From a virus, in IMG/VR virus record IMGVR_UViG_3300040960_001106, positions 1 through 38,067 of that record: a DNA stretch of 38,067 nt. One strand, written 5' to 3'. Of this stretch, positions 1 through 38,067 are shown piece by piece. Every line of letters starts with the position of its first letter. Positions within the stretch are counted from its first letter, which is position 1. The notes below the pieces were generated by a model, which saw only the letters and a program-made list of their open reading frames with translations, had not been told where the DNA came from and did not search any database. A program made the translations under genes and the position numbers.

Positions 1-3000
1 GTATTAGAAGTAAATCCGCTATCGTTATTGAATTGACTTAACTTAATTTCTCCAATTCTTTTTCTTCTTTCAGCCCCACTATCTAATAAAATAAGCTCAT
101 CATTAGCACCACTAACATCTGCTGTCATATCAGTTAGTTCAGATAAATCTAAAGTAACACTAATATTACCAGAGGTAGTAATAGCTGAACCAGCATCCAA
201 TCCTGTACCTGGAGAAATTCCAACGCTAGTTACTGTACCAGTATTATTAGTAGCGTCTGTAGCTCCTGTGTAACCTAAATTAGCTAGTGTTAAATTTCTT
301 GTAGCAACAGTTGCATTAGCATCTGTAACACGTCCTGAAGTATCTGTTGTAACATTTAAATCTAAATCAGAAATAACTGTTGCGCCAGTTAATGCTCCAG
401 TATCAATATTAATATCATCGCCAGCTAAATTAGTAGGTAATACATAATTGTTTGCATTTGTAGCTATTCCACTTAATTTTGTTTTCTCAGCATCAGTAAA
501 GGCATTTGTATTTGAGTTAGCTTCATAAGCAGTTTTAATCTCAGCGTTAGACTGGTCTGCTGTTGCATTAGCCTCTATACCATTTAACTTACTTAATAAA
601 CTGTCAGTAAAGGCATTTGTGTTAGAATTATTTTCATAAGCAGTTTTAATCTGAGCATCTGTTTGGTCTGCCGTTGCACTTGCTTCTATGCCATTTAATT
701 TACTTAATAATGTATCTGTAAATGCGTTTGTATTTGAATTAGCTTCGTAAGCGGTTTTAATTTCAGCATTAGATTGGTCTGCTGTTGCTCCGCTTTCAAT
801 ACCATCAAGTTTAGTACCATCTGCTGAAACATCTCTACCATCTACTGTTGAACTGGTAGTAATAGGATTAGATCCCATTGCTAATGTACCTGTCATTGTT
901 CCACCTGCTAATGGCAGTTTTGTTGCAATTGAATTAGTGACTGTTGTTGAGAAATTTGCATCATCACCAAGAGCTGCGGCTAATTCATTCAATGTATCTA
1001 ATGCTGTTGGAGCTGAATTAACTAAGTTAGAAATTGCTGTATCAGTATATCCAGTATAATAACTACCTTGTTGACCATCTAATAAATCTGAATCTAAACC
1101 AGAACCTGAACCGTCAACAGTTTTAACTGCTGTAAGTATTTCAGATGCTGTTTGATCTGCAGTAGCACCTGTTTCAATGTTACTTAATTTTGTCTTTTCG
1201 CTATCTGTATAAGCATTAGTGTTTGAATTGTTTTCATAAGCAGTTTTAATTTCAGCATCACTTTGATCTGCAGTAGCACCTGTTTCAATTCCAGCTAATT
1301 TAGTTTCATCGGCATTAGGATAATATTTATTACTAGAGCCTTCACTTAAATCATCAGTGGTTTTATTAGATAAATCTAAATTTGTACCTGTTTGAAGATT
1401 AACCCTAGCATCAGCTCTTGCATTAGTATAATATAAATTACTACCCTCAGATAAATCTCCTGTATCTTTAGTTGCTAATCTTGTATCAAAATCACTATTT
1501 GCTCTTGTTGATGTATAATATAAATTAGTATTTTCAGGAACAATTGATGTATCTAAAGTACTAGTTGTTGAATAATTTGATGCATCACCGATAAATATTT
1601 TACCATCATCAAGGTTTGGAGTTGCATTGCTTCTACCAGCACCTTGAATTAATAATAAACCTGTTGATGCGTGAACTTTTTCAATTTTAGCAATCTTTTG
1701 AACTAAACTAGTTTCACCTGTAGGTTGTGTTTTTGTTAATTGTCCTGCTGTAGTATTTACATAAAGACTGTCACCTTCTGTCCAAGTACCACCAATATTT
1801 TGTGTTGTATCTATGTTTTTAATTTGACCAAATGTCAATACATCTAAATTTGCATTATTTGATACTGTTGCGTTTGCCAATCCAGCTGCTGGCATTTTAG
1901 AACTATCATTTGCATCTGCTTTTAATACAACTGGAGTGTTACCACTAATACCTGAAATATAAACAACATCACCTTTATTTAAAGCTTCTCCTGCTTGTGC
2001 TTTTATTAAATTAGCACCACGTAAATTACCAATAAATTCTGCAGCTGTTACTTCATTAAATGTTACATCATTAGTAGTATTTAAATTTTGATTAAATGGA
2101 TTAGTAGTTAAAGTTGATAAGTCAACAGTATTACCATTACTAATACTTAAATTTGGATTATTAAATGATAATGTTTGACTATCAGTTTCCGATGTTATAT
2201 ATCCAGCATCATTAGTAAACATTGAAATGTTACCTGATTTATTTGTTAAGGTATCATTTGAACTTGCTGTAATAAAACCAGCTGTATTTGAATCAATAAC
2301 TGTTTGAACTTTTGAATCAGTATAATATAAATTAGTTGAACCTTCTGAAATATTATCAGTAGTTTTACTAGATAATCTTGTATCAAATGTATTATTGAAA
2401 TCAACAGCAGGTAAAGCAGCATCAGCTGTTGCTCCTTGTGCAGCTGTAGCATAATCAGTAGATGCAGTAGTTGCAGCAGTACCTAAACCAGTTATATCAG
2501 AAACTGGTACAGCACCAACAGTTAATTCTTGTCCTGATAAAGATATAAAGTTTTTAGATCCAGTAGCTAAAGTAACATCAGTAGAATTATCAGTACCAGC
2601 AGCATCAACTCCTAAAGTAGTTCTAGCAGTTGCTGAATCAGCATCATCAATTAATGTTAAACCAAAGGCAGAAACTGCAGAAGCATCTAATTTATTTGTA
2701 ATTGCACTATTTAAAGTATTATAAACTGTAGCATCATTATTAATAGCTGTTGCTATTTCACCTAATGTATCTAATGTACCTGGTGCAGAATTAATTAAAT
2801 TATTTATAGCAGTATTTAAATCTGTAGTTGTTGCATAATTAGAATCATTTGTTAATGAACTAATATTATCTAAAGGCTGTATAGAACTATCAGCTAAAGC
2901 ACCTTGAGCAGCTGTTGCAAAAGCATTTGCATGTTGACCATCAACTGTATCGGCATCAATACCTAATGTATCAATGTAAGATTTTGTAGTTTTTGTATCA

Positions 3001-3554
3001 GTATAAGCATTTGCTTGACTAACTGCAGTTGATATATTCATATTTGGAATAGCAGTTTGTAAATCTGAATATGTTATTTTATATTCAGTAAAATTTGAAG
3101 CTGATGTCCAAAAGAAATAATCACTATTTGAAATATTAGTATTAGTTTGAAAATTTGATAAATCAGGAGCTGGACCTTCAACACCTTGTATACCTTGAGG
3201 TCCTTGTGGTCCTGTTAAACCTTGTATACCTTGATCACCCTTATCACCTTTTATACCTTGTGGACCTTGTGGACCTGTTGGTCCTGTATTACCTTGTGGG
3301 CCTGTATTACCAATATCACCTTGTGGACCTGTAGCACCGGTTGGACCAGTTGGGCCTGTCGGGCCTGTTGGGCCTGTTAAACCTTGAGGACCTGTATCAC
3401 CAGTTGGTCCTGTTAAACCTTGAGGACCTGTTGGGCCTGTTGGGCCTTGTGGACCTATATCCCCTTGAGGACCGGCAGGACCAGTTGCACCAGTTGGGCC
3501 TGTTTGATTTGAAACTTTTACTATTGGAGGAGTTCCTTCTACTTTAATTGTCAT
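1..3554 (-). CDS. Collagen-like tail fibre protein, partial (C-terminus beyond left edge)
   Basis: The frame is open from the ATG at 3554 to the window edge, about 1184 codons with no stop. AAGGA lies upstream of the ATG. After about 18 residues comes a collagen-like Gly-X-Y tract (residues 19-127, mostly GPTG/GPQG units). A long beta-type repeat region follows, with LYYT-containing units and a 37-residue unit around GIExxATADQ. This is typical of phage adhesins, where Gly-X-Y tracts trimerise and repeated beta segments form the shaft. It is the last gene of the tail module, downstream of the gpJ-like tip protein, so a receptor-binding side or central fibre is likely. The receptor-binding C-terminus is not in the window. 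Confidence 0.85.
481..813 (-). repeat. Three tandem 111-bp units in the tail fibre gene
   Basis: The block containing gcagttttaat recurs at 529, 640 and 751, exactly 111 bp (37 codons) apart. Each unit encodes [37 protein letters not shown] sequence. Two more diverged units lie at about 1140-1310, out of register with the first three. The exact period points to recent tandem duplication of a fibre shaft module. Confidence 0.8.
3172..3500 (-). repeat. Collagen-like Gly-X-Y coding repeat
   Basis: About 109 codons encode nearly uninterrupted Gly-X-Y triplets, mostly GPT, GPQ, GAT and GLT. The bases here are richer in G and C (ggaccttgtgg-like units) than the neighbouring coding sequence. The near-identical units could recombine and change tract length. 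The tract probably folds as a collagen triple helix near the fibre N-terminus. Confidence 0.85.
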
Positions 3555-3569
3555 AATTATTTAATTCCT

Positions 3570-4019
3570 TTATTGAGGTTGGTATCTTATTACAAATACA
3601 AACCTTATAGATTTTTTAACTTCTGGGGTACCAGCAGCCCATTGTACTTTCATAACTACAATATATGGTGATGTATCATCAGGATTAGCCGTAAAATTAC
3701 CTTGATCTGATAATAACGTTTCAGGTACTAATAATTCAAATTTACCAGCAGTACCAGTATTGTGTATAAGTTCTGATTTTGTATATGAATGTTTTGTTGC
3801 TGTTTGTTCTTTTGTTAATGAATCAATTACAATAGATCCTCTTTTTCTTGTAACATTTGCTTCAAATAATTCAGCTTGAATATCAAAAGTAGTACCTACA
3901 TCACTAAAATCTATAATGCCGTCTTCTACTGATATTAAAAATTGATTACCTTCAGCTACTTCTCGAGCAATAATATTATCTGCTCCTCCTAAGTAATGTT
4001 GTATATTTGATATTCTCAT
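3570..4019 (-). CDS. Unknown virion-associated protein between fibre and tail genes
   Basis: This 149-residue protein has no signal peptide or membrane segment. It is rich in beta-strand-like sequence (FDIQAELFEANVTRKRG, SPYIVVMKVQWAAG). I do not recognise a family. Its place between the 780-residue structural gene and the fibre suggests a small baseplate, neck or fibre-attachment protein. The start has AGGAGAT closely upstream and the downstream fibre ATG is 15 bp away, so the genes are probably co-translated. The function is inferred from position only. Confidence 0.7.
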   Translation of the reverse strand: MRISNIQHYLGGADNIIAREVAEGNQFLISVEDGIIDFSDVGTTFDIQAELFEANVTRKRGSIVIDSLTKEQTATKHSYTKSELIHNTGTAGKFELLVPETLLSDQGNFTANPDDTSPYIVVMKVQWAAGTPEVKKSIRFVFVIRYQPQ

Positions 4020-4079
4020 ATTATCTCCTGTAGGTTAGTTATGAGTAAATACATATCTGTGGATATATATTTTATTTTA

Positions 4080-6422
4080 TTAAGTTTGTTTTACCCAGTC
4101 AGTACCGTTCCATTTATAAATATATTCAGCAATTAAAACATCTGTATTGCTATCTGTTATTGTATAAGTACTTCCTTTGGTAGTATAAATTGTTGCTCCA
4201 GTATCATTAATACCTAAAGATAAACTAGTAATATCACTATCATTGTTTACCCTATATGCTAAATACAATTTATTAGAATAATATAGTAATTCTGAACCAG
4301 GTATAATTGTATCAGGGGTATCAACTGGAATATTATATATTTCAGATATAGTTAATGCTTCAGTATCAATAACTGCTTGACCATTAACATTAATTGGTAT
4401 AGCAAAATATCCCTCTTTTAATTCAGGTGTTTGATTTATATCTTCACCATCAAAAGCAAATTTAGGAGTATTAATAGATTCAATTTTATATCCTGGTAAT
4501 ATAGTATTTGTACTATTTTTAACAGTTTTAAACCAACTATAGTCATTGCTATTATTAGATAATACATCTTTATTTGGTAATGTTACAGATCGTATACCAT
4601 AATAATTAGGTGTTAATCCACCTGATTGAGTTATACTTGCAACACTGTCAATTGTACCAAAATCACCAACAGTAGTACCTGTACCACTATTGTTGCTTAT
4701 TGTTAAATTGTAATTAGTATTTAAATATTCATTTACTGTATTAGTAAATTGAATTGAACCAGCAATAGGTTGATCATATTCAATAGTCCAATCAGTTATA
4801 TTATTATTAATATCTTCAACTAAATCTTGAATTGTATTAACAGCACCAGATAATGAAGGAACAAATCCTAAATAATTTTTAGTAAAATCAACTGAAGCAC
4901 TTCCAGGTTTAGTAACATTAATTACAGTATTACCTGCATTATTTATATCAGTTTGAGTAGTACCTAATATACCTTGAGTAATAGTTTTAGTTATAGTTCC
5001 ATCAGAAAAGTTTATATCTAATCCTATATCATCTTGAATAATTGTAGTCCAAGTAACTTTTTTATTATCAATAGGATCTATTATAGCAGTAATATATCCA
5101 CTTAATGAATTATTTAAAGCATTTCTTAATTCAATTGCAGCATCTGTAGCACCAATATTGTTACTAAATGATGTAGTATTACCACCAGTAAAATTAACTT
5201 TACTAAATATTGGTAAACTATTAATTGTAGTATTATTTAAATTAGGTGCAACAATTTGATATGTTTCATTTATAACACCATTTACTGTAATTGAAGCAGT
5301 ACCAAAAGATATATCTCCAGCATCACCACCAGTTACAGTTCCATTATCAACTGAAGCAGTCCAAACTTGTCCTGGAACTGAAGTAAATGCAGTTTCACCA
5401 GTAAATGTAATTGTTTGATTTACTGAATCAAATGAAGCATTATAATTATTTGGTGTTTCAATATTGTTGTTAATTAGTGTAACTAAATTGTTACCAATTT
5501 CGTCTGAATCATCATCACTTTGAGTATCAGCTGCAACATTTAAAATAATAGTACCTAGTCCATCAGGCTCTGTTAAAGTAATAACAGTAGATTCTGAAAC
5601 ACCAGCACCATCAGTTTCATATTCATAATTATGAATTATATTTTGACCATCACCATTTACATCATTAATAGTAAATGAAGTAGTTTCGTTTATAGAAGTT
5701 CCGGTATTAATATCTATTCGATATCCTTGAAAATTAATTGAACCACTATTTGGATTAATATCATTTACAAATGCAGGTAATGAAACACTTAAACCTGATA
5801 TATTTAAATCTAATACTCTTTGTCTAATTTCAGTTAATGCTTCAATAGCATTTATACCAGATGAAAGAGGAATGTTATTTAAACTTCCTAATGATCCTAA
5901 ACTTAAAGAAAATTTAGTATTAGTTCCTGTAATCCATCTTGTATCTGAAGTTGGTTCACTATCATTATAAATATATAAATTATTATTTAAAAAATATTCA
6001 TTATTAAATCCTATAATATCTGCCGAATCTGAATTTGTATGATCAGATACATATCCACTACCACTATCAGAATAAATTTGAGTGTCAGTAGTTGTTACTA
6101 TAGCAATTGTATTACTATCAATAATATGCATATTATTAGTACTATTTTTCATACTAACACTTGCAATAATATCAGATCCAGACCATACTGATCCACTTTT
6201 AGTTAGTTCTCTAATTTTTGAACTAGTAGATATTTTTATAGAAGTATCAGATTCAATTTTAATAGATAATACACCACTAATAGTTTCAACATCTTCAGTA
6301 ACTTGACTAACTCTATCATAAAGTTTTACTTTAGTACCATTATACCAAGCAATAATATTTTGATTTGACGCTACTATATTATTGTTAATATCTATATTAG
6401 TTAAATTTGCTAATAAAGCCAT
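4080..6422 (-). CDS. Large unknown tail structural protein
   Basis: This 780-residue protein is rich in Asn, Ser, Thr and Ile, with many short beta-type segments and no detectable enzyme motif. Its composition resembles phage tail-tip or fibre-associated proteins. It starts 11 bp after the gpJ-like gene and precedes the 149-residue gene and the collagen-like fibre, so it is probably part of the distal tail or adhesion device. An enzymatic role such as a depolymerase cannot be excluded by eye, but no catalytic signature is visible. Confidence 0.75.
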   Translation of the reverse strand: MALLANLTNIDINNNIVASNQNIIAWYNGTKVKLYDRVSQVTEDVETISGVLSIKIESDTSIKISTSSKIRELTKSGSVWSGSDIIASVSMKNSTNNMHIIDSNTIAIVTTTDTQIYSDSGSGYVSDHTNSDSADIIGFNNEYFLNNNLYIYNDSEPTSDTRWITGTNTKFSLSLGSLGSLNNIPLSSGINAIEALTEIRQRVLDLNISGLSVSLPAFVNDINPNSGSINFQGYRIDINTGTSINETTSFTINDVNGDGQNIIHNYEYETDGAGVSESTVITLTEPDGLGTIILNVAADTQSDDDSDEIGNNLVTLINNNIETPNNYNASFDSVNQTITFTGETAFTSVPGQVWTASVDNGTVTGGDAGDISFGTASITVNGVINETYQIVAPNLNNTTINSLPIFSKVNFTGGNTTSFSNNIGATDAAIELRNALNNSLSGYITAIIDPIDNKKVTWTTIIQDDIGLDINFSDGTITKTITQGILGTTQTDINNAGNTVINVTKPGSASVDFTKNYLGFVPSLSGAVNTIQDLVEDINNNITDWTIEYDQPIAGSIQFTNTVNEYLNTNYNLTISNNSGTGTTVGDFGTIDSVASITQSGGLTPNYYGIRSVTLPNKDVLSNNSNDYSWFKTVKNSTNTILPGYKIESINTPKFAFDGEDINQTPELKEGYFAIPINVNGQAVIDTEALTISEIYNIPVDTPDTIIPGSELLYYSNKLYLAYRVNNDSDITSLSLGINDTGATIYTTKGSTYTITDSNTDVLIAEYIYKWNGTDWVKQT

Positions 6423-6433
6423 TTTTATCCTTA

Positions 6434-8989
6434 TTAATTAAATTGAGCACTACCTTGAGCTTCCTCAAATCTTGGTATTAAATCAACATCATAAATTGTA
6501 GCAATTGATGTAGAAGCATTATATACAAAAACATCATCACCTGAATTTAAAACATTATTATTATAATTAGTTATCTTTTTATGAAATTTCCAAGTATTTA
6601 CTTCATATTTAAATGAAAATAATTCACTATCTGACATTACATAAGCAGTAGTAGTTCCTATTGATGCAGATCTTCCAAAGCCAGTTGATACAGGATCTGG
6701 AGTTAAATTAGCTAATTCAATAATATTATTTACTTTAACACTATTATTTGAACTATTAATTACTAAATAACCAGCAGGACCCCATATTTTTACATTATTT
6801 ACTGTTTGTCTAACAGTATTATTTTGTAAATCATCAGCTAAGTTTATATATAATATTTCTTTTTGTGCTACATTACCTCTAGTACCTGTAAAAGTTATCT
6901 GTTGTTCTTCATTTACAGCTGTTCCAGAATTAAATGAAACAGGAAAAGTTATTTCCCCTGAACCATCAGCATTACCAGTTCTAGTAATTGTATTAATAGT
7001 AGTACCTGAATAATTTATTTCTTGAATATTTGGAGAAGGAGAATAAGTATCTCTTATATTAGATCCATTATTATCATCACCATATTTAATTTGTGCATAT
7101 CTATTTATAACACCGTATGGATTTTTATCATCATTTGGATCTATAATAACTCCTGTATCATTAGAAGTAATACCACCAGATGCAGGTCTAAATACACCAA
7201 AATTAAATGAATTAGAAAAGGATCCTCTAGCAAATTGATTTATAGGCCTAACCCAAAATACTAATTGATCTGTAAAATCTATATCAAATACTTTATGTCT
7301 AATAATTGAATTTGTAACAAAAGGACCTGTAGATGTTCTAAATGAAATATTAAATTCTCTATCAGAAATAGCAGCATTAACATCATTACCAATATATATT
7401 TCAAATGTTTCTATTAAACCATTAGGTACGGTCCATTGTAATTCTACAAATGGAGTAGATGAATTTGTATCACTATTAACTGCTGTTAAATCAGTAATTG
7501 TTCCAAAATTTCTAGGATTAGCTAAATTTGTATTTGGAACTGTTTGAAATTCTGTTAATGGTTGTTCTGCATATGCTGCAACATTATATTCTTGTGCAGT
7601 AATATAATATCCTGATACACCATTAGTATTCATTTCAGTTTCAGTAATAGAATTAATTTTAAATAATTTATTAGTAAAACCATAAGTATCATTTGTAATT
7701 GATATTATATCTGTAACTTGTAATGCTAAAGCTCTTGTATCTGTTTTAAATGATACAATTAAATTATCTCTTGATTTTTTAATAATAACATTACCAATTC
7801 TTTCAACCATAATATTATTATTTAAATATTTTAATTTTGTATCTTTAATTAATTCAGGTTCATTATATGATTTTTGGTTACTGTCTAAGCTTAAAAATAC
7901 TTGATCATCTTGAAATTTTTGATCAATAGAATTAAATGAAATATTCATTTTATTTAACGCACTATTAAAACCGTCATTAACTATAGTAACATCACCATAC
8001 ATATTATCAGGGTTAAATGACATTTGAGATGTACCTGTAGTATCAGAAATAGCTTGAAATTTACCTAAATGATAACTAAATATTGCTTGAGAACAAACTA
8101 CTAAATCAGAAATATTTAAATCTCTTGTATCATTTGTGTTTAATACACCATTTGTGGTATATCTTTTAGCATTTACTGTAGCTCCATTTTTATCTGTATG
8201 TGAAATTAAAGTATCACAAAATATTTTATGATTAGCAAATGAATCTAAATCTATATCATTATCTGATATTATGTCTCCACAACCATAAAAAGTATTAGTT
8301 AAATAATCTAATAAACATTCAGCTGGATTATTAGAATAAAAAACATCAGTTGATAAAGTATTTCCATTAAAAGTTCTAACTAATTTACCTTGAACTTCTG
8401 CACCTAATTTAGCAGTTAATCCTGTTACAGATTCATCTCTATTATATTTTAATTCACCATATAAATATGCAACATTTGGCATTGTTCTATTTTCAGCATT
8501 AGTATTCCATTTAGAAGAAAATGTTTCCATAGGAGAACATCTTCCACCAGCTTTAAACTTTTTAATTATTAAATTTCCATTTAAAAAATCATCTGTATTA
8601 CCATCTGGATCTGTTGCATTTGTTACATTACCATCATTATCTAATGTTAATTTAAAATTATCCCAATATATATCGTCAATACTTTCAATAGGCCCCTCAC
8701 ATAATGAAATAATAAATGCCATTGTTTGATTATCAGATGTAATATCAGCAAATGTTATTGATCCATATATTTTTGCTTGTCCATACACAACAGGAAGCTT
8801 ATTACTTGGGTCTGATGCAATTCTTTGTTTAACTCCAGGATCTGGACCTGTTTCCCCACCGGCTGGTATATCTGGTGCAAATAATTTATTTGTAATAAAT
8901 GAAACTGCTACTGACAATGCAAATCTAGCTATCATCCCTTTAATACCTGTGGATGTAAGAACTGTTATAATTGGTGCAGCTGCTGCCAT
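6434..8989 (-). CDS. gpJ-like tail tip / host specificity protein
   Basis: This 851-residue protein has the N-terminal layout of lambda gpJ-type central tail tip proteins. A short hydrophobic Ala-rich start is followed by a segment near residues 55-90 (LPVVYGQAKIYGSITFADI, then MAFIISLCEGPIESIDDIYWDN) typical of the hub domain. The C-terminal half is Asn/Ser-rich with fibronectin-like beta segments. It follows the DUF2163-like tail gene, as the hub protein does in lambda-like tails. In this family the protein closes the tail tube and contributes to receptor recognition. It is shorter than lambda gpJ (1132 residues), which fits with separate fibre genes downstream. Confidence 0.85.
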   Translation of the reverse strand: MAAAAPIITVLTSTGIKGMIARFALSVAVSFITNKLFAPDIPAGGETGPDPGVKQRIASDPSNKLPVVYGQAKIYGSITFADITSDNQTMAFIISLCEGPIESIDDIYWDNFKLTLDNDGNVTNATDPDGNTDDFLNGNLIIKKFKAGGRCSPMETFSSKWNTNAENRTMPNVAYLYGELKYNRDESVTGLTAKLGAEVQGKLVRTFNGNTLSTDVFYSNNPAECLLDYLTNTFYGCGDIISDNDIDLDSFANHKIFCDTLISHTDKNGATVNAKRYTTNGVLNTNDTRDLNISDLVVCSQAIFSYHLGKFQAISDTTGTSQMSFNPDNMYGDVTIVNDGFNSALNKMNISFNSIDQKFQDDQVFLSLDSNQKSYNEPELIKDTKLKYLNNNIMVERIGNVIIKKSRDNLIVSFKTDTRALALQVTDIISITNDTYGFTNKLFKINSITETEMNTNGVSGYYITAQEYNVAAYAEQPLTEFQTVPNTNLANPRNFGTITDLTAVNSDTNSSTPFVELQWTVPNGLIETFEIYIGNDVNAAISDREFNISFRTSTGPFVTNSIIRHKVFDIDFTDQLVFWVRPINQFARGSFSNSFNFGVFRPASGGITSNDTGVIIDPNDDKNPYGVINRYAQIKYGDDNNGSNIRDTYSPSPNIQEINYSGTTINTITRTGNADGSGEITFPVSFNSGTAVNEEQQITFTGTRGNVAQKEILYINLADDLQNNTVRQTVNNVKIWGPAGYLVINSSNNSVKVNNIIELANLTPDPVSTGFGRSASIGTTTAYVMSDSELFSFKYEVNTWKFHKKITNYNNNVLNSGDDVFVYNASTSIATIYDVDLIPRFEEAQGSAQFN

Positions 8990-8991
8990 GA

Positions 8992-9429
8992 TTAAATTTC
9001 CTTTTTATACATTGATTGAAATTCTTTATAATTCAATTTATTAAAATTAATATTTGTTTTAGGTATAGAATAAAAAATTATATCTTTAACTTCTTTATGA
9101 TTTTTTATTTCTTTTTCCAATTTTTTATTCATTCTATAAAATATAGATGAACCTCTCTTTTTAGGATGAACCCAAGTTAATAAAACATGTAATTGTGTTA
9201 TGTATGGATTTAATAAATTAGGTATTTTCATTCCTAATAATACACCATTTATAACACCATTTTCATCTTCTGATATTATTGCAGTTTTATCTTTTGCTAT
9301 TGCTTGCATTAAACCTTTATAATATTCTGTATTATTTTCTTGAAATTGACCAAAGTCAAATTCTTTTCTGTGCTGTTCAAGTAATTTTACACCTTGATCA
9401 ACATCTTTATATTCTCCGATTCTTATCAT
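8992..9429 (-). CDS. GNAT-like acetyltransferase in the tail module
   Basis: This 145-residue protein fits a GNAT fold. A beta-strand segment (TQLHVLLTWVHPKKRG) is followed by an acetyl-CoA loop-like KKRGSSIFYRMNKKLEK near residues 92-108, then a C-terminal LNYKEFQSMYKKEI of the kind that ends many GNAT domains. The loop is degenerate compared with the usual Q/RxxGxG/A. It sits between two tail genes with gaps of only 2 and 15 bp. Similar small GNAT-like genes occur in structural blocks of marine phages. The substrate is unknown, and it may be a virion-associated non-enzymatic derivative. Confidence 0.6.
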   Translation of the reverse strand: MIRIGEYKDVDQGVKLLEQHRKEFDFGQFQENNTEYYKGLMQAIAKDKTAIISEDENGVINGVLLGMKIPNLLNPYITQLHVLLTWVHPKKRGSSIFYRMNKKLEKEIKNHKEVKDIIFYSIPKTNINFNKLNYKEFQSMYKKEI

Positions 9430-9444
9430 TATATTTATTTTCTA

Positions 9445-10032
9445 TTAATCTTCTGCTCCAAACCTAGGATTAAAGTCTGCCATTGAGGCAACAAATTCCA
9501 TAGATGCATCATTATTTGTATGTTGTTTAAATGAACTATCAGATGTAAATCTACCTGATTTAGTATCTAATAAAGCCCCTACTATATTTTTACATTCAAT
9601 ACTTATATTAACATTTCCTTTTTCAGTATTTTCTTCATCTACTGAATGTGAATTAATTATACCTTGCCATTTTTGATAAACCTGTCCTTCAATAGCACCT
9701 GTTTCATCATTCCAAAAAGCTTGATATATTGTAACTATACCACCAATAGCATTTACATTTTCTAAAGCAGCTATGATTGTGTTTGGCAAACCATTTAATT
9801 GTATAGTTACTGAATTAGTTTTTACATCTTGTGTTTCTTCAACAGCAGATAAACCAATTATATTTGATCCAGGTAAATATGTATCACCATTATAAGAAAT
9901 ATTTGTATATCCAGTATTTAAAAATAAACTATCATTATTATCAGAAGTTACTTGAAATTTAATTAATTGAATTGGATAAGTTTGTCTATTTGCAACTTCA
10001 GATAATGTTGTTGAATCTATTGTTTTTACCAT
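9445..10032 (-). CDS. DUF2163-like distal tail protein
   Basis: This 195-residue protein has the N-terminal pattern of phage tail proteins of the DUF2163/BR0599 type. An opening that sets up lipid- or tube-binding strands is followed by YLPGSNIIGLSAVEETQD and a strand around VTIQLNGLP (residues 50-80). It overlaps the stop of the upstream tail gene by one base and lies between the tape-measure side and the tip protein. That is the position of lambda gpL or of distal tail/hub proteins. It probably forms part of the ring joining the tail tube to the tip. Confidence 0.7.
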   Translation of the reverse strand: MVKTIDSTTLSEVANRQTYPIQLIKFQVTSDNNDSLFLNTGYTNISYNGDTYLPGSNIIGLSAVEETQDVKTNSVTIQLNGLPNTIIAALENVNAIGGIVTIYQAFWNDETGAIEGQVYQKWQGIINSHSVDEENTEKGNVNISIECKNIVGALLDTKSGRFTSDSSFKQHTNNDASMEFVASMADFNPRFGAED

Positions 10033-10646
10033 TATAATATCTCCTGAAAATTAAAAGTATCATAAGCATAATAATTAAATCCTGGACCAGGAACAACTGT
10101 TACATTTGGTCTACCATTTAATAACATTTTAAATTGTACATTATTACCATAAGTAAATGTATCACTACTTGTAATAGGATTAATTGCACCAGTCATTAAT
10201 TTAAAAGTTAATAAATTACTTGAAGCATTTGCATCAGCTTTTATTTGATAAACTTTTGAACTTGAACTAAATTGTATAAAATCACCAGCTTTAACAGTAC
10301 TTGAATTATCTACATTAGCTAATTGTACATCTTCTCCGCTTGTGTTAACATCAACAATTGTAGCTGTTAAACCAGATTGATCAATTATATTTCCATTAGC
10401 AAAAGTTAAATTAATATTTGATGGTAAATTTGTAGTTTTAAAATCAATTCCATCTGTTATACCTAATAATTCTGCTTCAACTTCATCATATTTTATTTTA
10501 GTTAATAATGGTAAATTTACTTCCATAGAATAAAATGTTGGACTGCCCCTTTCTATTCTGGCATATCCTGAATTAGATATTGATTTTCTAACTCTTGCAG
10601 ACCTATTTAATGATATATTATTTGTATATTCAAATATTTTTGACAT
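10032..10646 (-). CDS. Minor tail protein, position of lambda gpM
   Basis: This 204-residue protein follows the tape measure gene by 2 bp and ends overlapping the next tail gene. It contains beta-rich segments and ends in YYAYDTFNFQEIL. I do not recognise a named domain. Gene order (tape measure, this gene, DUF2163-like gene, tip protein) matches the gpH-gpM-gpL-gpJ order of lambda-like tails. It is therefore probably a distal tail ring component. Confidence 0.7.
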   Translation of the reverse strand: MSKIFEYTNNISLNRSARVRKSISNSGYARIERGSPTFYSMEVNLPLLTKIKYDEVEAELLGITDGIDFKTTNLPSNINLTFANGNIIDQSGLTATIVDVNTSGEDVQLANVDNSSTVKAGDFIQFSSSSKVYQIKADANASSNLLTFKLMTGAINPITSSDTFTYGNNVQFKMLLNGRPNVTVVPGPGFNYYAYDTFNFQEIL

Positions 10647-10648
10647 TA

Positions 10649-12826
10649 TTATCTCCTATTCCTTAAACCGGCAGTATTTCTAGTAAAATTTTTATTAGCT
10701 CCACCTACTTCAGAGGGACTACTTGTTATAACAGCTTTAATTTGATCAATTGCTCTTTGATCTACATTTCCAGATATATTAAATGTATTATTAATTACAT
10801 TTGCCATATTTCCTTGAGATTGATTTCTTGGTATTACAACTTCACCTGGTGTTAATAATGCAGGTACTCTATCTGTATATGGTGCACCTCCTGGAACAAC
10901 TCCACCTTCACTAAATCCAAATATTTTACCAATAGATCCAAATATAGATTTACCACCAGTAACAGATTGAATAGCTTTAGCAGCAAGTGCTCTAGTTTCC
11001 ATTCTAATTATTTGTGCTATAAATTCATTAGCTAAATCTCTAAAATTAAGTTTACCGGTTTGAACAAATTTAGCTATAGCATCTGTTAATGTATCAAAAA
11101 CTGAACTACCAAGTTTTTCAAAATTAGTAGTTACATCTAATGCTTCTTTCATAGAATTTTTAATACCTCTACTAAATCCTTTTCTAACAGCATTAATTTC
11201 ATCTAATTGTTTAGCAAATAAGATTTTAGATTCTTGAGCATAAGCCTCTCTTGCATTAGCTGTTCTTTCTAATTCTTTATTTTGTTTAGCTGTAGCAATT
11301 GCACTAGCTTTACCTGCATCACGAATAAAATGTCTATTCATTGTATATATTCGTTCATTTAAAGCAGCTAATCTTTCTGCATTTTTCTTTTGAGCTATTG
11401 CCGCATTTTTAGCCATGTCAAAATTAGGTCTTGAACTAGGGTCTCTTACAGCATCAGGAGTAGTTTTTGTTCCTGAAAATAATTCTTTTTGTTTTCTATT
11501 TAATTTTGTGTATGCATTTACAAGAGCATTAGCTTCAATCCTAATAGATTCTAGTTCTTCTTTTAAAATTTTTGCAGCTTCTGCAGCTTCTTTTGATTGT
11601 TTTGGAAATACTTTTAACTTAGAAATAAAATTAAGAACAGCTAATTGAGCTTCTTTCATTTTAACTATGAAAAAATCTTTAATTGTATCCACAACTTTCA
11701 TTATTTGATCATTAAATGCTATAAATGCTGTAATAGCTAATTGTATTGCTGTTACAATAATACCAACAATATTAGCTTTCATAACTACATTTAAAGTTCG
11801 CATATTTTTAGTAGCTGTAAGTATTTGTGCTGATAATAAAATAAATTGAGAAGCAATACCTGCAACAAATGTCCCTATTTTTAATCCTATAAATATTTTA
11901 AATGCCGTAATTAAAGCATCAATATTTCTACCTACAAATCTAATTGCTGATTCAATATTTCTAAATGCTTGAGATAATGATTGGCCTACCCTTTTTGCAA
12001 AATCAGATATAGCACTTTCATTATCAGAAAATTCTTTGTTTAATAATCTAATTTGTGATGTTAAACTTCCAAATAATTGTTCTGATACAATTTTTCTAAA
12101 TTGAAAATATTTATCTTGTACCATTGATACTTGCCCAGTTAATGTATTAGCTAATTCACCTGTAGCTTGACCAAATTGTCCACCTTTACCAAATACTTCA
12201 AAAAATCTTTTTCTAGTTTCTTCAATTGATACTTTAGCACCAGCTTCAAATCCTAACATTGCTCTAACGCCTCTTTCCCTAAAGACATCAGCAGCAGCAA
12301 TACCACCAGCAAATGCTCTTTGTATTTGAGTAGCAGTTTGTTGAAAATCTAAACCTGTAGCTGCAGCAACGTTACCTGTAATTTCTAATATTTTAGATAA
12401 TTCACCAGCATCTTTTGCAATAACAGCTAAATTACCTGATCCTGCAGCAATTTCTTCTAATGAAAATGGAACTTTAGCTGCAAATGAAGCTAAAGCATCA
12501 AATGCTTTTGATCCCTCTTGAGCAGATTTAAATAATAGTTTAAATCTAATTTGTAGACTTTCTATTTGGTTTCCTGCTTGAAATGTATCTCTTATAAATT
12601 TTCCAACTCCAAAAGTTACAGCAGCTAATCCAGCAGCAACACCAACTTTTAAAGTTGTTCCAAGTGATGCAAAAGTTGCTCTTGATTTAGCAGCAGCTGC
12701 CTCTAATTGTTTAATTCTTTTTGAAGCAATAAATGCATTATTACCTAATTTATTTAAATCAGATTGTAATTTATTTACTTGGCTTTGTCCCTTAACATTA
12801 GTAATAATATCTAATTTTACAGCCAT
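10649..12826 (-). CDS. Tail tape measure protein
   Basis: This 725-residue protein has the lambda-like tape measure layout. The N-terminus is helical and basic, followed by an Ala-rich region (LKVGVAAGLAAVTFGVGKF) and a long helical middle containing hydrophobic segments (near residues 310-375). The C-terminus is diagnostic, with FSEGGVVPGGAPYTDRVPALLTPGEVVIPRN-type sequence near residues 645-675, as in many siphophage tape measures. Using the general rule of about 0.15 nm per residue, the tail would be roughly 110 nm long. It starts 6 bp after the HK97 gp10-like gene. This gene is the main evidence for a long non-contractile tail; no sheath gene was seen. Confidence 0.9.
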   Translation of the reverse strand: MAVKLDIITNVKGQSQVNKLQSDLNKLGNNAFIASKRIKQLEAAAAKSRATFASLGTTLKVGVAAGLAAVTFGVGKFIRDTFQAGNQIESLQIRFKLLFKSAQEGSKAFDALASFAAKVPFSLEEIAAGSGNLAVIAKDAGELSKILEITGNVAAATGLDFQQTATQIQRAFAGGIAAADVFRERGVRAMLGFEAGAKVSIEETRKRFFEVFGKGGQFGQATGELANTLTGQVSMVQDKYFQFRKIVSEQLFGSLTSQIRLLNKEFSDNESAISDFAKRVGQSLSQAFRNIESAIRFVGRNIDALITAFKIFIGLKIGTFVAGIASQFILLSAQILTATKNMRTLNVVMKANIVGIIVTAIQLAITAFIAFNDQIMKVVDTIKDFFIVKMKEAQLAVLNFISKLKVFPKQSKEAAEAAKILKEELESIRIEANALVNAYTKLNRKQKELFSGTKTTPDAVRDPSSRPNFDMAKNAAIAQKKNAERLAALNERIYTMNRHFIRDAGKASAIATAKQNKELERTANAREAYAQESKILFAKQLDEINAVRKGFSRGIKNSMKEALDVTTNFEKLGSSVFDTLTDAIAKFVQTGKLNFRDLANEFIAQIIRMETRALAAKAIQSVTGGKSIFGSIGKIFGFSEGGVVPGGAPYTDRVPALLTPGEVVIPRNQSQGNMANVINNTFNISGNVDQRAIDQIKAVITSSPSEVGGANKNFTRNTAGLRNRR

Positions 12827-12832
12827 TTTTCC

Positions 12833-13219
12833 TTATCCGTTAGTTATTTCCACATTAACTTCATCAAAGTATTTTCCAAAAGCAGCCTCTATAAATTTAG
12901 TAGGTGCTTGTTGTGAATGTCCATTGTTAAGGAATTCTATATAGGTTGTACCATTTGTAACAATAATTTTATTTGGTTTATCTTTTGGAACCAATATATT
13001 TACATTAGACGTAACAGCAGGCGCTTTTTGATTATAATATGTTTCAGTGTATCCAATATACCAGCTATTTCTAGCTTGACCAGTATCAACTGGAGTTGTT
13101 AATTTTACATCAGCAAAAGCTTTTAATGCTCTTGATCTAAATTCCTGTTCAATTGCTTTATTAACATTTTTTTCAAGATCTTTAGCAGCAGTTTTTAGAC
13201 CAATAGTTGTTATTGCCAT
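12833..13219 (-). CDS. HK97 gp10-like / minor tail protein
   Basis: This 128-residue protein carries the signature of HK97-gp10-like proteins. TPVDTGQARNSWYIG (about residues 40-54) is followed by a C-terminal EFLNNGHSQQAPTKFIEAAF. These proteins are tail-completion or head-tail joining factors. The location between the tail chaperones and the tape measure is unusual, since the family normally lies upstream of the tail tube gene. Its ATG overlaps the stop of the 53-residue gene (TAATG), which suggests translational coupling. Confidence 0.75.
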   Translation of the reverse strand: MAITTIGLKTAAKDLEKNVNKAIEQEFRSRALKAFADVKLTTPVDTGQARNSWYIGYTETYYNQKAPAVTSNVNILVPKDKPNKIIVTNGTTYIEFLNNGHSQQAPTKFIEAAFGKYFDEVNVEITNG

Positions 13220-13380
13220 TATATTATTTTGCCTTTATTTATTCCCTTTTTAATAATGTATCTTTGTGTACCATTGGCACCAATATTTACTTCTTTTTTA
13301 AGGTTTTTAAATAATTCTTTTTCTTTTAAATTTTTTTTAGCAATATTACTATACTGAGTTAATTTTTTAGTATCTCTCAT
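13219..13380 (-). CDS. Small basic protein, unknown
   Basis: This 53-residue, Lys-rich protein begins MRDTKKLTQYSNIAKKN and ends KKGINKGKII. AAGG lies 7 bases before the ATG. Its stop overlaps the ATG of the HK97 gp10-like gene as TAATG. Both signals support a real gene although no family is recognised. The gene fills the space between the tail chaperone and the gp10-like gene, so a structural or assembly role is possible. Confidence 0.6.
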   Translation of the reverse strand: MRDTKKLTQYSNIAKKNLKEKELFKNLKKEVNIGANGTQRYIIKKGINKGKII

Positions 13381-13392
13381 AATTGCCTTTCA

Positions 13393-13417
13393 AGTGGGCA
13401 GTTTACACCGCCCCACT
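13393..13417 (-). terminator. Intercistronic hairpin after the tail chaperone gene
   Basis: AGTGGG (13393-13398) pairs with CCCACT (13412-13417), and the stem can extend inward with three further pairs across a single bulged base. It lies one base beyond the chaperone stop. There is no U-run on the minus strand, so this is more likely an mRNA 3'-end or stability element than a Rho-independent terminator. Confidence 0.45.
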
Positions 13418-13418
13418 A

Positions 13419-14026
13419 TTATTCAGATTTTTTAGCTAATTTTTTTAATTTATTAAAACCAGCTTCTAATTTTAAATCTTTTTGTGTATTACTATTCTTC
13501 ATCATATTTAACGAAGGAAATAATTCATTTACCTTTAATGGTTTAGTACCTTGGTATGTAGTTTGAGCTAATATAGCAGTCCTATGATCTTCTCGCCAAC
13601 CATAAGGTCTTTCATTAAAATATTTTATCCAGCCCATATATTCTTTGCTGGACATATTATATATAGTATCTAATGTAACACCTAATTGATGAGCTATTTC
13701 ATATTCTGCTAGCTCTTCTTCCCCAATTCACCACCTTTGTCATCTTTAGCAGCTAATCCATTATATTCAAGAATATCTTGAGATAATTTAGTTAATGCTT
13801 GAATAGGAAAGTCTTCAAATTCAGTTTCTTTCATGTCTTCAGCACCAACAACAGTTTGCTTAAATATAGCACTTAAAGTTTTTAAACCACTAACATCATC
13901 AGCTTTATTATCATCTAATGATTTTTGTAAATCTTTTATGCCCTTAACTGTCAGCTGTTTGATTTCCACTTCCTGATTCAGAAATGGTATTTTCTTCGTT
14001 ATTTGTACTATTTTTATGTGTTTCAT
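13419..14026 (-). CDS. Tail assembly chaperone, G-T frameshift product
   Basis: This is the predicted -1 frameshift product of the 105-codon G-like frame (start 14026) and the frame ending at 13419. The second frame is open from just after a TGA at about 13730 and has no ribosome site at its first ATG (13655). Before that ATG it already encodes EEELAEYEIAHQLGVTLDTIYN, continuing as MSSKEYMGWIKYFNERPYGWRED, the pattern of lambda gpT-like/DUF4035 extensions. Slipping at GGGG (13721-13724) joins Gly102 to this frame and gives about 202 residues. In lambda the minor G-T product recruits tail tube subunits to the tape measure. Conservation of this arrangement in siphophages is established; the exact slip site here is inferred. 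Confidence 0.75.
13709..14026 (-). CDS. Tail assembly chaperone, G-like
   Basis: This 105-residue protein directly follows the tail tube region and precedes the tape measure block, which is the position of lambda gpG. It is acidic and helical, and has TVKGIKDLQKSLDDN near residues 27-41. A strong GAGGAA site lies about 10 bases before the ATG. It would be the major, unshifted product, ending GGELGKKS at a TAG. The first 83 bases overlap the end of the preceding 102-residue gene in another frame. Confidence 0.75.
   Translation of the reverse strand: MKHIKIVQITKKIPFLNQEVEIKQLTVKGIKDLQKSLDDNKADDVSGLKTLSAIFKQTVVGAEDMKETEFEDFPIQALTKLSQDILEYNGLAAKDDKGGELGKKS
13718..13724 (-). promoter_or_regulatory. 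Putative -1 ribosomal slip site
   Basis: The minus strand reads GGGGAAG, in frame as TTG GGG AAG. The glycine tRNA on GGG can move back one base onto GGG without losing pairs. The second position is less ideal than in lambda's GGGAAAG, because AAG would shift to GAA. It lies within the 19-base window allowed by the stop codons of the two frames (13709 and about 13730). Confidence 0.55.
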
Positions 14027-14252
14027 TCTTTATTTCCTCTAAAGGTTTTTGATATAAATGTTTATTATTCGATTCAAAGTCTTCCATCATTTTTCTAATT
14101 TTATGCAAAACGTCTAATGTTTCAAAGACTTCTTGTTTATCTTCTACATCTTTTAATCTGTCATAAGTTTTTCTTATGGATGTATCTACAGATTTTTTTA
14201 TATGTAAAGAAGTTATTCTTAATACATAATATTTATTAAATGGTTTATTCAT
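13944..14252 (-). CDS. Unknown small protein after the tail tube gene
   Basis: From the ATG at 14252 this is 102 residues. An AGGA site about 8 bases upstream favours this over the upstream ATG at 14288, which would place the start within the hairpin. It has a helical, charged middle (RKTYDRLKDVEDKQEVFETLDVLHKIRKMMEDF) and a polar Asn/Ser/Thr-rich tail. The last 83 bases overlap the G-like chaperone. No family is recognised. It may be another tail assembly factor, as extra small genes are common at this position. Confidence 0.6.
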   Translation of the reverse strand: MNKPFNKYYVLRITSLHIKKSVDTSIRKTYDRLKDVEDKQEVFETLDVLHKIRKMMEDFESNNKHLYQKPLEEIKNETHKNSTNNEENTISESGSGNQTADS

Positions 14253-14279
14253 GATTTTTATCCTATACAATTTAATTAA

Positions 14280-14299
14280 GCTGGGCAATTAAGCCCAGC
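14280..14299 (-). terminator. Hairpin after the tail tube gene
   Basis: The minus strand reads GCTGGGCTTAATTGCCCAGC, a 7-bp GC-rich stem with a 6-base loop, 12 bp past the tail tube stop. There is no U-run. Almost the same hairpin follows the ssDNA-binding protein gene at 36326-36345 on the plus strand. A 3'-end stabiliser or a terminator for the phage polymerase is likely. Confidence 0.6.
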
Positions 14300-14311
14300 C
14301 TAAAAATTTTA

Positions 14312-14812
14312 TTATGCGTCAGCAAATGGGCCAACATAGTCAGTTTCAGTACTCAATGTCAAAGTTGCCTGATTTGAATCAGTCAAATTTGGAGCTACTT
14401 CAAAAGAAGCTATTTGTCCTTTTACGTAAAATGCAGCATTATCACCAGTAGATGCGTTTTTAACATCTAGTTGAAATACATATGTGTTTCCATCTTGAAC
14501 TAAACCTTGAATGCTATCATGTACAGAGGGTACATAATTCAAAGTAAATTCCAATGTTGGAGCATCAGATTGTCCTTGGATCTGTGAACTTACAGATTGT
14601 CCAAAATTTGGTACGTTAACAATGTTAGCGGGTTTACCAAATGAAGGAAATTCTCTGATGTTAGTAACTTCAGTTGCACCATCAAAATCACCTGTACTAG
14701 GAGTTATAAACGCCTGGTGTGTTGTGTCATTTGTTGGTAAAGTGTAGCTACTATCAGCTTTGTATTTTAGTTTAGTGAAAATACCAGCACCTATATTTGA
14801 AATTAGAGCCAT
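14312..14812 (-). CDS. Major tail tube protein
   Basis: This 166-residue protein has the beta-rich, glycine/serine/threonine-rich composition of siphophage tail tube subunits. Features include FGQSVSSQIQGQSDAPTLEFTLNYVP near residues 78-103 and a closing strand region ASFEVAPN...ATLTLSTETDYVG. It follows the tail terminator-like gene and precedes the chaperones, the standard order. The GC-rich hairpin just past its stop fits a highly expressed structural gene. Confidence 0.8.
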   Translation of the reverse strand: MALISNIGAGIFTKLKYKADSSYTLPTNDTTHQAFITPSTGDFDGATEVTNIREFPSFGKPANIVNVPNFGQSVSSQIQGQSDAPTLEFTLNYVPSVHDSIQGLVQDGNTYVFQLDVKNASTGDNAAFYVKGQIASFEVAPNLTDSNQATLTLSTETDYVGPFADA

Positions 14813-14842
14813 TTTTTTGTTATTCCTTTATATTATTTTTGG

Positions 14843-15235
14843 TTAAATTGATCTGAAATTGACCGTATAATTCACATTAAATAAACCTGAATCTTTAGTG
14901 TCAATTCCAATATTTGTTATAAAGCTATTAGTTGTTTGTAGATATCCAGAGATTACTTCTTGATCTAATAATGTTTTTAACATATCAACAATTTCATATG
15001 CACGTTTCATACCTGCTCCAGCTGGAACAAATATTTGACATACAATTTGACCATTTGTTATTATATCTTTATAAGCTAATTCTGAAGAAAATGGTAATAC
15101 AGAAACCCGTATCCATTCATCAGAATTAATTTCCCCTTGATAATTCGCAGGAAAAGCTTTTACATTATTTGATGTCCAAACGCTAGAGGCAAACAAACCT
15201 TCAACAGCTGTCAATAATTGTGATATTGTAGCCAT
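14843..15235 (-). CDS. Tail terminator-like protein
   Basis: This 130-residue protein lies between the head-closure-like gene and the tail tube gene, where lambda gpU-type tail terminators are found. It contains DEWIRVSVLPFSSELAYKDIITNGQIVCQIFVPAG (about residues 38-73), a strand-rich segment typical of the DUF4128-like terminator family, and a C-terminal FNVNYTVNFRSI. In this family a hexameric ring caps the tail tube and joins it to the head. Function is assigned from pattern and order together. Confidence 0.65.
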   Translation of the reverse strand: MATISQLLTAVEGLFASSVWTSNNVKAFPANYQGEINSDEWIRVSVLPFSSELAYKDIITNGQIVCQIFVPAGAGMKRAYEIVDMLKTLLDQEVISGYLQTTNSFITNIGIDTKDSGLFNVNYTVNFRSI

Positions 15236-15591
15236 TATGTTTCCCTTCCAACAGTTAAATTAATAATATAATTGTTATCTTCAAACTTATTTATTTTCCA
15301 AGTCTTACCTCTCATTACAATATTATCGTAATTATCAATAAGCTTAGAATCTAAATTAGCTGAGTCAATCATTAAATTACATTCTAACCTAGGTTTATCA
15401 TCATTAATTCTAAATTGATTTTCAATTACAGCTTTAACAGTAATTGATGTATCAGTAGAACTAGTAATAGATTGTGTAGCAAAGTCATAAGCAGTTACAT
15501 TTTTATTTGTAAATGTTATATCTTCACCAATATCACCTATAGTATCAAATGCCATTTTTACATTATCCTTAATTAGTTTATGGTAACCCAT
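15235..15591 (-). CDS. Head closure / stopper-like protein
   Basis: This 118-residue, beta-rich protein overlaps its neighbours by one base at each end, so three connector genes are tightly coupled. Segments such as TVKAVIENQFRINDD and DNIVMRGKTWKINKFED resemble the small beta-barrel head-completion proteins of siphophages. Position, after the adaptor-like gene and before the terminator-like gene, is the strongest evidence. Confidence 0.6.
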   Translation of the reverse strand: MGYHKLIKDNVKMAFDTIGDIGEDITFTNKNVTAYDFATQSITSSTDTSITVKAVIENQFRINDDKPRLECNLMIDSANLDSKLIDNYDNIVMRGKTWKINKFEDNNYIINLTVGRET

Positions 15592-16142
15592 TAGGCACCT
15601 CCACTAACTTTAACTCCCCTATTTGAGCTCATACTTGCTGGATCTTCATATTTAGCGATTAATTTTTGAATTGAATCAGGTAATTGTTTAAAATTACTTA
15701 ATCCAGATCCTAAATCAAAAGTTAAAGAAATAGAGCCAACAGATAAATCTTTCAATCTAGGTGAACCAGATGATTGATCTTCTATTGTGCCCATATTTTT
15801 GATCAAGTGTAAAGCAAGCTCATAGGTCGCTTTTTTGATATCTTCAGGAATAGTTCCCATAAACTCAGTTGTATCATCTCTATCATCTTCTAAAGTTTCA
15901 TACCCACCAGATTTATTATTCCAGTAAGTAATATCTCTAGGCCATGATAAAGGATATGAGGCAGTAGGTAAAGCCGTACCACCCCAATCCAAGTCATTGA
16001 GAATTCCTGTGGCTGTTACTAAAGCTCGTTCAACAGTTTCATCTGTAGCACTATCCCAAGCAGCTTGGTTTAATCTATCATAAAAGTATTCTTCAGCTTC
16101 TATAATAGTTACAAATGAATTGATTCCTTTTTGTAAAGCCAT
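15591..16142 (-). CDS. Head-tail adaptor, DnaT-like domain family
   Basis: This 183-residue protein begins with SFVTIIEAEEYFYDRLNQAAWDSATDETVERALVTATGILNDLDW (about residues 9-53). This matches the helical pattern of phage head-tail connector proteins often annotated as DnaT-like. It directly follows the major capsid gene, the usual place of the adaptor that docks beneath the portal. The DnaT label reflects a family name, and I see no reason to infer replication initiation here. Confidence 0.7.
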   Translation of the reverse strand: MALQKGINSFVTIIEAEEYFYDRLNQAAWDSATDETVERALVTATGILNDLDWGGTALPTASYPLSWPRDITYWNNKSGGYETLEDDRDDTTEFMGTIPEDIKKATYELALHLIKNMGTIEDQSSGSPRLKDLSVGSISLTFDLGSGLSNFKQLPDSIQKLIAKYEDPASMSSNRGVKVSGGA

Positions 16143-16172
16143 TATTTTTCTCCGTATCTAATAGTTATAATA

Positions 16173-17237
16173 TTAACCGTGATAAATTGGGAATAAACCA
16201 ATTTGGTTAACGTTTGTAGCATGTACTGTCCAGTTTGTACCTAGAGCAAGATCAGCATTTGCAGGATATGCAGTTGCACTTCCAGCCCATGAGAAACCTT
16301 TAGGGTGCATTATATTACCCCATCTAGATAAAACAGTCACAAGACCACCACCATTACCAGCTAGTTCGTCTCTTTCAATCGCAGTTGGATTTGTTTGTGC
16401 AATATCACTGTAATGTACAGCTCCAGCTTTACACATGTAAGAAACTTTTAAACCTGCAGGCATGTTTGCAGTTAATGATTGGTTGTTAATAATAAGTCTA
16501 ATTTTTCCACCAAGAATAGTAGAGAAATTGAAGTTACCGTCTACAACTGGAGCAACATCAAGAACATTTTCTTTTCTCATAATGTTGTAAGTTGCAGTAT
16601 CTACTACTAAGTAATAGAAAGGCTCTTCAAATTCACCTTTAACTTCTGTGATAGCATCTAATAAAGTATCAAAGAAAGTACTTCTTGATTGGCTAGCACC
16701 AGTAGAATTAGCAAATAACGGATTTGGATTATCACCAGAATCTGAACCAGTGTAAAAACCAAAAGTACCAACTTTTGCAGCAGCATCAGAAGTACCAATT
16801 GTAGTTGAACCCCAAATTTTGTCAGCAACACCATTTAGGATAGATCTTAATTGTAGATCTTCTCTTCTTGCTCTAACTGAAGCAAATTGAGAACCTAAGT
16901 ATGATAAACCGTCAACTTTTGAAAGTAATTTTTGAATTGACATTTCTTGTGCAGCGATATGATCAATATTTTTGATATATACTGCTGATTTGTTTGATAC
17001 TGACATTTCATTAATATCTTTATCAGAAGCAGTTTCATTTTGCTTATGAAAAGTTGATGGGTCAGAAAAATCTAACCATCTTAATGTACCAGTGTAATTT
17101 TCTCCTGAATCGTTAATTCTAGCGTCAGAACCAACTAATGCAGTCGATGTTAATAACGCAGCATCAGCTCTTTCCGCTTGTTCGTAAGCAGAAATCGCTC
17201 TAGCAATGTTATTAAAGTTTGAACTTATTACAGCCAT
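16173..17237 (-). CDS. Major capsid protein
   Basis: This 354-residue protein follows the scaffold gene and precedes the adaptor gene, as expected for an HK97-fold capsid protein. Features include an N-terminal arm (SDPSTFHKQNETASDKDINEMSVSNKSAVYIKNID), a long helix region around SQFASVRARREDLQLRSILNGV (about residues 117-138), and a C-terminal part with FEEPFYYLVVDTATYNIMRKEN. AAAGGAAAA precedes the ATG. It uses more of the common codons and fewer rare repeats than the tail genes. No maturation protease gene was seen, so capsid maturation may depend on scaffold alone. Confidence 0.8.
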   Translation of the reverse strand: MAVISSNFNNIARAISAYEQAERADAALLTSTALVGSDARINDSGENYTGTLRWLDFSDPSTFHKQNETASDKDINEMSVSNKSAVYIKNIDHIAAQEMSIQKLLSKVDGLSYLGSQFASVRARREDLQLRSILNGVADKIWGSTTIGTSDAAAKVGTFGFYTGSDSGDNPNPLFANSTGASQSRSTFFDTLLDAITEVKGEFEEPFYYLVVDTATYNIMRKENVLDVAPVVDGNFNFSTILGGKIRLIINNQSLTANMPAGLKVSYMCKAGAVHYSDIAQTNPTAIERDELAGNGGGLVTVLSRWGNIMHPKGFSWAGSATAYPANADLALGTNWTVHATNVNQIGLFPIYHG

Positions 17238-17296
17238 TTTTGTTTTCCTTTTATTATTTAATGCACATATGTGCGGTTATTATTATAAAAGATAGT

Positions 17297-17950
17297 CTAT
17301 TCAGACCAATCTCCGTCAACTTTTACTTGCCCTTTTGCAATAGCATTAAGCATTTCATCAGTTGACATATCTTTTATAGATCCGACAGGATTGGTTCCTG
17401 TACTTGGCTTAGCTGGAGATATTCCAGAGCCCATATTAGCTTTAACAGAAAATAAAAATGCATTATTATCATCTTTAGCATAATTTGACACAGTCTCACT
17501 TATACTAGATCCTGTTTCATGCACCCAATTTCCTGTAGCGTCTTTCTTTAAACTTTTTACAATATCTGAATAGGCCATTTCAGCGGCTTTTTCAGATTTA
17601 AAGTTTAAAGCATTAAGCTGAGTACGCACGGCATTATCTCTACTTAATTCTGTGTTCTTTTGTTCATATTGTTCAAGTCTTTTATTAACTTCATTTAGCT
17701 TCATTTGCATAGCTTCAGCATGCTTACCTTGTTGTTCAAGGCTTTGAATTTCAGTTTGTCTTTTCTCTTCTTTAATTTTATTTACTTCAGACAAAGCTTC
17801 ATCTCTTTGCTTATATGCATTATCTAAATTAACTTTAATATTAGATATAGCTTTAGAAACTTCTTGATCAACCAATTGTTTTATATCCGGTTGTTTAGTT
17901 TCTTCAGTTTTATTTTCTTCAACTTGTGTATTTTCAATGTTTTCTGACAT
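17297..17950 (-). CDS. Capsid scaffold protein
   Basis: From the ATG at 17950 (AAAGGA 7 bases upstream) this is 217 residues. A GTG at 17968 extends the frame by 6 codons but has no comparable ribosome site. The protein is acidic at the N-terminus and strongly coiled-coil in the middle (residues 20-110, Lys/Glu/Gln-rich heptads), with a small C-terminal region ending VKVDGDWSE. This is the classic scaffold layout. It sits immediately upstream of the major capsid gene, with the short palindrome GCACATATGTGC between them. Confidence 0.8.
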   Translation of the reverse strand: MSENIENTQVEENKTEETKQPDIKQLVDQEVSKAISNIKVNLDNAYKQRDEALSEVNKIKEEKRQTEIQSLEQQGKHAEAMQMKLNEVNKRLEQYEQKNTELSRDNAVRTQLNALNFKSEKAAEMAYSDIVKSLKKDATGNWVHETGSSISETVSNYAKDDNNAFLFSVKANMGSGISPAKPSTGTNPVGSIKDMSTDEMLNAIAKGQVKVDGDWSE

Positions 17951-18001
17951 TATTTTTCCTTTGGACACGGCCTTAGTTATATTTTAATTTAAAACAAAAG
18001 A

Positions 18002-19024
18002 TTAATTTGATAATTCTTCTAATTGTTTTAACGAAATTAATTTACCATCTTTATTAGAAAATTGAGAAAATTTAACTTTTCCAGAATTAAACAAGGTAAC
18101 TCTTTTTTGATTTCCTAATACAGCCAGCTTAACCTCATTTGGTTGGTCTTTTAACCAATCAGCATATGTAGTTTTAGCTGGTACTTGACCATTGATAGAG
18201 GCACGACGACTATCAGATAATCCAGCAATTTTTCGTTTTTGTAATCTATTATTATTTGTATTTAATAATTGATTAGCACTTTTTATTACAGGTATAGTTG
18301 TTGATCTACAATTAAAATGTTGTGGTGGTTGTGGTGCATTTTTATTAGTTAATGCATATACTTTACCATCTAATCTTGCACAAATTAAACTAGTTCTACT
18401 ATCTAAGGTAGCCACATATTGGTAACCTTGAACAACATCATCATTTAATTTATATGTTTTATTTGACACATAATTAGATGTTTCAGTTATTGCAGTTCTA
18501 GTTAAAGTTTGTAATTGTACAGTAGAAGCTAATAATCCACTTTTACCTAGATCCCGGGCAATATTTACCATTGCCTTATTTTCAGTCATTCCTTGTTTGA
18601 CTATACCTTTTATTCTTCTTTGTTGTAAAATACTTATAGATGCTATTTGTTGACCAAAAGTACCATTTGATTTGATAATTAAATCATTAACTTTTATAGT
18701 ATCTTTTACACCTTTAGCTTTATAAATATTTGTTAAAGCTCTAGCAAATATACTTTTATAAAATCTAGCACTAACACCAGCTAGTTTATTTAATTCACTA
18801 ATAGCTTCTTTATATATTTTTTTATAAGTTAAACGAATTTCAGTATTTAATTTCCTAGTTAAAGCATTTACATTTACTGTACCAGAAAATGCTACAATTC
18901 GTTGTAATCTTATTTTGTGTGATGCCAAAATTTTATTAATTTCAGTATCCAATCTCTTTTCGTAAAGAGTCAACAATGCACGGTGTTTCAGCATTCTTGA
19001 ATATACATCATCATTTATAGACAT
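18002..19024 (-). CDS. MuF-like minor head protein (SPP1 gp7-like)
   Basis: This 340-residue protein has a long helical N-terminus. Residues 204-247 carry the MuF domain signature, with VATLDSRTSLICARLDGKVY followed by PPQHFNCRSTTIPV (conserved Asp/Arg/Thr, a Cys and HxNCR). MuF proteins sit inside the portal vertex and enter the cell with the DNA or help head assembly. Normally they follow the portal gene directly. Here NrdAB and a set of micro-protein genes intervene between portal and MuF. Confidence 0.85.
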   Translation of the reverse strand: MSINDDVYSRMLKHRALLTLYEKRLDTEINKILASHKIRLQRIVAFSGTVNVNALTRKLNTEIRLTYKKIYKEAISELNKLAGVSARFYKSIFARALTNIYKAKGVKDTIKVNDLIIKSNGTFGQQIASISILQQRRIKGIVKQGMTENKAMVNIARDLGKSGLLASTVQLQTLTRTAITETSNYVSNKTYKLNDDVVQGYQYVATLDSRTSLICARLDGKVYALTNKNAPQPPQHFNCRSTTIPVIKSANQLLNTNNNRLQKRKIAGLSDSRRASINGQVPAKTTYADWLKDQPNEVKLAVLGNQKRVTLFNSGKVKFSQFSNKDGKLISLKQLEELSN

Positions 19025-19033
19025 TTAATATCC

Positions 19034-19261
19034 TTAATCTATAGATTTAATTTTAGCAAGTTCTTCATCAACTATTTTACCATGATGATCAATTAAAATT
19101 TGACAATTATTAAGATCAATTTCTAATCTTGCTTTATTCGTTTTTTGTGTTGATAAGGCAATTAAACTATTCCTCATATTTTCGTTTAAATCCTTTTCAT
19201 AATATTTTTTATCATTAATAGTTATTGTTCTATTTTCTTCTTGTTTATTTTTAATTATCAT
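19034..19261 (-). CDS. Small DUF6447-like protein
   Basis: This 75-residue protein opens with a beta hairpin (RTITINDKKYYEKDLNENMRNSLIALS) followed by a helical segment. The layout resembles the short DUF6447-type proteins of marine phages. AAGGAG lies upstream of the ATG, which nearly overlaps the stop of the 24-codon micro-gene. Function unknown. Confidence 0.65.
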   Translation of the reverse strand: MIIKNKQEENRTITINDKKYYEKDLNENMRNSLIALSTQKTNKARLEIDLNNCQILIDHHGKIVDEELAKIKSID

Positions 19262-19262
19262 A

Positions 19263-19337
19263 TTATTTTCTCCTTTTTCTCCTTATTGTCATTTTTCTTT
19301 TTCTTTGTGCTCTTACTTGACAACAACATCTTGACAT
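19263..19337 (-). CDS. Possible 24-residue Cys/Arg-rich micro-protein
   Basis: The frame encodes MSRCCCQVRAQRKRKMTIRR and ends with four more basic residues. Eleven of 24 residues are Arg or Lys, and three cysteines are adjacent. It fits exactly between the 33-residue gene and the 75-residue gene (stop and next ATG as TAATATG). Its own ribosome site (GGGA about 10 bases upstream) is only moderate. It may be a real nucleic-acid-binding peptide or a chance frame. Confidence 0.35.
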   Translation of the reverse strand: MSRCCCQVRAQRKRKMTIRRKRRK

Positions 19338-19341
19338 TTTA

Positions 19342-19443
19342 TTATTTCCCTTTTTTCATTTTAATACAGCTGTTTCCCTTACCTCTTCGGTAACCTTTCC
19401 AGCATGCTTTTCCAGCACTACCCTTTTTCTTTTTGTAAGCCAT
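19342..19443 (-). CDS. 33-residue basic micro-protein
   Basis: Encodes MAYKKKKGSAGKACWKGYRR followed by GKGNSCIKMKKGK. Fourteen of 33 residues are Lys or Arg, with two Cys and one Trp. Its ATG overlaps the stop of the upstream 41-residue gene as TAATG, so the two are probably translationally coupled. Its N-terminus (MAYK followed by a run of Lys and Gly/Ser) resembles that of the upstream gene, so the pair may derive from a duplication. A role in binding DNA in the head or RNA in the cell is possible but not shown. Confidence 0.6.
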   Translation of the reverse strand: MAYKKKKGSAGKACWKGYRRGKGNSCIKMKKGK

Positions 19444-19568
19444 TATTTACCTCGTTTTTTAGCAGCAATAATTTTATCTCTTAAAGCTTTTGGAAGCTTC
19501 ATTTGTTTAGCTGTTAAACCGTTAGATCCCTTTTTCTTACTTTTACCACTTTTTCTTTTATAAGCCAT
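19443..19568 (-). CDS. 41-residue basic micro-protein
   Basis: The start at 19568 is preceded by AAGGAGA, which decides against an upstream in-frame ATG at 19637 inside the neighbouring gene. The protein opens MAYKRKSGKSKKKGSNG and continues with an amphipathic segment (LPKALRDKIIAAKKRGK). It is strongly basic. It lies between the RARHxC-type gene and the 33-residue gene in a row of basic proteins just upstream of the head genes. Similar tiny basic proteins are frequent in marine phage structural blocks. Function unknown. Confidence 0.65.
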   Translation of the reverse strand: MAYKRKSGKSKKKGSNGLTAKQMKLPKALRDKIIAAKKRGK

Positions 19569-19581
19569 ATTTATCTCCTTA

Positions 19582-19851
19582 TTACCAAGCTTTGCAAGAC
19601 CAATATCTTGCTTTTGTTTTTGGACCAGGACTAGCACAGTTATGTCTTGCTCTAAAACTAGCTCTAGCTCCAGGATTATTTTTTCTTATTCTCATAGTTT
19701 TTTGACCAGCTTTTTTAGCTGATGTACCACCATGACCAAAATTAACTTTTACAACATTACCTTTTGCATTTTTAACATAAACTTTAAATTTTTTTATATC
19801 TCCACGCATAGGTTTATTTAAAGTTACTTTACGACCTTGATATTCAGCCAT
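19582..19851 (-). CDS. Conserved DUF5872-like phage protein with RARHNC...YWSCKAW motif
   Basis: This 89-residue basic protein has an N-terminal strand region (FKVYVKNAKGNVVKVNFGHG). Its C-terminus contains RIRKNNPGARASFRARHNC and GPKTKARYWSCKAW (residues 55-89). I recognise this motif from a small domain widespread in marine and giant-virus proteins (DUF5872-like). The His-Cys plus a second Cys could bind a metal. AAAGGAG precedes the ATG. The neighbours are basic micro-proteins and head genes, so a structural or DNA-associated head role is plausible. The biochemical function is not known to me. Confidence 0.7.
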   Translation of the reverse strand: MAEYQGRKVTLNKPMRGDIKKFKVYVKNAKGNVVKVNFGHGGTSAKKAGQKTMRIRKNNPGARASFRARHNCASPGPKTKARYWSCKAW

Positions 19852-19853
19852 AA

Positions 19854-20072
19854 TTAAGCTCCTTTGTTATTTGATTCAGTACACGTAAATTTAGTTAACA
19901 TTTGATATTCATTAATTTGTTCAGGAGTATATTTAGCTAAAAATAATTGAGATTCAGAATAACCGTTTTGTAAACAATCATTCCAATCTTTATATTCTAT
20001 AGGTTTAATTACACCTGGTCCACATTGTTGTGCAATTGCAGAACAAACATACATAGTTAGTATAAATTTCAT
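19854..20072 (-). CDS. Small exported Cys-containing protein
   Basis: This 72-residue protein starts with a signal-peptide-like or lipoprotein-like segment (MKFILTMYVCSAIAQQCGPG). The rest is polar and contains two further cysteines (WNDCLQ and FTCTES). It lies between nrdB and the RARHNC gene with 1-2 bp gaps. A similarly organised gene is on the plus strand at 36688. Such small exported proteins are common in marine phages and could act in the periplasm. No function can be assigned. Confidence 0.65.
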   Translation of the reverse strand: MKFILTMYVCSAIAQQCGPGVIKPIEYKDWNDCLQNGYSESQLFLAKYTPEQINEYQMLTKFTCTESNNKGA

Positions 20073-20073
20073 A

Positions 20074-21027
20074 TTATCCCCACAAATTTCCAGTCATAGA
20101 TCCTTTGTTATATTCAGTAGCTCTATTTTCGAAGAAATTTGCATGTTCAACGCCATTTAGAACCCAATCAAGCCAACTTAAAGGGTTGTCTTTAACTTTA
20201 TAATTTGGTTTTAAAGATAATTGCAATAATCTTCTATCAGCAATATATCTTATATATTTTTTTACTTCATCAGATGTTAATCCACGAATTCCACCTAATT
20301 CAAAAGCTAAGTCAATAAACTTATCTTCTAGGTTTACCATATCACGACATTGTTGATATAAATCAGCTTTAAATTGTTCAGTCCATACTTGTGGATTTTC
20401 TTTTATTAATTCATGAAATAATTTAATCATGCTTTCAACATGATGAGTTTCATCTCTAATTGACCAAGTTACAATTTGACACATACCCTTCATTCTTCCA
20501 AATCTTTGAAAGTTTAAAAGCATTACAAATGATGCAAATAATTGTAAACCTTCTCCAAATGCAGAAAAACAAGCAATATCTTTTATTAAACCTTCAACAC
20601 CTTTGCCTTTTGGTTTAAATAAATATTCATGTTTATCAGCCATTTCTTTATATTCTTGAAATGCTTTAAAATTAGATAATGATGTTTCACCAATAGTATC
20701 ATTTAATAATGAATAACTATGAGCATGATTAGCTTCAGATGCCACAAAGGATCCTAGCATCATTCTAACTTCAGGTGATTTAAATTGTGGTATATATTTA
20801 TCTAAATAAGCTTGAGCGATATCAACATCACCTTGTGTAAAAAATTTCAATATTTGAGATATTAAATTTTTTTCTTCAGCTGTTAATCTTTCGTTCCAAT
20901 CTCTTACATCTTCATGTAATGGAACCTCACTAGGAAGCCAATGCATCTTCTGCATTGTATCATATGCTTCAAATGCCCATTCATAATCGAAAGGCTTATA
21001 ATAGTTTCTAGTTTTAAATAAGCTCAT
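20074..21027 (-). CDS. nrdB: Class I ribonucleotide reductase, beta subunit
   Basis: This 317-residue protein has the di-iron and radical residues of class Ia R2. An Asp lies in FTQGDVDIAQ (67 or 69), and Glu98, His101 and Tyr105 lie in EANHAHSYS. Glu159 lies in FGEGLQ, and Glu193 and His196 in RDETHH. The Tyr105 position is that of the radical tyrosine of E. coli NrdB. The C-terminal FFENRATEYNKGSMTGNLWG is the tail that binds NrdA. With nrdA upstream and a dNMP kinase on the other arm, it raises dNTP supply for phage replication. The gene is about 60 residues shorter than E. coli nrdB. Confidence 0.95.
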   Translation of the reverse strand: MSLFKTRNYYKPFDYEWAFEAYDTMQKMHWLPSEVPLHEDVRDWNERLTAEEKNLISQILKFFTQGDVDIAQAYLDKYIPQFKSPEVRMMLGSFVASEANHAHSYSLLNDTIGETSLSNFKAFQEYKEMADKHEYLFKPKGKGVEGLIKDIACFSAFGEGLQLFASFVMLLNFQRFGRMKGMCQIVTWSIRDETHHVESMIKLFHELIKENPQVWTEQFKADLYQQCRDMVNLEDKFIDLAFELGGIRGLTSDEVKKYIRYIADRRLLQLSLKPNYKVKDNPLSWLDWVLNGVEHANFFENRATEYNKGSMTGNLWG

Positions 21028-21156
21028 TTATTTCCTTTTTCTTTTTCTGGTAACAACAAGTTTACCGTTTTCTTCTTTTACTTCCATTCCAGCATTTTCA
21101 GTTTGTTTTTTTAACTGACGATACTTTTGAGTAATAGTTAATTTTTTTTTAATCAT
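21028..21156 (-). CDS. 42-residue basic protein between nrdA and nrdB
   Basis: Encodes MIKKKLTITQKYRQLKKQTE followed by a glycine/glutamate loop and a basic tail (TRKRKRK). GAGGG lies 9 bases upstream, within the end of nrdA. Its stop overlaps the nrdB start as TAAATG, and its basic tail codons double as the AAGGA ribosome site of nrdB. It is coding in all respects but unknown. It may be a regulator or an unrelated small insert in the nrdAB operon. Confidence 0.65.
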   Translation of the reverse strand: MIKKKLTITQKYRQLKKQTENAGMEVKEENGKLVVTRKRKRK

Positions 21157-21161
21157 ATTTA

Positions 21162-22919
21162 TTATCCCTCACAAGCTAAACATTCATCGGCTTCAGGTAT
21201 TATTGTTCTTTCAACTTTTAAACTTACTAATTCAGCACGTTTAATTGCTTCAGATCTACAATAGTATAATGTTTTAAGTTTCTTTTTCCATGCTAACATA
21301 TGCATATCATGTAATTCTTTTATGTTTACATCAGCAGGAACAAATACATTTAATGATTGACCTTGACAAATATGTTCTTGTCTATCGGCCGCATGTTCAA
21401 TGATCCATTGTTGATTTAGTTCAATTGATGTTTTAAATACATCTTTTTCATAATCTGATAAATCTTTTAAATGTAAAACTGAACCACGATTAGCTAAAAT
21501 AGAAGTCCAAGTTTTTTCATTATTTATACCTTTTGTTTCCAATAATTGTTCTAAAAATTTATTTTTAACAAGAAAAGAACCTGACATAGTTTTTTGAACA
21601 TATGCATTAGCTCTAAATGGTTCAATACTTGGAGAAGTTGTTCCACAAATAATTGAACTTGAAGCATTAGGAGCAATGGCAAGTAAATGAGCATTTCTCA
21701 TTCCAGTACCTTCCATATCCGGAGCTTCACCTCTTTTTATAGCTAATCTTTTTGATTCTTTTACTGCTTCATCTTTAATGTGTTTAAACATTAATTTATT
21801 TTTAGCTTTTGCCATAACAGATTCAAATGCAATATTATTTTTTTGTAAATAAGCATGAAAACCCATAGCACCAAGACCAATAGATCTTTCTTGTGTTGCA
21901 CTATATTTAGCTCTAAATACGCTATCAGGTGCATTATCTATAAAACTTTGTAATACATTATCTAAAAATCTAACAAGATCAGAAATAAATAATTTATCAT
22001 CTTTCCATTCATCATATTTTTCTAAATTAACACTTGATAAACAACAAACAGCAGTTCTATCTTCATCAGTTGGTAATGTAATTTCAGTACATAAATTTGA
22101 ATGTTTAACTGATAATCCTAATTTCTTTTGTTGTTCAGGCAATGCATCATTAATATGATCAATGTAGCAAATATATGGCTCACCAGTGGCTACTCTGTTT
22201 TCAAGTATTTTTTGCCACAAGTCTCTAGCTGAGACCTTTTTAACTATTTCTTTTGTATGTGGATCAATTAAATTCCAAGTATCATCATAAGTTGGTTCTT
22301 GAATACATTTTTCAATTAATTCCATAAAATCATTAGTAATGTTTATTCCATGATGTAGATTTAAACATTTTCTGTGTATATCGCCACCTGACGGTTTTCT
22401 TATATCTAAAAATTCTAATATTTCCGGATGTGATATATCCATATATGCGGCATAACTACCTCTTCTAGTTTTACCTTGACTAAATGCCATAATCTCTGAA
22501 TCTACAACTTTTAAAAAAGGTACAGACCCTGATGATTGAGATCCACCAGATGTTTTAGTTCCATCAGACCTAATATGACCCCAATATCCTCCAATACCAC
22601 CACCAATAGATGTTAACCAAGCATTTTCAGTATAATGACCAGTTAATCCCTCTCTACTATCGCCGACGTAATTTAAGAAACATGATATTGGCATACCTCG
22701 CTCTGTACCACCATTACTTAATATAGGAGTTGAATACATAAACCATAGTTTAGATGCATAATTATAAATTCTTTGGGCCATTTCATCATTATCAGAATAA
22801 GCTTTTGCCGCTCTTAAAAATGCCTCTTGTGGACTATTTTCCTCAGGTAATAAATACCTGTCTTTTAATGTTGTTTTTCCAAAATCTGTGAGTAAATTAT
22901 CTCTATCTTCTACTATCAT
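21162..22919 (-). CDS. nrdA: Class I ribonucleotide reductase, alpha subunit
   Basis: The ATG at 22919, preceded by AGGAT, gives 585 residues. The frame extends 15 codons further upstream but without a better start. Catalytic residues are all present: Cys80 (MPISC), Asn275-x-Cys277-x-Glu279 (NLCTEI), the second active-site cysteine in CCLSS (292/293), the radical-transfer pair Tyr552-Tyr553 (KTLYYCR), and the C-terminal pair Cys580/Cys583 (ECLACEG). The N-terminal ATP-cone is absent and the protein is much shorter than E. coli NrdA (761 residues). It probably therefore lacks dATP feedback inhibition, as in other phage enzymes. Confidence 0.95.
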   Translation of the reverse strand: MIVEDRDNLLTDFGKTTLKDRYLLPEENSPQEAFLRAAKAYSDNDEMAQRIYNYASKLWFMYSTPILSNGGTERGMPISCFLNYVGDSREGLTGHYTENAWLTSIGGGIGGYWGHIRSDGTKTSGGSQSSGSVPFLKVVDSEIMAFSQGKTRRGSYAAYMDISHPEILEFLDIRKPSGGDIHRKCLNLHHGINITNDFMELIEKCIQEPTYDDTWNLIDPHTKEIVKKVSARDLWQKILENRVATGEPYICYIDHINDALPEQQKKLGLSVKHSNLCTEITLPTDEDRTAVCCLSSVNLEKYDEWKDDKLFISDLVRFLDNVLQSFIDNAPDSVFRAKYSATQERSIGLGAMGFHAYLQKNNIAFESVMAKAKNKLMFKHIKDEAVKESKRLAIKRGEAPDMEGTGMRNAHLLAIAPNASSSIICGTTSPSIEPFRANAYVQKTMSGSFLVKNKFLEQLLETKGINNEKTWTSILANRGSVLHLKDLSDYEKDVFKTSIELNQQWIIEHAADRQEHICQGQSLNVFVPADVNIKELHDMHMLAWKKKLKTLYYCRSEAIKRAELVSLKVERTIIPEADECLACEG

Positions 22920-22935
22920 ATATTCATTATCCTTT

Positions 22936-23019
22936 TTATAAAACTGAGTATGCTTCAATAGCAAGTACAGTTATTGACATTAAGTATATTGCTAAACTTG
23001 TATACAATATATATTTCAT
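22936..23019 (-). CDS. 27-residue membrane peptide
   Basis: Encodes MKYILYTSLAIYLMSITVLA followed by IEAYSVL, a single hydrophobic helix. It sits between the 62-residue membrane protein and nrdA, and its end overlaps the ribosome-site region of nrdA. There is no clear Shine-Dalgarno sequence, so it may depend on coupling to the upstream gene. A second 27-residue membrane peptide with a strong ribosome site is found at 33026. Confidence 0.45.
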   Translation of the reverse strand: MKYILYTSLAIYLMSITVLAIEAYSVL

Positions 23020-23031
23020 TTATTTAATATT

Positions 23032-23220
23032 TTATTTTGATGTTAATCTATCTATGTGATTGTAAATTCTTCCAATTTGTTTATCAATCGACATTATTTC
23101 TTCACTTAACATTCCTAAGTGAACTTGTAATTCTACTATTGTCATTAATACATAAGTTGACAGCCCTAAAAGTATTGTTCCCAATAAAGCTATTAAAGCT
23201 GTATTATGCTGACGTTTCAT
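23032..23220 (-). CDS. Small membrane protein with coiled-coil tail
   Basis: This 62-residue protein has a short basic N-terminus, one transmembrane helix (residues 8-28, ALIALLGTILLGLSTYVLMTI) and a helical polar C-terminus (MLSEEIMSIDKQIGRIYNHIDRLTSK). This is the plan of an inner-membrane spanin or of other phage anchors. The ATG overlaps the stop of the preceding gene (TAATG). It could be part of a lysis set with the neighbouring hydrophobic genes, although the lysozyme lies 4 kb upstream. Confidence 0.65.
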   Translation of the reverse strand: MKRQHNTALIALLGTILLGLSTYVLMTIVELQVHLGMLSEEIMSIDKQIGRIYNHIDRLTSK

Positions 23221-23444
23221 TATCTTGGTTTCCTTCTTCTTTTACAAGAAGGACATTTATTTTTTTTTATTTGGTTTAATTTGTTAGTCCATAATACTCT
23301 AAAAAATGGTTGAACAACCCCAACGGCTATCGCTCCAACTATTATAGCAAACATAGATTGTGTAGTTATGCCTGCTGTTATCCCAAATAAACTAGCAGTC
23401 ACTACAGTATCATTATTAATCATTTTTACATAATTTCCTTTCAT
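23220..23444 (-). CDS. Holin-like membrane protein with CxxC basic tail
   Basis: The start at 23444 overlaps the stop of the 28-residue gene as ATGA, so 74 residues is preferred over a longer frame without a ribosome site. Two hydrophobic helices (about residues 14-30 and 32-50) are followed by a very basic tail containing CPSC (residues 64-67, KNKCPSCKRRRKPR). Two helices with a charged tail is the class II holin plan, but the CxxC pair is unusual for holins and may bind metal. The holin assignment is tentative. Confidence 0.6.
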   Translation of the reverse strand: MKGNYVKMINNDTVVTASLFGITAGITTQSMFAIIVGAIAVGVVQPFFRVLWTNKLNQIKKNKCPSCKRRRKPR

Positions 23445-23527
23445 AATCCGTAAAAATGCCCTCCTTGCCATAAAGCAAGAAGGAGCATTGAAATTAAGAT
23501 TAATGAATTAAATTGCCACCATTTCAT
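23441..23527 (-). CDS. 28-residue membrane peptide, first gene of the membrane cluster
   Basis: Encodes MKWWQFNSLILISMLLLALW followed by QGGHFYGL, a single hydrophobic helix with a Trp pair at the N-terminus. A strong GGAGGAGG ribosome site lies just before the ATG, 15 bases downstream of the portal stop. Its stop overlaps the next ATG (ATGA). A hairpin at 23458-23486 within the coding sequence may delay ribosomes or set the ratio of the two products. Probably a real gene; function unknown. Confidence 0.6.
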   Translation of the reverse strand: MKWWQFNSLILISMLLLALWQGGHFYGL

Positions 23528-23541
23528 AGCAGCCTCCTCCA

Positions 23542-25137
23542 TTAATTTTCGGTATTACTACCTTGAATAACGTTTATTTCTTGTTCATATTGTTCTCTTG
23601 GAGAAATAATACGATTGTCTTGAGATATTTCATCACTTCCTGAAGTATCATCATAATCTGTAGGAATTGCATCATTATTTTTAGCAACTTCTAAGAATGT
23701 TGATCTTGGAATTAATCCATTTTGATACCATTCAGTAATTAACCTCATCCAATCACTTCCTCTTGGAGAAGCATTGAAGTCAGATGATAAATTAAACCTA
23801 ATGTCTTGTTCAGTTATATTTATATCATATCTCCAATTAACCATTTGTTTGATAATTTTTTTCATGCTTTCTGATACTTTAGCATTTAAACTTGCTAAAG
23901 CAGCATTTTGTGCAGCATTTCTTAAGCTTAAGGCAACACCGGATTGATCCGAATTGTTTGGCTCTAAACTTAACATTTTAACACCAATTCTAGTTAATTC
24001 ATCATAACCACCTTTAATAGCTTCTTCCATATCTTTTAAAGCATTAGTAGGCGTTTGTAATGTTTCAACAGTATCATCTTTGTTAACAAATAACCAAGTA
24101 CCAAGACCTTGTTTAACAAGATCAGATTTTTCAGATTCTGTTAATGAATCAGATTTAACAACTGGTGTATAAGTTGCACTTAAATATAATAAGTGGTTTC
24201 TTCTTGAAATTTTATTATATAAAGCAATTTCTCTGTTTACAATGGCAGTCATTAAAGGGTCCACACATTCAATTGAACCATTTAAAGGATAAAATGGAAT
24301 ATAATCCATTCTTTTGCCATTTTGAAATAAATTTGTATTAGTTCCTTGTAAAATCCAATCATCTGTTAATTGATCAAAATTATAATCAACTCCACCATCA
24401 ATAAATGTTGGTGTATCAGATGTATTTCTAATATATGTGTCAATTACATATAAACCCGCTTCATCTAATCTGTGAACTTGTACAGTATCAACATATTTTG
24501 GATGAAATGGACTATTTGGATCATATTCAAGTACAAAATATCTAGTAATTAATTGATCTAATTTTACTTGACCTTTTGCATCAGTAGCTTCAGACCAGTT
24601 AACAATATTTTCAGCGTGATGTAATATTGGATAAGGTTTAACTTCTTTTCTTTCAGCTGGTGTTAAATTTTCTAAATCAACAACAGGAAAGTCAATTTGT
24701 ATAAAAGCTCTTGATGTTTGTAATTCTTCCCATAAAGCAGTGCTTAAAAATGATATAAGGTTACTTTTGTCAGATCCTATATCATCTAATATCCATTGCT
24801 TAGCCCCTTCTGGAGCCCCAGTAATTTCTAGCATTGGTTGTTTTCTTAATAAACCACCTATTATCATTTTACAAAATTCACTAGATACACCTGGTACCTC
24901 AGCTTCAGCTTTGTAAAAATCATATTGCTCTTGTGTCATTGTAGGGTTAAACGGAAGTAATAAATTGTCACTTGAAGGCACAGAATCATAATCCTTAGTA
25001 TAAGATGGACCTTGGATCATTGCTCTGTTTCGTTTCCATTCGTTTATTTGACTCAGGTATTCATCATTTGGATATCCTGGGCCTTTGGCAGTTTCTGTAG
25101 ATTTAACTATAGAACTGTTTTTATATCTAATTGCCAT
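23542..25137 (-). CDS. Portal protein (DUF4055-like)
   Basis: The ATG at 25137, preceded by TAGGAAA, gives 531 residues. The protein has the helical layout of the DUF4055 portal family: MTQEQYDFYKAEAEVPGVSSEFCKMIIGGLLRKQP near residues 73-107, and an ALSLRNAAQNAALASLNAKVSESMKKI helix in the C-terminal half, with a polar tail. It lies between large terminase and head genes, as portals do. It would form the dodecameric ring for DNA packaging. A 430-bp structured non-coding segment precedes it, so its translation or transcript may be regulated separately from terL. Confidence 0.8.
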   Translation of the reverse strand: MAIRYKNSSIVKSTETAKGPGYPNDEYLSQINEWKRNRAMIQGPSYTKDYDSVPSSDNLLLPFNPTMTQEQYDFYKAEAEVPGVSSEFCKMIIGGLLRKQPMLEITGAPEGAKQWILDDIGSDKSNLISFLSTALWEELQTSRAFIQIDFPVVDLENLTPAERKEVKPYPILHHAENIVNWSEATDAKGQVKLDQLITRYFVLEYDPNSPFHPKYVDTVQVHRLDEAGLYVIDTYIRNTSDTPTFIDGGVDYNFDQLTDDWILQGTNTNLFQNGKRMDYIPFYPLNGSIECVDPLMTAIVNREIALYNKISRRNHLLYLSATYTPVVKSDSLTESEKSDLVKQGLGTWLFVNKDDTVETLQTPTNALKDMEEAIKGGYDELTRIGVKMLSLEPNNSDQSGVALSLRNAAQNAALASLNAKVSESMKKIIKQMVNWRYDINITEQDIRFNLSSDFNASPRGSDWMRLITEWYQNGLIPRSTFLEVAKNNDAIPTDYDDTSGSDEISQDNRIISPREQYEQEINVIQGSNTEN

Positions 25138-25567
25138 ATTGTGTTTCCTAAACTTTAGAATGAACCAAAACATTTGGCTCGGATTAATTAAAATAATTTT
25201 TGATTTGGCCGATCCAAGATCAAAAGAAATTGGTGTTCGTCAAAGTGCGATTGGCCACCCTAGCCCGACGCCAAAGAGGGATCTAGTCCCCCTCACGCCC
25301 AGCAGCCCATTAACGCCCCGAGCCTAAATAAGCGGTCAGTCAGTTCTATTTGAATTGAAAACGCTCTAATCGTACAACCACGCCTGCCTTGCTAAATATA
25401 GTATTTGCTGGGCTCTAGGCTGTAAAATTGAAAAAGCTCGGACCGAATGATCAGCTTTCGGACCACAAAAATTTAAATAAGCCTTAAACACCAATGGTTA
25501 AGTGCCATTTGATTATTGGCTACCATTGATTAACTTTATTATATTATATTGATTATTTAGTTACAAA
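25138..25567 (-). ncRNA. Structured, GC-rich non-coding segment between terL and portal
   Basis: No convincing frame lies in these 430 bp. GC is far above the surroundings (39 of 60 bases in 25261-25320). Several helices are visible. 25492-25498 pairs with 25522-25528, enclosing 25504-25507/25517-25520. 25297-25304 pairs with 25406-25413 (8 bp, long range). There is an interrupted GGxCCGAA/TTCGGxCC stem at 25440-25464, and a hairpin at 25162-25180 whose G-U pair exists only on the minus strand. A second wobble position also favours minus, while one favours plus. It may be a long 5' leader of portal mRNA, a processed RNA, or the packaging site. A perfect 7-bp hairpin at 25556-25572 covers the terL stop. 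Confidence 0.6.
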
Positions 25568-26851
25568 CTAAAATGACCACGACCTATCACGGATAACTTG
25601 TGGTTTGTGTTTACCTATAGGATATAAAAATTCACATATATATCTTACACCATCAGAAAAGTGTTCAACACCTTTTGATTTGTCGATAATAGCATTATCC
25701 ATACCTGTAGTAAAACCCTCTTTCCAAGTGGTTGTCTCAACTGAGGCAATTGTCCTTGGTGTCTTATCTTTATTAAAATATAATCTTGTATTACCTTTAG
25801 CATCTTTTAACAATGCATTAACAGCATTAACACTATCAACCAAAGGTGGTTGTTTAGATCTTGCTAATACTTTAAAACCTGCATTCCTTAATATACTAAA
25901 ATCTGTTGTACCTGTAGCAGCACTGGTTTTCATTGCTCTACCGGAAGCATCAGGATAACAAATTATATCTCTATTTTTATATCGACCCTTTATAGATCTA
26001 ATTAATTGATGAGTATCAGCATTACCATAAAACTCATCCATTGCATGTAATTGGTTACCTCGATGGCACCAAACTGTTGAAGCCATTATTTTGACGTTAA
26101 AGTCAATGCTAATATGTATTGGCTCACCTTCTTCAATTGGAAGTAGGTTATTTGTTACATGTATATTTCGATTAAAATTATAAAATACAGCATCACCAGT
26201 GTTATTAAAGGTGGCGCAATATTCTTGGTTAAAACTTTTTTCATCCATTGTAACCCGAGCAAGTTCAATTTCTTCTTTCATATCTGGTCTAACTTGTTCA
26301 GCAGTAAACTGCCAAGACTTCCATAAACCTGTTTTATCTTCTTGACCTTTAACCCATAACTTATAAAAGTCATTGGTTATTCCTTTTGGTGTACTTATTA
26401 CAAATACACTTGCTCTTCGTTGTGGATCTGAAGTCATAGGTAATATAACCTCAGTAAATGCATTTTGTTTAATAAAGGCAAATTCATCAAGTACAATAAA
26501 TGTAGGTGATGGTGAAATACCTCTTAAACTGTCTGGCCTATCAAACCCTTTTAAGGTAATCTTGGACCCATTAATAAATCTTATTTCCAAATCAATTTCT
26601 CTAGGATACCCATTTATATGATCTGGATGCACAAGACTTTTTAATGTTTGCCAAATAGATTCTCTAATCATCGAAACAGTAGGTCCGATAATTAAAGCTC
26701 TTCTACCTGGTTCTTCTAAACAATGATTATATGCAGCAACGGCTGCTAAATATGATTTACCAACTCTTCTTCCGCTAGCCATTACTTTAAACCTAGCAGG
26801 ATTAATTAAAACTTCCTGTTGAAAGTCGAAAAGTTCTATTTTATGATTCAT
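25568..26851 (-). CDS. terL: Terminase large subunit
   Basis: This 427-residue protein has an N-terminal ATPase with Walker A at 27-33 (GRRVGKS), Walker B at 117-123 (FIVLDEF) and the coupling motif ISTPKG at 152-157. A C-terminal RNase H-like nuclease follows, with acidic residues Asp250 (SIDFNV), Asp301 and Asp400 (HFSDGVRY). It packages phage DNA into proheads through the portal. No strong ribosome site precedes the ATG. The lysozyme gene ends 50 bp upstream and terS is 0.8 kb further on, a split terminase arrangement. Confidence 0.95.
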   Translation of the reverse strand: MNHKIELFDFQQEVLINPARFKVMASGRRVGKSYLAAVAAYNHCLEEPGRRALIIGPTVSMIRESIWQTLKSLVHPDHINGYPREIDLEIRFINGSKITLKGFDRPDSLRGISPSPTFIVLDEFAFIKQNAFTEVILPMTSDPQRRASVFVISTPKGITNDFYKLWVKGQEDKTGLWKSWQFTAEQVRPDMKEEIELARVTMDEKSFNQEYCATFNNTGDAVFYNFNRNIHVTNNLLPIEEGEPIHISIDFNVKIMASTVWCHRGNQLHAMDEFYGNADTHQLIRSIKGRYKNRDIICYPDASGRAMKTSAATGTTDFSILRNAGFKVLARSKQPPLVDSVNAVNALLKDAKGNTRLYFNKDKTPRTIASVETTTWKEGFTTGMDNAIIDKSKGVEHFSDGVRYICEFLYPIGKHKPQVIRDRSWSF

Positions 26852-26901
26852 ATTTATTTACTATATTTAGAATATATATCCAAAGATTTGTTATTATGCT
26901 C

Positions 26902-27348
26902 TCAGCTGGCTTGATCAATAACTATTTGTTTTAATCTCATAGCTCTTGGACCAACTTGATGTGCCCATCGGCTATCCATCATTTCAACGGCAGCTTCAAT
27001 CCATTCTTTATTATTAATGGCAGCAATAAACTTTTTAAATTTACTTAATCTTGGAGCACCTAAATTAAAACACATATTAACAAGAACTAATTGTATTGAT
27101 TCAGGTTTATTATCTAAATCAGGAAATATCTTTTTAGCTTCATTAATAAATTTTTCAACATCAGAATTAAATACTTCATTTACTCTTTTTTCAGAAATTT
27201 TAGTTCCAACAGGCCAACCATATTCTGGATCTTTGTCAGTTATTAAATGACCTATACCAAAAGTAGCATATCCTAAATGATCTTCATAAATTTCGTATTT
27301 AACACCTTCGTCAATTTTTAATTGCTCTCTTAATTTATCTATATTCAT
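26902..27348 (-). CDS. T4-type lysozyme (GH24 endolysin)
   Basis: This 148-residue protein has the catalytic triad of T4-like lysozymes: Glu14 (DEGVKY), Asp23 (YEDHLG) and Thr29 (YATFGIGH). A helical C-terminal domain follows, containing the conserved NMCFNLG segment. There is no signal or anchor sequence, so export needs a holin. Its ATG overlaps the stop of the preceding gene (ATGA). The position between the terminase subunits is unusual and would tie lysis enzyme synthesis to late packaging genes. Confidence 0.93.
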   Translation of the reverse strand: MNIDKLREQLKIDEGVKYEIYEDHLGYATFGIGHLITDKDPEYGWPVGTKISEKRVNEVFNSDVEKFINEAKKIFPDLDNKPESIQLVLVNMCFNLGAPRLSKFKKFIAAINNKEWIEAAVEMMDSRWAHQVGPRAMRLKQIVIDQAS

Positions 27349-27689
27349 TGTTTATCTTTATTGTTGTATTTATCGTCTTCAAAAATTAATTTGAACTTAG
27401 GTAAGTCCTTCATGTGCTCTTTTCTAACTCTTACATTTAACATGCTATTCACACACCAAGAGGAATCCAATCGGGATAATTGTAAAAGAAGCTCAAAAAG
27501 TTTAGCCGTTGCTTTAGACCGTGAGGTAAAAACAATGTCTTTATGACTTACCAGCTTATCTTTGATCGTATTTGATCCAAAATAAGTAGCTAATGCCGTT
27601 CCGTATTTACCGGTAAAACCAATATAATAAGATCCGTCAGTATAGTATGTGATGTATACCTTATAAACTTTCTCAGTTAGTTTCGTCAT
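27345..27689 (-). CDS. GIY-YIG-like protein next to the terminase
   Basis: This 114-residue protein has VYITYYTDGSYYIGFTGKYGTALATYFGSN (about residues 11-40), resembling the opening of a GIY-YIG nuclease domain. Further on, SRSKATAKLFELLLQ could supply the Arg and Glu of that family. The first GIY motif reads as VYI and the catalytic positions cannot be confirmed by eye. It overlaps terS by 17 bp and the lysozyme by 4 bp. A nuclease that helps packaging, analogous to HNH proteins beside other terminases, is one hypothesis; a degenerate homing nuclease is another. Confidence 0.6.
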   Translation of the reverse strand: MTKLTEKVYKVYITYYTDGSYYIGFTGKYGTALATYFGSNTIKDKLVSHKDIVFTSRSKATAKLFELLLQLSRLDSSWCVNSMLNVRVRKEHMKDLPKFKLIFEDDKYNNKDKQ

Positions 27690-28059
27690 CTGTATTTGCG
27701 CCTTGATCTATAACAGCTTCGCTATTCTTTAATTCTATTTCTTGAACGGGTTTAACCGTTGGTTCAGTTTTTTGCACTATCGTTAACACTGGCACGTTTG
27801 CCTGTTGCAATGAAGCCTGACCAACCGGTTGTTTTTGATACCCATATTCCAGTAGCTTTTCAGCTATTCGAACTCGTAAATTTTGTGACCTAAAATCATC
27901 CTTGCCTTTAAGCTTAGATAATTCTTTAACTAATATATTAATAGGATCTATACCTAATTTCTTTAATTTTTCTATACTTGATTTATCTATGGTACTTTTT
28001 TCAACTGTGCTTTTTGGTGGTCTACCAGCCCCAGGCCTAGCACCTCCTTTTCCAGCCAT
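27673..28059 (-). CDS. Small terminase-like DNA-binding protein
   Basis: The ATG at 28059 (AGGCGG 9 bases upstream) gives 128 residues. The start MAGKGGARPGAGRPPKS is the GARPGAGRP motif found at the N-terminus of many phage small terminases. A charged helical region (SSIEKLKKLGIDPINILVKELSKLK) follows, then a polar acidic tail. As the first gene of the packaging block and the closest gene to the promoter at 28135, it probably recognises the packaging site for TerL. Confidence 0.7.
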   Translation of the reverse strand: MAGKGGARPGAGRPPKSTVEKSTIDKSSIEKLKKLGIDPINILVKELSKLKGKDDFRSQNLRVRIAEKLLEYGYQKQPVGQASLQQANVPVLTIVQKTEPTVKPVQEIELKNSEAVIDQGANTDDETN

Positions 28060-28111
28060 AATTATACCGCCTATCAAGTTAAAGTTATTTTCTATTAATT
28101 AACACAAAATA

Positions 28112-28126
28112 CCACAAACGATGTGG
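28112..28126 (-). other. 5' leader hairpin downstream of promoter copy A
   Basis: CCACA (28112-28116) and TGTGG (28122-28126) form a 5-bp stem with a 5-base loop, starting about 9 bases past the end of the 28135-28149 motif in the leftward direction. A 5'-end hairpin that protects the mRNA would fit a phage polymerase transcript. It could also be an incidental structure. Confidence 0.35.
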
Positions 28127-28134
28127 CTCTGTTG

Positions 28135-28149
28135 TCTGTAAGGTATAGA
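28135..28149 (-). promoter_or_regulatory. Putative phage RNA polymerase promoter, copy A (leftward)
   Basis: The minus strand reads TCTATACCTTACAGA. The preceding TTTCAAAA is shared with copy C. It points at terS and the late structural genes. Confidence 0.7.
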
Positions 28150-28203
28150 TTTTGAAACTTTTAAGGGAGATTGTTGCCTTTGGCATAAATTGGGTCTTAT
28201 AGC

Positions 28204-28312
28204 TTATTAGGCTTTATAGGCTTATATACTTATTTATATATTTATTTATGGCTTATAAGGCTTATATAGGCCTTAGGCTTATATAAGCTTATATAAGCCT
28301 TAAGCTTTAGCG
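28204..28312. repeat. GGCTTATA repeat cluster with 26-bp palindrome
   Basis: GGCTTATA or close variants occur at least five times, and 28275-28300 is a perfect 26-bp palindrome (12-base arms GGCTTATATAAG plus one flanking pair). The segment lies between promoter copies A and B and contains no gene. A cruciform, iteron-type protein-binding site, transcript hairpin or replication origin are all possible. Similar TATAAGCTTATATAG sequence recurs near 35415 beside the other promoter cluster. Confidence 0.6.
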
Positions 28313-28316
28313 TTTT

Positions 28317-28331
28317 TCTGTAAGGCATAGA
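28317..28331 (-). promoter_or_regulatory. Putative phage RNA polymerase promoter, copy B (leftward)
   Basis: The minus strand reads TCTATGCCTTACAGA, preceded by TTCCTAAT as in copy D. It begins 20 bp after the bS21 stop and points at the packaging and structural genes. Confidence 0.7.
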
Positions 28332-28351
28332 ATTAGGAATAGCCTTATAAA

Positions 28352-28585
28352 TTATAAGTTTCTTTCCCTTTTTATTTTAGCCTTATAAAGGTTTATTTTA
28401 CCTTCTTTTGATTTTCTTACTTTTATTTCAGATGGTTTTTCATATCTTTGCCTTTCTCGGTATGTTTTCATTATACCTAATTTGCTAGATTTGTTTTTCA
28501 TCTTACGAAGTGCTTTTTCAAGGTTACCATCTTTAACAATAACTAAAAAATTACCTCGTTTTTGTGGTTTATTTATTATAACAAT
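28352..28585 (-). CDS. Ribosomal protein bS21 homologue with non-AUG start
   Basis: The frame encodes a 77-residue basic protein. It aligns with bS21 over its length: FLVIVKDGNLEKALRKMKNK, then a G at the turn, YRERQRYEKPSE (the bS21 hallmark YEKPS) and a Lys-rich tail. E. coli bS21 has 71 residues. No ATG, GTG or TTG exists between the upstream in-frame TAA and the middle of the domain. The best start is ATT at 28585 after AGAGAGGGGG; ATA at 28579 is an alternative. Phage bS21 genes are known from marine phages and may alter host ribosomes. An AUU start is known in infC, where it permits autoregulation. Homology is strong; the start is inferred. Confidence 0.82.
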   Translation of the reverse strand: MVIINKPQKRGNFLVIVKDGNLEKALRKMKNKSSKLGIMKTYRERQRYEKPSEIKVRKSKEGKINLYKAKIKRERNL

Positions 28586-28595
28586 TACCCCCTCT

Positions 28596-28739
28596 CTAAA
28601 ATATTAAATTAATTAATACACAAGATATAAAGCCTAGACTAAACCAGGTTACCTCCTGTTTATTATTGGAACAAAACCAGTATATTTTTTCAATACCTTC
28701 TCCAATTTTTTCTAATGCTTGGTATATATATTTATCCAT
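28596..28739 (-). CDS. 47-residue membrane protein after the RNA polymerase gene
   Basis: Strong AAAAGGAG site before the ATG, directly after the RNA polymerase stop. The N-terminus is amphipathic (MDKYIYQALEKIGEGIEKIY) and the C-terminus is one hydrophobic helix (VTWFSLGFISCVLINLIF). Its stop TAG lies just before the ribosome site of the bS21 frame. Its last codons (ATA TTT TAG) offer a TTTT run at which a +1 shift would lead into the bS21 frame. Function unknown. Confidence 0.65.
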   Translation of the reverse strand: MDKYIYQALEKIGEGIEKIYWFCSNNKQEVTWFSLGFISCVLINLIF

Positions 28740-28750
28740 TTTTTCTCCTT

Positions 28751-31039
28751 TTATGCAAAAGCAAACTCAGATTGCAATATTTCACTGCTATCTAAATTTC
28801 CTCGTTTAATCATAGGTACCAAATTTCCAGTTTCATTTAATATATGTTGAAGTGGATCTTGGTCTATAATATATTTAAATTGTTCTCTGATACATTTTTG
28901 CATATCAACCACATTACAAGCATGTGAGCCATAACTGTCATGTGCAGAAACTATATCAAAGTTACATTTATCAATTACAAGCATTAAATGTAATGAGTCC
29001 AAATTATGAATTGTATTAGGACTTATTCCAGCCTTAGCCTTACTAATATTTTGTACTGCTAATTCTGTTTTAATAATTAACTCTAATTGATAATCCCATT
29101 TATACGATTTATCTGCATTTTGTACATATAAACCATCATGAACAAATACAATACCTCTTTTATATTTGACATATTTTTGTGTAAACGGAAAATTGCTAAT
29201 TAATGTTTTATGAGAATATTGTTTACCAGTACCCTTCATATATTTTTCGCAATTATCCTTAAACAACTGCATAGTTGCTGAAACCATAGGAAATTCTTGT
29301 TCAATTGTTAAATAAACAAGAGCACCTAAAGCCCTAGCCGCTGAATGTTGTTTGTTACTCAAATATACATTATCTATATCTCTAGTATCCTGTATTATTT
29401 GTTCACCCATACCTTGCTTGGTTGCACTGTATCCATAAGTCATAACATTCCGTTTAACAATTTTACGCCATTCTTTAACGGTAAATTTAGACTTATCCCA
29501 ATAAATGATGTCAGTTAATTTAAGTTCCTTTTTATATCTTCTCTGATACCATTTAATTAACTTTTTATATAACTCAGATTTTTTATCATTATTTAATTCA
29601 GCAATTCTAAACCTATTTCTAAGTTTTTCTATGCCTTTAAAATATAAATTATAATAATCTAAAGCTACATCATCTGCTTTTTCTGCTTCTTTGTGCATTT
29701 TATCCACAACAGAAACTGCTACATGTGAATACATATCACCTGGTTTATTATCTGTTGTAGGTTTTACATTAACTAAATGTGCATGATTATCGTCTTTAGC
29801 TAAACTAAATAACCATTGCAAACCATTATTAGATCCATCTCTGTAACAAATGGTATGTGATACAAAATCCTCAACATTACCCATTGCTACAAAATGCTCA
29901 TCCAATTTAGCTAATTCCATAACCGCTGATAAAAATTGAAATGGTTCTTCTGCTTCCATCCAACCTTTTGCATTATAAGGATCCTTACCCATTTTAACAA
30001 AATTATAATATTCTTTTTGTACAAATTTAACTTTGTCATTATGTGTTAATTTATCTTCACCAAACATATTAGCTATATGATGATATAATTGGTTTAATCC
30101 AGTAGAGCCAAGTGGTTTACCTTCAGCAAATGAAAGCATGCCTTTAGCATTATCTGAATTAAGTTCATTTAAATAAGCTGATAACGGATATAATCTGCCA
30201 CGGTTATCTGCTTGATATTGTTGGTAAAATACCTTTCCAACAAATGGTTTAGCTGCATTTAAAACTTGCTCAGCTTCTCTTTTCTTAGCCAATGCTCTTT
30301 CTCTTGATATTGTTTTAACCGAATTATGCTCAAAACAATCCTGATTAGTTTTTAATGCCCATTGGTAAACATTAAACAGTTCAGGTTTTACATAATAAGC
30401 TATTGATTGCTTTTTATTTACTGCATTTAATACAATAGGTGTATTATATTCATTAATTTGTGCTAATGTATCTTGATTAACATTTTTAATTAATCTAATT
30501 TCTTCACCATTGTCTATTTTTACTGTACCAAACTTCCAATCTGGAGCCCGGGATAATAAAGGCTTATAAGGATCTGAAACTTCAGAAAATTCTTTTATTA
30601 ATTTTCTAAGATCATTTCTATTTTTACCTGCATAAACTTTATAAACAGTTTTAACTTTATTATGTTGATAATATTCTCTAATTAATTTTACAACCACCAT
30701 AAATAAAGTGCTATATGAATTAATTATAAATATACCTAGCTTTAATGATATTGATGATTTTTTATTAACATTATAATAAGCCAATATTCTATCACCAATA
30801 GCAATAGCTAATTGTGTTAGGTTTTGTCCTTCAGATACACCAGTTGCTATCATTGAATGTGATAATTGTATTGCAATATTAAAATCTATTTTATAATTAT
30901 TAATTGCTGTTACAACATCTGGTTTTCTATTACTTGTAGTTTTATTTGACAGTTTATCAAATAACATTTCCATTTGTGTTCTTATTTTTATCCCCACTGG
31001 ACCTAGCGTTTCTAAACTGTGCAATTGCTCGTTTAACAT
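28751..31039 (-). CDS. T7-like single-subunit RNA polymerase
   Basis: This 762-residue protein carries the family's catalytic motifs. RGRLYPLSAYL lies at 280-290 and motif A with Asp401 (YRDGSNNGLQ) follows. The nucleotide-binding helix (Lys529 to Tyr537, KRNVMTYGY) and motif C with His700-Asp701 (AHDSYGS) are present. It ends in SEFAFA, nearly identical to the C-terminus of T7 RNA polymerase. It is about 120 residues shorter than the T7 enzyme, mostly in the promoter-binding N-terminal part. GGAGGAAA precedes the ATG. It should transcribe the late genes from its own promoters, most likely the six motif copies listed here. Confidence 0.95.
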   Translation of the reverse strand: MLNEQLHSLETLGPVGIKIRTQMEMLFDKLSNKTTSNRKPDVVTAINNYKIDFNIAIQLSHSMIATGVSEGQNLTQLAIAIGDRILAYYNVNKKSSISLKLGIFIINSYSTLFMVVVKLIREYYQHNKVKTVYKVYAGKNRNDLRKLIKEFSEVSDPYKPLLSRAPDWKFGTVKIDNGEEIRLIKNVNQDTLAQINEYNTPIVLNAVNKKQSIAYYVKPELFNVYQWALKTNQDCFEHNSVKTISRERALAKKREAEQVLNAAKPFVGKVFYQQYQADNRGRLYPLSAYLNELNSDNAKGMLSFAEGKPLGSTGLNQLYHHIANMFGEDKLTHNDKVKFVQKEYYNFVKMGKDPYNAKGWMEAEEPFQFLSAVMELAKLDEHFVAMGNVEDFVSHTICYRDGSNNGLQWLFSLAKDDNHAHLVNVKPTTDNKPGDMYSHVAVSVVDKMHKEAEKADDVALDYYNLYFKGIEKLRNRFRIAELNNDKKSELYKKLIKWYQRRYKKELKLTDIIYWDKSKFTVKEWRKIVKRNVMTYGYSATKQGMGEQIIQDTRDIDNVYLSNKQHSAARALGALVYLTIEQEFPMVSATMQLFKDNCEKYMKGTGKQYSHKTLISNFPFTQKYVKYKRGIVFVHDGLYVQNADKSYKWDYQLELIIKTELAVQNISKAKAGISPNTIHNLDSLHLMLVIDKCNFDIVSAHDSYGSHACNVVDMQKCIREQFKYIIDQDPLQHILNETGNLVPMIKRGNLDSSEILQSEFAFA

Positions 31040-31244
31040 TTTGTTTCCTCCTGCTTATTCTTAATAATTCATTTTCTATTTTAATAATTTCTTGTCCATA
31101 AATTTCGGTCAATGCTTTCATAGCCTTTATTTGATCTTGAGCTTTAATTTTATCTTTAATTAAACGCTTTTGCCTTGTCAGCAAAGACCTCAATTTACTT
31201 TCCCCTGTATTATCAACTATTAATTTTAGATGCGATTTTGTCAT
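30957..31244 (-). CDS. Small coiled-coil protein upstream of RNA polymerase
   Basis: This 95-residue basic protein is mostly helical (LRSLLTRQKRLIKDKIKAQDQIKAMKALTEIYG...KIENELLRISRRKQNVKRAI), with a polar tail. It overlaps the upstream membrane gene by 32 bp and the RNA polymerase gene by 83 bp, in different frames. It has no clear ribosome site and would rely on coupling. Its last 27 codons are constrained by the polymerase N-terminus. Function unknown. Confidence 0.55.
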   Translation of the reverse strand: MTKSHLKLIVDNTGESKLRSLLTRQKRLIKDKIKAQDQIKAMKALTEIYGQEIIKIENELLRISRRKQNVKRAIAQFRNARSSGDKNKNTNGNVI

Positions 31245-31449
31245 ATTTTAAATCAATCTGATCAATTCCTTTATTTAAATGATCTATATCCTCCGTTATA
31301 TCTTGGAAGCTTTTGTTGATAATAATTCCTATTTGTATTTGATCAAAAGCGATTCTATTTATTCTTTTATCTAAATGTCTATTAAAGAATAATAGAACCA
31401 CAATTGAAAAAACTAATACAAATAACAACCAAGTTGGTATTGCTATCAT
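31213..31449 (-). CDS. Membrane-anchored coiled-coil protein
   Basis: This 78-residue protein has one N-terminal transmembrane helix (residues 4-22, IPTWLLFVLVFSIVVLLFF). A basic turn and a helical tail with heptad-like spacing follow (IIINKSFQDITEDIDHLNKGIDQIDLKYDKIASKI). The ATG overlaps the stop of the ABC-GNAT gene (TAATG). The plan resembles the 62-residue protein at 23032. A spanin, a superinfection-exclusion protein or a membrane anchor are possible. Confidence 0.65.
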   Translation of the reverse strand: MIAIPTWLLFVLVFSIVVLLFFNRHLDKRINRIAFDQIQIGIIINKSFQDITEDIDHLNKGIDQIDLKYDKIASKINS

Positions 31450-32714
31450 TAGTTCCTTTCCATAATAAATTGATAATCAGTTTCACCAGCTATTGGTGGT
31501 CTAAAATCTTTTATTATGTTTCCAGTTAGTTTATTTTGTGCTCTGTTTTTATTATCAATCCAACTTTTAGTTTCCAATATATTATCGATAACTAAATTAG
31601 GATCTTCTAAATCAAAGCCTTTAACTCCAACATAATGAAATGCTTTGGTAATACGATGTTCATGTTTTTTAAAATAATTTTCATCATATCCACCAAATTT
31701 TCTAGGATTGTCATTAGGTTTCTGAGCTTTTCTTACATCAGATCCTTTTATAAATTGCCAATCTCTATCATTATTCATTTTGTTTTGTAATGCTGGAATA
31801 GCCGTTACAACTTTACATCTTCCATAATGACCTGTTGTATGATTGAAATTATGTGTTGCAATCTGAGCCAAGTTTTTAAATATAGGATAACCTATACCTA
31901 ATCCTTGAAAGTCAGGAAGCACAACCACTCTTCCAATATTATAACAAGCTTTTAACTTTGGATGAGGAAAAGCATTTAAAGAGCCATAACCTACCAATGC
32001 ATTATTCCAATAATACAAATAACAATGTGGTGTATTACTTGGAAGATCTGCAGTTAAATAGTGATGCTTTTTAAATACGCTCCAAGCACTTTTGTCGGCT
32101 TTTCTAATTTCCAAAGTGATGTTTGGTCGCCTGGCACTCCTTTCCGTGCTTAAGACTCCAGTTTTGGTATCGAATATCCAATCCGGTCTTAACCACTCAA
32201 TAACATCATAATGACAACCTACCAATACGATATTTTTTAAACCTTTTCTATCAACATATTTTCTAATGCTGTTAGATAATGCTTTGGCTACATTTCTATC
32301 AATTACAGAAGTATATTCATCTACCACTGCTCCGGATTGTAATGCTCTGGACATGTGTGCTCTAAATTTTTGTCCAGTTGATAATGTTTGATAAGGTTTA
32401 AGTTGATCAGGTATGCTATTTAAAGCAACTGCTGATAGTTTTTCTGAAGCCTCATCATATGAATTAAAATGTGAAGCAATAGCTTTATTGGGATCCCAAT
32501 CAAATTCCGCTTCTTTTAATCCTAATGATCTTAATATAGATGATTTACCACTACCACTAGGACCTACAATTAAACCAATACCAAAGTCTTTTGGCATATT
32601 AAATTGTGGTACCTCAAATTCATTTTCACCTGTCCAAGCAAAGTCAGATGCTAATGATATTCTTTTTGTTATATCATCTTGTTCAACTTTAGATTTTAAT
32701 ATTACTTTATCCAT
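31449..32714 (-). CDS. ABC-type ATPase fused to a GNAT acetyltransferase
   Basis: This 421-residue protein has an N-terminal ABC-type ATPase: Walker A 51-59 (GPSGSGKSS), an LSTGQ signature at 111-115, Walker B with Asp132-Glu133 (AVVDEYTS) and the switch His168 (VGCHYD). A GNAT domain follows (about 200-350), with acetyl-CoA loop VVVLPDFQGLGIG at 263-275. There is no membrane domain. COG2401 describes such ATPase-acetyltransferase fusions, with unknown function. The ATPase lacks most of the helical insert of transporters and is more like Rad50/MutS-type soluble ABC proteins. It is expressed with the RNA polymerase operon, so a role in early takeover or modification of a host target is possible. 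Confidence 0.85.
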   Translation of the reverse strand: MDKVILKSKVEQDDITKRISLASDFAWTGENEFEVPQFNMPKDFGIGLIVGPSGSGKSSILRSLGLKEAEFDWDPNKAIASHFNSYDEASEKLSAVALNSIPDQLKPYQTLSTGQKFRAHMSRALQSGAVVDEYTSVIDRNVAKALSNSIRKYVDRKGLKNIVLVGCHYDVIEWLRPDWIFDTKTGVLSTERSARRPNITLEIRKADKSAWSVFKKHHYLTADLPSNTPHCYLYYWNNALVGYGSLNAFPHPKLKACYNIGRVVVLPDFQGLGIGYPIFKNLAQIATHNFNHTTGHYGRCKVVTAIPALQNKMNNDRDWQFIKGSDVRKAQKPNDNPRKFGGYDENYFKKHEHRITKAFHYVGVKGFDLEDPNLVIDNILETKSWIDNKNRAQNKLTGNIIKDFRPPIAGETDYQFIMERN

Positions 32715-32995
32715 TATTTTCCTCCTCTATATATTTGAGATTGACGTTCTAATATATTTGTTAATGCAAATATATTTTTTTGATCTGATGAAACAATTTC
32801 ATTGATCAATTCAGCGGCCTTATAAGCTACCTGAGCCGCTGTTGGTTCTTGCCCCATTTGATCAGATATTAAATGATTAGCTATTCTATTTTTAAATTTA
32901 GCATCTAATTTTGGAGCCTTAGGTTTACGAATCTTTTTCATTTCCTCTTTGAATAAAGACCGTTGTTCCATTATTGCCTCTATACCATCATGCAT
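32714..32995 (-). CDS. Unknown helical protein, partner of the ABC-GNAT gene
   Basis: This 93-residue basic protein has no membrane segment. AGGAGAT precedes the ATG and its stop overlaps the ABC-GNAT start (TAATG). The pattern MEQRSLFKEEMKKIRKPKAPKLDAKFKNRIANHL, followed by a helical region with AAQVAYKAAELINEIV, is predicted helical. Tight coupling suggests it acts with the fusion ATPase, but this is inference. Confidence 0.65.
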   Translation of the reverse strand: MHDGIEAIMEQRSLFKEEMKKIRKPKAPKLDAKFKNRIANHLISDQMGQEPTAAQVAYKAAELINEIVSSDQKNIFALTNILERQSQIYRGGK

Positions 32996-33025
32996 ATTAT
33001 CTCCTATATAATTAATAATATATTT

Positions 33026-33109
33026 TTACCAATAGACATAATTAGCCAATCCATTTCCTAATATTATTACAATAAAAGCAAATAATGTTAATTTCATATT
33101 TTCACTCAT
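33026..33109 (-). CDS. 27-residue membrane peptide
   Basis: Encodes MSENMKLTLFAFIVIILGNG followed by LANYVYW, a single hydrophobic helix. GGAGGATAAAT before the ATG is among the best ribosome sites in the window, and it overlaps the stop of the upstream gene. The strong site and tight spacing support expression. Function unknown. Confidence 0.6.
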   Translation of the reverse strand: MSENMKLTLFAFIVIILGNGLANYVYW

Positions 33110-33111
33110 AT

Positions 33112-33432
33112 TTATCCTCCATTATTAAGTGATTGTTGTACCTTTGCCAACCTATTATATAACTGATCAAAAAATGATACCCCATAATGGGTAACATCAT
33201 AAAAGTTATTTGGTAACAAAATTAATTGTTTTGGATCATTACCTATTGTGTAAATAATATCCAAATGATATTCATAAGTGATCCAAGTCCGTCTAGGATT
33301 TTTTAAATCCACTAATTTAACAGATATTGGACCACTTAGTTCCTCCGCCAATTTATTATTAACATCAAGGAGTAATTTATCTTTATTAAAGATAGGTGGC
33401 GGTGGTGGTAACTTTTTTTGTTTGTTTTTCAT
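33112..33432 (-). CDS. Unknown protein with polyproline N-terminus
   Basis: The start at 33432 (MKNKQKKLPPPPPIFNKDK, 106 residues) lies 5 bases after the upstream stop. An ATG at 33456 would add 8 residues but overlaps the upstream gene, and neither has a strong ribosome site. A Lys-rich start and five prolines precede a compact domain containing ISVKLVDLKNPRRTWITYEYHLDIIYTIG. No family recognised. It ends directly before the ribosome site of the membrane peptide. Confidence 0.6.
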   Translation of the reverse strand: MKNKQKKLPPPPPIFNKDKLLLDVNNKLAEELSGPISVKLVDLKNPRRTWITYEYHLDIIYTIGNDPKQLILLPNNFYDVTHYGVSFFDQLYNRLAKVQQSLNNGG

Positions 33433-33437
33433 TTTAA

Positions 33438-33623
33438 TTATATCCGGTTTAAGCATAATTGTTCTTGTTTAATTGTAAAAGTATTATCATCATCAAATTG
33501 TTCTGCAATAAGATTTACTAGTTCTGCAAATTCTTTAAGAGGCCTTTTTTCTCTTAAAGGATCTGCTTTTAAACCTTTTTGAACATGTTCAATTCTTCTG
33601 TTATTTTTTTTAGTTATTTTCAT
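33438..33623 (-). CDS. Small basic protein, unknown
   Basis: The start at 33623 is preceded by GAGAGGAAA and overlaps the stop of the upstream gene as ATGA. An upstream ATG at 33659 lies inside that gene and lacks a site. The 61 residues begin MKITKKNNRRIEHVQKGLK and contain an acidic helix (LKEFAELVNLIAEQFDDDN). No family recognised. Confidence 0.6.
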   Translation of the reverse strand: MKITKKNNRRIEHVQKGLKADPLREKRPLKEFAELVNLIAEQFDDDNTFTIKQEQLCLNRI

Positions 33624-34597
33624 ATTTTCCTCTCTTTTGGTGTTGGTTGTAATTTCCAATTTTCAACTTGATGTTGGAAATGGCTTATATCATTTTCTAA
33701 TTTAGTTTTATATTCAAACCAAACTTCTGTAATTAAAGATAGATTGATATTACTAATTTTAGATAATGAATATCCAATCATTTGTCCTGGTAATTTAAAT
33801 TCAGGAGCAAATGGTCTTTGTTGCTTTTGTCTATCCGAATAAGATAAGTTATAATAATTATCTAATTCAATCTTGTACTGTTTAACCCATTTAATAAGGG
33901 CATCAACAGTAGCTTGACTTGGCTTAGAGTTTATAACTTCAGTTAAAGTCGGTTTTAAGACTTTAGCAATGTAATCGATTTTTACTATAGGGGATCTTTC
34001 CCAAGGTAAATATCGGCTACCAAAGCATTCATTATTCCTTTGTCCATTACCTAGGAAAAAGCCATGATCTGCCAAAATATTTTCTTGACCATTCATATTA
34101 ACTTGTTCCCAATAATTGTGACAAATACCACAAGTTGCTTTGTCTTCCAAAGCGGCCTTTTTAATTCTTTCCGCTTCGTAATCTTTTTCTAAATCCTTTG
34201 GTCTTCTACCTGGCTTAATATTAGGTTTAAGACTAATTAATAGTTCATGATTTTCAATTAATAAAGGAAACTGTTTATAAATTGCCTTTAAATCTAAATC
34301 AGGAACATATTTTGTATTTAAAGTTATATATTTACCACAACATTTAGCATCTTCATAAGTATGAAATGCTGGATAGATATATATAAATTTTTCAGAACTA
34401 ATATTATTAGAAGATCCCTCATAATAATATGGGTTCTTTTTCTTTTTAGTTTGTCTTAAAAGATTTTTAAAGAATTTATTAAACTTAGTAAATTCTGACT
34501 TTGTAATATATTTGCTATCAATTATATGAGCAAATTCTTCCAAAGTTTCTTTTATATAACTAATTATTTGTTTTTGAGTGTATGTTCTATTACTCAT
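33620..34597 (-). CDS. Protein with CxxC...H...C zinc motif
   Basis: This 325-residue protein contains a compact motif at about 155-205: ATCGICHNYWEQV, then ADHGFFLGNGQRNNECFGSRYLPWE. Two Cys, a His and a further Cys with surrounding glycines match a zinc-binding motif seen in many small bacterial and phage proteins of unknown role. The N-terminal part is helical and basic (TKKKKNPYYY), the C-terminal part helical. GGGGGAT precedes the ATG. As an early leftward gene it may act in host takeover; no enzymatic residues are recognised. Confidence 0.7.
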   Translation of the reverse strand: MSNRTYTQKQIISYIKETLEEFAHIIDSKYITKSEFTKFNKFFKNLLRQTKKKKNPYYYEGSSNNISSEKFIYIYPAFHTYEDAKCCGKYITLNTKYVPDLDLKAIYKQFPLLIENHELLISLKPNIKPGRRPKDLEKDYEAERIKKAALEDKATCGICHNYWEQVNMNGQENILADHGFFLGNGQRNNECFGSRYLPWERSPIVKIDYIAKVLKPTLTEVINSKPSQATVDALIKWVKQYKIELDNYYNLSYSDRQKQQRPFAPEFKLPGQMIGYSLSKISNINLSLITEVWFEYKTKLENDISHFQHQVENWKLQPTPKERKI

Positions 34598-34614
34598 TAT
34601 CCCCCTATTTATAT

Positions 34615-34887
34615 TTATTTAACTTTTTTAACGTACCATCTTTTACTTGCTTCAAATAATACTGGAAAAACTTTAGCAATTTCTAAAGCCGTGTTTGTTA
34701 CCAAGACTTTATAATGACGTGTTCTTTCCATTCTATTATTTTTAAAATCAATTTCTAATTTAGAAGCTAATTGATCATAATTAGTAAATTTGTGTCTAAT
34801 TATATCAAATTTCTCATCCATTGGGTAAAATGAACTACTTAAAACAGTATCTTTTGCCTTTTGAATATTTTGTATTTGTATTTGCAT
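34615..34887 (-). CDS. First gene of the leftward unit, unknown
   Basis: This 90-residue basic protein (MQIQIQNIQKAKDTVLSSSF...) is preceded by CGGAGAA. It has two helical halves and ends RWYVKKVK. It is the gene nearest to promoter copy C in the leftward direction and its 5' leader would be antisense to the structured RNA at 34919-35157. No family recognised. Confidence 0.65.
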   Translation of the reverse strand: MQIQIQNIQKAKDTVLSSSFYPMDEKFDIIRHKFTNYDQLASKLEIDFKNNRMERTRHYKVLVTNTALEIAKVFPVLFEASKRWYVKKVK

Positions 34888-34918
34888 AAAATTCTCCGTT
34901 GTGTTAATTATAAATAAA

Positions 34919-35157
34919 AACCATCTAAAAAATTAGGTGGTTATCATTTGTAATTATGATCTATTTAGGATTATTGGATGGTTTTGATATCAACTTAGCC
35001 AATTAGATAAAAGTAAACCCTTGGCCAGGAATTTCTACTCGGTTGATATTCCAATAAGAATTTTTAGATCCCTATATACCGTCTTCGAAGGTATCCTGGT
35101 TAGCCCCATTTTATTGGTATTCCCGTTAGCCAGGTGGTTTTTTATGTTTTTTTGTTA
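34919..35157 (+). ncRNA. Candidate structured small RNA with its own terminator
   Basis: There is no gene in 34888-35574. The following helices nest or follow each other: 34919-34928/34933-34942 (10 bp), 34958-34963/35065-35070, 34971-34978/35050-35057 (8 bp), 34987-34994/35042-35049 (8 bp), 34998-35002/35021-35025, 35076-35080/35090-35094, and 35095-35104/35125-35134 (10 bp). All are perfect or contain G-U pairs. Three wobble positions pair only if the RNA is the plus strand; on the minus strand they become A-C. The last stem is followed by a T-rich run, giving an intrinsic terminator. A TATAAA lies just upstream at 34909. A free plus-strand RNA of about 235 nt is inferred. Confidence 0.65.
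35095..35157 (+). terminator. Rho-independent terminator of the candidate small RNA
   Basis: The 10-bp stem CCTGGTTAGC/GTTAGCCAGG (35095-35104, 35125-35134) has two G-U pairs on the plus strand. It is followed by TGG, then TTTTTT and TTTTTTT separated by ATG. On the minus strand the stem contains mismatches and no U-run follows, so it acts rightwards. Confidence 0.65.
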
Positions 35158-35221
35158 GTAGAACCTTAACTAATAACCTATATAAACAATATAGACTATA
35201 TATACAAATAAAAAAGCCTTT

Positions 35222-35230
35222 TGTTATAAT
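35222..35230 (+). promoter_or_regulatory. Possible host-type extended -10 promoter (rightward)
   Basis: TGTTATAAT is a perfect extended -10 (TGnTATAAT). No good -35 box is seen at 17 bp, which extended -10 promoters can lack. It lies after the small-RNA terminator and before the early rightward genes, so the host polymerase could start early transcription here. Confidence 0.4.
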
Positions 35231-35346
35231 AAATAGCAATTAGTTTCCTTATTTACGTAGGCCGATAATTATATACATTTTTTGTAGATAAATAAACACT
35301 AGGAAAATGGATATATTTTGGTTTTTTCTGCGACTGATTTGAAACT

Positions 35347-35361
35347 TCTGTAAGGTATAGA
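35347..35361 (-). promoter_or_regulatory. Putative phage RNA polymerase promoter, copy C (leftward)
   Basis: The minus strand reads TCTATACCTTACAGA. It forms a divergent pair with copy D, separated by 15 bp, and points at the leftward unit beginning at 34887. Confidence 0.7.
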
Positions 35362-35376
35362 TTTTGAAATCCTAAT

Positions 35377-35391
35377 TCTATGTCTTACAGA
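35377..35391 (+). promoter_or_regulatory. Putative phage RNA polymerase promoter, copy D (rightward)
   Basis: The plus strand reads TCTATGTCTTACAGA, the only copy with T at the eighth position. Upstream TCCTAAT matches copy B. Confidence 0.68.
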
Positions 35392-35449
35392 AAAACTAAA
35401 AATAAAACTTATCTATAAGCTTATATAGTTATATGAATATATTCCTATT

Positions 35450-35464
35450 TCTATACCTTACAGA
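35450..35464 (+). promoter_or_regulatory. Putative phage RNA polymerase promoter, copy E (rightward)
   Basis: The plus strand reads TCTATACCTTACAGA, preceded by TTCCTATT. Transcripts would begin about 110 bp before the Cys-rich gene and include the hairpin leader at 35503-35574. Confidence 0.7.
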
Positions 35465-35502
35465 GAATCTATCAACTAACTAATTAATTAGTCTATTTGT
35501 AT

Positions 35503-35574
35503 AGCCAATATGTTTTATATCCTCCTAATATATTGGCTTTATAAATAGATTAATTATCTATTAAAGGAGGATAA
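35503..35574 (+). promoter_or_regulatory. Leader with anti-Shine-Dalgarno hairpin loop
   Basis: AGCCAATAT (35503-35511) pairs perfectly with ATATTGGCT (35530-35538). Its loop contains TATCCTCCT (35518-35526), a 9-base complement of the ribosome site AGGAGGATA (35565-35573) of the Cys-rich gene. A second hairpin, AATAGAT/ATCTATT (35544-35562), lies between. Loop-to-site pairing would form a pseudoknot that blocks initiation, so a translational switch is likely. Confidence 0.6.
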
Positions 35575-35739
35575 ATGCGTGATGGTTATCAATGTGAAGA
35601 TTGTAAAAACACAACTAACCCGGACCAATTTACTTGCAATTGTTTGTGCTTAAATTGTGGTCCATGTGACGGAGAATGTAAATATGGCGAGAAAGTTCAA
35701 GACATTTGTGGAACGCCCAAAGCCGAAGAAAAGGGTTAG
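35575..35739 (+). CDS. Cys-rich putative zinc-binding micro-protein
   Basis: Encodes 54 residues beginning MRDGYQCEDCKNTTNPDQ, with nine cysteines in all (7, 10, 21, 23, 25, 28, 31, 35, 45), including CxxC pairs and the dense segment CNCLCLNCGPCDGEC. One or two zinc ions could be bound. AAAGGAGGA before the ATG is very strong but may be masked by the upstream hairpin loop. It is the first rightward gene. A small zinc protein that binds nucleic acid, or its own leader, is possible. Confidence 0.7.
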   Translation: MRDGYQCEDCKNTTNPDQFTCNCLCLNCGPCDGECKYGEKVQDICGTPKAEEKG

Positions 35740-35818
35740 GGTACATAAAAAATCTAAAAATAAAGATGAAAAACGAATGTTTAAGAAATATAATAGACAA
35801 GGAAGAAGAGCAAAATAA
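35684..35818 (+). CDS. Basic micro-protein overlapping the Cys-rich gene
   Basis: 44 residues, MARKFKTFVERPKPKKRVRV followed by HKKSKNKDEKRMFKKYNRQG and RRAK. GGAGA lies 8 bases upstream. The first 56 bp overlap the end of the Cys-rich gene in the +1 frame. I recognise the ERPKPKKR...KKYNRQGR pattern as that of a small conserved protein of marine phages, without known function. Nearly half of the residues are Lys or Arg, so nucleic acid binding is likely. Confidence 0.65.
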   Translation: MARKFKTFVERPKPKKRVRVHKKSKNKDEKRMFKKYNRQGRRAK

Positions 35819-35838
35819 TATAATAAGGAGAAAATAAT

Positions 35839-36306
35839 ATGTTATTAAATGATGTAGAACTAAGTTGGGTTAAACTTGATCCTAAAAATCCAGATATGGG
35901 TTTTGATAAAAAGTCGCCTCAGTTTTCATGTACTGTAAAAACTGCAGATAAAGCTAATGCTGAGGCTTGGAAAAAAGCTGGTATAAATGTAAAACCAGCA
36001 GAAGAAAATGGTGGTGTTGTTTACACGGCTGCATTAAAAAAGAAAATTTATGCGGATGCTGATGGTAAATATAATACGGCTCCACCGCCAGTAGTTGATA
36101 AATCGCTACAACCTATACTTGACACAAGTACTATTGGAAATGGATCCAAAGGTAATGTCCAAGTTAAATTCAAACCTTATGAATATATGGGTAAAAAAGG
36201 TATATCAACTCAGTTGTTAGCCTTACAAATTACTGAACTTGTAGAATATCAAAATGCAGATAAATTAGAATTTGCAGCCATTGATACTGATAAGGATGTA
36301 ATTTAA
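35839..36306 (+). CDS. ssDNA-binding protein, T7 gp2.5-like
   Basis: This 155-residue protein with AAGGAG upstream has the OB-fold-type pattern of short phage SSBs. VELSWVKLDPKNPDMGFDKKSPQFSCTVKTADKANAEAW opens it, VQVKFKPYEYMGKKGISTQLLALQITELVEY lies in the C-terminal half, and the tail is acidic (AAIDTDKD). It should coat ssDNA and coordinate the DNA polymerase encoded downstream. A GC-rich hairpin follows the stop, as after the tail tube gene. Confidence 0.8.
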   Translation: MLLNDVELSWVKLDPKNPDMGFDKKSPQFSCTVKTADKANAEAWKKAGINVKPAEENGGVVYTAALKKKIYADADGKYNTAPPPVVDKSLQPILDTSTIGNGSKGNVQVKFKPYEYMGKKGISTQLLALQITELVEYQNADKLEFAAIDTDKDVI

Positions 36307-36325
36307 TTAGTTAGCATTTATTTCG

Positions 36326-36345
36326 GCTGGGCTTAACGGCCCAGC
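36326..36345 (+). terminator. Hairpin after the ssDNA-binding protein gene
   Basis: GCTGGGCTTAACGGCCCAGC forms a 7-bp stem with a 6-base loop and no U-run. It differs from the hairpin after the tail tube gene (14280-14299, minus strand) only in two loop bases. It lies directly before promoter copy F. Confidence 0.6.
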
Positions 36346-36349
36346 TAAA

Positions 36350-36364
36350 TCTATGCCTTACAGA
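36350..36364 (+). promoter_or_regulatory. Putative phage RNA polymerase promoter, copy F (rightward)
   Basis: The plus strand reads TCTATGCCTTACAGA, ending 9 bp before the ATG of the ASCH-like gene, so its transcript would have a very short leader. The AGGA ribosome site lies just after the motif. Confidence 0.7.
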
Positions 36365-36373
36365 ATAGGAATT

Positions 36374-36688
36374 ATGTTAGATAAAATGTTTAAATTGCAC
36401 ACATTCAATATTGATAAAAAATGGTTGGACCTTATTAAATCTGGTGAAAAGAAATCTGAAATTAGAAGATATTATTTACCACTGGAAGGTAAAAAGGTTG
36501 GTTTAATAAATAATGATACTGATAAAGTAGAATTAATTATTACTATTGGTTTGGTATTAGATTTAAAATCATTAGATGAAGATGATTTAGAATTAATATT
36601 TGAAGAAGCTAAAATTGACGAGGAATTTAGAAAATATTATCCTTGTAATTATTTATATACAATTAAAAAGGTTGAAACAGTACATTAA
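36374..36688 (+). CDS. ASCH-like (PUA-fold) protein
   Basis: The ATG at 36374 (AGGA 5 bases before) gives 104 residues. An ATG at 36353 lies inside promoter copy F and is unlikely. The sequence LHTFNIDKKWLDLIKSGEKKSEIRRYYLPLEGKKVGLI (from about residue 7) matches the opening of ASCH/DUF3850-type domains, where the GxKxxEIR part lines the RNA- or nucleotide-binding cleft. An RNA-related or base-modification role is usual for the fold. Its stop overlaps the next ATG by one base. Confidence 0.65.
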   Translation: MLDKMFKLHTFNIDKKWLDLIKSGEKKSEIRRYYLPLEGKKVGLINNDTDKVELIITIGLVLDLKSLDEDDLELIFEEAKIDEEFRKYYPCNYLYTIKKVETVH

Positions 36689-36936
36689 TGAAAACAATTA
36701 TATTAACATTATGGTTTATGAGTGGTGGTTCAGTTGATATACCAATGGAAGTAAAACCTGGTGAATTTTGTGATGATGCTTATATGAAAGTTATAAAGTG
36801 GAAAGAAAATACAAATTATAAACCAGGAAGTTATGATATATGGGGTTATTATACTTATAAGAATAAGCCTATATTTGCTCATATTTGTATGGAAACAGAT
36901 AAAAAAACTTATTTTTATTATAATGAAGGAGAATAA
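36688..36936 (+). CDS. Small exported protein with two cysteines
   Basis: 82 residues. The N-terminus MKTIILTLWFMSGGSVDI resembles a short signal peptide. The body is aromatic and polar, with Cys28 and a second Cys in FAHICMETD that could form a disulfide. The ATG overlaps the upstream stop (TAATG). Comparable small exported proteins occur in marine phages, and the plan is similar to that of the minus-strand gene at 19854. Function unknown. Confidence 0.65.
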   Translation: MKTIILTLWFMSGGSVDIPMEVKPGEFCDDAYMKVIKWKENTNYKPGSYDIWGYYTYKNKPIFAHICMETDKKTYFYYNEGE

Positions 36937-36937
36937 T

Positions 36938-37486
36938 ATGATTATAGGAATTGCAGGATATAAAGGTGCAGGAAAAGATACAATAGCAAATGTATTACAA
37001 ACCAGTTTTGGATTTGAAAAAATGTCATTTGCACAACCAATTAAAGACTTAATACATTATACATTTGGTATAGACAAAGCTATATTATCTGGTGATAATG
37101 GTGAAAGAATATTTAGAGAAGAACCTATGCCTGATTGGTTTTATTTATCTCCAAGAGATATGATGCAAAAAATTGGTATGGCATTTAGAGATGAATTACA
37201 CAAAGATATATGGGTAAAAGTTTTAGAAAGGGATATTAAAAGTACAAAAAGAAATATTGTTATACCTGATGTTAGATTTAAAAATGAATTAGATATGGTT
37301 AACAAATATGGTTTTTGTGTTGGTGTTCATAGACCAGGTTATAATGGTGATGATCATAGATCTGAACACGGTTTAGATAATGTTGAATTTTCTAAAGTTT
37401 TTCAAAATGATAGTTCACAAGAAATGCTTTATGCACAAGCATATAATTACTTTAAGGATAAATTAAAATATGAAAATAATATATGA
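36938..37486 (+). CDS. Deoxynucleoside monophosphate kinase
   Basis: The ATG at 36938, preceded by AAGGAGAA, gives 182 residues; the longer frame upstream is a shadow of the previous gene. A Walker A loop lies at 7-15 (GYKGAGKDT). FRDELHKDIWVKVLERDI and IVIPDVRFKNELDMV follow, as in T4 gp1-type dNMP kinases. It phosphorylates dNMPs to dNDPs and complements NrdAB in dNTP supply. Its last 17 bp overlap the DNA polymerase start. Confidence 0.85.
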   Translation: MIIGIAGYKGAGKDTIANVLQTSFGFEKMSFAQPIKDLIHYTFGIDKAILSGDNGERIFREEPMPDWFYLSPRDMMQKIGMAFRDELHKDIWVKVLERDIKSTKRNIVIPDVRFKNELDMVNKYGFCVGVHRPGYNGDDHRSEHGLDNVEFSKVFQNDSSQEMLYAQAYNYFKDKLKYENNI

Positions 37487-38067
37487 TATCGAAACAAACG
37501 GTTTAATAGATACAGTTAATAATATTTGGATAGCTGTTACTAAAAATATAGATACAAATGAAATAGTTACATTTAGTGATTATGATCCAGATAGCAAACC
37601 GTTAAATGAATTGATACCATATTTAAATAAATGTGAAGTTATTATTGGTCATAATATAATTGCATATGATAATGTTGTGTTACATAAATTATTAAATTGG
37701 AAACCCGATAATATTAAATTTATAGATACAATGTTATTATCTCAAATGAATAATTATAGAAGAGATGGAAAGCATTCATTAGGTAATTTTGGTAAAATTC
37801 TTGGTGATGCTAAAGGTGATTTTAAAGAATTTGATAAATATTCAGAAGCAATGAAAACTTATGCAATCCAAGATGTTAATTTAAACCACAAAGTTTATAA
37901 TTATGTAGTTAAAGAAGCACATGAATTAATAGCAAATAGACCTACTTATAAAAGAGCATTGCAAACAGAACATGCTATTGCTGAATTATGTTCTGAACAA
38001 GTTAAAAATAAATGGAAGTTTAATTTACCATTAGCTAAAAAGCATTATGAATATTTAACTTCTGAAA
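37470..38067 (+). CDS. Family A (T7-like) DNA polymerase, N-terminal part
   Basis: Open from the ATG at 37470 to the window edge, 199 codons. The 3'-5' exonuclease domain is complete: Exo I MKIIYDIETNG (Asp6, Glu8), Exo II GHNIIAYDNVVL, and Exo III YAIQDVNLNHKVY. These match the T7 DNA polymerase N-terminus in order and spacing. The polymerase domain lies beyond the right edge. AAGGAT lies about 12 bases upstream, and the start overlaps the kinase gene by 17 bp. With the SSB and RNA polymerase it defines a T7-like replication module. Confidence 0.88.
   Translation, partial: MKIIYDIETNGLIDTVNNIWIAVTKNIDTNEIVTFSDYDPDSKPLNELIPYLNKCEVIIGHNIIAYDNVVLHKLLNWKPDNIKFIDTMLLSQMNNYRRDGKHSLGNFGKILGDAKGDFKEFDKYSEAMKTYAIQDVNLNHKVYNYVVKEAHELIANRPTYKRALQTEHAIAELCSEQVKNKWKFNLPLAKKHYEYLTSE

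Follow-up and report, generated by a model that had tools for sequence, protein, structure and literature searches.

A phage of SAR11 encodes a bS21 ribosomal protein whose gene lacks any normal start codon; instead, an extended Shine-Dalgarno (SD) sequence with a 15-base match to the end of the host 16S rRNA appears to direct the ribosome to an AUA codon, and the rpsU gene of SAR11 itself shows nearly the same arrangement. We put the probability of non-AUG initiation directed by the extended SD at about 0.8; this estimate does not extend to the feedback regulation considered below. The analysis started from a stretch of 38,067 nucleotides (IMG/VR record IMGVR_UViG_3300040960_001106, hereafter the window) and from an earlier note that had pointed out a bS21 frame without AUG, GUG or UUG start at 28352-28585. 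L numbers are our labels for the phage and bacterial sequences compared.

A bS21 gene without a canonical start codon

The observation made in the earlier note was confirmed. The features of the region are as follows.

28352..28579, minus strand: bS21 (Ribosomal_S21) coding sequence if initiated at AUA 28579-28577 (75 aa: fM-I-N-K-P-Q-K-R-G-N-F...), with the stop codon at 28354-28352
28577..28579, minus strand: most likely start codon, AUA
28583..28585, minus strand: AUU proposed as start in the earlier note, inside the SD helix
28583..28597, minus strand: extended SD AGAGAGGGGGUAAUU, with 15 uninterrupted pairs to the SAR11 16S tail GGAUUACCUCCUUUCU
28573..28600, minus strand: 28-nt near-invariant block TTTAGAGAGGRGGTAATTGTTATAATWA, single copy in the window
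28596..28739, minus strand: 47-codon ORF with a hydrophobic C-terminal segment, whose stop TAG overlaps the first two bases of the SD (possible translational coupling)
28751..31039, minus strand: T7-like RNA polymerase, 70% identical to those of Pelagibacter phages Kolga and Aegir
28317..28333, minus strand: repeated motif ATTCTATRCCTTACAGA just after bS21 (candidate promoter of the phage RNA polymerase)

On the minus strand, an in-frame TAA lies two codons before TTT AGA GAG GGG GTA ATT GTT ATA ATA AAT AAA CCA, and no ATG, GTG or TTG is found between this stop and ATG 28501. The frame matches Pfam PF01165 (Ribosomal_S21) with 52.3 bits against a cutoff of 27 (E=4.6e-14), and the match covers residues 21-67 of the open frame. 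The internal ATG is residue 35, so that a start there would delete the first 14 residues of the match.

The absence of a canonical start is neither chance nor an assembly error, as it is shared by 21 distinct haplotypes from the window and many IMG/VR contigs of independent metagenomes. In these haplotypes the first canonical start lies at codon +17 (18 haplotypes) or +10 (3 haplotypes) after the NF motif. All of them were also recovered with bS21-peptide seeds that do not require the element, so the sample was not chosen for it. Conservation of ATT and ATA among related phages had been proposed beforehand as a test, and both codons are invariant in the haplotypes. An ATG at the same place in a relative had been named as a sign of assembly error; one such relative, L170, a sister phage, was found, and it has ATG at both codons but has also lost the SD. 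In a non-exhaustive degenerate DNA scan allowing ATG or GTG at these codons, no relative with a canonical start in the element was seen.

The 28-nt block is invariant at 26 of 28 columns in 20 haplotypes, while both flanks vary: the best 28-nt window has 11 invariant columns upstream, in the 47-codon ORF, and 20 downstream. No synonymous change occurs in the codons GTA ATT GTT ATA, whereas codons further downstream vary largely by synonymous or conservative changes, and two contigs carry a 6-nt in-frame insertion just after the block. The protein frame is therefore translated from near this block, and the block itself is constrained as nucleic acid.

An extended SD matched to the SAR11 16S tail

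With a usual 16S tail (GGAUCACCUCCUUUCU), the block already pairs more strongly than any other start region of the phage (-17.3 kcal/mol). The closest cultured relatives of the phage are Pelagibacter phages Kolga and Aegir (terminase 72%, RNA polymerase 70%, similar gene order), and we therefore read the SAR11 tail directly. It is GGATTACCTCCTTTCT in 97 of 99 readable SAR11 16S genes (e.g., L220 and L241), where the 3' end reads GGATTACCTCC instead of GGATCACCTCC. With this tail, AGAGAGGRGGUAAUU forms 15 uninterrupted pairs (-21.4 to -22.3 kcal/mol), and the window sequence, at -21.4 kcal/mol, ranks first among 25,364 sliding windows of the phage genome. The element pairs with the SAR11-specific U where it would mismatch the usual C, and its one variable position (G or A) pairs with U either way. 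Thus, the block is an extended SD tuned to SAR11, and the complementarity also acts as a host marker. It should be noted that the host is inferred from relatedness to Kolga and Aegir and from the 16S complementarity; the element was absent from 397 genomes of the SAR11 order that were searched for it.

The interpretation offered in the earlier note was partly supported. Its proposal of a non-AUG start with an SD, in the manner of infC, is well supported, but of its two candidates AUA 28579 is preferred over AUU 28585. The latter sits inside the 15-bp helix, 2 nt after AGGRGG, whereas AUA 28579 lies 8 nt after it, which is the distance found for the AUG of the relatives Aegir, L177, L181, L182 and L189 and for the AUA of one host group (GGAGG-N8-AUA). 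L170, placed as sister to the element clade in an RNA-polymerase tree (support of 84/76, which is not strong), has an 11-nt deletion that removes the SD and reads ATG GCT ATG where the others read ATT GTT ATA. GUU 28582 and AUA 28576 are not excluded as starts, and the choice among these codons is not settled. The feedback control suggested in the note was not put to a test, its alternative of a +1 shift at TTT TAG is not supported, and the trait is not unique to the phage. The ATG-type relatives L025 (2050-2066), L177, L181, L182 and L189 carry a start-stop pair (AUG UAA or AUG UAG) between the SD and the bS21 AUG: GGAGGTAATGTAAATG.

Non-AUG starts in host rpsU and in other phages

In 42 SAR11 genomes (e.g., L340-L347 and L411-L444), the rpsU start codon, as fixed by homology, is ATT in 36, ATC in 1, ACG in 1 and ATG in 4. 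The 38 non-AUG genes have strong SDs (GGAGG; mean -12.6 kcal/mol for ATT, weakest -9.3), while the four ATG genes have none (mean -1.6). In a second group of the same order, 34 of 36 have ATA and one has ATC. The control gene rpsO starts with ATG in all 13 readable cases. In a class-wide sample, 10 of 50 rpsU genes lack any canonical start near the expected position, whereas in a phylum-wide sample, mostly outside SAR11, 26 of 26 rpsU genes examined have ATG, GTG or TTG. Other Alphaproteobacteria with rpsU frames lacking ATG, GTG or TTG near the expected start (candidates ATC, ATA, CTG and ATT) are L391, L392, L397, L401, L404, L407, L453, L454, L455 and L457. The infC gene starts with GTG in most SAR11 group I genomes examined and apparently has no canonical start (AAGGAGATTAAAATAGCA...) in the second group and in another genome (L470, L471-L473).

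In marine phage bS21 genes, non-AUG starts (AUA, UUG) go with stronger SDs than AUG (p=3e-8; UUG alone p=2e-4). UUG is often paired with an extended SD (AGGAGAGGAGGTAAA...TTG; median -20.0, n=17), as in L537-L543, L547, L554, L559, L563, L568 and L026 (Mosig), while ATG genes have a median of -10.3 (n=30). These sequences are related, so the p values are only indicative, and some ATG relatives (Aegir, L177 and L189) also have strong SDs, so that a strong SD is not confined to weak starts.

Proposed mechanism and comparison with known systems

The sequences themselves show the absence of canonical starts, the near-invariance of the element, its 15-bp complementarity to the SAR11-specific 16S tail, the same arrangement in host rpsU, and the coupled loss of SD and gain of AUG in one phage and four host genomes. 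That initiator tRNA decodes AUA because the extended SD anchors the 30S subunit there is our inference; there is no ribosome profiling, N-terminal peptide or reporter for this gene. That the arrangement serves as a feedback switch is a further inference, about as likely as not. In this view, ribosomes lacking bS21 would have a freer anti-SD and would initiate on this mRNA; as bS21 or IF3-dependent fidelity is restored, the weak codon would be rejected, so that bS21 output would follow the need of the ribosome, and the phage would have kept the host-style control on its own copy. The data establish the architecture strongly, the start codon fairly and the feedback only by analogy.

Each ingredient is already known. 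Like infC, which has AUU, AUA or AUC starts and is autoregulated by IF3, bS21 belongs to the translation apparatus and combines a conserved non-canonical start with an SD (PMC5472188, PMC13009471). IF3 represses such starts (PMC5472188 and works cited there); repression of the bS21 gene by IF3 was not measured here, and this gene is partly phage-borne. In Flavobacterium johnsoniae, ribosomes lacking bS21 prefer the extended SD of rpsU, giving autoregulation (PMC9976891), and the phage gene resembles it in having an SD stronger than -13 kcal/mol that is the strongest of its genome. It differs in its SAR11 lineage and phage setting and in its non-canonical start codon, and many other genes in the window have moderate SDs, contrary to what is expected of a system in which most other genes lack one. 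Occlusion of the anti-SD by bS21 is shown for Bacteroidota (F. johnsoniae) only and was not assayed for SAR11. In S. aureus, extended SDs direct conserved AUU (cvfC1) and AUA (ccpN) starts, as shown by initiation profiling and reporters, at about 10% of AUG (PMC13009471), although these genes and hosts are unrelated and involve no ribosomal protein or phage. Phage-encoded bS21 is itself known: that of the SAR11 phage HTVC008M enters E. coli ribosomes (PMC6375957), but HTVC008M uses an annotated ATG with a weak SD, and Mosig uses TTG with an extended SD. For a conserved non-AUG start on bS21, no report in SAR11, Alphaproteobacteria or phages was found in the literature searched, most subscription journals lying outside it.

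It is possible, though slightly less likely than not, that in SAR11, among the most abundant bacteria in the sea, and in some other Alphaproteobacteria, bS21 synthesis is governed by a feedback device built of a near-cognate start codon (AUU, AUA, AUC) plus an extended SD, in SAR11 matched to a lineage-specific 16S tail, and that phages have adopted it to set their own bS21 dose during ribosome take-over. The finding links two known regulatory ideas, non-AUG starts read by initiation fidelity and bS21 reading of the anti-SD, in one gene of a globally abundant host and its phages, and it makes the open question of what phage bS21 does testable by reporters. Gene callers that allow only AUG, GUG and UUG will truncate, mis-start or miss this phage gene and would mis-start rpsU in most SAR11 genomes.

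ALTERNATIVES

The most serious alternative, which overlaps with our reading on the start itself, is that the weak codon simply sets a low, constitutive output without feedback. The attenuation of AUU and AUA starts in S. aureus to about 10% of AUG (PMC13009471) is consistent with this, and the pairing of strong SD and weak codon could be compensation only. On the other hand, bS21 contacts the anti-SD, rpsU is autoregulated through an extended SD in Bacteroidota (PMC9976891), and the near-invariance of the whole block suggests more than a rate setting. Simple attenuation without feedback remains a serious rival.

It is unlikely that the block is a promoter or other DNA element. It contains an extended -10-like TGTTATAAT and is conserved at the nucleotide level, but it is single copy, whereas a different motif is repeated. 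Its R position switches only between G and A, both of which pair with 16S U, its complementarity to 16S is uninterrupted over 15 nt, and the frame would still lack a start. A conserved RNA hairpin was not supported either, as RNAalifold gave a structure only downstream of the element and single-sequence folds differed. No tRNA was found in the window, which argues against a phage tRNA with an altered anticodon.

A programmed +1 frameshift at TTT TAG (or ATT TAG), fusing the 47-aa membrane protein to bS21, is also unlikely. The 47-codon ORF ends in TTT TAG as the note had stated, the frames are in +1 register, and tRNA-Phe could slip from TTT to TTT in the window sequence. In relatives, however, the last codon is TTT or ATT, and in the several haplotypes with ATT TAG slippage would mismatch, so the P-site codon is not a conserved slippery one. 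The SD lies 3' of the shift site, not 5' as in prfB, the relatives Aegir, L170 and L175-L189 have bS21 as a separate ATG ORF, and host rpsU has the same non-AUG pattern. A membrane-anchored bS21 is, by inference, functionally unlikely. Least likely is a start at the internal ATG 28501 with relic sequence upstream: this ATG is conserved in all 21 haplotypes, but such a start would remove part of the domain, the upstream frame is kept with synonymous changes, and the homologous M is internal in ATG-initiated relatives.

The repeated motif ATTCTATRCCTTACAGA had 7 matches against 0.55 expected and is possibly the promoter of the phage RNA polymerase. In the window it occurs at 28317-28333, 28135-28151 and 35347-35363 on the minus strand and at 35375-35391, 35448-35464 and 36348-36364 on the plus strand, and bS21 is the last gene before two copies. 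Dense short palindromes of the type AAGCTTATATAAGC are found downstream of bS21, at 28205-28300.
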